Source of the DNA: Methylocystis sp. Sn-Cys
GTDB taxonomy: Bacteria > Pseudomonadota > Alphaproteobacteria > Rhizobiales > Beijerinckiaceae
Length of the DNA stretch: 64,000 nt
Direction: 5' to 3'
NCBI RefSeq assembly: GCF_016745395.1
Contig: NZ_JAERVJ010000006.1
Span: 1-64,000, forward strand
The position numbers and the translations under genes are program-made. A model generated the notes under the pieces. It had not been told where the DNA came from. It was given only the letters and a program-made list of their open reading frames with translations, and searched no databases. This document shows, one piece after another, positions 1 to 64,000 of the stretch (its first letter is position 1; the number at the start of each line of letters is the position of its first letter).

Positions 1-29
1 AACCGCCGCTCTTGTCGCATCATATCTAG

Positions 30-54
30 GTCCGATAATGTGCGCTTATCGGAC
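30..54. other. dif-like inverted repeat, candidate recombinase site
   Basis: Two perfect 9-base arms, GTCCGATAA (30-38) and TTATCGGAC (46-54), flank a 7-base spacer TGTGCGC. The inner ATAA-spacer-TTAT layout resembles XerC/XerD core sites (dif), where two recombinases bind the arms and exchange strands at the spacer edges. The site lies 130 bases upstream of a tyrosine recombinase gene, so it may be that enzyme's target for multimer resolution or integration. The rest of 1-184 shows no other gene. Similarity to dif is by eye only. Confidence 0.45.
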
Positions 55-184
55 ACGAATCGAGAGGCGCGGATTTCTGGGCGGTAAGCCCGCTTTTCGG
101 CCTTCCAAAGCCCGCCCAGGCGTCGGATTTTTCCGGCCGGAACCAAGCCCAGCGGCCCCAAAAGGGCGTTAAAACGAGGACGAC

Positions 185-1291
185 ATGGCCGACATCGACG
201 ACAATCAGGACGCCGACGACCACGGCGGCGCGTCGCTCGCCGAGCGGGCCCCCTCGCCGCATCTCGCCGCGCTTTCGGAAAAAGCCCGCGATTACGCCCG
301 CGCCGCCCGCTCGGAGAACACCCAACGCGCCTATGACGCCGATTGGCGGCACTTCGCCTCCTGGCTGCGACGCCAGGGGCTCGCCCCCCTGCCCCCGGAC
401 CCGCAGACCGTCGGCCTCTACCTCGCCGCCTGTATGGAAGCGGCCCCCGGCCGCAATCCGCTGAGCGTCCCGTCGCTCGAGCGCCGACTGTCCGGTATCT
501 GCTGGCGCTATCGCCAGCTCGGCGCGCCGCTCGACGCCTCCGATCGGCATATAGCGACGGTGCTCGCCGGCATTCGCCGGACCCACGGCCGCCCGCCGGT
601 CCAAAAGCAAGCGATCTTCGCCGACGAGCTGCTCGCCATGCTCGCCGTCCTCGACAATGATCTACGCGGCTTACGCGACAAGGCCATTCTCGCCATCGGC
701 TTCGCCGGCGGCCTGCGCCGCTCGGAAATCGTCGGGCTCGATTGCGGCCCCGGTCAGACCGAGGATGGAACCGGCTGGATCGAGGTTTTTCGTCCCGCGA
801 ATAGGAGCGCCGGGGAATCGCCAGAGACGCGCGCTTCAGACGCCTCCGGCGAGGGCGGCCTGCTGCTCACCATCAACGGCAAGACCGGCTGGCGCGAGGT
901 CGAAATCGGCTGTGGCTCCTCTCCCCTCACCTGCCCCGTCGCCATGCTGGAGACCTGGCTGAGGCTCGGGCGGATCAGTCACGGGCCGGTGTTTCGTCCC
1001 GTCGCCCGCAAAAATGGCGGCGTCTCGCCGGAGCGCCTGACCGATAAACATGTCGCGCGGCTCGTGCAGAAAACCGCCCTCGCCGCTGGCCTGCGCGGCG
1101 ATCTCCCTGAGGGCGAGCGCCGCCTGGCTTTTTCCGGCCATTCCTTGCGCGCCGGCCTCGCGAGCTCGGCGCGGATCGAGGAAGCCCATGTGCAAAAACA
1201 CCTCGGCCACGCCTCCCCGGAAATGACCCGCCGCTACCAACGCAAGCGCGACCGCTTCAAGGTCAATCTCACCAAAGCCTCGGGGTTGTGA
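185..1291 (+). CDS. Tyrosine recombinase (phage integrase/XerC-D family)
   Basis: A 368-residue site-specific recombinase. The N-terminal half (about residues 30-130) fits the SAM-like core-binding domain; the C-terminal half holds the catalytic domain. Visible active-site elements are the first Arg in GGLRRSEIVGL, a Lys in the beta-hairpin TINGKTGWREV, HSLR (His-x-x-Arg), HLGH and the nucleophile Tyr in RRYQR. The ATG at 185 precedes a short acidic, disordered start (ADIDDNQDADD). It stands alone on the plus strand, convergent with the repABC operon, with a dif-like inverted repeat 130 bases upstream. On a repABC replicon its likeliest job is resolving plasmid multimers, though integration of a mobile element cannot be excluded. 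The family call is firm; the role is inference. Confidence 0.9.
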   Translation: MADIDDNQDADDHGGASLAERAPSPHLAALSEKARDYARAARSENTQRAYDADWRHFASWLRRQGLAPLPPDPQTVGLYLAACMEAAPGRNPLSVPSLERRLSGICWRYRQLGAPLDASDRHIATVLAGIRRTHGRPPVQKQAIFADELLAMLAVLDNDLRGLRDKAILAIGFAGGLRRSEIVGLDCGPGQTEDGTGWIEVFRPANRSAGESPETRASDASGEGGLLLTINGKTGWREVEIGCGSSPLTCPVAMLETWLRLGRISHGPVFRPVARKNGGVSPERLTDKHVARLVQKTALAAGLRGDLPEGERRLAFSGHSLRAGLASSARIEEAHVQKHLGHASPEMTRRYQRKRDRFKVNLTKASGL

Positions 1292-1323
1292 ATCCTCTGG
1301 CGAGCGCCTCGCGCATTCGAGGC

Positions 1324-1605
1324 TTAAATCGCTGGCGTCACATGGGCCGTAGCGATCGTGAAGCCAGCAACGGCGCGCGATACGCACTCGCTCCAAGATT
1401 GAGCAAGCCGCAGGCCTTCCTTCGCCGAAAGGTTCTCGCCGCCAGCACCATGCGCGCTTCCGGCCGGACAACCGGCGACGCGCTCACGAGCGCAAGTTTC
1501 AAACACATTCTCCAACGCTGCGATAATGGTCCGCTGGTCCTCGGATGCCGAGCGAAGCTCGACCGACTCGGGCAGTCGTCCAAGCGCGTCGCCTCGGAAT
1601 GTCAC
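1324..1605 (-). CDS. Small hypothetical protein coupled to repC
   Basis: A 93-residue open frame begins with GTG overlapping the repC stop codon (GTGA, 4 bases), the arrangement expected for translational coupling. I do not recognise the product. The middle of the protein (EDQRTIIAALENVFETCARE) looks like an amphipathic helix, while the rest has little character. It occupies most of the gap of about 310 bases between the recombinase stop at 1291 and repC, which otherwise shows nothing. In this GC-rich DNA an open frame of this size can arise by chance, so the overlap is the main support. Confidence 0.4.
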   Translation of the reverse strand: MTFRGDALGRLPESVELRSASEDQRTIIAALENVFETCARERVAGCPAGSAHGAGGENLSAKEGLRLAQSWSECVSRAVAGFTIATAHVTPAI

Positions 1606-2948
1606 CCTGCCCTTTTTCGCTCCCGCGCTGTTTTCCCAGCCTTTCCGCGCAGCAGCGCCATCAGCACTGGCCCGAGGGAGAATTCCCCTGCCCGCGCCTT
1701 GGCCGTCAAAACGCGCAAATAGCCGCCTGCAGATTTGATTTCATCGCCCCGCTGAAGGATCGCGGCGATGACGATCGCGGCGTCATGCTCGCCCAAAACA
1801 TCGAGCGCCTGCGACCAGGCGTCTGGCGAAACGCCTAAGGCCGACCGCACGATGGCCGACGCGTCCACCAAGTCGCGCCAACAAGAAATCTCACCGCCCT
1901 TGGCGTAATCGACGATGTCCGGGCAGGCTTGCAGCACCATTCCGAGCGGGTAAGCGCGCGGCGCGACGGCGGCACGGGCTTCGAGTTTAGGATCGGGTAG
2001 CTTTCCTCCCAAATCTCCTGCCCTATCGCCTTCCGTGTCTTCGACGATTGGCCCGAGCGGTTCGGCCCTGCCTTCTCGAAGGCGAGGTTCAAGATCAGAA
2101 ATGTTTGTGGTTTGATTCTGTATGTGGCGCTCAGTCTGAGACTCATTGCCGCTTGTTTTTTGGCGTTTCACATGGGTTTCCAGATCGTTAGTGATTTCCC
2201 CGGCAAGCTCCGCCAGTTCCGTAGCCAAAGCCTCCAACCCTGCCCGCGTCATCTTGCGCGCCAAGCGGCCGGAAAGCGCTCGATAATCGCCGTGGCGGGC
2301 CTCCCAATCGCCGGGAACGCCCTCCGCAATGCCGGTCTCGATCATCTTGACGATGTCGCGCCGAGTGAGCGTGATTTTTTCGCGCAACAGGGCCATGGCG
2401 CGGTTCTCCGCGCGCACCTCTTCGGCGAGATTTTCGATTTCGTTGGCGCGTGCAATCAACGGCGTCAGGTCGAAACCGAAGGACTCCTCTATCGCGCCGC
2501 CTTCCCCGCGTCTCGCGAACCGTTTTCCGTTAGGCGAGTCGCGCCGGATGATCAGGCCTGCCTCTACGAGCGACGCAAGATGCCGCCGCAGAGTCGCCGG
2601 CGCCATGCCGTGGGCGCGGATCGAAAGTTCTTTGTTGGAGGGGAAAACGACGACGCCAGGCGCGAGGGGAACAATCCCCTCCTCCGCAGCGGTCTTCGTA
2701 CCGCCCTTGGACAGAGTCAGCGCGGTTTCCTGGTGGAAGCTCAGCAGGGCATGAAGCACCGACAGCGCGCGATCAGTGACGCCGAGCGGGCTCTTAGCTT
2801 CTGTGAGTGAGCGAAACAGCCGCCATTTATGGACAGCCGTCTCCGATGCGTCGGGTTGGGCGACAAAATCCCGTGTCGCCGCTTGCGCCGCCACCATGGC
2901 AAGCGACAACGATCGCCGCCCAAAGGGCGTCGTTGAATATGTGCGCAT
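1602..2948 (-). CDS. repC: Replication initiator RepC
   Basis: RepC starts replication of repABC plasmids and in this family usually binds an origin inside its own coding sequence. From the chosen ATG the protein has 448 residues and begins MRTYSTTPFGRRSLSLA, a typical RepC start. A GTG at 3002 would add 18 residues, but they do not look family-like and the ATG has a GAAGAGG-type ribosome binding site. The N-terminal half contains a winged-helix region (SNKELSIRAHGMAPATLRRHL about residues 115-135); the C-terminal part is more variable, as usual. It is last of repA-repB-repC, separated from repB by about 190 bases that hold a hairpin over the ribosome binding site and a candidate antisense RNA, the usual copy-number control of the family. 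Confidence 0.93.
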   Translation of the reverse strand: MRTYSTTPFGRRSLSLAMVAAQAATRDFVAQPDASETAVHKWRLFRSLTEAKSPLGVTDRALSVLHALLSFHQETALTLSKGGTKTAAEEGIVPLAPGVVVFPSNKELSIRAHGMAPATLRRHLASLVEAGLIIRRDSPNGKRFARRGEGGAIEESFGFDLTPLIARANEIENLAEEVRAENRAMALLREKITLTRRDIVKMIETGIAEGVPGDWEARHGDYRALSGRLARKMTRAGLEALATELAELAGEITNDLETHVKRQKTSGNESQTERHIQNQTTNISDLEPRLREGRAEPLGPIVEDTEGDRAGDLGGKLPDPKLEARAAVAPRAYPLGMVLQACPDIVDYAKGGEISCWRDLVDASAIVRSALGVSPDAWSQALDVLGEHDAAIVIAAILQRGDEIKSAGGYLRVLTAKARAGEFSLGPVLMALLRGKAGKTARERKRAG

Positions 2949-2951
2949 GCT

Positions 2952-2973
2952 CTTTTGCCTCTTCAGGCAAAAG
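2952..2973 (-). promoter_or_regulatory. Hairpin covering the repC ribosome binding site
   Basis: On the minus-strand transcript CTTTTGCCT pairs perfectly with AGGCAAAAG across a 4-base loop (9 bp stem). The AGG of the repC ribosome binding site lies in the 3' arm, only 3 bases before the ATG. In repABC plasmids the repC leader folds into a structure that hides the start region when the counter-transcribed RNA is bound; this stem fits that role. The pairing is seen directly; the regulatory role is inferred from the family. Confidence 0.6.
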
Positions 2974-3002
2974 AAATCAGCTCGCCGAAACGGCGCCGAC
3001 AC

Positions 3003-3115
3003 TTGACAGCGATTCGCGGAAGTGGGATTCTCTAGGTGCTACTCTATGAGAAGGGCTTCCGGGCGGTGACGTTTCGGGGGCCTTTTTCTTTTGCTGGTTC
3101 CTTTTCTTTCCTGAT
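3003..3115 (+). ncRNA. Candidate counter-transcribed RNA (incA-type) between repB and repC
   Basis: repABC replicons carry a small antisense RNA gene in the repB-repC gap, transcribed opposite to the operon, that inhibits repC expression and sets incompatibility. Here the gap holds a perfect TTGACA (3003-3008) on the plus strand, with a weak -10 about 17-18 bases later, and a GC-rich stretch running into T-rich sequence (GGGGGCCTTTTTCTTTT, about 3076-3092) as a possible terminator. Ends are approximate; the call rests mainly on position and the -35 match. Confidence 0.45.
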
Positions 3116-3134
3116 ATTCCTACGCAACGATCCG

Positions 3135-4118
3135 CTACTCACGACTTGTGCGGAATTCCTCATAGAGATCGCTCAGGCGCCTGGCGACGTAAGCCCCGAA
3201 ATCGGGCTCTATTTTCTCGTCGAAGCGCAATATGGTCGCCTTGGGATCGCGACTGATGCGCGCCAGAGGCGCGCCATCGGGGCGTTTCCATATCTCGTCG
3301 CGCGTCGTCTTGGACGCCTTTTCCATCGCCGCCGCAAACGCCTTCAGAAATCGGGCGTCGGAGTCCGCCGGCAAATTTGCGTCGGAAAGAACCGCCTCTA
3401 CCCGCGCGAGCGTTTTTCTCCCGCGCAAAAGCTCGGCAAGTTGCAGCCATCGCCGGCGTCCAGCTTTTGGCGCCGGTCCGATCGCTCGAACGACTGCATC
3501 GGGCAGAGCCCGCGCGGCGGTGATCAACTTCGAAAGCTCGGTTTTGTCGGTGGAGAGCGCCGCCATAATCACGCTGCGATCGTGCCCGCTGTCCTCGAGG
3601 GATCGAGCAAAAACGGCGCGCTCGATAAAAGAGAGATCGCGCCGCGCGGAATTCTCGATGCCTTGCGCAATAACGAGCTGCCGGTCATCGAGATTGCGCA
3701 CGACGGCTTTGATCTTGATCCCGAGATCTTGCGCGGCCTTCAAGCGCCTATGCCCATAGGCCGCCTGATAGCCGCCGCTACGCGTTGGATGGGGCCTCAC
3801 GAGAATAGGGACTTCCTGACCGTGGGCCCGAAGCGATTCCTTGAGCGTCTGAAACTCGGGATCGTCGAGACCGGAAAATCTGTCTTTGACAAAAGAAACA
3901 TCGACGGATTGGGGGTCCAATTCGACCACCGCCGAGCCGGTGGCGAGCGCCTCCTGGAGCGTCCGGGATTCTTCCGCCATCCGATCAAGCGTCAAGCTCA
4001 TCGTTCGCACCGGCCCCGCAAGGACCCTGTCGTTGCTTTGCGGGGCAGGGCGGTCGGACAAGTTGGCCGCGGCCAACTTGTCCTCGAGGAGCGAGGTCAA
4101 AATGTTCCGTCGGCTCAT
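3135..4118 (-). CDS. repB: Plasmid partition protein RepB (ParB family)
   Basis: A 327-residue centromere-binding protein that loads at parS and works with RepA to segregate the replicon. The ParB/sulfiredoxin-like N-terminal domain is visible around residues 60-170 (ILVRPHPTRSGGYQAAYGHRR, then ENSARRDLSFIERA), followed by a helix-turn-helix region (DRSVIMAALSTDKTELSKL). The ATG overlaps the repA stop by 4 bases (ATGA), so the two are translationally coupled. A 28-base parS palindrome lies inside the 5' end of the gene, encoding about residues 12-21 (KLAAANLSD), so the N-terminus is constrained by both protein and DNA function. It is the middle gene of the repABC operon. Confidence 0.93.
   Translation of the reverse strand: MSRRNILTSLLEDKLAAANLSDRPAPQSNDRVLAGPVRTMSLTLDRMAEESRTLQEALATGSAVVELDPQSVDVSFVKDRFSGLDDPEFQTLKESLRAHGQEVPILVRPHPTRSGGYQAAYGHRRLKAAQDLGIKIKAVVRNLDDRQLVIAQGIENSARRDLSFIERAVFARSLEDSGHDRSVIMAALSTDKTELSKLITAARALPDAVVRAIGPAPKAGRRRWLQLAELLRGRKTLARVEAVLSDANLPADSDARFLKAFAAAMEKASKTTRDEIWKRPDGAPLARISRDPKATILRFDEKIEPDFGAYVARRLSDLYEEFRTSRE
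4056..4083. other. parS: parS partition site 1 (inside repB)
   Basis: A perfect 28-base palindrome whose 16-base core, GTTGGCCGCGGCCAAC (4062-4077), fits the repABC centromere consensus GTTNNNNGCNNNNAAC. It sits within the first codons of repB. The same 16-base core occurs upstream of repA, supporting a shared binding protein, presumably RepB. Confidence 0.85.
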
Positions 4119-5386
4119 GGAATCCGCCCCCAGGTTTTGAGAATGAGCCCGAGAATTTCGCTATTGACCGCTTCCAGAGACTCGATGGCGCGGTCGTAAG
4201 TCGCGCGCCCGATCGATCCGCGCTCGAGCTCGTAAAGCGACTGCTTGGTAAGCCCTGCATCCGCAATGGCCGTCGATTTCCATGCCGAGGCGGCGAGCAC
4301 CTCCTCGCCGAAAAGGCTCCGAAGCAGCGCTACGACCTGCGACTGCGGCCCGTCATGCGGCTCGTGTCGCGTGATGACGTAGCGAATGAAGTCGTGACGG
4401 AGATCGCCGGCCGCTTTTCGAACCACCGCCATCAAATCGGACGCCATCAGCAGAAACTGCGACATGGACGCGACGTCGACCATTTGCGGATGAACCGTAA
4501 TCAGAAGCGCTGTCGCCGCACAAAGCGCGCCGAGCGTCAGATAGCCGAGCTGGGGCGGGCAATCGACGACAACGATATCGTAGTCGGCTTCGATTTCAGC
4601 GAGAGCATTCCCGACCCGCTCGAAGAACATGCCGCCGGGCAGCCGCGTCCCAAGGGCCAAGGCGCGCGGCGTTTCGTGCTCGAACTCCATGAGCTCGAGA
4701 TTGCCGGGGATGAGGTCCAGCCCGTCGAAATAGGTCTTGCGAACGCAATCTCTGACCGAACGTCGGGCCCCGTCATATCGGATGGCGCCATAAAGCGTGT
4801 CCCCTTCCGCGAGGTCGAATTCCGGCTGCAATCCGAGCAGGGCGGACAGGGATGCCTGAGGATCGAGATCGACGGCAAGCACCCGGAAGCCCGACATCGC
4901 CAGATATTGCGCAAGATACAGACACGTCGTCGTTTTTGCCGACCCGCCCTTGAAATTGACGCAGGCGATGGTCTGCATTTTCTCGCCCGGCCGGCGATGC
5001 GGCAACACGGACAGCGCATCGCGCGGTTTGACCCTGGCTATATGCGTGCGCAGCTCGTTAATTTGTGCGAGCGTGTAAGAGCGCCGTCCCGAAGCGCTTA
5101 TTTCAGGCGCGGGGCCGATCCCGTCGAGAGAGAGCTGTCGAAGATATCCGTCTGACACGTGCAAAAGTTTCGCAGCTTCCCCCGATGAGAAGGATCGGAG
5201 CGACTTGTGACTGTCGGGGGGAAAAAGTCGTGTGCCAAGGGCCTGAAGCTGTTCGGACAAAAGGCGCGCATGCGCGGAGATACGCGCATCGGAAGTTGCC
5301 GTCGCCTCGTTTATCTGCGCACCCACGATTTTTTCCTGCGATACGATTTGAAAGCGCAAATTCGCCTTGGCCCGTATCAGGACCAC
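4115..5386 (-). CDS. repA: Plasmid partition ATPase RepA (ParA family)
   Basis: A 423-residue ParA-type ATPase that moves RepB-parS complexes and represses its own operon. The N-terminal third has a MerR-like helix-turn-helix (FSSGEAAKLLHVSDGYLRQL), used by RepA proteins to bind the operator. The ATPase core shows the deviant Walker A motif VNFKGGSAKTTT (about residue 140), then VDLDPQASLSALLG and the Walker B-like IVVVDCPPQLG. The frame opens with GTG at 5386; no better start is obvious. It is first in repA-repB-repC, overlapping repB by 4 bases, with a second parS 75 bases upstream. Confidence 0.94.
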   Translation of the reverse strand: MVLIRAKANLRFQIVSQEKIVGAQINEATATSDARISAHARLLSEQLQALGTRLFPPDSHKSLRSFSSGEAAKLLHVSDGYLRQLSLDGIGPAPEISASGRRSYTLAQINELRTHIARVKPRDALSVLPHRRPGEKMQTIACVNFKGGSAKTTTCLYLAQYLAMSGFRVLAVDLDPQASLSALLGLQPEFDLAEGDTLYGAIRYDGARRSVRDCVRKTYFDGLDLIPGNLELMEFEHETPRALALGTRLPGGMFFERVGNALAEIEADYDIVVVDCPPQLGYLTLGALCAATALLITVHPQMVDVASMSQFLLMASDLMAVVRKAAGDLRHDFIRYVITRHEPHDGPQSQVVALLRSLFGEEVLAASAWKSTAIADAGLTKQSLYELERGSIGRATYDRAIESLEAVNSEILGLILKTWGRIP

Positions 5387-5460
5387 GATTCGGCGCCTGT
5401 GCGCAACGAATTTTAGGTAAACGAGACGTTAACGCCGAATTTCGGGAACTAGATGACGGA

Positions 5461-5476
5461 GTTGGCCGCGGCCAAC
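5461..5476. other. parS: parS partition site 2 (upstream of repA)
   Basis: A perfect 16-base palindrome GTTGGCCGCGGCCAAC, identical to the core of the site inside repB and matching GTTNNNNGCNNNNAAC. Its place 75 bases before the repA start suggests that it also lies in the operon's control region. Confidence 0.85.
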
Positions 5477-5518
5477 CCAGGACCGAAGACGTCGTCGGAT
5501 CATTTCGAGCCGCCGCTT

Positions 5519-5532
5519 AGACAAGCTTGTCT
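5519..5532. promoter_or_regulatory. Palindrome in the repABC control region
   Basis: AGACAAGCTTGTCT is a perfect 14-base palindrome, followed at once by a related element (TGTCT-CACA-AGACA, 5528-5541). It lies about 135 bases upstream of repA and may be the operator for RepA autorepression. The remainder of 5387-5852 shows no convincing gene. Confidence 0.35.
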
Positions 5533-5852
5533 CACAAGACATTTCTGGCCAAAGTGACAAAATCGGTCGAGCATTCTACGTATGCGCAAGGCGGGCGCTC
5601 CGATGGGAAAACCGCTCAAGCCGGAAGGGGAGAAAGCACGTCGACAGAGTCCTTGCCGGGGCCCCGAGCGCCAGAGACGGGGTGTCCCAGCAGGGCAGGG
5701 GAGTTGGGCTCGCAGAACGGAACCGCTCTAAGTCTCTCCGGCTCCGATAAGCGCTCGGCGCAATTGCTGACAAAGGCGCACGCCAGACCCAGCCGCCGAT
5801 GGCCATGTTGTGATATCAGCGTCGACAGTCCCTGACACAACGCCATTTGCGC

Positions 5853-7556
5853 TCATCGTAGCGCCAGCGACGCGATCAGCAGACAAGCCAGCAGCAGACA
5901 GAGTCCTTGCCAGAACGCGAGAGGATTGCGCTCGTAAAGGGATTGTTTGCGCAACGGCGCAGGCCCGCTCCGCGCCGCGCCATTCTCGATCTCGAAACCG
6001 AACTCCAGGACGTCGCCGAAGCGGTCGCGCGGATCGACTGCAATAGCTTTTTGCACCGCTAAATCGAGCCATGCGGGAAGATCGGGCCTTTTTGCGCAAA
6101 GCGGCTGCGGCCGCCCGAAACGCGGCTTACTAAAGGGTTCGACTTCGCCATAGGGATAGGCGCCAGTGAACATGCGGTAGATCGTGACGCCGGTCGCATA
6201 GAGATCGGAGCTTTCGTCGCCCACCGCGCCTTGAAACAGCTCTGGCGCCATGTAGCTCGGCGTGCCGGGAATCTCCTGGCTCGTGAAATCATCCAGGCGC
6301 GGGGCGCGGCACACGCCGAGGTCGACGAGCTTCAGCCCGCCTTCCCGCAGGAGTATCACGTTATCTGGCTTAACATCGCGATGGATGACGCCAGAGCGAT
6401 GCAACGTCGCGACGGCCCGGGAAAGGCGCGTCGCAATCAATTGGCCCTCCGCCAGCCCGACGCTCGGCTTCCGCCGCAGGCGCTGCTCTAGCGTCTCGCC
6501 TTCGTAGAACGGCATGGCCGAATAAAGGCGGGTCTGCCGCCCCGGCGGCAGTTCGACGATTTCGCCGATAAAGGGGCTCCTCACCCGCGCAGCCACCCAC
6601 GCCTCATTGACGAAGGCGAGCCTGTAGGTTTCGTCCTCGGCAACGCGGGGGTGAGGGAATTTCAGCGCCAGAGACCTGCCAGTTTGCAGGTCTGTCGCCC
6701 GCATCAACAGGCTGTAACGTCCCTCGGAAAGAACCGATTCCAAGCGGAACCCGTCCATTGTTTCGCCGACCGCAGGCCACTCTCGAATGGGAAGAGCCTC
6801 GATAGCGCGCGATAAGGCGCGCTCATCCGCCGGAGGCAAATCGACGACGTCCAGAACAAGGGCGGTCGCATTATCGCTGCTTCCAGCGCGGAGCGCTGCT
6901 TCGACGATGGTCTCCGCGGTTTCTTGCGGCGAACGACGCTCCCCAAGCATCCCGCATAGAGCGCGATTGCGCAGCGACCCATGGACCCCGTCGGAGCAAA
7001 TCAGAAAGCGATCATGCAAGGCCAGACTGATAGACGCCTGATCGAAGAGCAGCGCCTCCTCGAATCCCATCGCACGGCGCAGGGTGGCGAAATCGCCGCC
7101 CCCGACGATGTGATCTTGCGTCAGCAGCTCCAGACCGCCTGCGTTCAGGCGATAAACGCGCGTGTCGCCGACGTGAACCACGAAAGCGGCGCGGCGCGAT
7201 AGAATAACCGCGCTGAAAGTCGTCGCCATCCCTTGAAGCGCCGGATCGACGCGCCCCTGAGCCGCGATCCAGGCGTTGGCGGCCTCGAGGGAACGCGCTG
7301 CGGCGCGACTGACCCCGATCGTTTCTGGCTGAGCATAATAACCTTCCATAAAGGAGCGAACGGCGGTTTCAGCCGCCGCGCGTCCGCCCTTGTGGCCGCC
7401 GACGCCGTCAGCGACGGCGGCGACCACTCCCTGCAATGCGCCGGCGCCGCGAGGGCCGAAACAAATCCCCACGTAATCCTGATTGTCCGGCCGCCGGCCT
7501 TTCTCACTGGCGAAGCCCGCTTCGACGCGAAGATCGTGATCATAGCGGGTCAGCAC
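5853..7556 (-). CDS. Fused PP2C phosphatase-Ser/Thr protein kinase, membrane-anchored
   Basis: A 567-residue two-domain signalling protein. Residues about 10-235 form a PP2C-type phosphatase with the metal-binding motifs (RRPDNQDYVG, VADGVGGHKGG, HVGDTRVYR, ICSDGVHG, SSDNATALVLD). Residues about 262-520 form a Hanks-type kinase with the ATP Lys in LALKFPHP, catalytic loop HRDVKPDN, a metal loop DLG in place of DFG, and GTPSYMAPE. A single C-terminal membrane helix (FWQGLCLLLACLLIASLAL) anchors it with both domains in the cytoplasm. It starts 18 bases after narK and ends the nirB-nirD-nasA-narK operon, so it probably adjusts nitrate uptake or reduction by reversible phosphorylation. Such fusions recur in proteobacterial nitrate assimilation clusters, but the substrate is unknown. 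Confidence 0.9.
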   Translation of the reverse strand: MLTRYDHDLRVEAGFASEKGRRPDNQDYVGICFGPRGAGALQGVVAAVADGVGGHKGGRAAAETAVRSFMEGYYAQPETIGVSRAAARSLEAANAWIAAQGRVDPALQGMATTFSAVILSRRAAFVVHVGDTRVYRLNAGGLELLTQDHIVGGGDFATLRRAMGFEEALLFDQASISLALHDRFLICSDGVHGSLRNRALCGMLGERRSPQETAETIVEAALRAGSSDNATALVLDVVDLPPADERALSRAIEALPIREWPAVGETMDGFRLESVLSEGRYSLLMRATDLQTGRSLALKFPHPRVAEDETYRLAFVNEAWVAARVRSPFIGEIVELPPGRQTRLYSAMPFYEGETLEQRLRRKPSVGLAEGQLIATRLSRAVATLHRSGVIHRDVKPDNVILLREGGLKLVDLGVCRAPRLDDFTSQEIPGTPSYMAPELFQGAVGDESSDLYATGVTIYRMFTGAYPYGEVEPFSKPRFGRPQPLCAKRPDLPAWLDLAVQKAIAVDPRDRFGDVLEFGFEIENGAARSGPAPLRKQSLYERNPLAFWQGLCLLLACLLIASLALR

Positions 7557-7574
7557 GAGTCGCCTCGAAATCAG

Positions 7575-8837
7575 CTAGATTCTCGCCCCAGACACCGCGC
7601 CCCATGTGGTGCGCCACCGGGTCTTGACGATAAACAAGCCGATGAGGCCGAGCAGCGCAAGAAGGCCGAAGAAAACAAAGCCGCCGCTGAAGCCGCCTGT
7701 GGCGCCTTTCGAAAAAGCCAGGGTTTTGGCCAGGAAAAAGCCGCCCAAGCCCCCCGCTGCGCCAACGAGACCCGTCATGGCGCCGATCTCCCGGCGGAAC
7801 CTTTGCGGCAGCAACTGGAACACCGCGCCATTCCCCATGCCAAGGCAGAGCACGCCGATAGAGAACAAGCCGACCGCCGCGAAGGCGACCGGCGGAAGCT
7901 GCGTCAGATTCCAGCCCGCCGCGCCAGCCGCCGGGGCCGGCCCCGCAGGTAGAAGCGCGATCGCGAAGTAGCACAGCGAGACGGCCGCAAAGAGAAAAGA
8001 CAACGTCTTCACGCCGCCGATCCGATCGGCGATGTAGCCGCCAACGGGTCGGAAACCCGAGCCAAAGGCGACGATGATGGAGACCATCAGTCCGGCGGCG
8101 ACGCCGGACGCGTGGTACTGCGCCGTGAAGTAAAGCGGCAGCGCAGAGGCGAGCCCGACAAAGCCGCCGAAAGTGATGAAGTAGAAGAACATGAACCATA
8201 GGCTGTCGGAGTCGCGCAATATCTTGCCGTAATCGGACAGGCTGATCGTCGCCTTCGCGCCCGGCGCGTCCTTCGCGGCGATTGCGTAAATCGCAAAGAC
8301 GGCGAGCATCAAGACGAAAAGCACACCGTAAACCGTTCGCCAGCCATATGTCTCGGCGATCCACGGCGCGAACAACGCGTCCAGCACAACGCCCATATTT
8401 CCGGCGCCTGCGATGCCCATCACCAAGCCTTGGTATTGCGGCGGATACCAGCGACCCGCCTGGGGCAGGGCGACGGCGAAAGACGCCCCCGCGATGCCGA
8501 GCACAATCCCGAAGAGCGCGATCGCTGAAGGACCGGTTAGTCCGAGGACGCTAACGAGCGCAACAGCGAACATCACGATCGCCTGGGCGACGATTCCCGC
8601 CTTTTTCGAACCGATGCTATCGGCAATAAGCCCGAGCGGCACGCGGAAAAAGGCGCCGCCAAGAACCGGAATCGCGACAAGCGACAACTTGTCCTCGACA
8701 GGGATCTGCATGCCTTTGGTGATGTAGATCATCAGCGGACCGAGAGAGACCCAGGCCATGAAGCTGATGTCGAAATAAAGGAAAGCGGCAAGCAGCGTGG
8801 GCCAGTGGCCAGCTTTTTTGAAGTCGTCGAGTTTCAT
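7575..8837 (-). CDS. narK: Nitrate/nitrite transporter, NarK/NasA type (MFS)
   Basis: A 420-residue major facilitator with about 12 hydrophobic segments. The first segment region (LAAFLYFDISFMAWVSLGPL) and the glycine-rich stretches MGIAGAGNMGVV and MTGLVGAAGGLGGF correspond to the nitrate signature motifs of the NNP family. It imports nitrate (and possibly nitrite) across the inner membrane for the reductases encoded just upstream. The ATG overlaps the nasA stop by 4 bases, so the two are coupled, and the kinase/phosphatase follows 18 bases later. Confidence 0.92.
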   Translation of the reverse strand: MKLDDFKKAGHWPTLLAAFLYFDISFMAWVSLGPLMIYITKGMQIPVEDKLSLVAIPVLGGAFFRVPLGLIADSIGSKKAGIVAQAIVMFAVALVSVLGLTGPSAIALFGIVLGIAGASFAVALPQAGRWYPPQYQGLVMGIAGAGNMGVVLDALFAPWIAETYGWRTVYGVLFVLMLAVFAIYAIAAKDAPGAKATISLSDYGKILRDSDSLWFMFFYFITFGGFVGLASALPLYFTAQYHASGVAAGLMVSIIVAFGSGFRPVGGYIADRIGGVKTLSFLFAAVSLCYFAIALLPAGPAPAAGAAGWNLTQLPPVAFAAVGLFSIGVLCLGMGNGAVFQLLPQRFRREIGAMTGLVGAAGGLGGFFLAKTLAFSKGATGGFSGGFVFFGLLALLGLIGLFIVKTRWRTTWGAVSGARI

Positions 8838-11539
8838 GCGTGCTCCTCTTGGGGTGAATCCTCGGCCGGCGCCATCGCGCGCTTGGCGTGGCTGGTTTTT
8901 TCATTGATGAGGCGCTGAATCTCGGGGCGGCATGAGCCACACCCCGTCCCGGCGCGCGTCGCGCGCCCGATGGCTTCGACCGTTCGCGCGCGGCCGTCGA
9001 TCGCCACCGCTATCTCTCTCGCGCCGACCCCGTGGCAGATGCAGACCGTGCGGCCGCAATCGGCGTGCGACAGCGGCCGGGCGGCAAGAAGCGACATCAC
9101 GTCTTTTGGATCATGCGAGGCGAATTTCTCGCACAAAAACGCACGCGCCGCTTCGACGGGTTCCCGCGACACGATAAGCGAGCCCAGCGCCCGACCATGT
9201 TGATGGGCAAGGAAACGAAACGCCCCTCGTCCGAAATCCTCGACGCAGGCGAGTGCTGCGCTGTCCGCGGTGACGCCAAAGAGTTCGCGGGCGTATCTTT
9301 CGAAGTCTTCCGGTTCGCTTAGGCCCGCAAGCTCCATACGCCAGCCAAAACCCGTTCGCGCCAGCGCCCAGTAGCCGGCGTCGACATCGGTAGGTTTGTT
9401 GCGTGTCAGCGCGAAGCCGAACCAGGCAGCCGGCCAAGGCTCGATGCCAACGAACGCGCCTTTCGAATTTGGCTGGCCGGAAATCGGATCCGTATTCGCG
9501 CCGACAAGCGCGTCGATGCGGCCGCAGCTCGAATTCTGCTGCGTCCAGTGGATCGGCGCAAAAAGCGACCCTCTCCTTTGGCGATCGGTGACAAGCGCGC
9601 GAAGAATCACCGAGCCATGCGCATTAGAAAGACGCGCCAGGCTCGCCGGCAGAATATCGAGGGCTCGGGCGTCCGCCGGGTGAATTTCGACAAAGGGCTC
9701 GACGATGTGGCGCGACAGGCTTGGCGCGACGCCCGTCCGGGTCATGGTGTGCCACTGATCCCGAATACGGCCGGTGTTGAGCGTGAACAATCCCGCATTG
9801 CGCCTCTTTGGCGCATGAAACGGCGTGACGATAAAGCGCGCGCGGCCGTCCGGCGTGAAGAAGCCGCCGTTGGCGAAGAACCTTTGCGATCGTCTGTTTA
9901 GGAAGGAGCCCTTGCGCCGCGGCCATTGGAAAGGGGAAAGGCTGTCATAATCGCGTTGCGAAATATCGTCGTAGTCGGAGATATCGAAATCCCGCGATCC
10001 ATTATTCAGATGACCCGAAAGACCGGCGTATTCCCGAAAAATGTCATGGGGCCCACCGTAGTCGAAACCCCTTGAATAACCCATAAGCTTCGCAACACGG
10101 CAGATGCTCCACCAATCCGGCATGGTTTCGCCGGGAGCCCGACGCAGCGGCCTTTGACGCGAGATGCGCCGTTCCGAATTCGTGACCGTCCCATCTTTCT
10201 CTCCCCAAGCGCGCGCCGGAAGCAGGACATGCGCAAATTCGGATGTATCCGTGCGCTCTACGACATCGGAAACAACGACAAAGGGGCAAGAGGCCAGCGC
10301 GGCTTTCACATTGTCGGCGTCGGGCAAGCTATCGGCTGGATTTGTCCCAATGATCCACAGCGCCTTGATCGTCCCGTCGGAGACGGCCTTGAAGAGTTCA
10401 ACGGCTTTGAGGCCGGGCTTGGTTGCGATAGTGGGCGAACGCCAATAACGCCGTACGATATCCTGGTGCCGCGGATCATGAAGCTCCATATGGCAGGCGA
10501 GCTGATTGGCGAGCCCGCCAACCTCGCGCCCACCCATAGCGTTTGGTTGCCCCGTCACCGAAAAAGGCCCCGCGCCGGGCCTTCCGATACGCCCCGTCGC
10601 GAGATGGCAGTTCAGGATCGCATTGACCTTATCGGTTCCATGAATCGACTGATTTACTCCTTGTGAGTAGACCGTCACGACGCGCTCATTCTCAGCGTAA
10701 AGCTCATAGAAGCGCTGCAGTGACGCCTGTTCGATGCCTGTCGCCTTCGCCACGGAAGCGATGTCCCACGAATCCGCAATGGCGAGCGCATCGTCGAACC
10801 CGTGGGTGTGAAGGGCCACGTAAGACGCGTTGCATTTCCCGCTGCGATCGAGGTGACGAAGCAAGCCAAGGAAAAGCGCGACGTCGGAGCCGGGCGCAAT
10901 CGAAAGCTGGAGGTCGGAAATTTCGCTCGTCGCCGTGCGCCGGGGATCGACGTTGACGACTCGCATCTCGGGCCGTGTGGCCTTTGCGTTTTCGAGGCGC
11001 TGAAATAGCACCGGATGGCACCAGGCGAGGTTCGACCCAACGAGAACAATGAGGTCCGCGAGTTCGAGATCCTCATAAACATTCGGGACGATGTCTGCGC
11101 CGAAGGCGCGCTTGTGCCCGGCGACGGTCGACGCCATGCAGAGACGAGAGTTAGTGTCGATATTGGCGGAGCCGATGTAACCTTTCATCAGCTTATTGGC
11201 GACGTAGTAATCTTCTGTGAGCATTTGTCCGGAGACATAGAAGGCGACAGAACTGGGGCCGTAGGTCTGTATCGCCTCGCGAAAGCGGCCGGCGACCATT
11301 GCAAGCGCCTCGCTCCAACTCGCGCGTTTGTCGAAAATTCGCGGATGAAGCAAACGCTCGTTTAGCGTCAACGTCTCGGCGAGGGTCGCGCCCTTGATGC
11401 AAAGCCGGCCGAAATTCGCCGGATGCTCTTCATCTCCGGAAATATGGACTCCGCCGGAGGCGGAAACGGTCGCCTTGACGCCGCATCCGGTTCCGCAATA
11501 GGGGCAAGTCGTGCGAATGATTTTAGAAGACGCGCTCAT
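8834..11539 (-). CDS. nasA: Assimilatory nitrate reductase, catalytic subunit
   Basis: A 901-residue molybdopterin enzyme that reduces nitrate to nitrite in the cytoplasm. The N-terminus carries a [4Fe-4S] motif (CPYCGTGCG then LCIKGA), followed by the bis-MGD oxidoreductase domains (GQPNAMGGREVGG; GTNPADSLPD) and the dinucleotide-binding domain (NTGRIRDQWHTMTRTG). The C-terminus adds a BFD-like [2Fe-2S] domain (CICHGVGARE then GTGCGSCRPEI), which marks the NasA type taking electrons from a NAD(P)H- or ferredoxin-linked donor. No separate diaphorase subunit is encoded here. It is third in the operon, 10 bases after nirD, and overlaps narK by 4 bases. Expression is probably controlled by NasT-dependent antitermination in the operon leader. 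Confidence 0.96.
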   Translation of the reverse strand: MSASSKIIRTTCPYCGTGCGVKATVSASGGVHISGDEEHPANFGRLCIKGATLAETLTLNERLLHPRIFDKRASWSEALAMVAGRFREAIQTYGPSSVAFYVSGQMLTEDYYVANKLMKGYIGSANIDTNSRLCMASTVAGHKRAFGADIVPNVYEDLELADLIVLVGSNLAWCHPVLFQRLENAKATRPEMRVVNVDPRRTATSEISDLQLSIAPGSDVALFLGLLRHLDRSGKCNASYVALHTHGFDDALAIADSWDIASVAKATGIEQASLQRFYELYAENERVVTVYSQGVNQSIHGTDKVNAILNCHLATGRIGRPGAGPFSVTGQPNAMGGREVGGLANQLACHMELHDPRHQDIVRRYWRSPTIATKPGLKAVELFKAVSDGTIKALWIIGTNPADSLPDADNVKAALASCPFVVVSDVVERTDTSEFAHVLLPARAWGEKDGTVTNSERRISRQRPLRRAPGETMPDWWSICRVAKLMGYSRGFDYGGPHDIFREYAGLSGHLNNGSRDFDISDYDDISQRDYDSLSPFQWPRRKGSFLNRRSQRFFANGGFFTPDGRARFIVTPFHAPKRRNAGLFTLNTGRIRDQWHTMTRTGVAPSLSRHIVEPFVEIHPADARALDILPASLARLSNAHGSVILRALVTDRQRRGSLFAPIHWTQQNSSCGRIDALVGANTDPISGQPNSKGAFVGIEPWPAAWFGFALTRNKPTDVDAGYWALARTGFGWRMELAGLSEPEDFERYARELFGVTADSAALACVEDFGRGAFRFLAHQHGRALGSLIVSREPVEAARAFLCEKFASHDPKDVMSLLAARPLSHADCGRTVCICHGVGAREIAVAIDGRARTVEAIGRATRAGTGCGSCRPEIQRLINEKTSHAKRAMAPAEDSPQEEHA

Positions 11540-11549
11540 TGTCGCTCCT

Positions 11550-11888
11550 TCATGGCGTAACGGCGGCGGTCATTTCGAGATAGACGCGCCCCTTTTCGAT
11601 CTTGACTGGAAAACTGCGCGCACAGCCGTGATCGGCTCCGGTGGCGGATCCACTGTCGAGATCGATGATCCAGTTGTGGAGAGGGCAGGCGACCTTTCGG
11701 CCATGAATGATGCCCTCGCTCAAAGGGCCGCCCTTGTGGGGGCATCGATTCTCGAGGGCGAAAACCTCGTCTCCGGCGGTGCGGAAGATCGCTATGTTTC
11801 GTCGCGGCGTTTTGACGACACGCGCGCCGCGTTGAGGGATTTGCTCGAGCGGCCCAATGTCGAACCAGTTTGGTGAAAGATGAGTCAT
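11550..11888 (-). CDS. nirD: Nitrite reductase [NAD(P)H] small subunit
   Basis: A 112-residue Rieske-like small subunit that partners NirB in reducing nitrite to ammonium. The fold is recognisable from VFALENRCPHKGGPLSEG and VACPLHNWIIDLDSG, with Cys-x-His and Cys-x-x-His still present, so it may bind a [2Fe-2S] cluster; many NirD proteins have lost these ligands. It lies 9 bases after nirB and 10 before nasA. Confidence 0.93.
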   Translation of the reverse strand: MTHLSPNWFDIGPLEQIPQRGARVVKTPRRNIAIFRTAGDEVFALENRCPHKGGPLSEGIIHGRKVACPLHNWIIDLDSGSATGADHGCARSFPVKIEKGRVYLEMTAAVTP

Positions 11889-11897
11889 CGCGCGTCC

Positions 11898-14378
11898 TCA
11901 CTCCGCCGCAAGTTGCGCAATGGGCGCAACGATCGCCAAGGGTGCGAATTCCTGCGCGTTGAAGCCCGCCGCGCGTTCCGCCCAAGGATCCTTGCGCACG
12001 GCGCGCTGTGAGACGAGGAAGCGTTCATAAAGCGCTTTGCGCGCTACATGATCTTCCATGATTATATGACGCACGCGCTCCAGGCCGGTTTTCTCGACCC
12101 ATTTGTAAAGCCGGTCGAGATAGGCGGCCTCTTCTCGATAGAGCTGCAAGATCGCGGCGACATATTCGAGCGTTTCCTCTTCGGTCTCGACATGCCCAAG
12201 AAGGTCCGTTGCGCGCACATGCAGCCCGGCTGCGCCAGCAACGTGGAGGTCGTAACCCGAATCCACGCAGATGACGCCAATGTCCTTCACCGTCGCCTCG
12301 GCGCAATTGCGCGGACAGCCAGATACGGCGAGTTTTACTTTGGCGGGCGTCCAGGAGCCGCACAACAGCCGCTCGAGCTTAACGCCGAGTCCCGTGGAAT
12401 CCTGCGTGCCGAACCGGCACCATTCCTTGCCGACGCAGGTCTTCACCGTACGCAATCCCTTGGCGTAAGCATGGCCCGAGACGAGCCCGGCGCGATTGAG
12501 TTCCGCCCACACGGCAGGCAAATCTTCTTTTTTGACCCCGAGCAAATCGATACGTTGTCCGCCTGTGACTTTGACGGTCGGGATACTGAAGCGATCCGCA
12601 ACATCTGCGATGGCGCGCAATTCATTCGGAGTCGTCAGCCCACCCCACATGCGCGGGACGACAGAGAAGGTGCCATCCTTTTGGATGTTTGCGTGCACGC
12701 GCTCATTGACGAAGCGCGATTGTGCATCATCGCGGTAAGCCAGCGGGAATGCGCAAAGCAGATAGTAATTCAACGCTGGTCGGCAGGAAGGGCAACCGCA
12801 GGAGGTCTTCCAGCCGAGTTCTTGCATAACAGCCGGCAGAGAGGTGAGGCTTCTGGAGACAATAAAGCCGCGCACTTCCTCGTGCGTGAGGTCCGTGCAC
12901 TTGCACATGGCCTTACGCGTCGCGCCTTTGTATGTGTCTCCAAGCGCGCCGACGATCAACGCTTCCACTTTGGATGTGCATTGACCGCAGGAGGCGGACG
13001 CCTTCGTCTGCGCCCGCACCTCGTCGAGAGACGTCAGGCCTTGTTCCGTGATCGCCGAAACGATCGCCGCCTTACATACGCCGTTGCAGCCGCAGATCTC
13101 CGCATCATCCGGCAACGCTGCAACGGCCGCCGTAGGGTCCAGGGGAGGGCCTCCCTGATACGCCTGCCCGAAGATGAGCGTATCGCGCATCGCGGCGATG
13201 TCCGTCTCTTTTTTCAGGAGGTCGAATAACCACGGTCCGTCTTCGGTCTCGCCGTAAAGCACTGCGCCCTTGACGCGATTATCCCGAAGCACGATGCGCT
13301 TGTAGACGCCGCGCGATGGATCGCGCAAAACGATCTCGTCATCGTCGTCTCCCGGCGTAAAATCGCCGGCGGAGAAAAGATCGATGCCCGAAACTTTCAG
13401 TTTCGTGGAAACGACCGAACCCTGGTAGCGCGCAGCGCTATCGCCGCACAGTTGCGCCGCCACGACTTTGGCCATTTCGAAAAGAGGCGCCACGAGGCCG
13501 TAGCATTGGCCGCGATGCTCGACGCATTCGCCGACTGCATAAATATCAGGATCGCTGGTGAGCATTTCGTCATCGACCCTGACGCCGCGCTCAACCACGA
13601 GACCTGCCTCTTTGGCGAGACGCGCATTGGGCCGAATCCCCACCGCCATCACGACCATGTCACAGCGAATGTCTCTGCCTCCGTCCAGCTTGACGGCTTC
13701 GACCTTCGAGCTGCCGAGGATCGCCTGAGTGTTCGTTCCGGTCAGAACCTCGATGCCGCGCTTCTCGATAGCTTTCTGCAACAGATAGCCCGCGGAGGGA
13801 TCCAGTTGCCGCTCCATCAGCGTTGGCATCAAGTGAACGACGGTCACCGCCATGCCCTTTGACTTGAGCCCAGCCGCCGCCTCCAATCCCAACAACCCAC
13901 CGCCGATGACAACGGCATGGCCGCCTTTTTCAGCCTGTCCCAGCATGGCGTCGACGTCGTCGAGGTCACGGAAGGTGACAACGCCGGGCAGATCGACGCC
14001 ATGAACGGGGATGGCGATTGGCGCGGAACCCGTCGCGATGAGTAGTTTGTCGTAATGCTCGTTCCGGCCTGACGCCGTCGTCACGCGCTTTGCGTTTCGA
14101 TCGATGGAGACGACCGTCTCGCCCTTATGCAGCGCAACCCCATGGCGGGCATACCAGCTCTCGCCATGAATAATGATGTCCTCGTAGGCCTTCTCACCGG
14201 CGAGAACCGGCGACAACATGATGCGGTTGTAATTGACGCGCGGCTCCGAGCCGTAAACGCTCACGTCGAATGCTCCCGATCGGCGCTCAAAAAGCTCTTC
14301 GAGCACGCGGCCGGCCGCCATTCCGTTGCCGACGACAACGAGCTTGGGTCTATTCGCTTGATGCGTGGTGACAGGCAT
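11898..14378 (-). CDS. nirB: Nitrite reductase [NAD(P)H] large subunit
   Basis: From the chosen ATG, an 826-residue siroheme enzyme that reduces nitrite to ammonium with NAD(P)H. Order of domains: FAD/NAD(P)H-binding (VVVGNGMAAGRV near the start, HAVVIGGGLLGLEAA about residue 140), two BFD-like [2Fe-2S] modules (ICGCNGVCKAA, CGQCTSK; CKCTDLT, CGCPSCRPALN), then the sulfite/nitrite reductase domains ending in the siroheme-[4Fe-4S] motifs CVGKEWCRFG and SGCPRNCAEA. The frame extends 75 codons upstream of 14378, but that part is Arg-rich, unrelated to the family and overlaps the structured leader. It is the first gene of the nirB-nirD-nasA-narK-kinase operon. Confidence 0.95.
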   Translation of the reverse strand: MPVTTHQANRPKLVVVGNGMAAGRVLEELFERRSGAFDVSVYGSEPRVNYNRIMLSPVLAGEKAYEDIIIHGESWYARHGVALHKGETVVSIDRNAKRVTTASGRNEHYDKLLIATGSAPIAIPVHGVDLPGVVTFRDLDDVDAMLGQAEKGGHAVVIGGGLLGLEAAAGLKSKGMAVTVVHLMPTLMERQLDPSAGYLLQKAIEKRGIEVLTGTNTQAILGSSKVEAVKLDGGRDIRCDMVVMAVGIRPNARLAKEAGLVVERGVRVDDEMLTSDPDIYAVGECVEHRGQCYGLVAPLFEMAKVVAAQLCGDSAARYQGSVVSTKLKVSGIDLFSAGDFTPGDDDDEIVLRDPSRGVYKRIVLRDNRVKGAVLYGETEDGPWLFDLLKKETDIAAMRDTLIFGQAYQGGPPLDPTAAVAALPDDAEICGCNGVCKAAIVSAITEQGLTSLDEVRAQTKASASCGQCTSKVEALIVGALGDTYKGATRKAMCKCTDLTHEEVRGFIVSRSLTSLPAVMQELGWKTSCGCPSCRPALNYYLLCAFPLAYRDDAQSRFVNERVHANIQKDGTFSVVPRMWGGLTTPNELRAIADVADRFSIPTVKVTGGQRIDLLGVKKEDLPAVWAELNRAGLVSGHAYAKGLRTVKTCVGKEWCRFGTQDSTGLGVKLERLLCGSWTPAKVKLAVSGCPRNCAEATVKDIGVICVDSGYDLHVAGAAGLHVRATDLLGHVETEEETLEYVAAILQLYREEAAYLDRLYKWVEKTGLERVRHIIMEDHVARKALYERFLVSQRAVRKDPWAERAAGFNAQEFAPLAIVAPIAQLAAE

Positions 14379-14460
14379 ATTCTCGACTTCTGTTGAGCGT
14401 CCTCGCGGTCCGTTCACACAGTCGATCGTCTTGTTTCTATGAAGCTTGGCAAGACGACCG

Positions 14461-14523
14461 CGTCGCCTTGGAATCTTTTGCAGGATTCCACGGCGGCGTC
14501 TGTGACCGAGCCCATCGTTGGGC
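14461..14523 (-). promoter_or_regulatory. Candidate NasT (ANTAR) target in the nirB leader
   Basis: In the minus-strand leader GCCC-AACGAT-GGGC (14523-14510) forms a stem with a hexaloop having A at position 1 and G at position 4, the mark of ANTAR-protein targets. Directly after it, CGG(U)C-ACAGAC-G(C)CG has a second hexaloop with A1/G4 but one mismatch in the stem. The 3' arm of this second hairpin also belongs to a longer stem (14498-14461, core TGGAATC/GATTCCA), giving mutually exclusive folds. The long stem lacks a clear U-run, so termination is less certain than in the leader at 17748-17829. The loop AACGAT nearly repeats AATGAT of that other leader. The rest of 14379-14741 is non-coding. 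Confidence 0.55.
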
Positions 14524-14741
14524 GCGGTTCCGGCGGACCGGAGGTCGTCGTTGACCGAAAACTCTCTTGCAGGAAGCGGGCCAAATCCGCGCAACTTCCC
14601 CAATGCGAGTCCATCTCGCGAGAAATCGCCGGCTCCCCGACGAATGCGCCAACTTGCAAGCTTGTCGATTATTGTCTTTGGCGCTTACTTCAGGGGCGCC
14701 GCTAGCTCAAAACATAATTTGATTGCCTAGAGACTGGGCGC

Positions 14742-15905
14742 TCAAATTTTCGAGCCGATGTCAAAGCCGTTCAAATAAGAATCGAGATCACGCTCGTCGA
14801 GATCAGGCCCCGCAAAAGCGCCGACGACGTCGGGAAGCGATTGGGACGAGACCTCCCGAACGCCAATAGCAGCGTCATAAAGATCGGCGCGATAGACTGC
14901 TTTCGCAATCTCCACGAGCTCGGTAGAAAAGCGAGCTTGGCCCCAGCGGAGCATTTGCGCATAAATCCAAACGGCATGGCGAGGATCGGGCCGGCAGGCG
15001 TTATTTTTTCCAAATATGAGATAATCTTCACATGCGCGCGCGCCGCCCTCCGAGTCGAGGTTTATTCGCCCCGCGAGCGTGCCCCGGATCGCGGCGTGAC
15101 CGACGCCAATGTAATCCGGACGCGCCAACACGCTTACGACGTCGTCGCGGTTCATCGGATCATCGACATACGTCGCCGCCCGAGAGATCGCGCGCGCCAA
15201 AGCGGCCGCGACGTCTGGATCATCCGCCGCAGCGGCCTCGCGCATGGCCAAGACCTTCTCCGGCGCGCGGGAGAAGATTTCGCAACCAAAGTGAAGAATG
15301 ATTCCGACGTCGGCGTCGACGGCCAAGGAGCTCCAGGGTGCGCCAACACAGAAGCCGTCGATCTGCCCTCTCGTTAAGCTTTCGACCATATAGGGCGGCG
15401 GAAGCACGACTAGTCGTACGTCCTCGTCCGGGTCGATTCCGCCTTCGGCCAGCCAATAGCGAAGTTCATAGTTGTGCATCGAGAAGGGAAACGTCATCCC
15501 GAATGTCAGAGGCTCGTCGCCGTGCTCCGCGCGTTTTCGAACGATCTTCCCGAGCGCCCTGGCGCTTGCTGCGGGATCTGAAAGCCTGTCATCAGAAGCT
15601 TCTTGCAGCTCGAGAAATAGCTTGCGCGACAAAGTGATTGCGTTGCCGTTCATGGCGAGGCTGATGGGAGAGACGAGCGGCGCCTTTACATGTCCAAGGC
15701 CGAGGTTCGAAGCCACGGCCATTGGCGCAAGGAGATGAGCGGCGTCGAACAAGCCTATGGCCAATTTGTCACGAATATTGGACCATGACGCCTCCCGAAC
15801 CAACTGGACGTCCAGACCTTCCTCTGCCGTAAATCCTTTGTCGACCGCTATGAGCAAAGTCGCCGCGTCGACGAGCGGGATGAAGCCAATCCGCACAATT
15901 TTCAT
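14742..15905 (-). CDS. nasS: Nitrate sensor NasS (NrtA/CmpA-like binding protein)
   Basis: A 387-residue periplasmic-binding-protein fold (residues MKIVRIGFIPLVDAATL onward) of the NrtA/CmpA/NasF type, but with no signal peptide, as expected of NasS, which is cytoplasmic. NasS binds nitrate or nitrite and, without ligand, holds NasT inactive. Family features include DAAHLLAPMA, GMTFPFSMHNYELRYWL and GFCVGAPWSS. The ATG overlaps the nasT stop by 4 bases (ATGA), so both are made together. The longer open frame upstream (to 16133) overlaps nasT and is not family-like. Confidence 0.93.
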   Translation of the reverse strand: MKIVRIGFIPLVDAATLLIAVDKGFTAEEGLDVQLVREASWSNIRDKLAIGLFDAAHLLAPMAVASNLGLGHVKAPLVSPISLAMNGNAITLSRKLFLELQEASDDRLSDPAASARALGKIVRKRAEHGDEPLTFGMTFPFSMHNYELRYWLAEGGIDPDEDVRLVVLPPPYMVESLTRGQIDGFCVGAPWSSLAVDADVGIILHFGCEIFSRAPEKVLAMREAAAADDPDVAAALARAISRAATYVDDPMNRDDVVSVLARPDYIGVGHAAIRGTLAGRINLDSEGGARACEDYLIFGKNNACRPDPRHAVWIYAQMLRWGQARFSTELVEIAKAVYRADLYDAAIGVREVSSQSLPDVVGAFAGPDLDERDLDSYLNGFDIGSKI

Positions 15906-16474
15906 TTCAGCAGCTCTCTCGCCATAATGATCGATCTGGCGATGTCGCCAATCTTCTTGTTTTCCCGCATCGCGGCGCTGCGCATCAGCCGATAAGCCTG
16001 GTCCTCGGAGATGTTCTTCGACTTCATCAATATGCCCTTCGCACGGTCGACGTCTTTCCGCTGCTCGAGGTCGTCTTTCGCACGCTCGAGCTCGCTTTGA
16101 AGCTTGGAAAAGGCGTTGAACCGCGAGACGCAAAGGTCGAGTATGGATTTGATGCGCTCTTTCTTCAATCCGTCGACGATATAGGCGGATACGCCCGCAT
16201 CGACGGATCTTTGTATCGAAACGGCGTCGCTCTGGTCGACAAACATGGCGACGGGCCTGCGCACGGCGCGACTCACCTGAAACATCTGCTCCAGCGTGTC
16301 TCGAGACGGGTTTTCGAGGTCGATCAGAATCACATCCGGATCGATGGCGTAGATTCGCGCGAGAAGATTGTTCATCTCGCCTATCCGCTGGACCTGCCCA
16401 AGCCCCGCCTCTCGCAAGCCCTCTTCGAGGATGACTGCGCGGATCGGGTTTTCGTCGACGATAACGATTTTCAC
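15902..16474 (-). CDS. nasT: ANTAR-domain antiterminator NasT
   Basis: A 190-residue response-regulator-like protein. Residues 1-120 form a receiver fold (MKIVIVDENPIRAVILEEGL; phosphoacceptor-region DPDVILIDLENPS). The C-terminal ANTAR domain (about 130-190) is clear from RKDVDRAKGILMKSKNISEDQAYRLMRSAA. When nitrate releases it from NasS, NasT binds paired hexaloop hairpins in nascent leaders and prevents termination. It sits between the outer-membrane channel gene and nasS on one transcript. Two leaders in this window, its own operon's and nirB's, carry matching RNA motifs. Confidence 0.94.
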   Translation of the reverse strand: MKIVIVDENPIRAVILEEGLREAGLGQVQRIGEMNNLLARIYAIDPDVILIDLENPSRDTLEQMFQVSRAVRRPVAMFVDQSDAVSIQRSVDAGVSAYIVDGLKKERIKSILDLCVSRFNAFSKLQSELERAKDDLEQRKDVDRAKGILMKSKNISEDQAYRLMRSAAMRENKKIGDIARSIIMARELLK

Positions 16475-16585
16475 GGCCCTGTATCCGCAGGAATTGGGTT
16501 TGCGCCCATTTACATTAAGCGCGATGGCTGGAGAAGCGCCAGCAGGCGCCTTTGGCTTCGCCAGTTTCTGCTGCGGCGCGAGGCC

Positions 16586-17692
16586 CTAGATCTTGAAGCG
16601 CAGCGCCAGCCCCGCTTGCCACGCTTTCGATAGCTGAGGGCCGTTTAGATTCTGATAGACCGGCAGCCCGGCTTCGATTGCAAGAAGGACATTTTCATAC
16701 CCCACCAATTTGCCGCTGATCGTCGCGCCGCCAAAGAGCTCCACGCGCTGGCCGCCATAGAAATTCGGATTCGCCGCCTGCGCCTTTCCAGCGATGTTCC
16801 AGTCGAAGCCTCGGATTGGGCCTTCGAGGCTGCCTGTCACGCGAAATGTCGTCGTCACGCCGGGGATCCAGCTATATCCGCCCCACCCGGTAAATTCGTG
16901 GAGATCGCCCCACCGATAGCCTTCCGGATTTGCGGCCAGCGGAAAACGCCCGCGATAAGACAGGCCCCAGGACCAATTATTCAGTTGGCCGGCGTAAACG
17001 ACGCCGGGCATTGCGTCGAATGTCCCCGTCCCGATCTGCATTGCATAAAAGGCGCGCGTCGTTGCGTAGGTTCCGTTCGGTTGCAACAAGGTAAATGTGT
17101 TGTGGTTGCTCCCGGTCGGGAACGACATGCCGACATTGACCTGCACGCGATTGATGTGATCTTCATAAACGCGCCAGATCGCTGACGCCGTTGTATCCGA
17201 TATGCTGTCGGTTCCCGTGTAGCTCATGCCGAGAGGCGTAATCCCGCTCAGTCCCTTGAAGGTGAGAAAACTGAGATTTTTTTCAGTCATGCCCGTCCCG
17301 ACAACGATCGAGAGAACTTTCGTCACGCCATAGGCCAATTGGACGGTCTGAACCGCTTGAAGAGCGCTTTGCGGCACGCCGCGCAATTTTTGCCGCGGGT
17401 CGAAAAACCAAGGCGTCGTCGCGACAATCTCCTGCGAGGAGACAGGGCGCGCGCCTTCGAGCGACGTCGACCGTCCGAGGAACTGCGGGACGATCGACAA
17501 AATCAGCTTACCGGCTGGCGGCATGTCGGCGCCGAAGACCCCAAGCGGCGCCGGCGCCAAGGGTTGCGGCGGCAAGGGTTGCGGCGGCGGGGTCACCTCG
17601 CTTTTCGGCGCGCCATCCGCCCAGGCGCCAGACGCGGCGAGGCAGAGCATAAAAAGGGCGTTGCCGATTCTGCTCATCGTTCTCTTGCTCAT
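16586..17692 (-). CDS. Outer-membrane channel-like protein of the nasTS operon
   Basis: From the ATG preceded by GGGGGAG at good spacing, a 368-residue protein with a signal peptide (RIGNALFMLCLAASGAWAD), a Pro-rich linker (PPPQPLPPQPLAPAPL) and a long alternating-polarity region ending in Phe-Lys-Ile, typical of an outer-membrane beta-barrel. It resembles the MetA-pathway phenol-degradation transporter-like porins, but I cannot place it exactly. It lies 111 bases upstream of nasT on the same strand, behind a leader with an ANTAR-type antiterminator motif, so it should be induced by nitrate. A role in letting nitrate or nitrite through the outer membrane is inference. Confidence 0.75.
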   Translation of the reverse strand: MSKRTMSRIGNALFMLCLAASGAWADGAPKSEVTPPPQPLPPQPLAPAPLGVFGADMPPAGKLILSIVPQFLGRSTSLEGARPVSSQEIVATTPWFFDPRQKLRGVPQSALQAVQTVQLAYGVTKVLSIVVGTGMTEKNLSFLTFKGLSGITPLGMSYTGTDSISDTTASAIWRVYEDHINRVQVNVGMSFPTGSNHNTFTLLQPNGTYATTRAFYAMQIGTGTFDAMPGVVYAGQLNNWSWGLSYRGRFPLAANPEGYRWGDLHEFTGWGGYSWIPGVTTTFRVTGSLEGPIRGFDWNIAGKAQAANPNFYGGQRVELFGGATISGKLVGYENVLLAIEAGLPVYQNLNGPQLSKAWQAGLALRFKI

Positions 17693-17747
17693 ATCTCCCC
17701 CTCGCTCCTTCAGCTCGACGCGCGCGAAAGAGCGGCTCGCTGAAAAC

Positions 17748-17808
17748 AAAAAAACGCCGCTGCCCAGAACCGCCGCACGGTTGCGGCAAGTTCTGGAGCA
17801 GCGGCGTT
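17748..17808 (-). terminator. Intrinsic terminator in the channel-nasT-nasS leader
   Basis: The minus-strand transcript forms a long interrupted stem: AACGCCGCTGC pairs with GCAGCGGCGTT (11 bp), then CCAGAAC with GTTCTGG (7 bp) after a one-base bulge, then GCCGC with GCGGC (5 bp), followed by seven U residues (17754-17748). It lies about 55 bases upstream of the channel gene's ATG, inside its leader, where it would stop transcription before the operon unless antiterminated. Confidence 0.85.
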
Positions 17809-17829
17809 GCTGCGTGACCCATCATTGGG
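17798..17829 (-). promoter_or_regulatory. NasT-binding tandem hexaloop antiterminator
   Basis: Two hairpins precede the terminator on the minus-strand transcript. P1 is CCC-AATGAT-GGG (17829-17818). After a 4-base linker, P2 is GCAGC-AACGCC-GCTGC (17813-17798). Both loops are hexamers with A at position 1 and G at position 4, the ANTAR recognition signature. P2 shares 11 bases with the 5' arm of the terminator, so only one can form: bound NasT would hold P2 and let transcription into the channel-nasT-nasS genes. The stem of P1 is only 3 bp. Confidence 0.75.
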
Positions 17830-18275
17830 AGCTGGCGCCAAAGTCGGCGCATCTGGCGTGGGAGAATGCAAAGGGCGAGCCAAATGAAGACAGGGACGCG
17901 TTATCCCATGGCGCTAACTGATTGCGGGGCACCGCTGATTTTGCCCAGTTTAAGGCTGAGTATTTTGGAGGCGGCCATGTCTGCAAACTAAGCAAGCAGC
18001 ACGCCGGTCGCACTAATATGAGGCGGATTGAATAGTGCAGAACCTCTGTGCCCGCGGAGCGTAGGCCGAAGCGCGGCGCCGATTTCCTGCCCGAGGCGAT
18101 GGCTTCACCGCCGAGCGGCGACGCTTCTAACAGCTCAGCTCGAGGACAGGATCCGAGGAAGGTCGCAGCTCTTCACGCGACCGACCAAGCGTCGCTGTCG
18201 GAACTCGATGAACTGGGAATTGTTGAGACATGTGCTGCGTTCGGAGGACGCAGGGGTTCGCTGCGGGAGGCCCAC

Positions 18276-19670
18276 ATGTTCCGTCACGCGCTTTCCTCGA
18301 TTGCGCCGATCGCGTTTGTTGTAGCGACGTCCTGCGCGACGGCCGATCCGTTACCGCCCGACGCGACCTATCGGCCGTTGCCGACCCAGCCTTTCGACGC
18401 AGTGAGGGCCGAGGACGAAGCGCAAAAGCCGGGCGTTATGCAGCGGCAGCAATCGCTGATGCAGGAGCGCTACGACCTGTCGGACCGCGCTCAGCCGGGC
18501 GCGATGATGTCCGGCGGGCGCAAGCCGGTGCAGGGCGCCGTTCGCGTCAGATTGCCGCAAGGCGTCTCCTGGGACAGCCTCGCGTCGATGACCCCCGACG
18601 ACATCCGCAAGAAAGGTTTATTGCCCGCGGGCTTCATGCCGCTTCCGCACGTCAAGCAGGCGACGGGCGGCCAGGTCATTCCAAAGCAACAGATCGACGA
18701 GATCAATCGGCAAGAGGGGCGCGACCTGAAGCGATTCGACGTGGATTTCGATTTGCCCGCGCATTTAACGCCGGAATTTCCCCCGCCGATTTTTCTGACC
18801 ACCCACCCCGAACTCGGCGACGTATCTCGCGGACAGCTCCTGACCATCAAGAACCATTATTCCATGATGGTCGGGTTCCTGACGCCGGTGCAGCTCGAAG
18901 GATTGCGCCTCCTGCTGACGCCATTCCCGCAGGAGGAATTCAACCAAACGGAAGATCGCAAGGTCGCCGAGCAATCGCTCGGCATCAGTTGCCTCGATTG
19001 CCATTCGAATTTTCACACCAACGCCGCTTTTCACCTCACCCCCGACGTTCGACCCCAGGCTTCGCGCTTCCGCCTCGATACGGTCAGTCTTCGGGGCATG
19101 TTCAATCAGCAAATCCACGGGTCCAAGCGCTCGCTGCGGTCCGTGGAGGATTTCGCCGAATTCGAGCAGCGCACCGCCTATTTCAATGGCGATCATGTCA
19201 GCGCGCAGCGTAAGGGCGTCCACCTTCCCAACCGGCCGGATCAAGTCGCGATGATGGCGCAAATGCAGAACATCATCGATTTCCCGCCGGCTCCGAAACT
19301 CGACCCGACAGGCAGGCTCGATCCCGCAAAGGCGACGCAGCAGGAGCTTTCGGGCGAGAAACTCTTCCTCGGCAAAGGGCGTTGCGCCGAGTGTCACATC
19401 CCTCAGACGTCTTTCCTCGACAACAATATGCATGATCTGAAGCTCGAACGGTTCTACGAGATCGGGCAGACGATCAACGGGCTGGTGGCGCTGCCCGACG
19501 GGCCGATCAAGACCTTCACCTTGCGAGGGATAAAAGATACGCCGCCCTATCTGCACGACGGCCGTCTGTTGACGCTCGCCGATACGGTTGAATTCTTCAA
19601 CCTCGTGTTGGGCGTGAAGCTCACGCAGGAAGAGAAGGACGCGCTCGTCGCCTATATGCTGACGCTGTAG
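18276..19670 (+). CDS. Di-heme cytochrome c peroxidase-like protein
   Basis: A 464-residue exported c-type cytochrome of the CcpA/MauG superfamily. The ATG at 18276 is chosen because GGGAGG lies 5 bases upstream and a signal peptide follows (FRHALSSIAPIAFVVATSCATA); the frame extends further upstream without family features. Two heme-attachment motifs are visible, CLDCH (about residue 245) and CAECH (about residue 370), and a late KDTPPYLHDGRLLTLADTVEFF segment is typical of the family's C-terminal domain. It should act in the periplasm as a peroxidase or as a MauG-like oxidase. The DUF4142 gene follows 35 bases later. The divergent neighbour is the nitrate-channel operon. Confidence 0.88.
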   Translation: MFRHALSSIAPIAFVVATSCATADPLPPDATYRPLPTQPFDAVRAEDEAQKPGVMQRQQSLMQERYDLSDRAQPGAMMSGGRKPVQGAVRVRLPQGVSWDSLASMTPDDIRKKGLLPAGFMPLPHVKQATGGQVIPKQQIDEINRQEGRDLKRFDVDFDLPAHLTPEFPPPIFLTTHPELGDVSRGQLLTIKNHYSMMVGFLTPVQLEGLRLLLTPFPQEEFNQTEDRKVAEQSLGISCLDCHSNFHTNAAFHLTPDVRPQASRFRLDTVSLRGMFNQQIHGSKRSLRSVEDFAEFEQRTAYFNGDHVSAQRKGVHLPNRPDQVAMMAQMQNIIDFPPAPKLDPTGRLDPAKATQQELSGEKLFLGKGRCAECHIPQTSFLDNNMHDLKLERFYEIGQTINGLVALPDGPIKTFTLRGIKDTPPYLHDGRLLTLADTVEFFNLVLGVKLTQEEKDALVAYMLTL

Positions 19671-19705
19671 CGATAGAGACGCGAGATTTCCGAAAGGGCC
19701 TCAGC

Positions 19706-20311
19706 ATGCGCATATGCTATTTTCCGCTCATTCTCGTCGCTTTGGCTTGGCCGGCTCTCGCGCAAGCGCCAGACAGGCGGACAGGCGCAGGAAATCCCGC
19801 CTTGGCGCCGCCGCCCAGCGCGAAAGGAAGCGCAATAGCGACGCGCGAAGCCAGCACGTTCAACGACGCGGACAGGTTTTTCCTGCGCGCGGCGGCGGTG
19901 AACCGCATGGCCGGAGCTGAAGTCGCGCAGCTCGGCGGACAGAAACGCGCCGACGCCCCGGTCGCGCAATTCAGCGAGCGTATGACGAAAGATCACGCAG
20001 CGTTGGGCGAGCGGCTCGCCGCCATTGCGAGGGACGCCGGCGTGTCTGCGCCTGCAGCTCTCGACAAGGAGCGCGCCGCTCTGCTGGACGAGTTGCGGAG
20101 CGCGAGCGGTCCTGACTTCGACAGGCGCTTCTGGATGTATCAGCTCGCCGAACATCAAAAGGCTGCGCAGCTTTTGTCCTATGAGATCGGGTCCGGTCTG
20201 AACCCGGCGCTCAAGGGCCTCGCTTCAGAGGTCTTGCCGACCGTTATGCAGCATCTGCGTCAGATCCAGACATATGCGGCGGCGGTGGCGGTGGGAACGG
20301 GATCGCAATAG
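19706..20311 (+). CDS. DUF4142 family exported protein
   Basis: A 201-residue protein with a signal peptide (MRICYFPLILVALAWPALAQ) and a predominantly helical DUF4142 domain (about residues 50-195): ADRFFLRAAAVNRMAGAEVAQL, then SERMTKDHAALGERL and FWMYQLAEHQKAAQLLSYEI. The fold resembles a ferritin-like four-helix bundle, but biochemical function is not established. It lies 35 bases after the cytochrome gene and is likely cotranscribed. Confidence 0.85.
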   Translation: MRICYFPLILVALAWPALAQAPDRRTGAGNPALAPPPSAKGSAIATREASTFNDADRFFLRAAAVNRMAGAEVAQLGGQKRADAPVAQFSERMTKDHAALGERLAAIARDAGVSAPAALDKERAALLDELRSASGPDFDRRFWMYQLAEHQKAAQLLSYEIGSGLNPALKGLASEVLPTVMQHLRQIQTYAAAVAVGTGSQ

Positions 20312-20327
20312 CGCTGAACAGGAAAAA

Positions 20328-20816
20328 TCAGGTCCCGCCGTCTCGCTTGGAATGCGCGTCTTCCGACTCTTCTTCCACTTTGAAGGGCGTGATGAGCTTC
20401 AGCGTCACGAAGGTCAAGGTCGCGATGGCGATCGCAACGTCGTAGCTTCCAAGCGCGACGGCGACACCGACCGCGCCTGTCGCCCAAAGGCTTGCGGCCG
20501 TCGCCGTCCCATGAACCGAGGCGCCAGTCTTGAGGATCGCGCCGCCGCCGATGAAGCCGATGCCGGTGACGACTCCCTCGACGATGCGCGCAACCCCTTC
20601 GGGCGAATTCACGAGGATCGACTCCGCAGCCTGAATGAAACCACAAGACGCGATCGCCACGAGCGGGAAGGTTCTCAGCCCAGCGCTGCGGTCTTCCTTT
20701 TCCCGATCCCATCCGATCGGCAGGGCGAGGACATAGGCCGCGCCGAGCGCGGCGAGATGCGGAAGGATTTGGAAGCGGTCCACTGCTGCATTCCTTGCGT
20801 CGCGCTCAGGTCGCAT
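20328..20816 (-). CDS. MgtC/SapB family membrane protein
   Basis: A 162-residue inner-membrane protein with several hydrophobic helices and the MgtC signature (ALPIGWDREKEDRSAGLRTFPLVAIASCGF; GIGFIGGGAILK; LWATGAVGVAVALGSY). MgtC proteins act in Mg2+ starvation and acid adaptation; only the N-terminal membrane domain is present, without the usual cytoplasmic C-terminal domain. Its ATG lies 11 bases inside the 3' end of the SulP gene, so the two are probably one transcript. Confidence 0.85.
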   Translation of the reverse strand: MRPERDARNAAVDRFQILPHLAALGAAYVLALPIGWDREKEDRSAGLRTFPLVAIASCGFIQAAESILVNSPEGVARIVEGVVTGIGFIGGGAILKTGASVHGTATAASLWATGAVGVAVALGSYDVAIAIATLTFVTLKLITPFKVEEESEDAHSKRDGGT

Positions 20817-22362
20817 TCGCCGGGCGCCAAGCCTTTTCTTCGAAGAGCCGGTGCACGACGTCCCAGTCGAGATGGAGGCGGCCGCCCGCCGCTTCGAAAT
20901 TCTCGCCCCAGTCCATGAGCATCGTCAGGCAGGCGTGGTCGATATAAGTGAGTCCGCTCAGATGAATATGCGCGTCATATCCTGCCGGAATCTTCTCGAA
21001 AACGCCGGCGAACCTCGGCAGACGGATGAAGGTCGCGGCGCCGTCGAGAAACACATGAGCGACGCCTGAAGCTTCGTCCTTTTCGACTCGAATGTCGAGA
21101 TGAGAGAAAGTGTAGACGAGCCTCGCCAGCGATACGCCGATGCCGAGCAATATGCCTGTCAGAAGATCGAATCCAACCACGCCCGCGAAAGTGACGCCGA
21201 AGACGAGCGCCTCGATGCGATCCTGTCTCCAGAGATCCGTAGCGAAGTCCACCTTCACGAGCTTCACGCCGGTGTAAACGAGAATGGCGGCGAGGGCGGC
21301 GATTGGAATCATGCCGAGCAGTTGCGGCAGCAGCAGCACGAAAAGCAGCATCCAGGCCCCATGGAGGAACGCCGAAAGGCGCGTACGCCCGCCCGCCATG
21401 ATGTTGGCGGAGGTGCGCACGATAACGCCGGTCAGCGGCAAGACGTTCAAGAGGCCGCACAGAATATTGCCTGTCCCCTGCGCGACGAGCTCACGGCTGT
21501 AACGCGTGCGCTCGGCATGGCGCTGGAGTGAATCTGCCGCCGTAGCGGTGAGCAGCGATTCGGCGCTGGCGACGAAGGCGAGCGACAGACCGGCGAGCCA
21601 GACGCCAATGTCGCGCAAGGCGTCGAGATCGGCGAGGCTCGGCGCACGCGCCGCGTCGAGCAGGCTCTCCGGCACGGGCACGCGCCTCATGTCGAGATCG
21701 AATATGGCCGCAGCCGCGGTGGCGGCGACGACGCCGAGCAGCGCCGCCGGCACGAGCCTCAGCGCTTTCGGCGCGAGAACAGACCATAAGGCGACGATCG
21801 TGATCGTCAGAAGGCCGATAATCGCGGCGGGTCGATGCTCAGCTACGGTAATTCCTTTGAACACCGCTTCGGGGATGAACCACAGATTGATCACGCCGCC
21901 GAACTCCTGGCCCGTGCCCGGCGGCGCGTCGTCGACCATGACGTGAAATTGCGAGGCGAAAATCAGCACGCCGATGCCCGCGAGCATCCCCTGAATGAGC
22001 GCCGGGGACACGGCGCGAAACACGGGACCTAGCCGGAGAAGCCCGGCAAGAACCTGGATCGATCCGCCGATCGCAACAATGATCCCGAGCGCTTCGAAGC
22101 CGAATTTCTGAATGAATGCGGCGACCATAACGGTCAAGCCCGCTGCGGGGCCGCTCACTTGCAAGGGGCTGCCGGACAGCGGTCCAACAACCAGGCCGCC
22201 GACGATCGCCGTCACGAGACCCACCGGCGCAGCCTTTTCCATGGGCACGCCGGAGGCAATTGCGATGCCCATTGAAAGCGGCAGCGCCACCAGAAAGACG
22301 ACGATGGAGGCGAAAAGGTCGTGTCCGAATGTTCGCGCAAGCGGCGCCTTCAGTGACTCCAT
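20806..22362 (-). CDS. SulP family anion permease with STAS domain
   Basis: A 518-residue permease with 10-14 membrane segments (FASIVVFLVALPLSMGIAIASG; SPLQVSGPAAGLTVMVAAFI) and a C-terminal STAS domain (LSGLTYIDHACLTMLMDWGENFEA). SulP proteins carry sulfate, bicarbonate or other anions. A carbonic anhydrase gene is transcribed divergently 145 bases away, so Na+-dependent bicarbonate uptake (BicA-like) is more likely than sulfate. The ATG at 22362 has GAGGAG upstream; a start at 22413 would add 17 residues. Confidence 0.9.
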   Translation of the reverse strand: MESLKAPLARTFGHDLFASIVVFLVALPLSMGIAIASGVPMEKAAPVGLVTAIVGGLVVGPLSGSPLQVSGPAAGLTVMVAAFIQKFGFEALGIIVAIGGSIQVLAGLLRLGPVFRAVSPALIQGMLAGIGVLIFASQFHVMVDDAPPGTGQEFGGVINLWFIPEAVFKGITVAEHRPAAIIGLLTITIVALWSVLAPKALRLVPAALLGVVAATAAAAIFDLDMRRVPVPESLLDAARAPSLADLDALRDIGVWLAGLSLAFVASAESLLTATAADSLQRHAERTRYSRELVAQGTGNILCGLLNVLPLTGVIVRTSANIMAGGRTRLSAFLHGAWMLLFVLLLPQLLGMIPIAALAAILVYTGVKLVKVDFATDLWRQDRIEALVFGVTFAGVVGFDLLTGILLGIGVSLARLVYTFSHLDIRVEKDEASGVAHVFLDGAATFIRLPRFAGVFEKIPAGYDAHIHLSGLTYIDHACLTMLMDWGENFEAAGGRLHLDWDVVHRLFEEKAWRPANAT

Positions 22363-22507
22363 CGGCGTCTTCTCCTCGCATGTTTCTGAGGAGAAATAAT
22401 GGGAGCGCCTCATTCTACCAGCCCAGCGGCGCCGAAAGCGCGGGCCGCTTGCTTGAATTCACTCCGGAGGCCGTCATCTTTTTAGGAGGCCCGGTAAGGA
22501 GAAGGCG

Positions 22508-23167
22508 ATGCAGCGGCTTGTCGAGGGTCTCCATCATTTCCAGAGTGAAATCTTTGGCTCGCAGCGCGCGCTGTTCGAGCGCCTGGCGCTTGGCCAGAGG
22601 CCCGAAACAATGTTCATCACCTGTGCGGATTCGCGCATCGATCCCAATCTTCTCACCCAGACAGCGCCAGGCGAGCTCTTTATCATGCGCAACGCCGGCA
22701 ATTTCGTGCCGCCCTATAATCCTCACAGCGGCGAGGCGGCGACGATCGAGTTCGCAGTAGCGGCGATCGGCGTGCGAGACATCGTCGTCTGCGGCCATTC
22801 CCATTGCGGCGCCGTGGAGGCGATCCTCGATCCGCCGCCGCCTGCGCGATTCCCCGCGCTCACGAACTGGCTCGCCAACGCCGAGTCGACTCGGCGGATC
22901 CTGCGGGACAAATATCCAGAAGCCGATCCGACGCGCCTGCTCAACGTCGCCGTTCAGGAAAACGTGCTGATGCAGCTCGAGAATCTGCGCACACATCCGG
23001 TCGTCGCCTCCGGCCTTGCGCAGGGTAATCTCAATCTGCACGGCTGGGTCTACAAGATCGAGACGGGCGAGGTCTTCGGCTACGATCCGCAAGCCCGTCA
23101 GTTCGGGCCGCTCACCTTGCACCGAGACGGGGAGGGCGCCGCGCCGCCCGCCGCGCGCAGCGTCTAG
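22508..23167 (+). CDS. Beta-class carbonic anhydrase
   Basis: A 219-residue zinc enzyme that interconverts CO2 and bicarbonate. The zinc ligands and active-site dyad are visible in CADSRID (Cys and Asp-Arg), and in VCGHSHCGAVEAIL (His and Cys). Length and spacing are typical of the plant/bacterial beta class. The divergent SulP permease suggests a CO2/bicarbonate supply role, useful for a methanotroph that assimilates CO2 by carboxylation. The TAG stop lies inside a copy of the dispersed TAGCGCGCTTTC repeat. Confidence 0.95.
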   Translation: MQRLVEGLHHFQSEIFGSQRALFERLALGQRPETMFITCADSRIDPNLLTQTAPGELFIMRNAGNFVPPYNPHSGEAATIEFAVAAIGVRDIVVCGHSHCGAVEAILDPPPPARFPALTNWLANAESTRRILRDKYPEADPTRLLNVAVQENVLMQLENLRTHPVVASGLAQGNLNLHGWVYKIETGEVFGYDPQARQFGPLTLHRDGEGAAPPAARSV

Positions 23168-23193
23168 CGCGCTTTCCGCCCGCATGGAATCAT
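23164..23193. repeat. Dispersed TAGCGCGCTTTC palindromic repeat, half copy A
   Basis: CTAGCGCGCTTTC-CGCCCGCATGG-AATCAT is the left half of a repeat seen again at 24029, 45740, 52644 and 60853. This copy supplies the stop codon of the carbonic anhydrase gene. The right arm is missing. Confidence 0.7.
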
Positions 23194-23228
23194 CGGCAGA
23201 CAAGGGCAGGGGAGAGAGGATCGTTAGA

Positions 23229-23549
23229 ATGAAGGCGGGTCTTCTCGCGGCTGTCCTTTTCGCTCTCTGGGCGTCTCCGGCGTTCGCCGTCGAGAAAAGG
23301 CATCATTATGGTCACTTGCCGATCCATGTGCGTGGGACGCTGCAGGGCTGGCAGACGCATGAAGATGTTTTCTACGCTCGCGCGGGTCAGCGCATTCTGA
23401 TCAAAACCCATTCGGCGCGCATGAAATGGCTCGTCATTTCCGTGACGCCGCTTTCCACCAATACGCCGATCTTCAAATCGGGCGAGACCCAAGGCGCCAG
23501 CCAGGAAGTCACAGCGCCCGCCTTTGTCTCGGCGAGCTCCGCGCGAGCC
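23229..23549 (+). pseudogene. 5' remnant of a secreted protein gene
   Basis: A convincing start: signal peptide (MKAGLLAAVLFALWASPAFA), then a region of normal composition (VRGTLQGWQTHEDVFYARAGQ; MKWLVISVTPLSTNTPIF) for about 100 residues. After about residue 105 the frame stays open to 23882 but becomes Arg/Ala-rich and lies exactly antisense to the ferredoxin gene, so the true 3' half appears to be lost. I read this as a gene truncated by rearrangement against the ferredoxin locus. I do not recognise the family; a small periplasmic domain is likely. Confidence 0.5.
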
Positions 23550-23915
23550 TCAAGAATACGCAGCCGTTGGCCCGGCAATGCGCAGCGCGTCGACGACCGT
23601 GCCGCCAACAAGGTGCTCTTCGATAATCTTATCGAGGTTCTCTGGAGTGCATCGCCCGTACCAGACGCCCTCTGGATAGACGACCGCAACAGGCCCGCTA
23701 GAACAAATTCGGAGGCAGTCCGCTTTGGTGCGCTGGACGCCGCCAGCCTCGCTCAGGCCGAGCTCCTTCAGCCTTTTCTTGAGATGGTCCCAGGATCGGG
23801 CGGCCAGTTCGTCGCTGCAACAGGCCTGCTGGCTGCATTTCACGCAGAGGAAAATGTGACGGCGCGTCGCGTCGAGACCTAATTTGGCGGCTTTTTTTCT
23901 TGCTTCGGCGAACAT
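23550..23915 (-). CDS. Thioredoxin-like [2Fe-2S] ferredoxin
   Basis: A 121-residue ferredoxin of the thioredoxin-fold type. Four cysteines suited to a [2Fe-2S] cluster are visible in [10 protein letters not shown] (about residues 24-33) and in [22 protein letters not shown] (about 66-88), the latter being the family signature. It should carry electrons in the cytoplasm for an unidentified partner. The gene stands alone; the plus-strand frame on the other side is a remnant. Confidence 0.9.
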
Positions 23916-24028
23916 GCTTGGCTTTCGGCTGTTATGGCGATCGAGGCGCCTTCTCGGTTTTGCATATGCAATCGACCAACCTCGGAGTGGCTATTACATA
24001 TGCCCTCATGAGCGCAATAGCCCCTTGT

Positions 24029-24069
24029 CTAGCGCGCTTCCGCTCGCATGGAGTCATGCGAGCGATTAG
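24029..24069. repeat. Dispersed TAGCGCGCTTTC palindromic repeat, copy B
   Basis: CTAGCGCGCTTCCGCTCGCATGG followed by the inverted CATGCGAGCG and ending GATTAG. It occupies the 200-base gap between ferredoxin and kynA. The inner arms CGCTCGCATG/CATGCGAGCG pair perfectly. Confidence 0.75.
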
Positions 24070-24116
24070 GCCTGGCGCCCCAGGTCCCGACGCTTTGAGG
24101 CAGTCACTGCTGAGCC

Positions 24117-24974
24117 ATGAAGATGACAGAGACACAGCCGGTCCGTCCACTCGAAGACCAGATCGATCGCGACCTTGCTGGGCGTATGACCTATGCGGAT
24201 TATTTGAAGCTCGACACCTTATTGAGCGCTCAGCGCCCGCTCAGCGCCGAGCACGACGAAATGCTGTTCATAATCCAGCATCAGGTGGCGGAGCTATGGT
24301 TCAAGCTCATCTTGCATGAGCTGCGCGCCGCCCGCAGCGCCATCATGCGCGACACGCTCGACCCCTGCGAGAAAATTCTTTCTCGCGTGAAGTGCATCGA
24401 GCGGCAGCTCTTCGATCAATGGTCGGTGCTCGAAACGCTGACGCCAAGCGATTACGCCAAATTCCGTCCCATGCTCGGGCCGGCGTCGGGCCTGCAATCT
24501 TACCAGTATCGCGCCGTCGAATTCATTCTTGGCAATAAGCAGAAGGATGTTCTCCAGCTTTTTGCGCATGACCCAAAAATCTGCGAGGAGCTTCGCCGAG
24601 AGCTCGAAAGCCCGAGCCTTTACGACGAATTTCAGCGCTATCTGGCGCGACATGGCCACGCGGTGCCTCAATCCTGTCTTAGCCGGGACTGGAGCGCGCC
24701 CTATGTGCGCAATCCGGCCCTCGTGCCGGTGTTCGAGAGCATCTATGCGGAGCCTTCCGCCCATTGGCCGGTCTACGCCTTGTGCGAAAAGCTTATCGAC
24801 ATAGACGAGCTGTTCCAGCTCTGGCGCTTCCGGCACGTCAAAACAGTGGAACGCATCATCGGCTTCAAGAAAGGAACCGGAGGCTCGTCAGGCGTCGCCT
24901 TCTTGCGGCGGATCGTCGACTATGTCTTCTTCCCCGAACTGCTCGATGTTCGCACACGGATCGGATCGGCGTGA
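24117..24974 (+). CDS. kynA: Tryptophan 2,3-dioxygenase
   Basis: A 285-residue heme dioxygenase that opens the indole ring of L-tryptophan to N-formylkynurenine. Family hallmarks are [35 protein letters not shown] (substrate-side His), SGLQSYQYR, and the proximal heme His region [23 protein letters not shown] near the C-terminus. Length is normal. It overlaps kynU by one base, forming a two-gene kynurenine operon. No formamidase (kynB) is adjacent. Confidence 0.96.
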
Positions 24975-26185
24975 TGGATGACATCACGACTGCCGTGGCC
25001 GCTCTCGGGCCGGGACCTCTACAGGACGCATCGCTGCGGCGCTGCGTCGATCCGCTATTTTCCCGTGTGCTCGGAACGAATCCGGGCACAATTTGTCTCG
25101 CGAACCATTCTCTCGGGCGTCCGCTCGACAGGATGCAGGCGGACCTCGAGCGCTATACGGCTGCCTGGTATGACAATCTCGACGGCGCCTGGGAAGAATG
25201 GCTCGCAGAGGTAGGCGCTTTTCGGGCCAATGTGGGCGCTTTGATCAATGCGCCGGAATCGGGATGCATTGTTCCGAAAACGAGCGCCGGCCAGGGGCTG
25301 CGGGCGGTGCTGAACTGTTTCGACAGGCCGATCCGCGTGCTGACGACGCGCAGCGAATTCGATTCGATTGACTTCGTGCTCAAAAGCTTCGCCGGGCGCG
25401 GACGCGTCGAACTGCAATGGATCGCGCCGCACGCGAACCGGCTGTACCGGGAAGTGGACGTCATCGACGCGCTGGGGCAAAAGCCCGATCTCGTCGTTTT
25501 TTCTCTCGTTTTTTACGACACCGGGCAGTGGTTGCAGGATGCGGGGGCGATCGTGCATGCGGCGCGAGAGCAGGGGGCTTGCGTTCTCGTCGACCTCTAC
25601 CACGCCGCCGGCGCTCTGCCGGTCGATGTTCAAAGCCTCGACATCGATTTCGCTATCGGCGGTTCCTACAAATATTTGCGCGGCGGGCCGGGCGCCGCTT
25701 GGCTCTATGCGCATCCGCGACGGCTCGCGACGATGCGCACCTTGGACACGGGCTGGTTCGCGCGCCCAGAGCCTTTCAACTTCACCCGGGCGGAGGAAGC
25801 GCGCGTAGCGGCCGGCGGCGACGGCTGGCTCGAGTCCACACCGGCCATCGCGCCCTTTTATCAGGCGCGCGCCGGTCTCGAATTCACACGCGCGATCGGC
25901 GTGGAGCGGCTGCGCGCCCATTCGCTCGCGCACTGCGCACGGCTCCAAGACCTGCTTGCCGCAAATGGGGTCGAGACTCTACATCCCGGCGCGCCGCGCG
26001 GCGCCTTCCTCGCGATCCGCACGCCGCAAGCCAGAGACTGCGTGCGCAGGCTCGAGGAGGCGGGCGTCGTCTGCGATGCGCGCGGCGACGTTTTGCGGGT
26101 CTGTCCGGATGTTCTGACCAAGCCTCAGGAAATCGAAGACGCGGCGCGGCTTATCAGCCTCGCGCTTTCAGCCGGCTCGAAATGA
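24974..26185 (+). CDS. kynU: Kynureninase
   Basis: A 403-residue PLP enzyme that cleaves kynurenine to anthranilate and alanine. The PLP lysine is in GGSYKYLRGGPGAAW; other family stretches are CLANHSLGRPL, VVFSLVFYDTGQWLQD and VLVDLYHAAGALPVDV. The ATG shares its first base with the last base of the kynA stop codon. A start further upstream would run through kynA and is rejected. Together with kynA it turns tryptophan into anthranilate if a formamidase is encoded elsewhere. Confidence 0.94.
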   Translation: MDDITTAVAALGPGPLQDASLRRCVDPLFSRVLGTNPGTICLANHSLGRPLDRMQADLERYTAAWYDNLDGAWEEWLAEVGAFRANVGALINAPESGCIVPKTSAGQGLRAVLNCFDRPIRVLTTRSEFDSIDFVLKSFAGRGRVELQWIAPHANRLYREVDVIDALGQKPDLVVFSLVFYDTGQWLQDAGAIVHAAREQGACVLVDLYHAAGALPVDVQSLDIDFAIGGSYKYLRGGPGAAWLYAHPRRLATMRTLDTGWFARPEPFNFTRAEEARVAAGGDGWLESTPAIAPFYQARAGLEFTRAIGVERLRAHSLAHCARLQDLLAANGVETLHPGAPRGAFLAIRTPQARDCVRRLEEAGVVCDARGDVLRVCPDVLTKPQEIEDAARLISLALSAGSK

Positions 26186-26212
26186 CGCTGGTCTAAGAAT
26201 GGCGTCTTCGGA

Positions 26213-26731
26213 TCATTTCCAGGAGAGCTGATCTTTTGGCAGGCGGCCGCTTGGATCGTAGACAGAAACTTTGTGAGGGAGATGCTCGCCCCATTTCCAC
26301 AAAACAAGGTTTTGGTCAGTCTCGCTGGCTCCCGGCGCGAAGCTCGGGACGAGGATGCCCACAGCGCCGGCATTCATGAGCCGCTGAGCGACTCGCCAAG
26401 AAGCCGGCTCCCGCCCCTGCGAAATGTCAGAGAACCAGGCGCAGGCCATATCGTCCAGAGAGACGCCAGCGGTTTTGCGATGATCTTCGGTTCGAAGATC
26501 GACAACATCTTCGCAGTCGATGTCGTATGAGCAGAGCACGCAGGGTTCGATCTTGTGCGCGAAGCCTTGGTTGATCTCCTTGACGGCTGTCATGATCGTG
26601 AGCGCGAGATAGAGCGCCGGCGCGCCTTTCGGGTTGAAGCGCGCCCCGCGTATCGCGGCGCCTGCCCCCGAGAGCGGAGCAAAAGACCAACGCGGATCAT
26701 GCGCCCTGTAGCAGGTCGCCTGAAATCTCAA
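26213..26731 (-). CDS. RES-domain toxin
   Basis: From a TTG start overlapping the antitoxin stop (TTGA, 4 bases) with AAGG upstream, a 172-residue RES-family protein. The RES features are YRAHDPRWSFAPLSGAGA (Arg), PALYLALTIMTAVKEI (Glu) and the later RLMNAGAVGILVPSF. RES toxins such as MbcT and ParT degrade or transfer ADP-ribose from NAD+. A longer frame to 26881 would overlap the antitoxin by 150 bases and is Arg-rich junk before the domain. It forms a toxin-antitoxin pair with the upstream gene, plausibly for replicon maintenance. Confidence 0.85.
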   Translation of the reverse strand: MRFQATCYRAHDPRWSFAPLSGAGAAIRGARFNPKGAPALYLALTIMTAVKEINQGFAHKIEPCVLCSYDIDCEDVVDLRTEDHRKTAGVSLDDMACAWFSDISQGREPASWRVAQRLMNAGAVGILVPSFAPGASETDQNLVLWKWGEHLPHKVSVYDPSGRLPKDQLSWK

Positions 26732-27189
26732 GCAAAGCCGCCTTGCGCGATATGATCGAGGTAATCGCGTAGCGCGCCGGCTTGCCCGTCCTTCACCAGG
26801 GACTCTGCCGTGCGCCCGCCGAAAGCGGCGATCGGCTGGGCGCGATACCAGGCCATCGCCTGCTCCTTGCCGCCTGCCCAATCCGAGACGCGCGACACGA
26901 TCTCGAGCATTTCCTTGAGACGGGACTGGGTCTTGGGCGCCTCCAACCGGGCGAGCTTGTAGAACGCCTCGCGGCTCAAACCGACGGTTTCAGCGATTTG
27001 TCCCTTTGACATGCCGAATGTCGTCGCGACTTTATCCACGGTGACCAAGCCCCGGTGATTCATAAGGTCCGCAACCAAGGGCGCGGGCTCCAGCCCGGCT
27101 GGAAAATCGGCCGCGGCCTTTGCCCGTGATTTGCGGCGGACGGACGCTGTTGTCTTGGTTGTTGTTGCGCGGGATTTGGGAGTGACCAT
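26728..27189 (-). CDS. Xre/MbcA/ParS family antitoxin
   Basis: A 153-residue antitoxin of the family paired with RES toxins. After a basic, disordered N-terminus (KSRATTTKTTASVRRKSRAKAAAD) comes an Xre-type helix-turn-helix (VDKVATTFGMSKGQIAETVGLSREAFYK, about residues 52-80) and the toxin-binding C-terminal domain (EMLEIVSRVSDWAGGKEQAMAWYRAQPIAAFGGRTAESLV). It is upstream of the toxin gene, as is usual for this class, and should repress the pair's promoter. Confidence 0.88.
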   Translation of the reverse strand: MVTPKSRATTTKTTASVRRKSRAKAAADFPAGLEPAPLVADLMNHRGLVTVDKVATTFGMSKGQIAETVGLSREAFYKLARLEAPKTQSRLKEMLEIVSRVSDWAGGKEQAMAWYRAQPIAAFGGRTAESLVKDGQAGALRDYLDHIAQGGFA

Positions 27190-27682
27190 TGGAAGCTATT
27201 TTGCCTGATTTAGAGGGCGTATTATAGGGCATAAAGAGGTCGACGCAATTGGGTCACAGGGTTTTTCGGCTAGGCGAAGTTAATCGCGCCAAGAGGACAA
27301 GCTGAGCAGTAAAGGCGAGACGCTCGATCCCTGGGCCAACTAGTTTCGCCAAATCGCCGTTGCAGCGCCCCTCTGCCGCAAAAGGTACCCACAGATTTTT
27401 TCGCCTGCCGAGACGCCCGACGGTCCATGTGGCTCATCGATGATTTGCTGTGCTTATAGCCGCCCGTTAGTCAGCCCGACAATTAATCCCGCTGATACAT
27501 GCAATATCCGCCCGAATTTCTGGAAAAATACCTCCTGGATTCTGTCTCGGCTTTCCCCTTTAAGCTATAGCGTGAGCGGAACTGGGCGTTTCGATCTCGC
27601 CTGGAGCGTGGCAAGATATCGCGCTAAGGCATAACCGTGTGCGGCTTCCGGATTAAAAGGCTTTTCGCATAAGGGGGGTCTA
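27190..27682. other. Divergent intergenic region
   Basis: 493 bases between the antitoxin (minus) and the FecR-type gene (plus). It must hold both promoters, but I see no convincing -10/-35 pair, repeat or small gene. AAGGGGGGT (27671-27679) just before the TTG start at 27683 is a strong ribosome binding site. Confidence 0.5.
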
Positions 27683-30600
27683 TTGCGTCGGTTTTTCTGC
27701 TTGTCGATTGTCTTAGGCGTTTTGTGGAGCCAGGTTGCTTACGCCCAGGAACCGTTCCCCCGACCGCCGCCGCGCGCCGGCGTGATCGTGTCCGCCAAGG
27801 GCGGCGAAGAGTTGCGGATCATGCGCGAAGGACATTGGCGTCCCGCCGTGGTTACGCAGGATGTCCTCGGCGGCGACACGCTGAAGACCGGCGAGCTCGG
27901 CGCTTTGGGAATCACCTTTGCCGACCAGACGACAATTCGTCTCGGCCGCCAGTCGACCCTCGTCGTCAACGCCATCGCGTCGAGCCCGGAACAAGGAACG
28001 ACCGAACTCACGCTTCCGGGGGGCGCGGTTTGGGCCCGGGCCTCCCGCGGGGGCTCCGGCGTCAAGGTCAACACGCCGGCCGCAGCCGCGGCCATCCGCG
28101 GCACCGACTGGTCGCTCAACGTCCAGGGCGACCGCACGGCGCTCGTCGTCATGGAAGGGGAGATCGAACTCTCCAATCCGCAGGGATCGGTGATAGTGCG
28201 CCAGGGGGAGGCGGCGAGCGCACGCATCGGCGAGAAGCCCACGAAGACGGTCCTCGTACGCTCCGACGACCGCGAGCAGATGTTGTTCTATGTGGAGCTG
28301 CGCGATTTGTTCCGTCAGCTTTTGGCGTCGCCGCTGCAAGGCAGTCGGCGTCAGGCCGAGCTGGCCCGTCTAACCGCCATCCCCCCCGCCTCGAGAACGG
28401 CGGAGGACTGGCTGCGCATAGCTGAAACCGGCGTCAACATCGACCGACGCGAAACGCTTCAACACGCAATCGCGGAAGCACACCAGCGCTTGCAAGGTCG
28501 AGAGGGCGGCGGCTCGGTCGGCGCTCTGCGAGCAAGGCTCGATCTTGTCGAGGCGATCGTCGCCGGCTCGGAGAAGCGCTACGCCGAAGCCGCGACGCTT
28601 TTCGCACGCGCGGCGCGCTCCCTGAGCGGGCCGCGCCGGGAGGAGGCCGAGTGCGGATATTTCGCGGCGGCGACGCTGGCGAATCCCAAGAAGCTGCTGC
28701 CCTGGCCCAAAGCCGGCGACGCCAATCAAAGCTTCTGCGCAGCCTATGTCACCGCGTTCGGCAAAACCATCGGCGAGGCTCAGACGATCCTCGATCTGGC
28801 GACGAAGACGCATCCGCGCGACCTCAGAACGGTTCTTTTGTCATCCGAGATTGCCGTGCTTATGGATCGGCGCAGCGCGCTGCGCGCGATGGTCGAGCAA
28901 CTGCGCGCGATCGACCCGACAAGCGCAGAGGCGCTGTACGCCTCAGGCTCGCTCAAAGGATTGATCGATAACGACCTAGATGGCGCGGTTCGCGACCTGA
29001 CCGAAGCCGCCCGTCTCGCGCCGGGTTCGAGCAGCGTCTGGAATGCGCTCGGGCTGGCGGAATATGCGCGCGACGCGAACCTCGAGGCCGAGGCCGCCTA
29101 TCGTCGGGGGATCGCGGAAGATCCCTATAACCCGGTCCCCTACGCGAATCTCGCGACCGTGCTGCTGGATCAGAGCCGCGTGCGGGAGGCGGGGCAATTG
29201 ATCGACAGGGCGCTCGAACTCGACCCGTCCCTCGACGCAGCCTACACGGCGAAAGGCCGCTATTACCTGCAGACCGGCGATATGACCAAGGCGCTGGAAT
29301 ATGTGCTGGCGGGAAGCGCGGCCAATCCCGCTTCGGCGCAAGCGCTCTTGATGACCGCCATCGTCCAATACCAGTCTGGAGACCTCCAGGTCGCCGCCCA
29401 GGCCTTCGACAACGCCGACCGCCTGGACAAGAACGATCCCGTCACCTCTATCGCGCGCACCGCGATCGCCATCGACCAGCGTGACGCGGACGCGGCGATT
29501 CTCAACGCCCGCGAGGCCGTGCGCCGCTATCGTAACCGGGGCGGGTTTTTCTCCGCCCTGGCCGCCACCCGCACAGGAGGAAGCTATCTGGGCGATGCCT
29601 ATCGGCTCCTGGGACTCGACGAGTGGGCGCGCTTCTACACCGATCGCGTCGCCGATCCTTTCACGGCGGTCAGTTACTTCGATTATTCGGCCGTCCGCCG
29701 AACACGGCCTTTCTTCACTTTATCCACGCTCGATGAGCTCAATGGCGCTGAGCACGCCGACGTTGCCGGGAATTTCGTTATCCAGGGACTTCTACTCGAC
29801 CCTTTGGCGGTTTCTAGCCGGCTTGGGCGTATCGATTTGCTGAGACGCCCGTTTCTCGACGTGGAGATCGGCGGGTCGTGGATCAACCGGGGCGGATCAG
29901 GCGGCTGGTGGAGCGAGGCGTCGGCGCAGGCGTTCGCCAACGACCCGCTTCCGACCGCCGTCTCTATCAACGCCTCGCAGACTCGCGCAATGGATCGCGC
30001 CGACCGTTATCCGGGAGGCGAGAAAACCCAGAACGCGAGCATCTTTGTCGGCATGGCCCCGAACGCCGCAGACCGGTTTCTGTTCTGGAGCGCCGCGAGC
30101 GCCGTCGAGCCGGACCTGATCTCGCCGGCGATCACTCTCGCGGATGAAGATCGGCGCAAAATTCGCGCGGGCCAAGCTGGCGCGGGCTACAGCCACACCT
30201 TCGGCTATCGAGACGTGCTGAACATGGCGGTCGTCGGAACGCGCACCGAGCTTCGAGACCGCCGCTTTGCTATCTCCGCCCTGCTCGACCCGTTTTTCAA
30301 CCTATTTCCGATGACTCTCGAGACGCAAGTGAGACGCAGGGTCGAAACCGATACGCTGACAGCCGCCGCGAGCCACTTGTTCGGCGTGGGCGACCTTACG
30401 TTGCGTAGCGGCGTTGAAATGCAGACTGGCCGCTCGCGCGCCGCCGAGAACGATTTCCTGAGGCTGACCATTCCTGCCTTCGACACTCAGGCGACCCAAT
30501 TGGTGAACAATGCGGCCAGCGTCAATTTCACCGCCGGCCGGCTCTATTCGTTCGCCACCTGGCAGCCGATCGACAATTTTCAGGCGGAGGCTGGCCTCGA

Positions 30601-31366
30601 AGCCGTCCGACTGGATACGAGCAACACATCGGTCGAAACAAGGGTCAATCCACGCGTTGGCGTTGGCTTCGCGCCCATTGACGGCCAGTGGTTGCGGGCG
30701 GCCTGGCGACGCGACACGGAACTGCCGAGCAGCTTCTCGCTGGCGCCGGTCGCGACGCTTGGTCTCGTCCCGAACAGTATCCCGCTCCTGCTCGCCGGGC
30801 GCAAAGAGACGGCGGCGCTCCGTTACGACGCCGAATGGACATCACAGATTTTTACTTCGGTGGAATACCAGCGCCAGCGCGCCTCTGGGCTTAGGGTAGG
30901 GGTTCCCGACACGCTCGAGACCTTCGACCTCGCCAAAGCGCGCCTCGATACTCTGAGCGCGAGCGCCAACCTCTGGCTCACACATGGCGTCGGCGTGTTC
31001 GGCGCAGTCGGTCTCGCCCGCTCGCGGACAACCGACGTCAACGGCGACGCCGTGGACGTACCTTACATCCCCAAGCGCTTCGGGCGGGCTGGTCTGACCT
31101 TCGTTCACCCGAGCCGCCTTCGTTTCAGCGTCGTCCAGAACTACATTGGCCGACGCTTCGACGCGCCGGGAGGAGTCGAGCTCAAGCCGTTGTGGACCAC
31201 CGATCTGAGCGCGAGCTTCGAAACGCAGGACCGCCGTTTCCTCTTCGGCTTCTCGGTGCTCAACCTGTTCGACAGGCGATATGATCAATGGGCGGCGCGC
31301 GCTCAGAGCGAGGCTGTTGCCGGTGAACGGCGCACCCTCGCCGCAAGCGTGAGGGTCCGCTTCTGA
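27683..31366 (+). CDS. FecR-domain, TPR and outer-membrane barrel protein
   Basis: A 1,227-residue exported protein. A signal peptide (RRFFCLSIVLGVLWSQVAYAQ) is followed by a FecR domain (about residues 35-175; GGDTLKTGELGALGITFADQT, AAIRGTDWSLNV), TPR repeats (about 370-620; LAEYARDANLEAEAAYRRGI, AYTAKGRYYLQTGDMTKAL) and a long C-terminal region (about 680-1227) with alternating polarity and a terminal VRVRF, typical of an outer-membrane beta-barrel. TTG is the start because AAGGGGGGT lies just upstream. The next gene, a CHASE2-adenylate cyclase, overlaps its stop by one base. The pair probably senses an envelope signal and passes it to cAMP synthesis; this is inference from domains and coupling. 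Confidence 0.85.
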   Translation: MRRFFCLSIVLGVLWSQVAYAQEPFPRPPPRAGVIVSAKGGEELRIMREGHWRPAVVTQDVLGGDTLKTGELGALGITFADQTTIRLGRQSTLVVNAIASSPEQGTTELTLPGGAVWARASRGGSGVKVNTPAAAAAIRGTDWSLNVQGDRTALVVMEGEIELSNPQGSVIVRQGEAASARIGEKPTKTVLVRSDDREQMLFYVELRDLFRQLLASPLQGSRRQAELARLTAIPPASRTAEDWLRIAETGVNIDRRETLQHAIAEAHQRLQGREGGGSVGALRARLDLVEAIVAGSEKRYAEAATLFARAARSLSGPRREEAECGYFAAATLANPKKLLPWPKAGDANQSFCAAYVTAFGKTIGEAQTILDLATKTHPRDLRTVLLSSEIAVLMDRRSALRAMVEQLRAIDPTSAEALYASGSLKGLIDNDLDGAVRDLTEAARLAPGSSSVWNALGLAEYARDANLEAEAAYRRGIAEDPYNPVPYANLATVLLDQSRVREAGQLIDRALELDPSLDAAYTAKGRYYLQTGDMTKALEYVLAGSAANPASAQALLMTAIVQYQSGDLQVAAQAFDNADRLDKNDPVTSIARTAIAIDQRDADAAILNAREAVRRYRNRGGFFSALAATRTGGSYLGDAYRLLGLDEWARFYTDRVADPFTAVSYFDYSAVRRTRPFFTLSTLDELNGAEHADVAGNFVIQGLLLDPLAVSSRLGRIDLLRRPFLDVEIGGSWINRGGSGGWWSEASAQAFANDPLPTAVSINASQTRAMDRADRYPGGEKTQNASIFVGMAPNAADRFLFWSAASAVEPDLISPAITLADEDRRKIRAGQAGAGYSHTFGYRDVLNMAVVGTRTELRDRRFAISALLDPFFNLFPMTLETQVRRRVETDTLTAAASHLFGVGDLTLRSGVEMQTGRSRAAENDFLRLTIPAFDTQATQLVNNAASVNFTAGRLYSFATWQPIDNFQAEAGLEAVRLDTSNTSVETRVNPRVGVGFAPIDGQWLRAAWRRDTELPSSFSLAPVATLGLVPNSIPLLLAGRKETAALRYDAEWTSQIFTSVEYQRQRASGLRVGVPDTLETFDLAKARLDTLSASANLWLTHGVGVFGAVGLARSRTTDVNGDAVDVPYIPKRFGRAGLTFVHPSRLRFSVVQNYIGRRFDAPGGVELKPLWTTDLSASFETQDRRFLFGFSVLNLFDRRYDQWAARAQSEAVAGERRTLAASVRVRF

Positions 31367-33237
31367 TGCTCGGCGGAGCGCGTCTGTCGGGGGCCCGCGC
31401 GCGCATGGGCGACATGCTGTCGCGCGTCATGAACGCATGGGCCCGCGCGCATCCATCGCGCCGTGGATTGCTGCTGGCCATTTTCATCGCCGTTCTCCTC
31501 TCGGCGCTGCATGCGCGCGCCGACCTGCAGTTCGCCGAGGCGCGGGCGTACGACCTGCTTTCGACTCTCTGGCCGGCGAGGCCGCCGGCGCCAGGCGCAG
31601 TCATTGTCGCGATCGACGAACCCTCCTTCGCCGAGGTCGGAGCGCGCTGGCCTTGGCCGCGCGCGCTCCATGCGCGCCTCGTGAAAGAGCTACGCGCGGC
31701 GGGCGCCCGCGTCGTGGCGCTCGACGTGCTCTTCGCGGAGCCGGCCGATCCGGAGGACGATGTGGTGTTGGCGCAGGCGCTCGGCGCGGACAATGTGCTT
31801 GCCGCCGTTCAAGACGTCATCCACATGGATCAGGGCACGCAGGTCTCTCGCGTGAACCCTCTTTCGATGCTGCTGGCTGGCGGCGCCAGATCCGGCGACA
31901 CTTCTGTGAACCTCGACGGGGACGGCGTGATGCGGCGGGCGCCGCCCATCGAGGAAAGCTTCATCGAAGCCGTCCTGAGAGCGCGCGGCGAGACGGCGAA
32001 GAAAAGCCCACCCGGCGCTTTGCTACAGTTCTTCGGCGGCGCCAGAACTTATCCGACCGTCTCCTATTATCAGGCGCTCGATCCGAAACGCTTCCTCCCC
32101 GCCGGGTTTTTCAAAGACCGCACGGTGCTCGTTGGCCTCAGCCTGAAGGCGGCGCCCGCGACGGACAGCAGCGCGACGGACGCGTTCCAGACGCCCTTCA
32201 CGATCCATGACGCCACGATGACCGCGGGCATCGAGCTGCACGCGACAATTCTCGACAATCTGAGTTACCGCCTGTGGACGACGCCGGTGAGCCAGAGCGT
32301 GTTGAGTCTCGCTGTGTTTTTCTCGGCGTGGATCGGCGCAGGCTTTCGCACGGGGCAGACGGCCCTTCGTCAGGCGGCCGAGCCAGCTCTGATGGTTATC
32401 GCTGTGATCATTGGAAGCTATCTGCTGCTCCGCTATGGGCGCTTATGGCTTGCCCCGGTCGCTCCGGCCCTGGCCGTCGTGGGCGCTTACGGGGCGCGCG
32501 TGGGTTTCGACTATGCGCGCGAGCGGCGTCTGCGCGCGCAGATCTCCAACGCCTTCGCGCGCTACGTCGCGCCGGCGCTCGTCGAAGAGTTGATGAAAGA
32601 CCCGAAAGCGCTCCAGCTCGGCGGCGAGCGGCGAGAGATCACCGTTTTGTTTTGCGACGTGCGCGGTTTCACAGGCCTGTCCGAGCGTCTCAAAGATGAT
32701 CCGATCAAGCTCATGACGATCATCAACCGACTGCTGGACGCGCTCTCCGCCGAAGTGCTAGCGACGCGCGGCACCATCGACAAATACATGGGCGATTGCG
32801 TGATGGCGTTCTGGAACGCCCCGGTCCCTGTCGCTGACCACCCCCACGCCGCCGTCGCCACAGCCGTTCGGATGGGAGAGACGGTCGCACGCCTCAATAC
32901 GCAGCTTGCGGACGAAGACCCGACCCATGTGCCCCTCGCCGTCGGGGTAGGAGTCGCCACGGGGGTATGCGTGGTGGGCAACATCGGGTCGCGCTGGCGC
33001 TACGACTACTCTGTGCTTGGCGACACAGTGAATCTGGCCTCGCGACTAGAGGGCCTGACGAAAGAGTTCGGCGTCGGCGTCATCGTCGGACCGGAAACCG
33101 CGGAGAGGGTCTCGGATCGATATGATGTGCAGAAGCTCGCGCATATCGCCGTGAGAGGCAGAAGTGAAAAGCTTCCCGTTTTCGCCGTCTCGGAAAGGCG
33201 CGAAACATCTGCGACGATATTAGAGCAGACACCCTGA
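31366..33237 (+). CDS. CHASE2-domain class III adenylate cyclase
   Basis: A 623-residue membrane protein. One N-terminal helix (RRGLLLAIFIAVLLSALHA) leads into a periplasmic CHASE2 sensor domain (about residues 45-290; GAVIVAIDEPSFAEVGARWPW), then membrane helices (about 300-375) and a cytoplasmic cyclase (about 415-600). The cyclase keeps both metal-binding Asp (FCDVRGFTGLSERL; KYMGDCVMAFWNAP) and the substrate segment YSVLGDTVNLASRLEGLTKE, so it should be active and make cAMP. The ATG shares one base with the stop codon of the FecR-TPR-barrel gene, implying coupled translation and joint function. Confidence 0.93.
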   Translation: MLGGARLSGARARMGDMLSRVMNAWARAHPSRRGLLLAIFIAVLLSALHARADLQFAEARAYDLLSTLWPARPPAPGAVIVAIDEPSFAEVGARWPWPRALHARLVKELRAAGARVVALDVLFAEPADPEDDVVLAQALGADNVLAAVQDVIHMDQGTQVSRVNPLSMLLAGGARSGDTSVNLDGDGVMRRAPPIEESFIEAVLRARGETAKKSPPGALLQFFGGARTYPTVSYYQALDPKRFLPAGFFKDRTVLVGLSLKAAPATDSSATDAFQTPFTIHDATMTAGIELHATILDNLSYRLWTTPVSQSVLSLAVFFSAWIGAGFRTGQTALRQAAEPALMVIAVIIGSYLLLRYGRLWLAPVAPALAVVGAYGARVGFDYARERRLRAQISNAFARYVAPALVEELMKDPKALQLGGERREITVLFCDVRGFTGLSERLKDDPIKLMTIINRLLDALSAEVLATRGTIDKYMGDCVMAFWNAPVPVADHPHAAVATAVRMGETVARLNTQLADEDPTHVPLAVGVGVATGVCVVGNIGSRWRYDYSVLGDTVNLASRLEGLTKEFGVGVIVGPETAERVSDRYDVQKLAHIAVRGRSEKLPVFAVSERRETSATILEQTP

Positions 33238-33447
33238 AACGCCATGACGCAGAGTCGCGCTTCAGCGCCAGCGCCACGCTCTGCGAGTCATATTAGCTAG
33301 AGTCTCTGTCGAACCCGAATGGTTCTTCGAGGCGGAGTCCCGCCAGCGCGTCTCATGTGCATTAGCACACAGGTTAACGCCCGAGGGAAGGCCTAACTGG
33401 CTCCGCTAGTTGATCGCGCAACTGCGTCACAACTCGAGGATGCTGAA

Positions 33448-34599
33448 ATGAGTAGTTTGACAGACGTTGATTTCGAGCACACTGGACCCGGGTGCTCTGC
33501 TGGCGTGCTTCTGAGGCGCTTTTGGCAACCCGTATTTGTTTCCGAAGAACTCAAAGTCGCGCATCCCGTGCCGGTGAAAATCCTGGGTGAGGAGCTCACG
33601 CTTTATCGCGGCGAAGATAATGTCGCGCACATCGTCGAGGGGCGCTGTCCGCATAGAGGGCTCGTGCTCTCGGTCGGCAAAGTCGAGGGCGACAGCATTC
33701 GTTGCCGCTATCACGGCTGGCAGTTCGACGCTTCCGGCCAGTGCGTCGAGCAGCCCTTCGAGCCGAAGTGTTTCTCGTCGAAAGTGCGTTTGCGCAGCTA
33801 TCCGGTCGAGGAATATTTTGGTTTGATCTGGGCCTATCTGGGTCCCGATCCTGCGCCGCCGCTGCCGCGCTGGCCCGGGTTGGAGCGCTACGGCTATTTC
33901 CATGTCGTGGAACAGCGCAAATGGAATTATTTTCACGACCTGGAGAACACGGTCGACGACGTTCACCAGCGTTGGGTCCATGCCGAGGGCATCTATCAGG
34001 ACGCGGGCAACGCGGGTGAAATCCCGGCCTCCGCAGCGCGCGCGACCGATTATGGTCTGATGCAATATACGTCATTCCCGAGCGGCTACCTGCGCAAGCT
34101 GGCGCTGTTCATGCCCAACATGCTGTATTTCAATTCGGGCGCCGGGGTGTTGCGGGGATTCAAGAGCTTCCTTTGGAACGTCCCGATCGATGACGTCAGC
34201 CACAAGATGTTTTTCATCTTCATCGCAACACATCTGTCCCCCGAGGAGGGACGCAACGTCGCCGACGGCGTGCGCGCTGGCCTGCGATACGTGGAAACGC
34301 TGCCCTCGGTCGAGAATGTCGTCGATTCCGTGTTGTCCGGGCGGATACGCTGGGAAGACGTCGACTCTCGTCCCGATCTCGTGCTCATCGAAGATGGCAT
34401 TGTTCTCAAGGGACAGGGCGTCATCCCCGACCGTTCGAAGAACCGCCTGGGAAGCTCCGATGCGGCGATCATCCTGCTGAGAAAGCTCTATGCGCGCGAG
34501 ATTGCCCGCATCGAGAGAGGGGAGCCGCCCGCCGTGTTTTCCGTACCCGACGAGCGCATCCTGTCGCAGATCGACGAATTTCAACCCGAGCCGGAGTAA
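33448..34599 (+). CDS. Rieske non-heme iron oxygenase
   Basis: A 383-residue oxygenase alpha subunit. The N-terminal Rieske domain has CPHRG and CRYHGW (Cys-x-His, Cys-x-x-His) around residues 68-91, and the catalytic domain has a mononuclear iron site in ENTVDDVHQRWVH (Asp-x2-His-x4-His). It resembles phenylpropionate dioxygenase and related ring-hydroxylating or demethylating enzymes. It opens the PKS-NRPS cluster, with CGAGGA as ribosome binding site. It most likely hydroxylates or desaturates the product or its fatty acyl starter; reductase partners are not encoded nearby. Confidence 0.9.
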   Translation: MSSLTDVDFEHTGPGCSAGVLLRRFWQPVFVSEELKVAHPVPVKILGEELTLYRGEDNVAHIVEGRCPHRGLVLSVGKVEGDSIRCRYHGWQFDASGQCVEQPFEPKCFSSKVRLRSYPVEEYFGLIWAYLGPDPAPPLPRWPGLERYGYFHVVEQRKWNYFHDLENTVDDVHQRWVHAEGIYQDAGNAGEIPASAARATDYGLMQYTSFPSGYLRKLALFMPNMLYFNSGAGVLRGFKSFLWNVPIDDVSHKMFFIFIATHLSPEEGRNVADGVRAGLRYVETLPSVENVVDSVLSGRIRWEDVDSRPDLVLIEDGIVLKGQGVIPDRSKNRLGSSDAAIILLRKLYAREIARIERGEPPAVFSVPDERILSQIDEFQPEPE

Positions 34600-34629
34600 G
34601 CGGACATTCGAGATACGAGGAGGCCTCTC

Positions 34630-34953
34630 ATGGTTACTGTCAAAGAAATATTGGAAAGAGCCAATGCAATCGTTTTTTCGAACAAGGAACAGGCGAGCGC
34701 GGCCAATGTCCGGTACAAATTTGTGCTCAATGGCGACGCCGTCTGCACATTCGTGCTCGATCTGACGGAGGCGCCCGGCGTTTTTGAAGGCGACGGAGCG
34801 GCCGACTGTACCTTCCGCATGGGCGCCGCCGATTTTATCCGGCTGGCCGATGGCGAGGTCGACAGTCGCGAATTGTTTTTCTCCGGCAAGCTGAAAGTCG
34901 ACGGCGACATGGGGCTGGCGCTCAAACTCAAGAAGCTGATGGCGCCGGCTTAA
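34630..34953 (+). CDS. SCP2 sterol-binding domain protein
   Basis: A 107-residue single-domain protein of the SCP2 lipid-carrier fold (VRYKFVLNGDAVCTFVLDL; DCTFRMGAADFIRLADGEVD; FFSGKLKVDGDMGLALKLKKL). Such domains hold hydrophobic ligands. It lies 30 bases after the Rieske gene behind a strong GAGGAGG site and before the fatty acyl-AMP ligase, so it may present a lipid intermediate to one of these enzymes. Confidence 0.88.
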   Translation: MVTVKEILERANAIVFSNKEQASAANVRYKFVLNGDAVCTFVLDLTEAPGVFEGDGAADCTFRMGAADFIRLADGEVDSRELFFSGKLKVDGDMGLALKLKKLMAPA

Positions 34954-35091
34954 AGTCCCACGCCGGGCAAGCGTTTCGTGGTCGTCGGAAACGACGACCC
35001 GAGCGCGGCAAAGCAAAAATCAACGAAGCACGCTCTCGCCGTGACAGCCGGCGAGGCGAACGAACGATCGCGCCATTTTGGGATACAGCAA

Positions 35092-37248
35092 ATGATTAGC
35101 TCAATTAACCCGACAAATCACAAAGATCTGGTGACGGACCGTCTGCGGCGCCATGTTGCGGCCAATCCCAGCCGGCTGGCCCTGGCCTTCCTCGACGACG
35201 ATCTCGAAGTCCGCGACTCCTGGACCTACGCGGAACTCGACCGCCGAGCGCGATCGATGGCCGCCTTTCTTCAGGAACGTGGCGCCGAGGGGGCCAGAGT
35301 GATTCTGGCCTATCCGACTTGCCTCGACTTCCTCGCTGCATTTTATGGTTGCCTCTACGCCGGGGCTGTGGCCGTGCCAGCGGCCCTGCCGCTCGCGCAT
35401 GGCAAGGATAGGCGGCTCGAGCTCATCGCGGTCGACAGCGGCGCGAAGCTCGTCCTCACGATCGACAAATACGCCGACATGATCGAGCGTCGTTTCGTAG
35501 AGGCAGGCGACTCCGCCTCCGTGTCGGTGGTGGCGACGGACAGACTTCCGGATCGAAGCGACGCATTCCGGGAGATCGCCCGCGGCGCGGGAGACCTGGC
35601 GTTTCTTCAATATACGTCCGGCTCCACGCGCGCGCCTGCCGGCGTGATGATAAGTCACGGCAATTTGGCAAGCAATCTGCGGGCGCTGCAAGACGGGCTC
35701 GGATCGTCGCCCGACTCCGTCGGCGTTAGCTGGCTGCCGCTGTTCCACGATATGGGGCTCGTGGCGGGGGCGCTCGAGCCCACCTGGGCCGGAGGCTCGG
35801 TTTATTTGATGGCCTCAGCGAGCTTCGTTCAGAATCCAATGCGGTGGATGCGCGCATTTACGCGTTTTCGCGGCACCATGGGCGGCGGCCCCAACTTTGG
35901 CTATCAAGCATGCGTCGACGCCGCACGCACGCAGGGCGTCGACGGACTCGACCTCTCGTCGTGGGATCTGGCGTGGAACGGCGCCGAGCCCGTGCGCGCA
36001 TCTACGGTGGCCGACTTCATCGCCACATTCGCTCCCGCGGGCTTCCGGCCGGAACGCCTCTCGCCGGCTTTCGGCCTTGCCGAGGCTACTCTTCTTGTTT
36101 CGGGCAAGCGCGACCTTGTTCCGCCGATCGTGCGCACGGTCGACGAGACGGCCTTGCGCAAAGGCAGCGTGATCCTGTGTGACGAAAAGACTCCGCAGGC
36201 AAAGCGTCTGGTCAGCTCCGGCGTGCCCGCGCTCGATACAGAGATTCGGATTGTGAACCCGGAAACGCTGGCCGACGTCCAGGCGTCGACCGTGGGCGAA
36301 ATTTGGCTGCGCGGCGGCAGCATCGGCCAGGGCTACTGGGGCAAGCCGGCGGAATCGGTCGCTGTCTTCGGCGCCCGCACCGCCGCAGGCGAGGGTCCAT
36401 TCCTGCGCACGGGCGACCTTGGTTTCATACACGAAGGCGAACTCTACGTAACCGGCCGGCGTAAGGACGTCATCATCATTCGGGGCGTCAATCATTACCC
36501 GCAGGACATCGAGCTGACGGTGGAATCCAGCCACCCCGCGCTTCGCGCGGGGGCCTGCGCGGTATTTGGCGTGGAGGACGGCGACGCCGTGCATGTCGTT
36601 GCGGTGCAGGAATTGAGCCGCGGCGCTTGGCGCAGCGTGGATCCTGCCGAGGTTTTCGACGCAGTCCGGCGTAACGTGGCGCGCGAACATCAATTGGCGC
36701 TCGACCGCGTCGTGCTGCTCCGGCCTTTCGGCTTGCCGATGACCTCCAGCGGCAAAGTTCAGCGCGCGCAATGTCGCGCCGCCTTGGAGGATGGCGCCTT
36801 GTCCGTGGTGCACGAGTGGCGCTCGACCTTGCAGGTCCCGGTCATGGACTTGACCGGCGAGCCCCTCACCCAGCCGGGCGTGCTGGAGCGGCGGTTGGCG
36901 GAATGGCTAGAGCGTGAATGCGGCGTGGAAGGCGTCACCTGGAAAACGCCGCTCATGGAGCTCGGAATCGATTCTCTCAAAGGCGTCATGTTGAGCAACG
37001 CTTTGTCAGCCGCGTTCAAACATTCGTTCCCCGTGACGCTGATGATCGAATACCCGACGGTCGAAGCGCTCGCGAGGCTTATCCGCGAAGAGGCGCTCGG
37101 CGTCGGCTCCGAGAAGCGCATCGTTCCGCCGCCGATGGCGTGGGAGGAGTCGACGATCAAACAGGAGATCGACCTTCTAGACGAAGCAGCCCTCGACGCT
37201 TTGCTGGAAGACAGCATAGACGCGGCGCTGAAGATCGATCGACGATAG
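35092..37248 (+). CDS. Fatty acyl-AMP ligase with C-terminal carrier domain
   Basis: A 718-residue loading protein. Residues about 15-560 are a fatty acyl-AMP ligase (FAAL): YTSGSTRAPAGVMISH, WLPLFHDMGLV (the FAAL-type motif) and RTGDLGFIHEGELYVTGRRKD. A carrier domain follows (about 600-680) with the phosphopantetheine Ser in LGIDSLKG. The tail (EIDLLDEAALDALLEDSIDA) looks like a docking helix for the next module. It should activate a free fatty acid as acyl-AMP, load it on its own carrier and pass it to the KS of the PKS-NRPS. The ATG at 35092 is preferred over 34978, whose added residues are not family-like. Confidence 0.92.
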   Translation: MISSINPTNHKDLVTDRLRRHVAANPSRLALAFLDDDLEVRDSWTYAELDRRARSMAAFLQERGAEGARVILAYPTCLDFLAAFYGCLYAGAVAVPAALPLAHGKDRRLELIAVDSGAKLVLTIDKYADMIERRFVEAGDSASVSVVATDRLPDRSDAFREIARGAGDLAFLQYTSGSTRAPAGVMISHGNLASNLRALQDGLGSSPDSVGVSWLPLFHDMGLVAGALEPTWAGGSVYLMASASFVQNPMRWMRAFTRFRGTMGGGPNFGYQACVDAARTQGVDGLDLSSWDLAWNGAEPVRASTVADFIATFAPAGFRPERLSPAFGLAEATLLVSGKRDLVPPIVRTVDETALRKGSVILCDEKTPQAKRLVSSGVPALDTEIRIVNPETLADVQASTVGEIWLRGGSIGQGYWGKPAESVAVFGARTAAGEGPFLRTGDLGFIHEGELYVTGRRKDVIIIRGVNHYPQDIELTVESSHPALRAGACAVFGVEDGDAVHVVAVQELSRGAWRSVDPAEVFDAVRRNVAREHQLALDRVVLLRPFGLPMTSSGKVQRAQCRAALEDGALSVVHEWRSTLQVPVMDLTGEPLTQPGVLERRLAEWLERECGVEGVTWKTPLMELGIDSLKGVMLSNALSAAFKHSFPVTLMIEYPTVEALARLIREEALGVGSEKRIVPPPMAWEESTIKQEIDLLDEAALDALLEDSIDAALKIDRR

Positions 37249-37266
37249 CGACGCCGTTATAAAAAA

Positions 37267-37318
37267 CTCCCCGCTCACGATCGAACCGCGCGCGAACGCG
37301 TCCACGATCGAAGCGGGG
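37267..37318. terminator. Inverted repeat after the acyl-AMP ligase gene
   Basis: CCCCGCT (37270-37276) pairs with AGCGGGG (37312-37318), with further pairing inside (ACGATCGAA near each arm). On the minus strand it is followed by A/T-rich sequence (six T); on the plus strand only a short CTTTC follows. It could act as a weak bidirectional terminator or an attenuator between the ligase and thioesterase genes. Confidence 0.35.
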
Positions 37319-37392
37319 CTTTCAACAGATCTTGCTCAGCGGCGCGCAGGCGCCTCGATGCTGACTTTCACTGACATTGCGAGCTTTCGACA

Positions 37393-38199
37393 ATGAATCC
37401 TTCAATTTCTAGCGCTCCCGGCTGGCTCTGGCCGTTGCCCGGCCCCGCAGACGCGCCTGTGGCGCTCATCTGTTTCCCTTCGGCCGGCGGCGGCGCGGTC
37501 GGATATCGATCGTTGATCGAACCATTGCGCGCCTGCGCGGATGTGTACATCGCATCGCTGCCCGGCCGCGAGTTCCGTCTCCGCGAGGAGCCGGCGCGCC
37601 ATCTAGAGGACCTCGTCTCGCCGCTGGCGTCGGCGGTCGCAGAGCTGGCCAACCGTCGCCTCGTCGTCTTTGGGCATAGCTTCGGCGCCCTGCTTGCGTA
37701 CGAGGTCCTGCATCGCTTGTGTGACGACGGTTGCATCGCGGCTGACGTGGCGCATCTCGTCGTGTCCGGCCGGATCGCCCCGCACCTCGCGTCCCGAACG
37801 CCCAGGCTGTCGCATCTCCCCACTCGCGACATCGTCTTCCGGATCGCGGAATTACACCGCAACATTCCTGCCACGCTGCTCGAGGAGCCCGACTATGTCG
37901 CGATGATCGGCCGCGCCTTGCAAGCGGATCTGCGGATCAACGAACAGTACCTATGGCGGGAACGGCGTCCATTGCCCTGTCCTATCACCGCAGTAGGCGG
38001 AATATCAGATCCTGTCGCATCGCGCGCTGAAATGAACGCATGGGGGAGGCATAGCCGCATAGGGTTCAAATCGAGGTTCGTCGAAGGCGACCACTTTTAT
38101 TTCCGGACGCCCGCTGGCCAGCAACTGCTGATCGAGCTCCTCGAGCAAAGCTGCTCGTCTTTCACGGCCGCGCGAGGCGCGGCCAGTGCAATTGCTTAA
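37393..38199 (+). CDS. Type II thioesterase
   Basis: A 268-residue alpha/beta hydrolase of the kind that serves PKS and NRPS lines by clearing wrongly loaded carriers. The triad is visible: Ser in VFGHSFGALLAYE, Asp in GGISDPVAS and His in VEGDHFYF. LICFPSAGGGAVGYRSL near the start is the typical oxyanion region. It ends 16 bases before the PKS-NRPS gene. Because that megasynthase has no thioesterase domain, this enzyme might also take part in product release. Confidence 0.92.
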   Translation: MNPSISSAPGWLWPLPGPADAPVALICFPSAGGGAVGYRSLIEPLRACADVYIASLPGREFRLREEPARHLEDLVSPLASAVAELANRRLVVFGHSFGALLAYEVLHRLCDDGCIAADVAHLVVSGRIAPHLASRTPRLSHLPTRDIVFRIAELHRNIPATLLEEPDYVAMIGRALQADLRINEQYLWRERRPLPCPITAVGGISDPVASRAEMNAWGRHSRIGFKSRFVEGDHFYFRTPAGQQLLIELLEQSCSSFTAARGAASAIA

Positions 38200-38215
38200 T
38201 GACGCGAGGATAAAA

Positions 38216-41200
38216 ATGAGCGATCTCGACTTTAGAAAAAAAGCAGTTGTCGCGCTGGAGACTCTTCGGCGACGGGTTTCGGAACTCGAAGCCGGCACGG
38301 GCGATCCGATCGCGATCATCGGATATGAAGGGCGATTTCCTGGGGGCGAAGACGCCGACTCTTTCTGGACCTTGCTGCGCGAGGAACGCGATGCGATCTC
38401 CACGATCCCTGCGGACCGCTGGGACGCCGACGCCTTTTACTCGCCAGACTCCGACGCGGCCGGCAAAACCGTCACGCGTCGGGCGGGTTTGTTGGACGCA
38501 GTGGATGAATTCGACGCGCAGTTCTTCGGGATCGCGCCGCGTGAAGCGATCAGCATGGACCCGCAACATCGTCTGATGCTCGAAACGAGCTGGCGCGCGA
38601 TCGAGCACGCCGGAATCGCCGCAACCGAGCTCGAAGGTTCGCGCACAGGCGTCTGGATGGGGCTGAGCACGCACGAATATCTCGGTCTTCTGGCCACGCA
38701 TACGGCGCCCGAGACCCTGGACGCTTATTTCGCCACGGGCACGTCGCCGGCAGTGGGCGCCGGACGCATCAGCTATCGGCTCGGGCTCGAAGGGCCGGCT
38801 GTGACGGTCGATACGGCGTGCAGCTCCTCTCTCGTCGCAATTCACCAAGCATGCCAGGCTTTGCGGTTGCGCGAATGCGACCTCGCCCTCGCGGGGGGCG
38901 TGAATGTGATCCTCACGCCGGCAGTCATGGTCAGCATGTCTCGTGCTCGGATGCTTGCGCCCGATGGCCGATGCAAGACGTTCGACGCTGCTGCGGACGG
39001 CTATGTGCGCGGGGAAGGCTGCGGCGTTTTGGTTTTGAAACGCCTTTCGGACGCGGTTCGCGACGGCGACAATATCCGGGCGGTTTTGCGCGGCAGCGCC
39101 GTCAACCAGGACGGCGCGTCGGGCGGACTCACCGTGCCCAACGGCCGCGCGCAACAGCGGGTGATTCAGGACGCGTTGAAGCAGGCCGGTCTTGCGCCGG
39201 CGGAGATCGATTATCTCGAAGCGCACGGAACGGGAACGTCGCTCGGCGACCCAATCGAGGTGCAGGCGGCCGCCGCGGCTCTGGGAGCCGGCAGAACCGC
39301 CGACCGGCCGCTGCTGATCGGTTCGACGAAAACGAACATTGGCCACCTCGAGGCGGCGGCCGGGATCGCGGGCGTCATCAAGGTCGTGCTCGCATTGGAG
39401 CATGGGCTATTGCCGAAGCACCTGCATTTCCAAACGCCATCGCCGCACATTCCCTGGCGACGGCTCCCGCTGGAAGTGGTTTCAAAGGCGCGCCCCTGGC
39501 GCCGCGGCGAGCGTGTGCGCCGGGCGGGGGTGAGCTCCTTCGGCTTTTCCGGCACGAACGCACATGTGGTGATCGAGGAGGCGCCGAGCGCTCCTCTTGC
39601 GATGGCGTCCCGGGACGGCTCGTCGGCGCCGGCGGAGCGTCCGTGGCATCTCCTGACATTATCGGCGCGCACGGGACCGGCGCTGAAGTCGCTGGCGCTG
39701 GACTATGCGCGGCGCGTCGAGGCGCTGCCCTCGGCGTCGGCGCTGGCGGACGTCTGCTACACCGCGGGGGTCGGGCGCAGCCATCTCGAGCGCCGGGCCG
39801 CAATCGTCGCGGCGGACCCCGCCGGCGCAGCGCAACAGCTCGCAGCTTTCGCCGAGGAACATTCGTCGCCGGGCGTTCATAGCGGCGTGTCGGCGGACCC
39901 GCCGAAAACCGCGTGGCTGTTCACGGGTCAGGGCAGTCAGCGCGTGGGCATGGGCCGCGAGCTTTACGAGACACAGCCGGTGTACCGTCGAACGCTCGAT
40001 GAATGCGCGGCGGCTGTGGAGGACATGCTGGAGCGTCCATTGCTCGATGTGATGTTTGCGAGCGACGGTGCGGTCAACCACACGTCTTATGCGCAGCCGG
40101 CCTTGTTCGCTGTGGAGATGGGCCTCGCGCGCCTGTGGGAGAGCTGGGGCGTCTCGCCGGATGTGGTGCTGGGCCACAGCGTCGGACAATATGCGGCCGC
40201 CTGTGTCGCCGGGGCTTTCACGCTCGCGCAGGGCGCGCAATTGCTGGCGGAGCGCGGCCGGCTGTTCGGCGCGCTGCCGGCCGGCGGGTCGATGGCGGCT
40301 GTGTTTGCGCAGGCGGAGGCGGTAGAGGCGCGTTTGGCGGCGTACCCGCGCCTTTCGCTTGCGGCCTATAACGGCGCACATGTGGTCGTCAGCGGCCCAC
40401 AGCAAGACGTCCGCGCGCTTGTCGAGCTGTTTCGGCAGGAGGGGCTTCGCGCGGAGGAGCTGGAGACCTCGCATGCCTTCCATTCGGAGCTGTTGGAGCC
40501 GGCGCTGGACGCGTTCGAAGCCTATGCGGCGCAGATGCCGTGTGGCGCGCTGACGCGGACGCTGGTGTGCAACAGGACGGGCAAAGTTTTGGGCGGGCAG
40601 ACACGACTGGACGCGCAATATTGGCGGCGACACGCGCGCGAGCCGGTTCAATTCGCGCAGAGCGTGCAGACTTTGGGGGGGCTCGGGTGCCGCGTGCTGC
40701 TGGAGATTGGGCCGCAACCCGTCCTGGCGGGGATGGCGCTCAGGGCATGGCCCGAGGGCACTCAAGTTCCGCAGGCTGTCGCGTCGCTGCGGCGCGACAC
40801 GCCTGACGCGCGGCAGATTAAAGAAGCGCTCGGGCGGATTTATGTCGCGGGCGCGCGGATCGACTTCAAGGCTGTCGACGAACCGTGGGAGCGCAACAAG
40901 GTCGATCTGCCGAAATATTCGTTCAAGCGGAAAAAATTCTGGTTCACGCCGGCGCGCCGGTTCGCGGAGGCGGCTATCGCGCCGAGCGACAATATCCCCG
41001 AAACAGCATCGGCCGAACCAGATCGCCGCGACGCAGACGCCTGGCTCGCCCACGCGCCGCAAGGAGAACGCCTCGGGATCGTCGTCGAAAGGTTGCGGGC
41101 CGAGATCGGGCGCGCGCTGCACATGAGCGCCGAGGACGTCGACGCCCACACGGCTTTCGCCACAATGGGCATGGACTCGCTTACGGCGATGGAGCTGCGC

Positions 41201-44200
41201 AGCCGCATGCAAGCGGCGCTCGGAGCCGCCCCGCCAGTCGCGCTTTTCGTTGAGAGCCCGGACGTCGCAACGCTCGCCGCCCGTCTGCTGGCTTGGTGGG
41301 AAGAGTCGCAGCGGGACGAGTCGAAGCGGCAGCCGCCGATGGCGCGCATTCCTCGAGACGACTCTCCGCTGGTTCTCTCCTCCAGCCAAGAGCAGCTCTG
41401 GTTTCTTCATGAGCTGGCGCCGTCCTCCTGCGCCTATAACGTCGCAGCCGCCGTGCGCATCCGCGGCCCGTTGGATGCGGCGGTCATGGAGCGCAGCCTG
41501 AACACGCTCGTGGCGCGCCACGAGGCGCTACGCACCGCCTTTGGCGCCGATCGCGGCCAAGCGCGCTCGAAAATTGTACCCACGGTGAATGTTCCGCTTC
41601 CGATCGACGACGTCCGCGACGAGGCGGAAGTTTTCGAATGGGAGCGACGCGAGGCGGGCGCGCCCTTCGACCTGGTTTGCGCTCCTCTCTTCCGCGTCCG
41701 GCTGCTGCGCTTCGACGCGGCCCACCACGTGCTGCTGGTGACAATGCATCACATCATCACGGATGGCTGGTCATTCGGCGTGCTGCTGCGGGAATTGTCG
41801 GCCATATACGGCGCCTATCAGCGTGGCGAACCGTCGCCGCTCGCAGAACTGCCGATCCAATACGCCGATTATGCCGCATGGCAGCGCCAATGGCTCAGCG
41901 GCGACAGGCTGGAGGAATTGCTCGCCTATTGGAAATCGGAGCTGGCGGGGATTTCTCCGTTGTCCTTGCCGACCGACCGGCCCCCGCCGCGCACGTCGAC
42001 CTTCCGCGGGCGTCGAATACGCTTCGAGCTCGGCGCCGACCGCGCGCGCGCGTTGCGCAAGCTGGCCCAATCCGAGCGCGTTACCCTGTTCGCACCATTG
42101 CTCGCTGCATTATCGGCAGTGCTCCAGCGCCATACGGGTCAGGACGATTTCGTCGTCGGCGCCATGAGCGCAAACCGGGGGCGGCTGGAAATCGAAAGTC
42201 TGATCGGCCTCTTCGTCAATGCCGTGCCCCTGCGAGTCCTTCTCGACGGAGACCCGGAAATTCGCGACCTGCTCGCCCGTCTGGCCGCGCGCTTACAGAG
42301 CGCGATGGCGCATGAAGCGCCATTTGATCTCGTCACCAATGCTGTCGAGCGCGAACGCGGCGGAGCTAGAAGCCCATTATTCCGCGTGCAATTGCTTCTC
42401 CAGGCAGCGATAAACCCGCCTGCTTTGCCAGGCCTCGAGATCGAGGTCGAGGAGATCGACACGCAAACCGCCAAGCGTGATCTCACATTCACGCTCTTCG
42501 ACGATGCGACAATGGCCGGCCATGTCGAATATTCGACCGACCTGTTCGACGCGCCCAGGATCGAGCGCCTGCTGCGCCATTTCCTCAATGCGCTCGACGC
42601 GATTGTCGAGAACCCAACGCGCCGCCTGTCGGCCCTCCCGCTGCTCACGCCGGAGGAGCTTGCCGCCGGGCGAGCGGCCGCGCCGCTGGCGCTTGCCGGC
42701 CCGCTGACGGTCGCGGAACTCTTCGAGTCGGTCGCAGCCCTGCGCGGCGAAGCCGTCGCCTGCGAAGATGGCGAGCGCCGCCTCACTTACGCCGAGCTGG
42801 AAGCAGCCGCTCGCCGGCTGGCGCGCTGGCTGCGTAGCCAAGGAATTGGCGCCGGGGCGGCCGTGGCGGTACGGACGGGACGAAAGGTCGATATGATCGT
42901 CGGCATGCTCGGCGTCATGAAGGCCGGCGCAATCTATGTTCCCCTAGACGAATCCTATCCGAAAGATCGTATCGCGCACATGCTCGCCGAAGCGAAAGTT
43001 GCGCTCGAAGTGTCGGAGCCGCTCGGCCCCGAAGTCGCAAAAGAGACGGCCGAGCCGCTCGCGCCCGCGGTGGGGCCGTCGGATCCCGCCTATATCGTGT
43101 TCACGTCGGGCTCCACTGGCCGGCCCAAGGGCGTCGTGATCTCGCATGGCGCCGCCGCCGAATATGCGCAAACACTGGGACGCGAACTCGATGTGCGACC
43201 TTCGGACGCTTGGCTGCACACCGCTTCAATCGCCTTTTCGTCCTCGATGCGGCAGATTTTGGCGCCGCTCGCCGCCGGCGCGAGAATCATCGTCGCCGAC
43301 AATGACGAACGACGCGATCCATTCGCCTTGCTTGCACGTGTGCGCGCGGCGGAGGCGACCATCGTCGATCTCGTGCCCTCGGTCGTGAGGCAAGTGGTCG
43401 ACTCGCTGCGGATGCTGCCGGATGCCGAGCGCGCCACGCTCCTCGACAATGATCTGCGTCTCCTGCTTACCGCGAGCGAACCCCTGCGCTATGGGCTCGC
43501 GCGCGATTGGCGCGCGCTCGTCGGCGAAAAGGTTCGGTGGTTCAATCTTTATGGGCAGACGGAAACCGCCGGAATCGTCAGCCTGCATCCGGTCGATCCG
43601 CTGGCAGAAGCCGATCCGCAGGCGATCGTGCCGATCGGGAGGCCACGCGCGAACATCCGGATGATCGCGCTCGACGCACAGCGGCGACAAACGCCTGTCG
43701 GCGTCGCCGGGCAGTTGCACATCGGCGGCGCCTGCCTCGCGCTCCGATACCTCGGCGAGCCCGCTCTCTCCACGGAGCGCTTCTTCGAATTCGAGGACGC
43801 CAGCAACGTCCCGCAACGCTTCTATGCCGCTGGCGACATCGTGCGCATGAACGAGAACGGCCTGTTCGAATTCCTCGGTCGCGACGACGCACAAGTCAAA
43901 ATCCGCGGCGTGCGCGTCGAACCCGGCGAGATCGAGCGCGTCCTGCTCGATCATCCGCTGGTGAAGGAGGCGGCGGTCGCGGCCTATGACGATGACGGCG
44001 ACAAGCGCCTTGCCGCCTATGTGACCGTCAATGGGGCGGAAGTTTCCGCGCAAGCGCTGCGTGATCACTTGCGTTGCATTCTCCCAGAGCACATGATCCC
44101 GTCTTCCTTCGTGACCCTCGAAAGAATGCCAACGACACCGAACGGCAAGCTCGACCGCGCGGCGCTGCCGGCGCCGACGCGCATCGCGACGGACGTCGCG

Positions 44201-45712
44201 TTCGTCGCGCCGAGGCCGGGAGTCGAGGAGACCCTGGCGACGCTGTGGCGGGATTTGCTGAAGGTCGAGCGCGTTGGGGCGAACGACAACTTCTTCCTTC
44301 TCGGCGGCCATTCGATGCTCGCCGCCCAGCTCCGGGCCCGCATTCACCAAAACCTTGATGTGGAGCTGCCGCTGAACGCCATTTTCGAGGACCAGACGCT
44401 GGCCGCTCTTGCGGCGCGGCTCGAAAGCGCCCGCCACGGATCGTTCGCCGTCCTGCCACAACTTGTAAAGGCGCCGGCGGGAACTGCGACGCCGGCCTCC
44501 ATGGCCCAGGAAATCGCATGGTCAGCGGAACAGGCTCATCCGGGATCGCCGGGGAACTGGATCGACGTGAGCGTGCGCATCGTGGGGCCGCTGGACGAAG
44601 AACGACAGATTCGGTCCATGCAAGAGGCGTTGCGGCGCCACGCCATATTGCGAACAATCGTCGCGCCGACCGACAGCGGGCTGACGCTGCGCGTTCTCGA
44701 CGCCATCCCTGAGATCTCGCGCTGCGAGCTCGAAAGCCTTTCGCCGGCGGGGCGCGCATTCGAGCATGCCGCTGATGGCCAAGCGGCTGTTCAGATGTCG
44801 CTCGAGCGGAAGGGAGAGGAAGAATGGTTGCTACGGCTGCGCTGTCACCGCATGCTTGCCGACGGCGCAACCGTTCGTATGTTGCTTGGCGAAATTTGGG
44901 CCTTTTACGCGAACAGCCTGGAGGGAATGGACCTCTTCCCCCTCCTCGATCCGTCGCTGTCCTACGCGGACTATGCGAATTGGGAGCGTCAATGGCTCAC
45001 CCAGAAAACGCGCGACGAACAGGTCGAACATTTTCGGCATGAGTATGAAGCTGGCCTCACGTCGCCGCTGCCGACCGATTGGCCGCGCGCCTCGGGCGAA
45101 CTTCCTTCGGAGGGTGATATTCTGCGCTTCGCGCTTCCGCGCGTCGCGGTGGAGGCTGCGAAGGCTTGCGCCATGCGCGAACGCGCAACCTTGCCGATGG
45201 CGCTGAGCGCCGCTTTCGCGTCGACGCTCGCGCATGAACTTGGAAGAGAGAGCGTGACCATCGCCCTTCCGGTGTCGCGCCGGCACCCTCCGGCCACGCA
45301 CCGAATGCTCGGACCTTTCATGAACACTCTGCCGCTGCGCATCGATGGCGCTCACCGCCCGATCGAGGAGCTCGCGCCATGCGTGCGCGCAACAACCCTT
45401 GCCGCGCTCGCACATCAGAATGCGCCGTGGCACGAGATCGTCGCGGCTCTACGAAAGGACCACGGCCCCGACGCGGAACGCCTCGGCGACGCCGCCCTCG
45501 TCGTCGAGGACGCGGCGCCGCAAAACGTGCAGCTTGCAGGTCTGCGGCTCTCTCGCATGCCTGCCGCGCGCATTTTCGTCCGGCGCCCGCTGACCCTTTC
45601 CCTCGCAATCGACGAAGGCGAGATCAGCGCCAGCCTGATGTATGCGACGAGCCTGTTCACGCGCGAGACCATCGAAAAACTTGCGCGAGGATTTCTCGCG
45701 GTCTTTCGCTAA
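38216..45712 (+). CDS. Hybrid PKS-NRPS megasynthase (KS-AT-ACP-C-A-PCP-C)
   Basis: A 2,498-residue two-module synthase. Order with approximate residues: N-terminal coiled docking helix (1-25); KS (30-450; Cys in DTACSSSL, His in EAHGTGTSLGDP and TNIGHLEAAAG); AT (540-860; GHSVGQYAA); ACP (960-1040; GMDSLTAME); condensation (1060-1490; HHIITDG); adenylation (1510-1960; FTSGSTGRPKG, YGQTETAG, PNGKLDR); PCP (1990-2060; LGGHSMLAAQ); and a final condensation-like domain (2080-2498). No KR, DH, ER or TE is present. It should extend a fatty acyl starter by one acyl-CoA unit and add one amino (or related) acid. Two key residues are altered: the A4 motif reads AFSSSMRQ with Ser for the usual Asp, and the last C domain reads HRMLADG. 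ATG at 38216 has GAGGA upstream. Confidence 0.95.
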   Translation: MSDLDFRKKAVVALETLRRRVSELEAGTGDPIAIIGYEGRFPGGEDADSFWTLLREERDAISTIPADRWDADAFYSPDSDAAGKTVTRRAGLLDAVDEFDAQFFGIAPREAISMDPQHRLMLETSWRAIEHAGIAATELEGSRTGVWMGLSTHEYLGLLATHTAPETLDAYFATGTSPAVGAGRISYRLGLEGPAVTVDTACSSSLVAIHQACQALRLRECDLALAGGVNVILTPAVMVSMSRARMLAPDGRCKTFDAAADGYVRGEGCGVLVLKRLSDAVRDGDNIRAVLRGSAVNQDGASGGLTVPNGRAQQRVIQDALKQAGLAPAEIDYLEAHGTGTSLGDPIEVQAAAAALGAGRTADRPLLIGSTKTNIGHLEAAAGIAGVIKVVLALEHGLLPKHLHFQTPSPHIPWRRLPLEVVSKARPWRRGERVRRAGVSSFGFSGTNAHVVIEEAPSAPLAMASRDGSSAPAERPWHLLTLSARTGPALKSLALDYARRVEALPSASALADVCYTAGVGRSHLERRAAIVAADPAGAAQQLAAFAEEHSSPGVHSGVSADPPKTAWLFTGQGSQRVGMGRELYETQPVYRRTLDECAAAVEDMLERPLLDVMFASDGAVNHTSYAQPALFAVEMGLARLWESWGVSPDVVLGHSVGQYAAACVAGAFTLAQGAQLLAERGRLFGALPAGGSMAAVFAQAEAVEARLAAYPRLSLAAYNGAHVVVSGPQQDVRALVELFRQEGLRAEELETSHAFHSELLEPALDAFEAYAAQMPCGALTRTLVCNRTGKVLGGQTRLDAQYWRRHAREPVQFAQSVQTLGGLGCRVLLEIGPQPVLAGMALRAWPEGTQVPQAVASLRRDTPDARQIKEALGRIYVAGARIDFKAVDEPWERNKVDLPKYSFKRKKFWFTPARRFAEAAIAPSDNIPETASAEPDRRDADAWLAHAPQGERLGIVVERLRAEIGRALHMSAEDVDAHTAFATMGMDSLTAMELRSRMQAALGAAPPVALFVESPDVATLAARLLAWWEESQRDESKRQPPMARIPRDDSPLVLSSSQEQLWFLHELAPSSCAYNVAAAVRIRGPLDAAVMERSLNTLVARHEALRTAFGADRGQARSKIVPTVNVPLPIDDVRDEAEVFEWERREAGAPFDLVCAPLFRVRLLRFDAAHHVLLVTMHHIITDGWSFGVLLRELSAIYGAYQRGEPSPLAELPIQYADYAAWQRQWLSGDRLEELLAYWKSELAGISPLSLPTDRPPPRTSTFRGRRIRFELGADRARALRKLAQSERVTLFAPLLAALSAVLQRHTGQDDFVVGAMSANRGRLEIESLIGLFVNAVPLRVLLDGDPEIRDLLARLAARLQSAMAHEAPFDLVTNAVERERGGARSPLFRVQLLLQAAINPPALPGLEIEVEEIDTQTAKRDLTFTLFDDATMAGHVEYSTDLFDAPRIERLLRHFLNALDAIVENPTRRLSALPLLTPEELAAGRAAAPLALAGPLTVAELFESVAALRGEAVACEDGERRLTYAELEAAARRLARWLRSQGIGAGAAVAVRTGRKVDMIVGMLGVMKAGAIYVPLDESYPKDRIAHMLAEAKVALEVSEPLGPEVAKETAEPLAPAVGPSDPAYIVFTSGSTGRPKGVVISHGAAAEYAQTLGRELDVRPSDAWLHTASIAFSSSMRQILAPLAAGARIIVADNDERRDPFALLARVRAAEATIVDLVPSVVRQVVDSLRMLPDAERATLLDNDLRLLLTASEPLRYGLARDWRALVGEKVRWFNLYGQTETAGIVSLHPVDPLAEADPQAIVPIGRPRANIRMIALDAQRRQTPVGVAGQLHIGGACLALRYLGEPALSTERFFEFEDASNVPQRFYAAGDIVRMNENGLFEFLGRDDAQVKIRGVRVEPGEIERVLLDHPLVKEAAVAAYDDDGDKRLAAYVTVNGAEVSAQALRDHLRCILPEHMIPSSFVTLERMPTTPNGKLDRAALPAPTRIATDVAFVAPRPGVEETLATLWRDLLKVERVGANDNFFLLGGHSMLAAQLRARIHQNLDVELPLNAIFEDQTLAALAARLESARHGSFAVLPQLVKAPAGTATPASMAQEIAWSAEQAHPGSPGNWIDVSVRIVGPLDEERQIRSMQEALRRHAILRTIVAPTDSGLTLRVLDAIPEISRCELESLSPAGRAFEHAADGQAAVQMSLERKGEEEWLLRLRCHRMLADGATVRMLLGEIWAFYANSLEGMDLFPLLDPSLSYADYANWERQWLTQKTRDEQVEHFRHEYEAGLTSPLPTDWPRASGELPSEGDILRFALPRVAVEAAKACAMRERATLPMALSAAFASTLAHELGRESVTIALPVSRRHPPATHRMLGPFMNTLPLRIDGAHRPIEELAPCVRATTLAALAHQNAPWHEIVAALRKDHGPDAERLGDAALVVEDAAPQNVQLAGLRLSRMPAARIFVRRPLTLSLAIDEGEISASLMYATSLFTRETIEKLARGFLAVFR

Positions 45713-45739
45713 AGAATGCGCTTCAGCACTTTTTAAAGT

Positions 45740-45790
45740 GCGCGCTTTCCGCTCGCATGGAAATCATGCGAGCGGCGAGAAAGCGCGCTA
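45740..45790. repeat. Dispersed TAGCGCGCTTTC palindromic repeat, full copy C
   Basis: A near-complete palindrome: GCGCGCTTTC and CGCTCGCATG on the left, CATGCGAGCG and GAAAGCGCGC on the right. It fills the gap between the convergent PKS-NRPS and CheB-CheR genes and supplies the stop codon (TAG on the minus strand) of the latter. It could work as a terminator for both. Confidence 0.85.
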
Positions 45791-48700
45791 GGAAGTAAGG
45801 GGCAGGGCGATGGAACATTGGAACTCGCCAGCGTCACAGCTACTGCGAGCGCTACTGCCCTTCACGGCTTGCTCGATAACAGAAAAGGCGGCGCTTGCCG
45901 CGGCATAGTCGGGCGCGGCGGCGGCGCCGCGCTCCGTCCATTTCAGCTCCAGGAGTTGAGCGCCGTTCTCCATCGTCCGTGTTTGCCACCTAACTTCCAC
46001 CTGCGCGTTTTTGTGCCCCTCGGTGCGGTGCTCTACGGCCGTTTGCGAGAGCGACTGCAAAACCAGGGCGAGCGCCATAGCGACTCTGGGCGCGACTAAG
46101 ACCGAAGGGCCTGCGAGCTGGGTCGCTTTCATGAATTCAGCTCCGTGGGCGGCGAGCAGCCTGCGGGCGATGGCGTCGACAGCCGCGCCCCGCCAGTCGC
46201 TTTCCACCAGCAATCGATTGGTCTCCAAGAGCGCGTCGAGGCCCGACAGAAGCGCTTTCAAGGCGTCCGGCGTCGCCCGGCCGTCGCCAAGCGTATGGCT
46301 CGCCAGCATTCGCACGACCTCGAGCGTACACTCGGCTCGATCGGCAATTTCCTTGAGCAACCCTTGCTGGCGCGCTTCCCAGGCGGCCTCGGCTTCCCGG
46401 TGTTCGGTGACGTCGACGAATGTCGCGACGACGCCCTCGATTTTGTCATCGATGGTCCGATAAGGCCGCAGACGCAGCAAAAACCACCGGCCCGCAACGG
46501 TGCGCACCGTTCGTTCGATTGGAATAAGGTCGGCCAGCACGCGCTGCGCGTCCGCTACCAAATCCTGATATTCCAGACGATGGGTGAAATCGGTGACAGG
46601 GCGCCCTTCGTCGCCTTGGACGATGTTGAAGAGTTCGGCGATGCGCGGCGTGAAGCGTTCGATGCGCAGGCTCGAGTCGAGGAACATCGTGCTCACATCC
46701 GTCGCGGCCATCAGATTCTGCAAATCGTTATGCGCGCGCGACACCATTTCGAGCTTGAGTTTCAATTCATTGTTGAGGGTCTGAAGCTCCTCGTTGATCG
46801 ACTGCAGCTCTTCCTTGCTCGTTTCCAGCTCTTCGGCGGTCGAGCGATATTCCTCGTTGATGGATTGCAGCTCTTCATTGGCGGCGCGCAGCTCTTCCGT
46901 CGCCGCCTCATATTGCTCACGCGTGGTGCGCAACACCGTTCGGGTCGCGTGCAGCTCCTCGCGAAGCTGAGCAACGACTCGCGACTGCTCGCCTCCTTCG
47001 GCGCCCGCGGGTGAAACCGGCTCGGCGGCGCCGCCCTCGATGAACATCACCAGCGCGGCGCGCGGCGCGTCATCGCGCTTGACCGGACGCACATGCAGCA
47101 CGACGGCCTTGGGCGCGCCGTTGAAGCGCACGGGAATCGGCAGGCTGACCGTCGGCTCGTCGCTTTCGAAAGCGCGGTGCAAAGCGGCGCGCAGCTCCAG
47201 CCGAAGCTCGGGCCGCACGATTTCCGCCGCGTCATTGGTCATGGGTCCGCTTGGGAGCAGCAGGAATTTGCCGCAGGTTTCGGAGAGATTGACGATCAGA
47301 TGCCCCTCGTCGACGAGCAGGCTCGGGGGCGCCAGATCTTCGAGCGCCTGGCGATGCAGCGAGGAATCGACGCCGCTTTGCGTGCGCGGCGGTCGTGGAA
47401 CGCCGGGCAGCTCGGGAACGCGCACCGACGTGAAGAGGCGCGGCAAAGCCGGCAGCCTGTCTCGGGGCCTGTCGATGGCGCGATAGATATGGGAGTCGCG
47501 ATCGACGGGTGCGAACAAACCCGGCGGATTGTCGGCGCTCTCCGACGTGCCCAGAAATAGATAGCCTTTCCCCAGCAGCGAGTAATGGAGAATCGAGATG
47601 ACCTGTTGCTGCAGATCGCGATCCAGATAGATGAGCAGGTTACGGCAGGAGATCAGGTCGATATGCGAGAAAGGCGGGTCTTTCAGAATGCTGTGCGAGG
47701 CGAAGACGACGAGATCGCGCACCTCGCGCCTGATGCGGTATTGATCGCCTTCGCGCGCAAAGAAGCGACGAAGCCTTTCTTCCGATACGTCTACGGCAAT
47801 TGCGGCGGGGTAGCGTCCTTCCCGCGCAATCGCGAGCGCGGCCTCGTCGATATCGGTGGCGAATATCTGAATATCGGGGCGCAGCTCGCGCCGCGCGGCT
47901 TCCTCCAGCAGAAGCATGGCGATGGAATAGGCTTCCTCGCCGGTCGCGCAGGCTGGAACCCAGACGCGTACCGCGTTCTCCCGCGGCTGATGATCGAACA
48001 ATCTCGGGATCACATGCTTGGCGAGCGCGGCATAGGTCTCCGGATCGCGGAAGAAGCTCGTGACCGAAATCAGCAGGTCGTTGAAAAGCGCATGCACCTC
48101 CTCGGCGTGGTCTCGCAGATAGGCGAGATATTGATCCATCCGCTCAGTGTGCGTGACCTGCATGCGCCGTGCGATGCGCCGCATCAGAGTGGCGCGCTTG
48201 TAGCCTGAAAAATCCTGGCCGGTCCTGGACCGAAGATGCGCCAAGATGCGACGCAGGAAGTCCTCATCGCCTTCATCATTATGCGCATAGACCGAAAGAT
48301 GCCCCCTCGCCCTGATCAAGCCGGCGAGGGTTCGCGCCAGATCGGCGACGGGAAGCACGAAATCTGCGCCGCCTTCGAGCGCATTTCGCGGCATAGAAGG
48401 GAATTCGGCCTCGTTTGGGTCTTGCACGAGAACGATTCCGCCTTTCTCCTGTATGGCGCGCGCGCCGATGGAGCCGTCCGCGCCGCCGCCGCTGAGAACA
48501 ACGGCGTAGCCATCCCCGTGGTGCTCGGCCAAAGAGCGAAAGAAAAGATCGATCGGCGCTCTTTGTCCCCGAGGCTCGTCGAAAGGCCCGGTCGCGACGC
48601 TCTCCCCCGAGACCAGCAGCCGACGGTTCGGCGGAATCACATAGACTGTATTGGGCTCGAGAGGCGCGGGGTCATTGACCTGCAGGACACGCATCCGCGT

Positions 48701-48898
48701 GTGGTTTTGAAGGATGGCGGGCAATTCGCTGGAATGCGCGGGATCGAGATGGACGACGACGACGAAGGCGGCGCCGACATCGTCCCCGAGCGCGTCGAAG
48801 AATTTCTGAAGGGCAATAATTCCCCCCGCGGATGCGCCAATCCCGACGACAGGCAACCGAGGCGCGTCAGCGGGCAGCGTGTCGATATCCTCAACCAT
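45788..48898 (-). CDS. CheB-CheR fusion with coiled coil, PAS and degenerate kinase region
   Basis: A 1,036-residue signalling protein. Residues about 15-195 are a CheB methylesterase (VVGIGASAGGIIALQ, VLSGGGADGSIGARAI); about 215-480 a CheR methyltransferase (FLRRILAHLRSRTGQDFSGYK, WVPACATGEEAYSIA); about 645-730 a long coiled coil (EELRAANEELQSINEEY); about 735-860 a PAS domain (DVSTMFLDSSLRIERFTPRI). The C-terminus fits an HWE-type kinase region, but the usual phospho-acceptor motif reads EIADRAECTLEVV, with Asp where His is expected, and no ATPase boxes are clear. No receptor genes lie nearby. It faces the PKS-NRPS gene convergently. Confidence 0.9.
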   Translation of the reverse strand: MVEDIDTLPADAPRLPVVGIGASAGGIIALQKFFDALGDDVGAAFVVVVHLDPAHSSELPAILQNHTRMRVLQVNDPAPLEPNTVYVIPPNRRLLVSGESVATGPFDEPRGQRAPIDLFFRSLAEHHGDGYAVVLSGGGADGSIGARAIQEKGGIVLVQDPNEAEFPSMPRNALEGGADFVLPVADLARTLAGLIRARGHLSVYAHNDEGDEDFLRRILAHLRSRTGQDFSGYKRATLMRRIARRMQVTHTERMDQYLAYLRDHAEEVHALFNDLLISVTSFFRDPETYAALAKHVIPRLFDHQPRENAVRVWVPACATGEEAYSIAMLLLEEAARRELRPDIQIFATDIDEAALAIAREGRYPAAIAVDVSEERLRRFFAREGDQYRIRREVRDLVVFASHSILKDPPFSHIDLISCRNLLIYLDRDLQQQVISILHYSLLGKGYLFLGTSESADNPPGLFAPVDRDSHIYRAIDRPRDRLPALPRLFTSVRVPELPGVPRPPRTQSGVDSSLHRQALEDLAPPSLLVDEGHLIVNLSETCGKFLLLPSGPMTNDAAEIVRPELRLELRAALHRAFESDEPTVSLPIPVRFNGAPKAVVLHVRPVKRDDAPRAALVMFIEGGAAEPVSPAGAEGGEQSRVVAQLREELHATRTVLRTTREQYEAATEELRAANEELQSINEEYRSTAEELETSKEELQSINEELQTLNNELKLKLEMVSRAHNDLQNLMAATDVSTMFLDSSLRIERFTPRIAELFNIVQGDEGRPVTDFTHRLEYQDLVADAQRVLADLIPIERTVRTVAGRWFLLRLRPYRTIDDKIEGVVATFVDVTEHREAEAAWEARQQGLLKEIADRAECTLEVVRMLASHTLGDGRATPDALKALLSGLDALLETNRLLVESDWRGAAVDAIARRLLAAHGAEFMKATQLAGPSVLVAPRVAMALALVLQSLSQTAVEHRTEGHKNAQVEVRWQTRTMENGAQLLELKWTERGAAAAPDYAAASAAFSVIEQAVKGSSARSSCDAGEFQCSIALPLTS

Positions 48899-48981
48899 TT
48901 CTATTCTTCCCTCGCGCGCTAGCTTATCCAGCGATCCGCTTGCGCGCGCAAGCGAGTCCTTGCGTTTCTCGAATAGAGAGC

Positions 48982-49992
48982 ATGCGCCCCGTGGAGCGGT
49001 CCGACATTATCGCCATCGGCGCCTCGGCTGGCGGGATCGACGCGCTGAGAACGCTCGTGGCCACGCTTCCAGCCGATTTGCCAGCTTCGCTGCTTATCGC
49101 CCAGCATCTCTCCCCCACAAGCCCCGGGATGCTTCCAGAGATTCTCGATCGTGCGGGACCTCTGGCGGCCGTCTCGGCGCAAGACGAGGAAACGCTCGAA
49201 CCCGCAAAAATCTATGTAGCGCCGCCGGACCGTCATTTGCTGGTCGGCGAAGATGGTAGGCTCCGGTTGAGTCGGGGGCCCAAGGAGAACCTCGCCCGCC
49301 CGGCGATCGATCCGCTCTTCCGATCCGCAGCGCTCGTGTTTGGGCCGCGCTTGATCGGCGTGGTGCTCACGGGCTATCTCGACGACGGCACGGCGGGATT
49401 GCAGGCCATCAAGCTGTGTGGCGGCGCGGCCGTCGTGCAGGATCCAAAAGAGGCCGTGGCGCCGGGGATGCCGTCGAGCGCGCTCAAAAATGTCCAGGTC
49501 GATTATTGCCTCCCGCTCGTCGAGATCGGGCCGCAACTTGTCCGGATGATCGCAGAGCCCGCGCGGCCTCCGACAGACAAGCCGCGTGATCTCGCGGCGG
49601 AGGCTGCAATCTTCGCCGGCGGAGCGGGCTCGATCGAGACGCTGAGGCAGATCGGAGAGCCGTCTGCTTTGACATGCCCGGAATGCCACGGCGCTCTGAC
49701 GCTGTTGCGAGGCGGAAGGCCCGCGCGTTTCCGGTGCCATACCGGTCACGCCTTCACGGAGCAGGCGCTGATGGCGGGGCTGGCCGAAAACACCGAGATC
49801 GCCTTTTGGAACGCCATGCGATGCTTGCAGGAAGAAGCGATTTTGAAGCGACACATGGCGGCGCATTCGATCGCCCGCGGCGCCGACGCCGAAGCGTTGC
49901 TGAAAGACGCCGACGAAGCGATGGCGGCGGCGGACCGTGTCCGGATCATTCAGGAAAATTACGCGAAGCGCCGACCTCGGCGCGACGGATGA
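48982..49992 (+). CDS. CheB-type protein-glutamate methylesterase
   Basis: A 336-residue protein with a CheB catalytic domain (residues about 5-190; IIAIGASAGGIDALRTL with the Ser, HLSPTSPGML, VLTGYLDDGTAGLQAI with the Asp) but no receiver domain. A C-terminal segment has CPECHGALTLLRGGRPARFRCHTGHAF, a small Cys/His cluster that may bind zinc. The ATG at 48982 is chosen because the domain starts at once; the frame extends upstream into the divergent CheB-CheR gene. It lies between two minus-strand signalling genes and may modify the same target as the fusion protein. Confidence 0.88.
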   Translation: MRPVERSDIIAIGASAGGIDALRTLVATLPADLPASLLIAQHLSPTSPGMLPEILDRAGPLAAVSAQDEETLEPAKIYVAPPDRHLLVGEDGRLRLSRGPKENLARPAIDPLFRSAALVFGPRLIGVVLTGYLDDGTAGLQAIKLCGGAAVVQDPKEAVAPGMPSSALKNVQVDYCLPLVEIGPQLVRMIAEPARPPTDKPRDLAAEAAIFAGGAGSIETLRQIGEPSALTCPECHGALTLLRGGRPARFRCHTGHAFTEQALMAGLAENTEIAFWNAMRCLQEEAILKRHMAAHSIARGADAEALLKDADEAMAAADRVRIIQENYAKRRPRRDG

Positions 49993-50003
49993 CGGGGCGG
50001 CGG

Positions 50004-52310
50004 TCACGCTTGCGCATCCCTTTGAAGCGCCTGCTCGAGAGCCTCCAGCGAGGCAGGCTTGATCAAATGGGCGTCGAAGCCGGCCTCTTTGGTCCTGGCG
50101 CGCGCCTCATCCTGACCCCAGCCCGTTAGCGCCACGAGCCTGAGCTCGCGTCCGATCTGGCTGGAGCGAATCCGCCGCGCGGTTTCGCAACCGTCCATCC
50201 CCGGCATGCCAAGGTCGATAAACACAACCTCCGGCGCGAAATCGCGAACAGCATCCACGCCAGAAGGGCCATCGTAGACGACTCGAACTTCCGCGCCCAA
50301 GGTCGAGAGCAATATGCCGAGACTATTGCCTACATCCAGATCGTCGTCGATGACGAGCGCCCGGATCGGCCGATCCGAGACCTTGCCTCGAGCTTTCGCC
50401 GGCGAAGCGCTCTGCGGAACAGAAGGCTGAAGCGGAAGGCGTACGATAAATTCGCTGCCTTTGTCCTGCCCCTCGCTTTTCGCCTCGATTGATCCGCCAT
50501 GCAATTGCACGAGCTTGCACGTGAGCGCCAAGCCGATGCCGAGCCCGCCGACTCGGCGGCTCGAGTCGCCTTGCATAAAAAGGTCGAACACATGCGGCAG
50601 CGACTCAGGTGGGATTCCGACGCCATTGTCGCGCACGACGACCACAATCTCATCGCCCCGCCGCTCTGCCCGGATCTCGATCGCGCCTCCCGGCGGCGTG
50701 TATTTTGCGGCGTTGTTCACGAGATTGGCGAAAATCTGCACGAGCCGCACCGGATCGCCGAGCAAGGCGATTTTCTCGGCAGGCAAATGAAGGCCGACGT
50801 TGTGACGGTTCTGCTCGACTAAGGGCTGCGCGGTTTCGACGGCATTTCGCAGGATCGACGCAAGCTCGCAACGCTCCCGCCGAAGCTCGATCTTATCGCG
50901 CTCGATTCTCGAAATCTCGATCAGATCGTCGACGAGCCGCACCAGATGCCGCACTTGGCGTTCCATCATATCGAGCATGGTGCGTCGCTTTTCGGCGGGC
51001 GCGTCTTCGGTCCGCCGCAGAACTTCAACCGCATTGTGGATCGGCGCGAGCGGGTTGCGCAGCTCGTGCGCGAGGACCGCAAGAAATTCGTCCTTGCGCC
51101 GTTCCGCCTCTCGCCGGGCTTCATCGGCGCGTTTCTCTTCCGTAACGTCATGCGCGGTAACGACGGCGCCGACGATCTCGCCGCCGCGTCCGCGGATGGG
51201 ACCAAAATTATACTTCCCGAACCATTGGGCGCCCGTCTCTTTGCGCCGCAAGCGATAAACGAGGCCGATGCCTGTCTCGCCCTTCATCGCCCGCCGGTCG
51301 GGCTGATCGCTCCAGGGCACGAAATGCCCTGACTCGTCATAATATTCGAAAAGCGAGGGGTCTGATTTTTTGTAATCCTCGGCGTCGTCGAATCTATGGA
51401 ATCTGACGAAGCCCCCGTTGAACTGCGTCAGCCGCCCGTCCGCGCCGTAAATTGCGATAGACTCCGTCATACTTGCGAGGGCCGCCTCGAGCTGGGCCTG
51501 ATTTGTCTCGAGGGCGTCCTCGATCGCCCGCCGCCCTGTGATATCCTGGACGGCGAGCAAAACGCCGCCAATTTTTTGGTCGGAGGCGCGCCACGGCGAT
51601 GCGTCCCAAGCCAGCCACTGGCGGCGCCCATCAGGGGAGAGAAGGAGATCCTCTCGCCGCGAGACGCTTTCGCCCTGCAGCGCCTGTCGGTGCAGTTTGC
51701 GCCAGTGCTCCGGAACCCTGGGAAGGACGTCGTATAATGATCGACCGAGCACATCGGCCCGCATCCCAAAGGCGTCTAGCCATTTGTGACTATAAGCGAT
51801 GTGGCGCATCTCCGTGTCGAACATGGCGATCGCGACCGGCGCCTGCCGAATAAAAGCGTTCAAGTGGCACCTGCTTTCGCAAAATCTCGAAACCAAAAGA
51901 TTATTCTCTTTCGTTATAAGGGCGAGATCGACCGCAACGCGAACCGCGGCCGCGACGCCTTCGTCCGAGAGAGTGTTTTTTTGCAGATGGACCACCCCGT
52001 CGGTCTCCGCATCGAAATTTCCGGTCGAATGCGCGTCGATTGCGATAATGGAGCCAGACAGCTCGCCGCCCTCTCGCAAGGCGGCAAGAAGTTCATGGCG
52101 CTCGCTTTCCAAGCCTTCATCCAGGACGAGGCAGTCGGGCTTGAGCTGCCTCAATCTGGCGAGGCCGTCCTGCCCATAAGGCGCCTCGACCACAATAAGC
52201 CCGTCTCGTTCGAGCGCACGACAAACGAATTCCCGCTCTGCTCCGCCACTGCCGACGATCAGGACAAGGAAATGGCGTTTGCGATCTAATTGCGACGCGC
52301 ATTCGGACAT
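50004..52310 (-). CDS. PAS-containing hybrid histidine kinase
   Basis: A 768-residue cytoplasmic sensor. The N-terminus is receiver-like (LVLIVGSGGAEREFVCRALE), with no transmembrane helix. Two or three PAS domains follow (about 155-395; FIRQAPVAIAMFDTEMRHIAYS, ASMTESIAIYGADGRLTQFNGG). Then the HisKA domain with the phospho-acceptor in LAHELRNPLAPIHNA, an HATPase domain (NLVNNAAKYTPPGG, VRDNGVGIPPESL, GGLGIGLALTCKLV) and a C-terminal receiver (VIDDDLDVGNSLG, phospho-Asp in VFIDLGMPGMDG). It is adjacent to the CheB gene (11 bases, convergent). Confidence 0.93.
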   Translation of the reverse strand: MSECASQLDRKRHFLVLIVGSGGAEREFVCRALERDGLIVVEAPYGQDGLARLRQLKPDCLVLDEGLESERHELLAALREGGELSGSIIAIDAHSTGNFDAETDGVVHLQKNTLSDEGVAAAVRVAVDLALITKENNLLVSRFCESRCHLNAFIRQAPVAIAMFDTEMRHIAYSHKWLDAFGMRADVLGRSLYDVLPRVPEHWRKLHRQALQGESVSRREDLLLSPDGRRQWLAWDASPWRASDQKIGGVLLAVQDITGRRAIEDALETNQAQLEAALASMTESIAIYGADGRLTQFNGGFVRFHRFDDAEDYKKSDPSLFEYYDESGHFVPWSDQPDRRAMKGETGIGLVYRLRRKETGAQWFGKYNFGPIRGRGGEIVGAVVTAHDVTEEKRADEARREAERRKDEFLAVLAHELRNPLAPIHNAVEVLRRTEDAPAEKRRTMLDMMERQVRHLVRLVDDLIEISRIERDKIELRRERCELASILRNAVETAQPLVEQNRHNVGLHLPAEKIALLGDPVRLVQIFANLVNNAAKYTPPGGAIEIRAERRGDEIVVVVRDNGVGIPPESLPHVFDLFMQGDSSRRVGGLGIGLALTCKLVQLHGGSIEAKSEGQDKGSEFIVRLPLQPSVPQSASPAKARGKVSDRPIRALVIDDDLDVGNSLGILLSTLGAEVRVVYDGPSGVDAVRDFAPEVVFIDLGMPGMDGCETARRIRSSQIGRELRLVALTGWGQDEARARTKEAGFDAHLIKPASLEALEQALQRDAQA

Positions 52311-52574
52311 GCCCGAGGATGGTCTCCGCTCGTTTACTGGCTAATGGCCTTGCATCGCGCCGGCCATCCATGGCGCGCCCCCTAATTCAAACACGCGTCG
52401 ATATTGTCTGTTCGGGCTTATTCCAACATTTCTAGCTATTTAGCGGGCGGATGGTAATGGAAAGCTTGCCTGCGCTTCAAGCGGGAGCGTAAGTGAGAGC
52501 GCCCAGGGCACGGCAGTTCTTCCGTGCGCGGCCAGCAGGCCGAGGGGACGGCGGCGCGCCTTCGCGGCAATCGA

Positions 52575-52623
52575 GAGCGCATTTTGGCAAAAGTTGATGG
52601 ACTTTTGCGATTAGAATGCGCTC
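52575..52623. repeat. Second palindromic repeat, GAGCGCATT family
   Basis: GAGCGCATT at the left and AATGCGCTC at the right, with inner arms CAAAAGT/ACTTTTG, form an imperfect palindrome of 49 bases. Partial copies (AGAATGCGCT) occur at about 45714 and 60881, next to copies of the other repeat. Such elements are common between genes in rhizobial relatives. Confidence 0.6.
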
Positions 52624-52643
52624 CAACTTTTTGACGCTGCGCT

Positions 52644-52686
52644 GCGCGCTTTCTCATCGCTCGCCTGATTCCATGCGAGCGGAAAG
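52644..52686. repeat. Dispersed TAGCGCGCTTTC palindromic repeat, inverted copy D
   Basis: GCGCGCTTTC-TCATCGCTCGC-CTGATTCCATGCGAGCGGAAAG, the same element in the opposite orientation to the other copies, directly next to the GAGCGCATT repeat. It sits in the 750-base non-coding zone between the histidine kinase and cysC. Confidence 0.65.
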
Positions 52687-52800
52687 GGGGCCAAGGGCGT
52701 GCTAATCGGTAATGGAGGATCGCCGTCCTGGCCTCGATAAGGCGAATTCGCCGGCGCGCGAAAATGGCGCACAGGGCCGAGCGCCATGCTCTCGGAAACC

Positions 52801-52914
52801 TGCGCTCGCCACTTGCCGCTTCCGGCGCCTCGTAGCCGTTCGCGGTCAGGGACGGTCTCAAGGCCCGCCTGATCTGCGCTCGTCGTCCACAATGAGGACC
52901 CGAAGCTTGTTCAC
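52801..52914 (-). pseudogene. kdpE: kdpE fragment (N-terminal receiver)
   Basis: A GTG start followed by NKLRVLIVDDE, then, after a one-base frameshift, QIRRALRPSLTANGYEA and PEAASGE, is the beginning of the KdpE response regulator. Family resemblance stops at about codon 40. The rest of the gene is absent and repeats follow downstream. It is a decayed remnant of a potassium-sensing regulator. Confidence 0.65.
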
Positions 52915-52940
52915 GCGCCGGTTCCCGGCAGTTCGAGCTG

Positions 52941-53042
52941 GCGTCGCCCACCAGGCCCTCTTGGGAACATAGATCTTCCCACCTTCAGGCGGCGAAGAAG
53001 CTCGTCCGGCGCGGTGTCGACCAGAATGACGTCATGGGCGTC
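52941..53042 (-). pseudogene. kdpD: kdpD fragment (N-terminal domain)
   Basis: Minus-strand translation gives AHDVILVDTAPDELLRRLK and, in a frame shifted by one base, GKIYVPKRA. This matches a stretch near residue 200 of the KdpD sensor kinase. It lies directly before the kdpE fragment, so a kdpD-kdpE locus was deleted and frameshifted here. Confidence 0.6.
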
Positions 53043-53066
53043 CGGTCGGGGACAGAGACGTCTCGT

Positions 53067-53747
53067 CTAGCGAATATGCAGGTCCACGTAATCTTCGACG
53101 CGGCGTGCGAGCTCGAAGGGATCACAACCAACGGTCCGAATGTGGAGCTCAGGGCTCTCGGGCTCCTCGTAAGGCGACGAAACCCCGGTAAAATTCTCGA
53201 TCTCACCGGACATTGCACGCTTATATAAGCCCTTGGAGTCGCGCCTCACGCATTCTTCGAGCGGCGTATCCACAAAAATCTCCACAAATTCCCCCTGAGC
53301 CATGATTTCGCGGGCCAGACGTCGCTCGAAACGGAAGGGGGAAATTAGGGAAACGAGCACGATGAGACCAGCGTCTACCATCAGTTTGGCGACTTCGGCG
53401 ACGCGTCGGATATTCTCCACGCGATCGGCATCGGCAAAGCCAAGGTCATTGCTGAGCCCGTGACGGAGGTTATCGCCGTCGAGCAGGTAAGTATGTTTCC
53501 CTTTCTCGTACAAATGTTTTTCGACAAGACTGGCGAGCGTGGTCTTGCCGGCTCCAGAAAGTCCGGTAAACCACAAGACAACAGGCTTCTGGCTTTTCTG
53601 AGTGGCCCGCCTGGCCTTGTCGACCAGCGTCGGCTGCCACTGAATATTCTGTGTGCGCTGATGCACGGGGCTGCTCATTGGCTGCATTGCAGTTGCGTGA
53701 GGATTTCCTCTATCGTCGATCACACAGACACTCCCCAGGCCGGACAC
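53067..53747 (-). CDS. cysC: Adenylylsulfate kinase (APS kinase)
   Basis: A 226-residue kinase that phosphorylates adenylylsulfate to PAPS. The P-loop is GLSGAGKTT, followed by [17 protein letters not shown] and the family motif [37 protein letters not shown] is also typical. The first ~20 residues are not family-like, so the true start may be one of the ATG codons at about residues 21 or 24. It lies downstream of the sulfotransferase mbnS on the same strand, and its likeliest job is to supply PAPS for sulfation of methanobactin. Confidence 0.92.
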
Positions 53748-53900
53748 CGCCTAACGTCGCCGGAATGAACAATACGCGCGCCCTGAGATTAGGCTGGGTT
53801 CTCCCAGAACATCTGCCACCATTCCCGTTTGAATAACTCGCATTGGCGCTTGTCATTTCCGATCGCTCGCTGCGCGAGCCTCGGGAATGCGCCGCACCAA

Positions 53901-54920
53901 TCACTCGGACCCCGTATAAGCTGTTCCCCAACCGAAATCTTTTCCGACAATTTCGTACGTCGCTTCATTATAGGGCCGGAAGAATTCTGTGAGTTCCGAG
54001 CGCAGCGCGTCGGGAAGCGCGCCTGATGGACCCGAGTTTTGCTCGTCGATAATAAGCGGCTCGATCTGCGGAAGGCCAAGGAATCCGTAGATCCGTTTCG
54101 TAACGCCGCCCGGATCGCGGAAGAGTTCGGCGGCGTCAACGACGAAAATGCGTTCGCGCCCGAACTGCTCCGCCAGCAAACGAAGAAACGGCGCATAGAT
54201 GCCGTGCCTCAAATAGCCAGCGCGCGCCCCTGAAAAGGCATGGACCTCCATGCCCCCGGCTCGGATTGTCTCTTGTTCTGTCCGAATGAGCGTTTCGAAC
54301 CTGGGAAATCCCTTCCAATGCGGGTCGAGCTTTTTTCGTTCTACAAATCGCTTTTGGTCCCAGCGCCAATGAGAAAATGCGCGTTCGACCGGATCCCGCA
54401 GCACGCAGACGATTCGCAAATTCGGAAACATCGACTTGGCAAGGAATATCCAAAGCGGATTAGGCATCACCGGCGTGCAATAGCCTGTGATCGCGCCGCC
54501 ATACCGCCGTTCGGCGGCATGTTGCTCGGCCAGAGTGGGAAAATGCGCCATGAGGTCTCTCATGGTTTCTGTAAAGGATATTTCCTTGGAAAGCGGGAGC
54601 ACCACATGGGGATGCTGGAATATATACGACGATAGAAATGACGTGCCCGAACGCACTGCGCCGATTGAAGCGAAGCTGGGCTCCATGCGTTCGGCCGACC
54701 CCAGCCGCCGCGCCCACACCCGCCATTTTGGGGGATTGAAGAAATAATAGCTTCTGAACTGGCGACGCGCCTCTAAAGGCAACTTCCGCCAATTCTCCCC
54801 AGCTAAAGACAGCTCTCTGAAATCCCGATAAGGAAGCTGCAGCGTCTCGACCCGTTTCTGGTCGACGGCTATACGCTGGGAAGCGAATGGGCTTTCAGAG
54901 ACGCCGACACTCCGCGACAT
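53901..54920 (-). CDS. mbnS: Methanobactin sulfotransferase MbnS
   Basis: A PAPS-dependent sulfotransferase of 339 residues. The 5'-phosphosulfate loop is in GAVRSGTSFLSSYI (about residue 85), and the 3'-phosphate segment in RDPVERAFSHWRWDQKRF. The third ATG (54920) is preferred because GGAGG lies 6 bases before it. In Methylocystis methanobactins a Thr of the core is sulfated, and mbnS is the accepted enzyme; the core here has Thr at positions 4 and 8. It follows mbnF by about 120 bases and precedes cysC. Confidence 0.88.
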   Translation of the reverse strand: MSRSVGVSESPFASQRIAVDQKRVETLQLPYRDFRELSLAGENWRKLPLEARRQFRSYYFFNPPKWRVWARRLGSAERMEPSFASIGAVRSGTSFLSSYIFQHPHVVLPLSKEISFTETMRDLMAHFPTLAEQHAAERRYGGAITGYCTPVMPNPLWIFLAKSMFPNLRIVCVLRDPVERAFSHWRWDQKRFVERKKLDPHWKGFPRFETLIRTEQETIRAGGMEVHAFSGARAGYLRHGIYAPFLRLLAEQFGRERIFVVDAAELFRDPGGVTKRIYGFLGLPQIEPLIIDEQNSGPSGALPDALRSELTEFFRPYNEATYEIVGKDFGWGTAYTGSE

Positions 54921-55044
54921 GTCCATCCTCCACATATTGGGGCATCCGATGCTAGAAACAAAAGCCGATCGAGGACGCTCGGCGTGCGCCTGCTTCTTAG
55001 CTCATGAGTTCGACACCCTTGGGTTGTTCCTTGTGGGTGCGAAC

Positions 55045-56694
55045 TCATAGCCCCGTTTCGAACAGCGATTCAGCCTCGGCTTGGTGTGATTGCGTCATAG
55101 ACCTCATGCCGCGCACACGCGCAAAAGCGCCTTCCAGAACCGAATGCGCTTGCCGTTGGCCCTCGCGCGACCGCCACGCAATATAGCCATCCGGGCGCAC
55201 CAGAACCGCGCCGCTTGAAGACAATCCCAAGCGTGAGAGAAACTGATCGCCAGCATCGGCTATGTCGCTGGACAGCCGGTAGCACGAAAGCGGCGGGTCC
55301 GACTTGGAGATTTCCTCCGCAGCCTCGGCCCAGCATTTGCCTTCTGGACCCGCAAACAAAACGAAATGACGGCCGATCAGATCGTGAGAGGAGAGTCGCT
55401 CTCCGCCACGGACCAACCAGACGTGCGGAAGACGGGTTCCGGGCGCGCCGCTCGCCTCCAGCGGGTTTTCTACCGCTTTTCCACTATCGTCCTGTTCCGA
55501 AATGATGGCGCTGGAGCGATAGCGATACCCGATCGAGGTCGAGAGCATGTCATATTCATCGGCTGGAATGCGCAACTCCTGCCGGTCCGGCAAAAGACGT
55601 TCGACGTAATTGGCGATCTGCCGCGCAATGGCAATACGCGCGACCGGCCGACGCTCGGGCTCGTAGGTCTCGACCAGAGTCGGACCAGCGTGCCCTTTGA
55701 TCACCAAGGCGAGCTTCCACGCAAGGTCTGCGGCGTCCTGTATCGCCGTTTGCCCGCCTAATCCTCCCACCGGCGGCATGACATGTGCGCAATCCCCGGC
55801 AAGCAATACACGGCCGAACGACATACGATCGGCCATCAAGGCAGACATCTTCCACGGCCAAATGTCGCGTATCTCGAATTCAAGATCGCTCAGGCCGACC
55901 GCGTCCCTCACAAATTGGGCGCAACGGTCCAAGTCAAAATCCGAAGCCTTGTCGAAGGCGGGGTCGTATTCGACGTTGAGTTGGAACAGATTTGGGTCGT
56001 CGCAGGTAACGATAGAGCCACTGAAGGACGGATGCCGGAGATAATAAAGCACAAGCCCGCGGCTCGGCAAAACCGACGCCAGATCGGCTTCGAAAAGAAT
56101 TGAGACCGTATGCGCTAGCACGCCAGGTCCGTCCATCTTCACGCCGGCGACTTCTCGGATCGCCCCTTCAGCACCGTCAGCGGCGATGAGATAATCAGCA
56201 AACACGATCCTTTCGGCGCCGGTCCTTTCGTCACGAAGGACTGCTTCGACGCCTTCGCTCATCGCGCGAAACTCGACAAGAGTGGTCGTAAAATTGACAT
56301 CGGCGCCGTGTTCCTCGGCATAGCGCAACAGCACAGGCTCGACGCGATCCTGACCGGCCGTGCATACCTTCGCGGGCGACACGAGAGTCGAGTCGAGCGC
56401 GTTCTTGGTGACCAGCGTTGCGATTGCAGGCCCGACGACCCGCTCGGCGATGATGAGCGTGGAGTCGTTTGCGGGAGCGCTGCTCGCAGAATGCAACGCT
56501 TCTTCCAGGCCTTCGACGACCCTCAGCACTTCCATGCTTCGCCTGTTCAATCCATGCGCTTTTGGAAGCCTCGATGTCGACTCGCGCCGTTCGACCAGCA
56601 TGCATTGAACTCCCCGCCAGGCCAGCAGGGTCGCGGCGGATAGGCCAGCGTATCCCGCGCCTACGATCAACACAGGCACTCTCTGTCGGATCAT
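55045..56694 (-). CDS. mbnF: FAD-dependent monooxygenase MbnF
   Basis: A 549-residue flavoprotein monooxygenase of the phenol-hydroxylase (FAD_binding_3) type. Residues about 8-30 hold the FAD motif (VLIVGAGYAGLSAA), and the second FAD motif is FGRVLLAGDCAHVMPPVGGLGG (about residue 300). A thioredoxin-like domain forms the C-terminus. The ATG overlaps the mbnM stop by 4 bases. In group II methanobactin clusters MbnF is thought to oxidise the N-terminal heterocycle further; that role is taken from family knowledge. Confidence 0.9.
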   Translation of the reverse strand: MIRQRVPVLIVGAGYAGLSAATLLAWRGVQCMLVERRESTSRLPKAHGLNRRSMEVLRVVEGLEEALHSASSAPANDSTLIIAERVVGPAIATLVTKNALDSTLVSPAKVCTAGQDRVEPVLLRYAEEHGADVNFTTTLVEFRAMSEGVEAVLRDERTGAERIVFADYLIAADGAEGAIREVAGVKMDGPGVLAHTVSILFEADLASVLPSRGLVLYYLRHPSFSGSIVTCDDPNLFQLNVEYDPAFDKASDFDLDRCAQFVRDAVGLSDLEFEIRDIWPWKMSALMADRMSFGRVLLAGDCAHVMPPVGGLGGQTAIQDAADLAWKLALVIKGHAGPTLVETYEPERRPVARIAIARQIANYVERLLPDRQELRIPADEYDMLSTSIGYRYRSSAIISEQDDSGKAVENPLEASGAPGTRLPHVWLVRGGERLSSHDLIGRHFVLFAGPEGKCWAEAAEEISKSDPPLSCYRLSSDIADAGDQFLSRLGLSSSGAVLVRPDGYIAWRSREGQRQAHSVLEGAFARVRGMRSMTQSHQAEAESLFETGL

Positions 56695-57992
56695 CGAATA
56701 GGCCCTTCGGATGGAAGCGGTGAGAGGGAAGCGCTGTGGCGCGATCGACAGAGCGCGACCGGAATCAAGCAGACGCAAGCGACCTCCGGAATGATGAGCG
56801 AAAGATAAGCCAACCACGGAGCATCAGCGGAAAGGCCGAGAAACAGAAACAGCGGTGTGAGGAGCCATTGCGCAAACGCATCGATCATGGCGAGCTCGGG
56901 AAACCTGCCACGCGCGAGCATCGCTCCCCTCGACACGCAGCCCAAATATCGAATGGGAAGTGATAGAGACAAGACGGCGATAAACGTCGACCACCAGGGT
57001 CCGTGCTGATGGTATAGGGAGTCGCCAATCCAGTCGCGGCCAATGAATAGAGAAATTGCAATAATCGAAACGATTGGCGCGCCGGATTGCGCCAATTTGA
57101 TCATCGCGGGTGACTGTTTCTGAGGCGCGACGGCTGTTAAACGCAGGGCAAGGAAACGCGTCAAGACGGGCATCGGGCTGAGAACAAACAACATGAAGGC
57201 TTGCCCCGCCGCGAAGGCGTCGAGACGATCGACGCCGTAGCCGCTAAATCGCGTGGAGGAGAACAGAGCCAGGGCGAGGAGCATTGCCGCTTGAGGCGAC
57301 AGGATACGATGGGATTCCCAAAATGTTGTCCAGAGAAACCATCGCGCAAAGGCGCGCTCTGGCCAATCGAACGACCAGGCGCCGCGCTCTCGCAAACGAA
57401 GCCAAAGCCACAAGGACGAAGCGGCTGCGATGACGAAGCCGGCGATCATGCACCCCGCTAGATCGAATCCGAGCGCGTCCATGAGGAGGAAATTGAGAAT
57501 AAACTTCGACGGCGCCTCGGCAAGTTTCGAACGGAACACCACCGAACCCTGTCCGAGGGCATGCAGCACAAAACCTTGTGCATTCGCGAGCATTCGCAAG
57601 GGCGTGCCGGCGACGAGCCAAAAGATGGGCTGGCCGATCAAAGGCGCTGCTTCCTCCGTCCCTATCAACTGCGCCAACAGGGGCGGATAAGCAAAGAAGC
57701 CGAGAGCGCTCGTGACGACGCCAACCGCCGTGACAAGAACGCATAACTGGCCGACGACGCTACCGAGATGGTCACGGTCTGTCGCATGAGCGGCGGCAAT
57801 CCCGGCGACGGAGGCCAAGGCGATCGTCAAAGCCACATCCAGCAAGGTCATACGCATGAGAACGGCGAAGGCGCCCGCAACGCGCCCTCCCGATCTGGCG
57901 ATCATAGCAAGGTCGATCTGCATGGTCACAGATGCAGCGCAGGCGCTCGCCGCGAGCATCGAATATCCACGCCAGAACCCCGTGTCGATCAT
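56691..57992 (-). CDS. mbnM: MATE-type exporter MbnM
   Basis: A 433-residue membrane protein with about 12 hydrophobic segments (MLAASACAASVTMQIDLAMIA; LALTIALASVAGIAAA-like stretches; PIRYLGCVSRGAMLARGRFPEL) of the multidrug/polysaccharide flippase superfamily. It should export methanobactin across the inner membrane. The ATG at 57992 overlaps the mbnC stop by 4 bases (ATGA); an ATG at 58010 is an alternative. It overlaps mbnF by 4 bases. Confidence 0.88.
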   Translation of the reverse strand: MIDTGFWRGYSMLAASACAASVTMQIDLAMIARSGGRVAGAFAVLMRMTLLDVALTIALASVAGIAAAHATDRDHLGSVVGQLCVLVTAVGVVTSALGFFAYPPLLAQLIGTEEAAPLIGQPIFWLVAGTPLRMLANAQGFVLHALGQGSVVFRSKLAEAPSKFILNFLLMDALGFDLAGCMIAGFVIAAASSLWLWLRLRERGAWSFDWPERAFARWFLWTTFWESHRILSPQAAMLLALALFSSTRFSGYGVDRLDAFAAGQAFMLFVLSPMPVLTRFLALRLTAVAPQKQSPAMIKLAQSGAPIVSIIAISLFIGRDWIGDSLYHQHGPWWSTFIAVLSLSLPIRYLGCVSRGAMLARGRFPELAMIDAFAQWLLTPLFLFLGLSADAPWLAYLSLIIPEVACVCLIPVALCRSRHSASLSPLPSEGPIR

Positions 57993-58567
57993 CTCGACAA
58001 GCCTTGCCATCCGGGAAATCCGCCGAGCTCGAAATCGGGCTGCGTAAAATACCCGAACGTATTGGCTGGCGGCGGCAGCGCTTCCTCGGGCTCGATGAGC
58101 TCGATTTGCCGCCCACCCCGGATGCTGTGGCATTTCCAGCCCACCACGAGATCGCTTGTGTCGGCGCAGCCGATCACAATTCCACAGTCCCTGCTGCGAT
58201 CGAGGATCGCCCAGCGCGCCGCAGAGGCGCCCATAATCGTTTGAAGCAGCCCGTCTCGATCCAACCGATCCCTGAATTCCGACTCTTGCAGCCACACATA
58301 TACCCAGAGATAAAACGACCAGTCGAAGGCCAGACGCCGGCGCGCGGCCCATGTCATAAAGGGTCGAAAGATCGCCATCCCATCCGGGCCCGAGAGAGTC
58401 AGTAAATCCGGACATATATCGAACAGCGTGTGCCAGTAGACGCGAAGGCTCGTGTCGATGCGCACGAATGACTTATGATTTCGCGGGAAGTTTTCGCTCT
58501 CTTCGACCGACATGAGCGCGGGGTAGAGATCGCGATCAGCTCTCGTGGGCGGATAAGACAAGTTCAT
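57989..58567 (-). CDS. mbnC: Methanobactin biosynthesis protein MbnC
   Basis: A 192-residue partner of MbnB. MbnC has no other known domain; recognition rests on position after mbnB (32-base overlap), length and conserved-looking stretches (FVRIDTSLRVYWHTLFDICP; FRPFMTWAARRRLAFDWSFYL). MbnB and MbnC form the iron enzyme that turns two Cys residues of MbnA into the nitrogen heterocycles and adjacent thioamides that bind copper. Confidence 0.9.
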   Translation of the reverse strand: MNLSYPPTRADRDLYPALMSVEESENFPRNHKSFVRIDTSLRVYWHTLFDICPDLLTLSGPDGMAIFRPFMTWAARRRLAFDWSFYLWVYVWLQESEFRDRLDRDGLLQTIMGASAARWAILDRSRDCGIVIGCADTSDLVVGWKCHSIRGGRQIELIEPEEALPPPANTFGYFTQPDFELGGFPGWQGLSR

Positions 58568-59375
58568 TCCTGTGACCTTCCAGCGGTTCGGCGAATATTT
58601 TTCTTATCTCTTTGAGGTCCTCGACGATGGCGTCGAACTCGATCTCGTCGTCACGCTCGTAAGTGATCGTCGCGCCCGATTTGTCGAAGACCGACCTGTA
58701 ATCCCGAAGGAAGCTCAGAGTGTCCGCCGCCAGCGCCTCGGCGTGAGTATCCAATGCGATATATGGCTCGATCAGAGATTGCCTGTATCCGGCGACGTGA
58801 AAATGCTTGGCTGAACCGATGACGCGTCCCCATGACTCTAGGGGAGTCCCGCAATTGCGATGTGAACAGATCGCGTTGGAGGCGTCGAAGAGCACGCCTG
58901 CGCCGGTGTCGTCGACGAGGCGTTCGAAAAAGCGAGGCGCTTCGAGGCCGCCATCCATGATAGAGGGATAGTTTTCGAAATGAATTTTCTGGCCTACCAG
59001 TTCCTGCCAGCGCAGCGCCCGGTCGCGCACGAAATCATACTCTGCAAAATAGTCGATTTCTCCTAAATGAAAAAATTGCCGGCCGTCATGCGAAAACCGC
59101 AAAATATGATCCGAGACGTAGATCGGATCAGCGGCGTCTATGTAATCGCGTAATCTCTTCGCGAATTCGACGAGCGTCGCCTCGTCGCTTTCCAAAAAAC
59201 GCGAATACATGACGTGGAAGCCGACAGGGCAATCAAAAGCGCCGGCAATTTCCGCAGGGTCGACGCAGAAAAAATTGTCGATTAGAAACTCGCAGTAGTC
59301 GATATGACCTTCAGCGAGCAATCGCTTCACCATATCATATGTGTCGCCGAGCGTGAAATTGAGGCCGATGCGCAT
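58536..59375 (-). CDS. mbnB: Methanobactin biosynthesis iron enzyme MbnB (DUF692)
   Basis: A 279-residue TIM-barrel protein of the DUF692/MNIO family. Candidate metal ligands are visible in GFHVMYSRF, YVSDHILRF, IHFENYPSI, LFDASNAICSH, KHFHVAGYR, LDTHAEAL and ITYERDDEIE. With MbnC it oxidises core Cys residues of MbnA. The gene lies 79 bases downstream of mbnA, separated by a strong hairpin, and overlaps mbnC by 32 bases. Confidence 0.95.
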   Translation of the reverse strand: MRIGLNFTLGDTYDMVKRLLAEGHIDYCEFLIDNFFCVDPAEIAGAFDCPVGFHVMYSRFLESDEATLVEFAKRLRDYIDAADPIYVSDHILRFSHDGRQFFHLGEIDYFAEYDFVRDRALRWQELVGQKIHFENYPSIMDGGLEAPRFFERLVDDTGAGVLFDASNAICSHRNCGTPLESWGRVIGSAKHFHVAGYRQSLIEPYIALDTHAEALAADTLSFLRDYRSVFDKSGATITYERDDEIEFDAIVEDLKEIRKIFAEPLEGHRNELVLSAHES

Positions 59376-59408
59376 GTAGCTCTATCCTTTCTGCGTCTTT
59401 TGTAGGCG

Positions 59409-59440
59409 CTTGCGGCGATCCCGGCTGGGATCGACGCAAG
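59409..59440 (-). promoter_or_regulatory. Hairpin between mbnA and mbnB
   Basis: A stem of CTTGCG + CGATCCC paired with GGGATCG + CGCAAG (13 bp with one mismatch, 4-base loop) lies 14 bases after the mbnA stop. There is no U-run, so it is less a terminator than a block to 3' decay or a partial attenuator, giving more precursor-peptide mRNA than enzyme mRNA. This is a common feature in RiPP operons. Confidence 0.65.
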
Positions 59441-59454
59441 GCCTCGGCAGTTGG

Positions 59455-59547
59455 TTAGCCGTTCGTCATCGCGCAGGTCGACGCGCAACGGGCGCTGGCG
59501 CGGCCGATGACATTGAGCTCGACGCGCTTGGCAATGCGAATTTTCAT
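59455..59547 (-). CDS. mbnA: Methanobactin precursor peptide MbnA
   Basis: A 30-residue RiPP precursor. The leader begins MKIRIAKRVELNVIGRASA and the core reads RCASTCAMTNG, with two Cys spaced C-x3-C as in Methylocystis-type methanobactins. The two Cys are the residues modified by MbnBC, and the Thr residues are candidates for sulfation by MbnS. AGGAG lies 8 bases before the ATG, and the hairpin at 59409-59440 follows the stop. The frame upstream is open into the sigma-factor gene without a stop codon, so a read-through product is formally possible. Confidence 0.97.
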   Translation of the reverse strand: MKIRIAKRVELNVIGRASARCASTCAMTNG

Positions 59548-60222
59548 GGCGTTTCTCCTGGTGTGAATTTGTCCGATTTTGATCGGACGAGGCTCCGAAT
59601 TGGGAGGCCCGTTAGGTAAGACGATCGGCGCCGGGCAAATCGGACTCTGCTGAATTAGTTTTTTCTTATGGGCGCCAATTGAAGGTCGGCTGGCTTCCCC
59701 GGACCGTTGCGCCGCCTGGCCTTCAGCTTTGCCAGAATCGACATCCAGAAGCTCGAGTGCGCGATTGATACAGCGATAGACAGTTCGAACGGACAGGCCG
59801 GTTTCTTTCGCCACCTCGGCGTGGCTGTGCCCGAGAACCCGGCTTAGGAGGAAGATTCTGAGGCAATCCGGCGGCAGATGACCAAGGATCATTTTCAAGT
59901 GAAACATCGGGTCCGATTCGATCGAGGCGACGGCAACAGACGCCTCGCCACTCGCCAATTGTGTGAATGCTACGTCGTTGGCGATGGACTTGCTGCGCGC
60001 CCTCTCCCGGCGAAGCCAATCGATTGCGATGTTCGAGGCGGTCTTCGATAGATAGCTCCGGACGTTGGTTACATTTTCCCAGTCTCCCTTTTCGAGCATT
60101 TTTAGATAAGCCTCTTGGACGATGTCCTCGGCTTCGTGTGCGCCGATCAGACGTTTCGCTCGGCTTGTGAGCGCGCGATGGTGATTGCGAAACAAACGCT
60201 CGAGGGTGGATGAATGGCGCAT
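59455..60222 (-). CDS. mbnI: ECF sigma factor MbnI, frame open through mbnA
   Basis: A FecI-like ECF sigma factor. From the ATG with GAGGTG upstream (60222) sigma region 2 is visible at about residues 10-75 (LFRNHHRALTSRAKRLIG, AEDIVQEAYLKMLE, NIAIDWLRRERAR) and region 4 at about 110-165 (LPPDCLRIFLLSRVLGHSHAEVAKETGLSVRTVYRCI). The recognisable protein ends near residue 165, but no in-frame stop occurs: a further 60 codons of low-character sequence lead directly into mbnA, whose stop at 59455 closes the frame. In related clusters mbnI, with the anti-sigma MbnR, controls copper-repressed expression; no mbnR is seen here. Confidence 0.85.
   Translation of the reverse strand: MRHSSTLERLFRNHHRALTSRAKRLIGAHEAEDIVQEAYLKMLEKGDWENVTNVRSYLSKTASNIAIDWLRRERARSKSIANDVAFTQLASGEASVAVASIESDPMFHLKMILGHLPPDCLRIFLLSRVLGHSHAEVAKETGLSVRTVYRCINRALELLDVDSGKAEGQAAQRSGEASRPSIGAHKKKLIQQSPICPAPIVLPNGPPNSEPRPIKIGQIHTRRNAMKIRIAKRVELNVIGRASARCASTCAMTNG
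59571..59588. promoter_or_regulatory. Inverted repeat upstream of mbnA
   Basis: GTCCGAT and ATCGGAC flank TTTG, 24 bases before the mbnA ATG. It could be an operator or a small leader hairpin in the mbnA 5' region. No clear ECF promoter pair was recognised. Confidence 0.4.
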
Positions 60223-60459
60223 GAGCACCTCGCGGTGTTGTGGGCGCTGTTGCGCTCCGGTTGGTGAAAGGGTGAGGTCGCGTGCATTCCGGCGGCCCTC
60301 TATTGAAGGCTCGACGTCCAATCTGGCCGTTGAGCGCGGTCTAGCGCGCAAACGCGTTCCGGGCGCCGGCCTCGTCAATGCGGGGTGCGTTGCAACGCGT
60401 TCAATTCAAGCGCGATGGCCACTACACCCAAGGCCACTGGAGATAGAAGCGAAAGGAGA

Positions 60460-60798
60460 TTAGACGGGCGGAGCGCGCGCCCTTTGGCGGCGCGAATGCA
60501 GGGGCGATAGATCATCGCAGCCCCAAGGACTCGCGCCGATCTCTGTCGAAGAGTTGCCTATGTAGGCCGCGTGATCTTGGGCGTGCAGGAACGGCTGCAG
60601 ATCCCCGCAAGCGCCACAGAAAAAGTTGCAATCGCACGCATAGGGAGATTCGATAGGGTTCAGAGGCGGTCCAGGCGAGGCGCCAATCCGGCAGATTTGG
60701 CCCTCTATGCGCGGGCCATGACCCCGCACGGCGAAAGTCGCCGGTGCGCCAATCACCTGCCAAAAGACGACTGTTAATAGGAAGATGCGAAGAAGCAT
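60460..60798 (-). CDS. Small Cys-rich exported protein near mbnH
   Basis: A 112-residue protein with an N-terminal hydrophobic segment (LLRIFLLTVVFWQVIGAPATFA) and a Cys cluster (YACDCNFFCGACGD, about residues 54-67). GGAGG lies 4 bases before the ATG chosen. I cannot name the family; the Cys pattern suggests metal (possibly copper) binding. It is the last gene of the group mbnP-mbnH on the minus strand, about 200 bases after mbnH and separated from it by a repeat. Confidence 0.6.
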   Translation of the reverse strand: MLLRIFLLTVVFWQVIGAPATFAVRGHGPRIEGQICRIGASPGPPLNPIESPYACDCNFFCGACGDLQPFLHAQDHAAYIGNSSTEIGASPWGCDDLSPLHSRRQRARAPPV

Positions 60799-60852
60799 GG
60801 ACCTCCGCGATTCCTTGCTTTTGCCCAACGCCAGGACTCGAGGGGGACCCGC

Positions 60853-60894
60853 CTAGCGCGCTTTCCGCTCGCATGGAATCAGAATGCGCTCTAG
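60853..60894. repeat. Dispersed TAGCGCGCTTTC palindromic repeat, copy E
   Basis: CTAGCGCGCTTTCCGCTCGC-ATGGAATCAGAATGCGCTCTAG: the left half matches the other copies, and the right end joins the AGAATGCGCTC arm of the second repeat family. It lies in the gap between mbnH and the Cys-rich gene. Confidence 0.75.
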
Positions 60895-60999
60895 GGACAA
60901 GTCCCGCGCGGCAGATGATGCTGCGCCAACGCGAGTGAAGCAAAAACGCCGCGCGTCAGGCGAATCTTGTTAGCCACGGACCGAATTCCTCAGAAGCTC

Positions 61000-62184
61000 T
61001 CAATGAGGCGGAGTAACGACCGAGACGCCGATCGAGGGCGAGGCACCGTTCCACGGATCGCTGAAACGCGGTGACGAGAGGAAAGACTCATCCGTAAGCG
61101 TTTTCAAAAACGCGATGAGATCGGATTTCTCTTGCTCGCTGAGATCAATCGGAACGATCAGCGCGCTCTTGTTTGGATTGTGGCGTCCATCGCCGGCGAA
61201 GGGGCCTTCCTTCAGGTTCCGCCCGCCGGCGGCATAGATCTCGACAGCATCCTCAAGAGTTGCAACGCTTCCGTCGTGCATGTAAGGCGCTGTCACCGCG
61301 ATGTTCCGCAGACTGGGCGCGCGGAATGTCCCCATATCTTCTGGCTTGTGAGTGTTCTCGTAAACGCCGCGATTGGGCGCTGGATATGACCCGTCCTTGT
61401 CGAGATTATACAGCCCCGTATTGTGGAACGGCGTTTCGACGCCTCGGGTTTTGGCGTGATAAAACTGATCGTCGAAATTGACGCTCCCATGGCAGTGATG
61501 GCACTCGGCTTTCTCTCCGAAAAACAGATCCTTGCCGCGGATTTCCTCGGGGGTCAGCGTCGCGTTTCCTTGGAGGTAGAGGTCGTATTTCGAATTCGCT
61601 GACACAGCGCCGCGTTCGAATACGGCGATCGCTTTGATGATGTTTCCAAAGGTGAGCGGCTCCGCTTCGCCGGGGAAAGCCGCTGCGAAATCTTGGCGAT
61701 AGGTTGCGTCATTTGCAAAGCGCGAAAGAATTTCCTTCCGGTTCTTGTCGTTGACGCCCATTTCGATCGGGTCTTCGCCAAAGAGCGGGGCTTCCATCTG
61801 TCGCTCCAGCGTGACCATTGCCGGGTTGGCCCAGGTAAGCGTCGCGCGCCAGGACACGTTTGCAATGCTCGGCGCATTGCGCGGCGTGTTCTGGCCCGTG
61901 GCGCCCACGCCGAGCTTGCGCCCGTCTGTGAACGCGAGACGCTGCAAATGGCACGAGGCGCAGCTTTCCTTCCCGTTTCCCGACAGCCGTGTGTCGTAAA
62001 ACAACTTACGCCCGAGCTGGAAGCGGGACTCCGACATTGGATTGTCCGTCGGGACGCGAGGCGGCGGCAAGAAATCCGGCAAGGACCAGCGCCATGCAGA
62101 CTCGTTTTGGTCCGCTCCTCCATGAGCTGCGGGAGAGATCAGCGTGAAAGCCGTCAGAAGGACGGCAAGACGACGATGAGTCAT
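61000..62184 (-). CDS. mbnH: Di-heme enzyme MbnH
   Basis: A 394-residue periplasmic c-type di-heme protein with a signal peptide (RRLAVLLTAFTLISPAAHG). Heme motifs are CASCHLQ (about residue 77) and CHHCHGS (about residue 230), and PYMHDGSVATLEDAVEIY is the usual distal motif of the MauG/CcpA superfamily. MbnH is known to oxidise a Trp of its partner MbnP to kynurenine, creating a copper site. It overlaps mbnP by 4 bases (ATGA). Confidence 0.92.
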   Translation of the reverse strand: MTHRRLAVLLTAFTLISPAAHGGADQNESAWRWSLPDFLPPPRVPTDNPMSESRFQLGRKLFYDTRLSGNGKESCASCHLQRLAFTDGRKLGVGATGQNTPRNAPSIANVSWRATLTWANPAMVTLERQMEAPLFGEDPIEMGVNDKNRKEILSRFANDATYRQDFAAAFPGEAEPLTFGNIIKAIAVFERGAVSANSKYDLYLQGNATLTPEEIRGKDLFFGEKAECHHCHGSVNFDDQFYHAKTRGVETPFHNTGLYNLDKDGSYPAPNRGVYENTHKPEDMGTFRAPSLRNIAVTAPYMHDGSVATLEDAVEIYAAGGRNLKEGPFAGDGRHNPNKSALIVPIDLSEQEKSDLIAFLKTLTDESFLSSPRFSDPWNGASPSIGVSVVTPPH

Positions 62185-63233
62185 TTCGCGGCCTCCACAC
62201 GGAAAATTTTCGTGACCGCGCCGGATGGTTTACCGGCGTCGTTCGCGTCAAGGGCGGTTTCTTTGAGCCGAAGCGCCAAATTCTCGAACATCGGCCCACA
62301 TTCGGGGTCGGCGGGGCCGCTCATGCATCCCGTCGAGAAGCCCTTGTCTTGGCCGAGATCGATGCCGGAGAACAAGGCCGCCAAATCTAAAACCACGCGT
62401 TGTCGGGCCGGGTCGAATGACGCAAATTTTACCGGAATTCGATTGGCGCTGGCGCAAGAGGTGATCTCGCCTTTTACCGCGTCGCCACGACACCCAGTCG
62501 AGCCTAAATGCAGCATCCAGGTCGATACGGTGACTGTGCCATCGGCGTTGACCTTCGCAGGCGCCGGCTTCAGCGCATCGGCCATTGCGGGAGCGCCAAT
62601 GGCGCTCGCCGTAGCGCCGTCCGCACTGCCCGGCGCAAGCTTGGGCGTGATCGGAGGGCGCGTCACGCCTCCCTCCGGATCGACTTCGACCTTGATGAAC
62701 TTACGCCCGGCCTGCCAATTCCAGGCCATCGCCTGAATGTCGAGAGGCGCCGGCGCCGTCGCGAAGTTCGAGTGATTGAGAAAGATGTCCTTTCCCTCTT
62801 TATCCCTTACGACGCTTGGAACGCCGACGACGAAGCTGACGCCGCGATAACGTCCTTTCGGCGCCAGGCCCTTGATCGTGTCGTATGTGTCGGCATTGCC
62901 GACGCATTTGCCGGTCTTGTCCTCGAAATCCAGCAAAGCGACGTTTGCGTACTGCCAATCATTCTGGTCCAATTCGATGGGAACCTCGCGCCCGGCGGCG
63001 TCGATGAGCGTGGCAGCCGAGATATAGAGTCTCGCATCACGGAGCTGCGCAGAGCGGCCGCCGGTTCCGAGGCCAGGAATGTCTTGTCCGCATCGGACCG
63101 GATTGCCTCCAGCCGCCAATGAGAAACGAATTGCGACCTGCTGCTTGTCGCCTCGATCATCCTGCGCGGCTCGCGCGACGCCAAGAGGCGCAGAAACCGC
63201 CACGAACAGCGCCAACACCCGAAAAATGTACAT
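62181..63233 (-). CDS. mbnP: Copper-binding protein MbnP
   Basis: A 350-residue periplasmic protein with a signal peptide (MYIFRVLALFVAVSAPLGVARA) and the MbnP fold (VAIRFSLAAGGNPVRCGQDIPGLG; QLRDARLYISAATLID; AMAWNWQAGRKFIKVEVD). The Trp residues in AMAWNWQAG and DQNDWQYAN are candidates for the MbnH-made kynurenine. The start at 63233 is chosen because GGAGG lies 7 bases upstream and a signal peptide follows. It is coupled to mbnH and thought to bind copper in the periplasm. Confidence 0.92.
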   Translation of the reverse strand: MYIFRVLALFVAVSAPLGVARAAQDDRGDKQQVAIRFSLAAGGNPVRCGQDIPGLGTGGRSAQLRDARLYISAATLIDAAGREVPIELDQNDWQYANVALLDFEDKTGKCVGNADTYDTIKGLAPKGRYRGVSFVVGVPSVVRDKEGKDIFLNHSNFATAPAPLDIQAMAWNWQAGRKFIKVEVDPEGGVTRPPITPKLAPGSADGATASAIGAPAMADALKPAPAKVNADGTVTVSTWMLHLGSTGCRGDAVKGEITSCASANRIPVKFASFDPARQRVVLDLAALFSGIDLGQDKGFSTGCMSGPADPECGPMFENLALRLKETALDANDAGKPSGAVTKIFRVEAAK

Positions 63234-63315
63234 AGCTTCGCCTCCTGTTCGCGACGTGCGCAAAAACAGTGCGAGAAGATGGCCGAGCGAATCTAAATCG
63301 CCCGGCGTGGAAGTA

Positions 63316-63726
63316 TTAGGAGAGGGAGGTCGGGGGCCCGCGGGACAGCGGTATGAGGAAACGTCGGGATGGTAGCGACGGAGACTCTTGCGAACTCGAC
63401 GCCGCCGACGATTCTTCTAGATCCGGCGTCAGTAAGATCGCCACAGCCGCGAGCAACGCAGGCGTCACGTTCCAATGGTCGCGTCCGGCGCCCGCACAAA
63501 GCACACACTGGCAATCGTGAGTAGAATGCGCTGGATCGCCATGAGGCGCGTCGTCCCCGCAAATTGCGCCAACCAAAGCGAGCGAAACCCCGGGAATATC
63601 GTTCTGGACGTGGCTCCGGCTGACGGGCGCGAAAAGAAAGGCGAGTGCTTGCAGCACAATTAGACAAATGACCGCGTGCGCACGAAAAGCGCGCAAAAAG
63701 TCCTTTATCTGGTAAAACTGCCGCAT
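63316..63726 (-). CDS. Small membrane-anchored Cys-rich protein upstream of mbnP
   Basis: A 136-residue protein with an N-terminal hydrophobic segment (AVICLIVLQALAFLFAPVS), a short His/Cys cluster (HDCQCVLCAGAG, about residues 69-80) and a second hydrophobic stretch (ALLAAVAILLTPDL). It resembles the DUF2946-like proteins found near copper genes. It lies 83 bases upstream of mbnP on the same strand, and a similar Cys-rich gene ends the group, so both may handle copper. Confidence 0.65.
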   Translation of the reverse strand: MRQFYQIKDFLRAFRAHAVICLIVLQALAFLFAPVSRSHVQNDIPGVSLALVGAICGDDAPHGDPAHSTHDCQCVLCAGAGRDHWNVTPALLAAVAILLTPDLEESSAASSSQESPSLPSRRFLIPLSRGPPTSLS

Positions 63727-64000
63727 AGTTCCATGTCTCTTATTGCTGTCCGCTTGTCAATAGGCAACCAAGATTACAAGAAGCACATTTCTTGTGGAGC
63801 GCGCCTCGACGGCCACGGTAGTCTCAAGAGCCTCACGGCGCCTTGTCGCTTTAATTCTGGTTTAGTGCAGCTTCCTTCATCCGCCCGTTCTCCTCGTCGG
63901 CCTAGACAAGACGGATCGGGGCAAGTTCTCAGCCTTCCGGCAGCAGACGGCAAACGGCCCGGCCATTGGGCCACGGGATCGAACCGCGCATAAGCCAGCT
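63727..64000. other. Right-end intergenic region
   Basis: 274 bases upstream of the Cys-rich gene contain no supportable gene. AT-richer sequence near 63760-63800 may hold the promoter of the mbnPH group. A short T-arm-like hairpin is at 63972-63988 but no complete tRNA is within the window. Confidence 0.5.

Follow-up and report, generated by a model that had tools for sequence, protein, structure and literature searches.

A P1/P2 model of antitermination by ANTAR proteins has been set out (PMC3369931, PMC3369936), and the same papers describe an amidase operon that encodes its own AmiR. For nitrate assimilation, work on Paracoccus reports that NasS and NasT dissociate with nitrate and that NasT binds the nasA leader (PMC3795266), that NtrC controls nasTS and that the nasA leader has hairpins (PMC5424462). 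NasT targets are also described in Bradyrhizobium (PMC6759348).

We examined a locus within a 64,000-nt stretch of DNA from Methylocystis sp. Sn-Cys (the window; positions 1 to 64,000 of NZ_JAERVJ010000006.1). Like the nasA leader region of Paracoccus denitrificans, this locus has NasT, NasS, leader hairpins before assimilation genes and nitrogen control. In P. denitrificans, nasTS is upstream of the leader and has its own NtrC site, whereas in the window the leader (leader 1) is upstream of nasTS and a gene for an outer-membrane barrel comes first. The amiE leader/AmiC/AmiR system of Pseudomonas aeruginosa (PMC3369936) is closer in one respect, as the operon whose leader the antiterminator opens also encodes this antiterminator and its sensor, and feedback through AmiR would presumably occur in that operon. 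The principle of an ANTAR regulator inside its own operon is therefore already known. The P. aeruginosa system senses amides and serves a catabolic operon, whereas the window combines nitrate, a sigma54-type promoter and an outer-membrane barrel. The Klebsiella nasF leader (NasR; PMC3369936) shares with the window P1 and P2 hairpins with A1/G4 loops and an overlap with the terminator; NasR is a one-component nitrate sensor, whereas the window has the NasS-NasT pair. An account of a NasT leader ahead of nasT was not recognised in the accessible parts of open-licence PMC papers and may be in print elsewhere.

Results

Genes and setting of the locus

The window lies on a contig of 266,763 bases (C17) in a genome of 4.02 Mb. 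On the basis of Rfam matches to ctRNA_p42d and S-element at 2946-3094 and of neighbouring Par/Rep-like frames recognised by eye, the replicon was taken as a repABC plasmid. The segment 14742-18050 shared 98.2% identity with plasmid pSS37A-Re-1 from Methylocystis iwaonis. The minus-strand order was leader 1, the barrel gene, nasT, nasS, nirB, nirD, a nitrate reductase gene and an MFS transporter gene (Table 1), and the original prediction that genes for a channel-like barrel, NasT and NasS follow the leader in that order was borne out. The genome search for ANTAR proteins gave a single place, that of NasT. The nasT and nasS genes overlap by ATGA, NasS appeared by eye to have no signal peptide, and its relatives are annotated as members of the CmpA/NrtA family. 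The nitrate reductase scored 409.9 bits against the NasC model, under the cut-off of 1100, and is annotated as nitrate reductase in M. iwaonis.

Table 1. Features of the leader 1 and nirB region, in minus-strand order (window coordinates)
Feature	Position	Strand	Basis or detail
sigma54-type -24/-12 promoter of leader 1, TGGCTCGCCCTTTGCA	17882-17867	minus	sequence; ends 37 bases before P1
P1 hairpin	17829-17818	minus	CCC 17829-17827, loop AATGAT 17826-17821, GGG 17820-17818; A1 and G4
P2 antiterminator hairpin	17813-17798	minus	GCAGC 17813-17809, loop AACGCC 17808-17803, GCTGC 17802-17798
Intrinsic terminator	17808-17748	minus	5' arm starts with P2 loop and P2 3' arm; T7 17754-17748
Outer-membrane beta-barrel, probable channel, 368 aa	17692-16586	minus	AlphaFold and fold match
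nasT, ANTAR response regulator	16474-15902	minus	Pfam ANTAR E 2.3e-19; also Response_reg
nasS, NrtA-like sensor	15905-14742	minus	Pfam NMT1_2 E 3.9e-75 (longer ORF)
sigma54-type promoter of nirB unit, TGGCCCGCTTCCTGCA	14583-14568	minus	sequence
Leader 2, structured RNA before nirB	14556-14406	minus	sequence and alignment
nirB, nitrite reductase large subunit	14378-11898	minus	NCBIfam TIGR02374, 914 bits
nirD	11888-11550	minus	NCBIfam TIGR02378, 106.4 bits
Nitrate reductase catalytic subunit, probably assimilatory	11539-8834	minus	Pfam Molybdopterin and Fer2_BFD
NarK-type MFS transporter	8837-7575	minus	TIGR00886, 231.9 bits, under cut-off 311.7

Leader 1 and its promoter

Two hexaloop hairpins, with loops AATGAT and AACGCC and A1/G4 in both, had been predicted and could be read directly on the minus strand at 17829-17748. 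The predicted sharing of 11 bases between P2 and the 5' arm of the terminator was exact, and consisted of the P2 loop and 3' arm (17808-17798). As read from the sequence, the 5' arm of the terminator runs AACGCCGCTGC-t-CCAGAAC from 17808 and the 3' arm ends at about 17753. A strong terminator after the hairpins was also confirmed, since the whole leader folded into this structure (-62.4 kcal/mol, z of -5.63, 0 of 200 shuffles as good). Both alternative folds were thereby recovered, with the whole leader giving the terminator and a leader cut before the terminator 3' arm giving P1 and P2. The features of an ANTAR leader were present, namely two A1/G4 hexaloops, a P2 hairpin overlapping a U-tract terminator and a conserved P1 helix of only 3 bp in the window. 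The P1 stem consists here of three G-C pairs, compared to the 4 to 6 listed for other leaders (5 or 6 in most), and RNAfold draws it in the window as CCCA[AUGA]UGGG.

Rfam 15, searched both at the gathering threshold and by E value, yielded no relevant match to leader 1; only chance-level matches were obtained for 17600-18100, and no ANTAR-leader family was named. A generic terminator scan did not list the leader 1 terminator because it accepts only unbroken stems closed by a short loop. In place of a published family we used a covariance model, R1, built from 27 leaders with the window leader among the seeds. In its own genome R1 gave one match of 79.9 bits and an antisense echo of 21.2 bits at the same place, and leader 1 was the sole convincing classical leader detected by R1 in this genome. 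A Methylocystis leader outside the seeds (G011) scored 68 bits.

Of 32 leader entries, 29 had the motif TGGC-N7-TTGC at 20-75 nt ahead of the P1 loop, compared to about 0.01 expected per entry from the rate in the fetched regions (87 TGGC-N7-[CT]TGC in 506,093 bases), and the looser form TGG[CA]-N8-TGC was present ahead of all 32. A sigma70-type scan detected no site on the minus strand between 16474 and 17749, and overall gave 3 sites against 3.1 expected. As the sigma70 scan performed at chance level and the generic terminator scan missed the leader 1 terminator, both carry little weight.

Conservation of leader 1 in Methylocystis

The NasT and barrel proteins were searched for in 39 genomes of the genus, and 33 regions (506,093 bases) were fetched. 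These regions held 34 nasT copies, and a barrel gene lay at most 1.3 kb upstream of 31 of them. The 31 barrel-nasT units include the window and M. iwaonis (one species), a broken nasT copy (L094) and a broken barrel gene (L068). Three units (L072, L080 and L089) run off the contig before the leader position and were left out; a leader was present ahead of the barrel gene in all 28 testable units, 27 being detected by pattern and one (G011) by R1. A pattern scan of the 33 regions for P1, P2 and a terminator found 46 candidates on the strand of nasT and 20 on the opposite strand. Requiring a minimum of 7 paired bases and of 7 T within 10 bases left 32 and 0, respectively.

Compensatory changes were examined in an alignment of 27 leaders, four of them nrtA leaders. 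The P1 helix was 96.1% paired with two-sided changes in three of five pairs, P1 and P2 together were 97.9% paired, and the terminator helix was 92.1% paired with two-sided changes in 8 of 16 pairs. Eight of the nine outer terminator pairs were formed in every leader and the remaining one in 26 of 27. For P1 plus the terminator, 93.0% of cells were paired and 52 two-sided changes were counted, compared to 18.1 in shuffled alignments and no more than 18 when the structure was slid. The inner four pairs of P2 were invariant in 27/27 and its loop followed A[AT][CT]GCC; invariance is expected of these bases, which must serve two helices, and covariation is therefore neutral on P2. A1 and G4 were found in both loops of all 27 leaders while the remaining loop positions varied. 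A chance origin of leader 1 was rejected on the basis of the covariation, the R1 matches and the 32-to-0 strand count.

Two further observations were made in the genus. An R1-like leader of 43 bits at L149 4117-4214 (G005) lies ~450 nt ahead of an MFS-transporter-like frame, and matches of similar strength in several Methylocystis genomes perhaps mark a further NasT target. In L094 a single contig carries two copies of nasT, of which the second is disrupted by a stop codon and a shift of frame.

The outer-membrane barrel

Searches with the barrel protein yielded 0 Pfam families at an E value of 1, 0 NCBIfam families and no credible PDB sequence match. An AlphaFold model (22 sequences) gave a beta barrel with a pLDDT of 78.2 and a pTM of 0.74, residues 1-53 being poorly modelled. 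The best PDB fold match was 4rl8, a 12-stranded COG4313 channel (E 2.7e-12, TM of 0.73 by target and 0.54 by query), followed by FapF. This channel, Pput2725, is like the window barrel in fold and unlike it in sequence (13% identity). Hence the predicted "outer-membrane channel" was upheld by fold similarity, while a family-profile match to COG4313 was absent from the Pfam and NCBIfam searches. The authors of the structure consider it unlikely that Pput2725 transports hydrophilic molecules (PMC4493636), and the modelled likeness thus leaves a nitrate pore as an unproven guess.

Public records call relatives of the barrel "alpha-amylase" (L001 8374-9465; L002 8019-8960), which the predicted fold contradicts. 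A paralogue lies directly ahead of feoB on a Methylosinus plasmid (L003 8001-8981), which suggests a more general family of ion or solute channels. In L066, L075 and L093 the barrel frame before nasT is ~270 residues longer (frames of 644-780 aa), and the extension resembles another outer-membrane protein by eye. Longer barrel-nasT gaps in L067, L081 and L090 seemingly hold, again by eye, a short frame ending in a VKIVDALLD-like peptide.

Arrangement of leader and nasTS in other genomes

At an E value of 0.01, R1 matched in 36 of the 149 genomes of the family. Twenty regions were examined, and in 13 the order was nasT-nasS-leader-nitrate genes. Three Methylosinus regions (L134-L136) had a leader and barrel gene with nasT absent from the 14 kb fetched, one Methylosinus region had leader-barrel-nasT-nasS-nirB as in the window, and the other three, all from Methylocystis, differed. 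The named Methylosinus Sm6 has barrel-nasT-nasS-nirB with the leader upstream. In the Methylosinus units L137 and L166, which have the window-like layout, P2 has a weaker stem of about 2 bp (CGC[..]GCTG), and this reduced pairing counts against the simple reading.

Across 397 genomes of the order, R1 gave 70 hits, all of which could be placed. Sixty-one followed a nasT gene of the same orientation, 60 of them within 4.9 kb and one at 64.7 kb. Two hits, both in Methylocystis, lay at most 2 kb upstream of nasT and one lay 10.4 kb upstream; of the rest, one had no nasT on its contig and five were in genomes without a NasT match. R1 was built on Methylocystis leaders and matched in 66 genomes, compared to NasT in 187 of 397, and many leaders may therefore escape it. 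Within the reach of R1, these results agreed with the claim that the layout is not the standard one, as the leader usually follows nasTS in the order. The leader-barrel-nasTS layout has so far been seen, in the sequences searched, only in Methylocystis and Methylosinus.

In two genomes (G017 and G018) the barrel gene has a leader and is not beside nasT, and a nasT copy has neither a barrel gene nor a leader ahead of it. As the barrel gene has a leader also away from nasT, nasTS appear to come under the leader by adjacency, and the most economical history would have a barrel gene already under NasT control landing directly ahead of nasTS.

A second RNA element before nirB

Leader 2 sits at the expected start of its sigma54-type site, within the nasS-nirB gap (14742-14378). 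It comprises the hairpins GGTC[AACGAC]GACC (14556-14543), CCGG[TCCG]CCGG (middle, 14541-14530) and GCGCCC[AACGAT]GGGCTC (14525-14508), and the distal elements GGTCGTC (14459-14453) and CGGACCG (14412-14406). Two A1/G4-type hexaloops thus flank the middle hairpin. The first hairpin and the middle one each have a conserved distant segment as an alternative pairing partner. Nothing in Rfam matched better than chance. In 20 sequences, including the window, the nested structure was 97.5% paired with 11 two-sided changes compared to 1.6 in shuffled alignments, while the alternative pairing GACGACC/GGTCGTC was 98.6% paired and hardly varied. Across 18 sequences the stems showed 14 two-sided changes versus 4.3; the first loop had A1/G4 in 18/18, and the second had G4 in 18/18 and A1 in 15/18, with G1 in the other three. 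A loose sigma54-form site starts 26-27 nt before the GGTC hairpin in all 24 pattern-found copies. Neither reading of the sequence nor a scan of limited sensitivity revealed a U-run terminator in the nasS-nirB gap, and hence none that overlaps P2 was seen.

The distribution of leader 2 was examined with a model, R2, whose matches below about 30 bits were taken as noise because 78 of the 149 family genomes match at an E value of 0.01. Leader 2 was also found before nirB in G011, in a Methylosinus (G140) and in a further genus (G094, 30.9 bits), and before an NrtA-like gene in six genomes of another family, f28 (29.9-40.6 bits). An R2 match of 31.8 bits was noted in G028. Among 12 genomes, those designated G089, G357, G383 and G482 were rejected, as they had no nas or nir neighbour beyond a 34% nrtC-like match at G089. 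When 336 further genomes of the class were searched with a broader model, R3, no convincing copy of leader 2 emerged; the two R3 matches, of 30.1 and 25.9 bits, were discarded because neither locus had a nas or nir gene match. In L070 the 5' part of leader 2 occurs in tandem (9887 and 9987, oriented), 100 bases apart, with N between the copies, and is possibly an assembly artefact.

Relation of nasTS to leader 1

A NasT-responsive antitermination leader heading a barrel-nasT-nasS operon, with NasT under its own control, is the reading of leader 1 that we consider probable on the sequence evidence. The original prediction that nasTS control themselves together with the barrel gene is supported by the anatomy of the leader, the cognate protein, its position and comparative genomics, and we infer both co-transcription and NasT dependence. 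It is scarcely credible that leader 1 is an ordinary attenuator or upstream terminator unconnected to NasT, with coincidental hexaloops. Such an element would accord with the lack of confirmation by a public ANTAR model and with the short P1, but not with A1/G4 being constant in both loops of 27/27 leaders among otherwise variable loop positions, with the one-sided strand count (32 versus 0) or with the occurrence of such leaders beside nas, nrt and nir genes throughout the family.

Leader 1 could instead control the barrel gene only, with nasTS on its own weak constitutive promoter and feedback negligible. We regard this as improbable. Leader 1 is 1,274 nt from nasT, and the barrel-nasT gap measures 112 nt in the window and 88-114 nt in 20 of 31 units. 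Within this gap, 29 of 31 units had no uninterrupted terminator hairpin and 31 of 31 had no sigma54 site. As the hairpin scan would miss interrupted stems, a T-tract scan (5 T in 8) was added, which recovered 37 of 37 P2-motif leaders as a positive control and detected no tract in 22 of 31 gaps, that of the window included. These data, and the presence of the barrel gene ahead of 31 of 34 nasT copies, argue against control of the barrel gene only. In its favour, NasT is needed before induction, and the barrel gene has a leader without an adjoining nasT in L134-L136, G017 and G018. Among the nine gaps with a T tract, L094 and L095 also have a terminator-like hairpin and L088 has a strong stem followed by TTTTCTCA, which may be a terminator; self-control would therefore not be universal in Methylocystis. 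A separate promoter inside the barrel gene or in the 112-nt gap is possible. As no terminator is visible between the barrel gene and nasT in the window, transcription of nasTS there should pass through the switch, and NasT should act back on its own synthesis.

A single long transcript from leader 1 through nirB, nirD, the nitrate reductase and the transporter, with leader 1 as the master switch, also has to be weighed. All the genes are on one strand, and no terminator was listed on the minus strand at 14742-14378, by a scan that also missed leader 1's own terminator. On the other hand, immediately ahead of nirB lie leader 2 and a separate conserved sigma54-type site, and we consider the long transcript somewhat unlikely. 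Read-through from leader 1 to nirB and separate control of nirB can coexist.

Discussion

Control of nasTS by leader 1 would operate as follows. When ammonium is short, the sigma54 promoter, presumably activated by NtrC, would start transcripts at about 17856. Without nitrate, NasS would hold NasT, the terminator would fold and most transcripts would end before the barrel gene. In the presence of nitrate or nitrite, NasS would release NasT, and the ANTAR dimer would bind the A1/G4 hexaloops of P1 and P2 and hold P2. P2, once held, would withhold 11 bases of the terminator 5' arm, and the polymerase would read into the barrel gene, nasT and nasS. NasT would thus exert positive feedback, seeded by basal read-through and damped by the NasS made with it. 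The barrel would be induced together with NasT and NasS, presumably as an entry route for nitrate or a similar solute. In this scheme we infer that NasT binds the leader, that nitrate elicits the response, that the genes share a transcript, that feedback occurs and what the barrel transports. Judged from the sequences compared, the position of leader 1 is unusual, conserved in the clade and probably self-amplifying.

Leader 2 looks like an ANTAR dual hairpin into which a further hairpin has been inserted, and its output would lie elsewhere, in translation, in Rho action or in a long-range switch. In actinobacteria, some ANTAR targets are known to affect translation (PMC8164766). Tentatively, and with a little less than even confidence, we suggest that NasT uses two RNA designs, a classical P1/P2-terminator leader through which nasTS would amplify itself and a three-hairpin RNA before nirB. 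If so, leader 2 would be a new type of ANTAR target that switches without a U-run terminator, found so far in Methylocystis and Methylosinus, in a third genus of their family and in a second family of the order.

The arrangement would place a nitrate sensor and its antiterminator in their own feedback loop across a methane-oxidising genus. Such feedback predicts an amplified or history-dependent induction by nitrate. It would also tie an uncharacterised outer-membrane barrel to the use of nitrate, and leader 2 may widen the definition of an ANTAR target.
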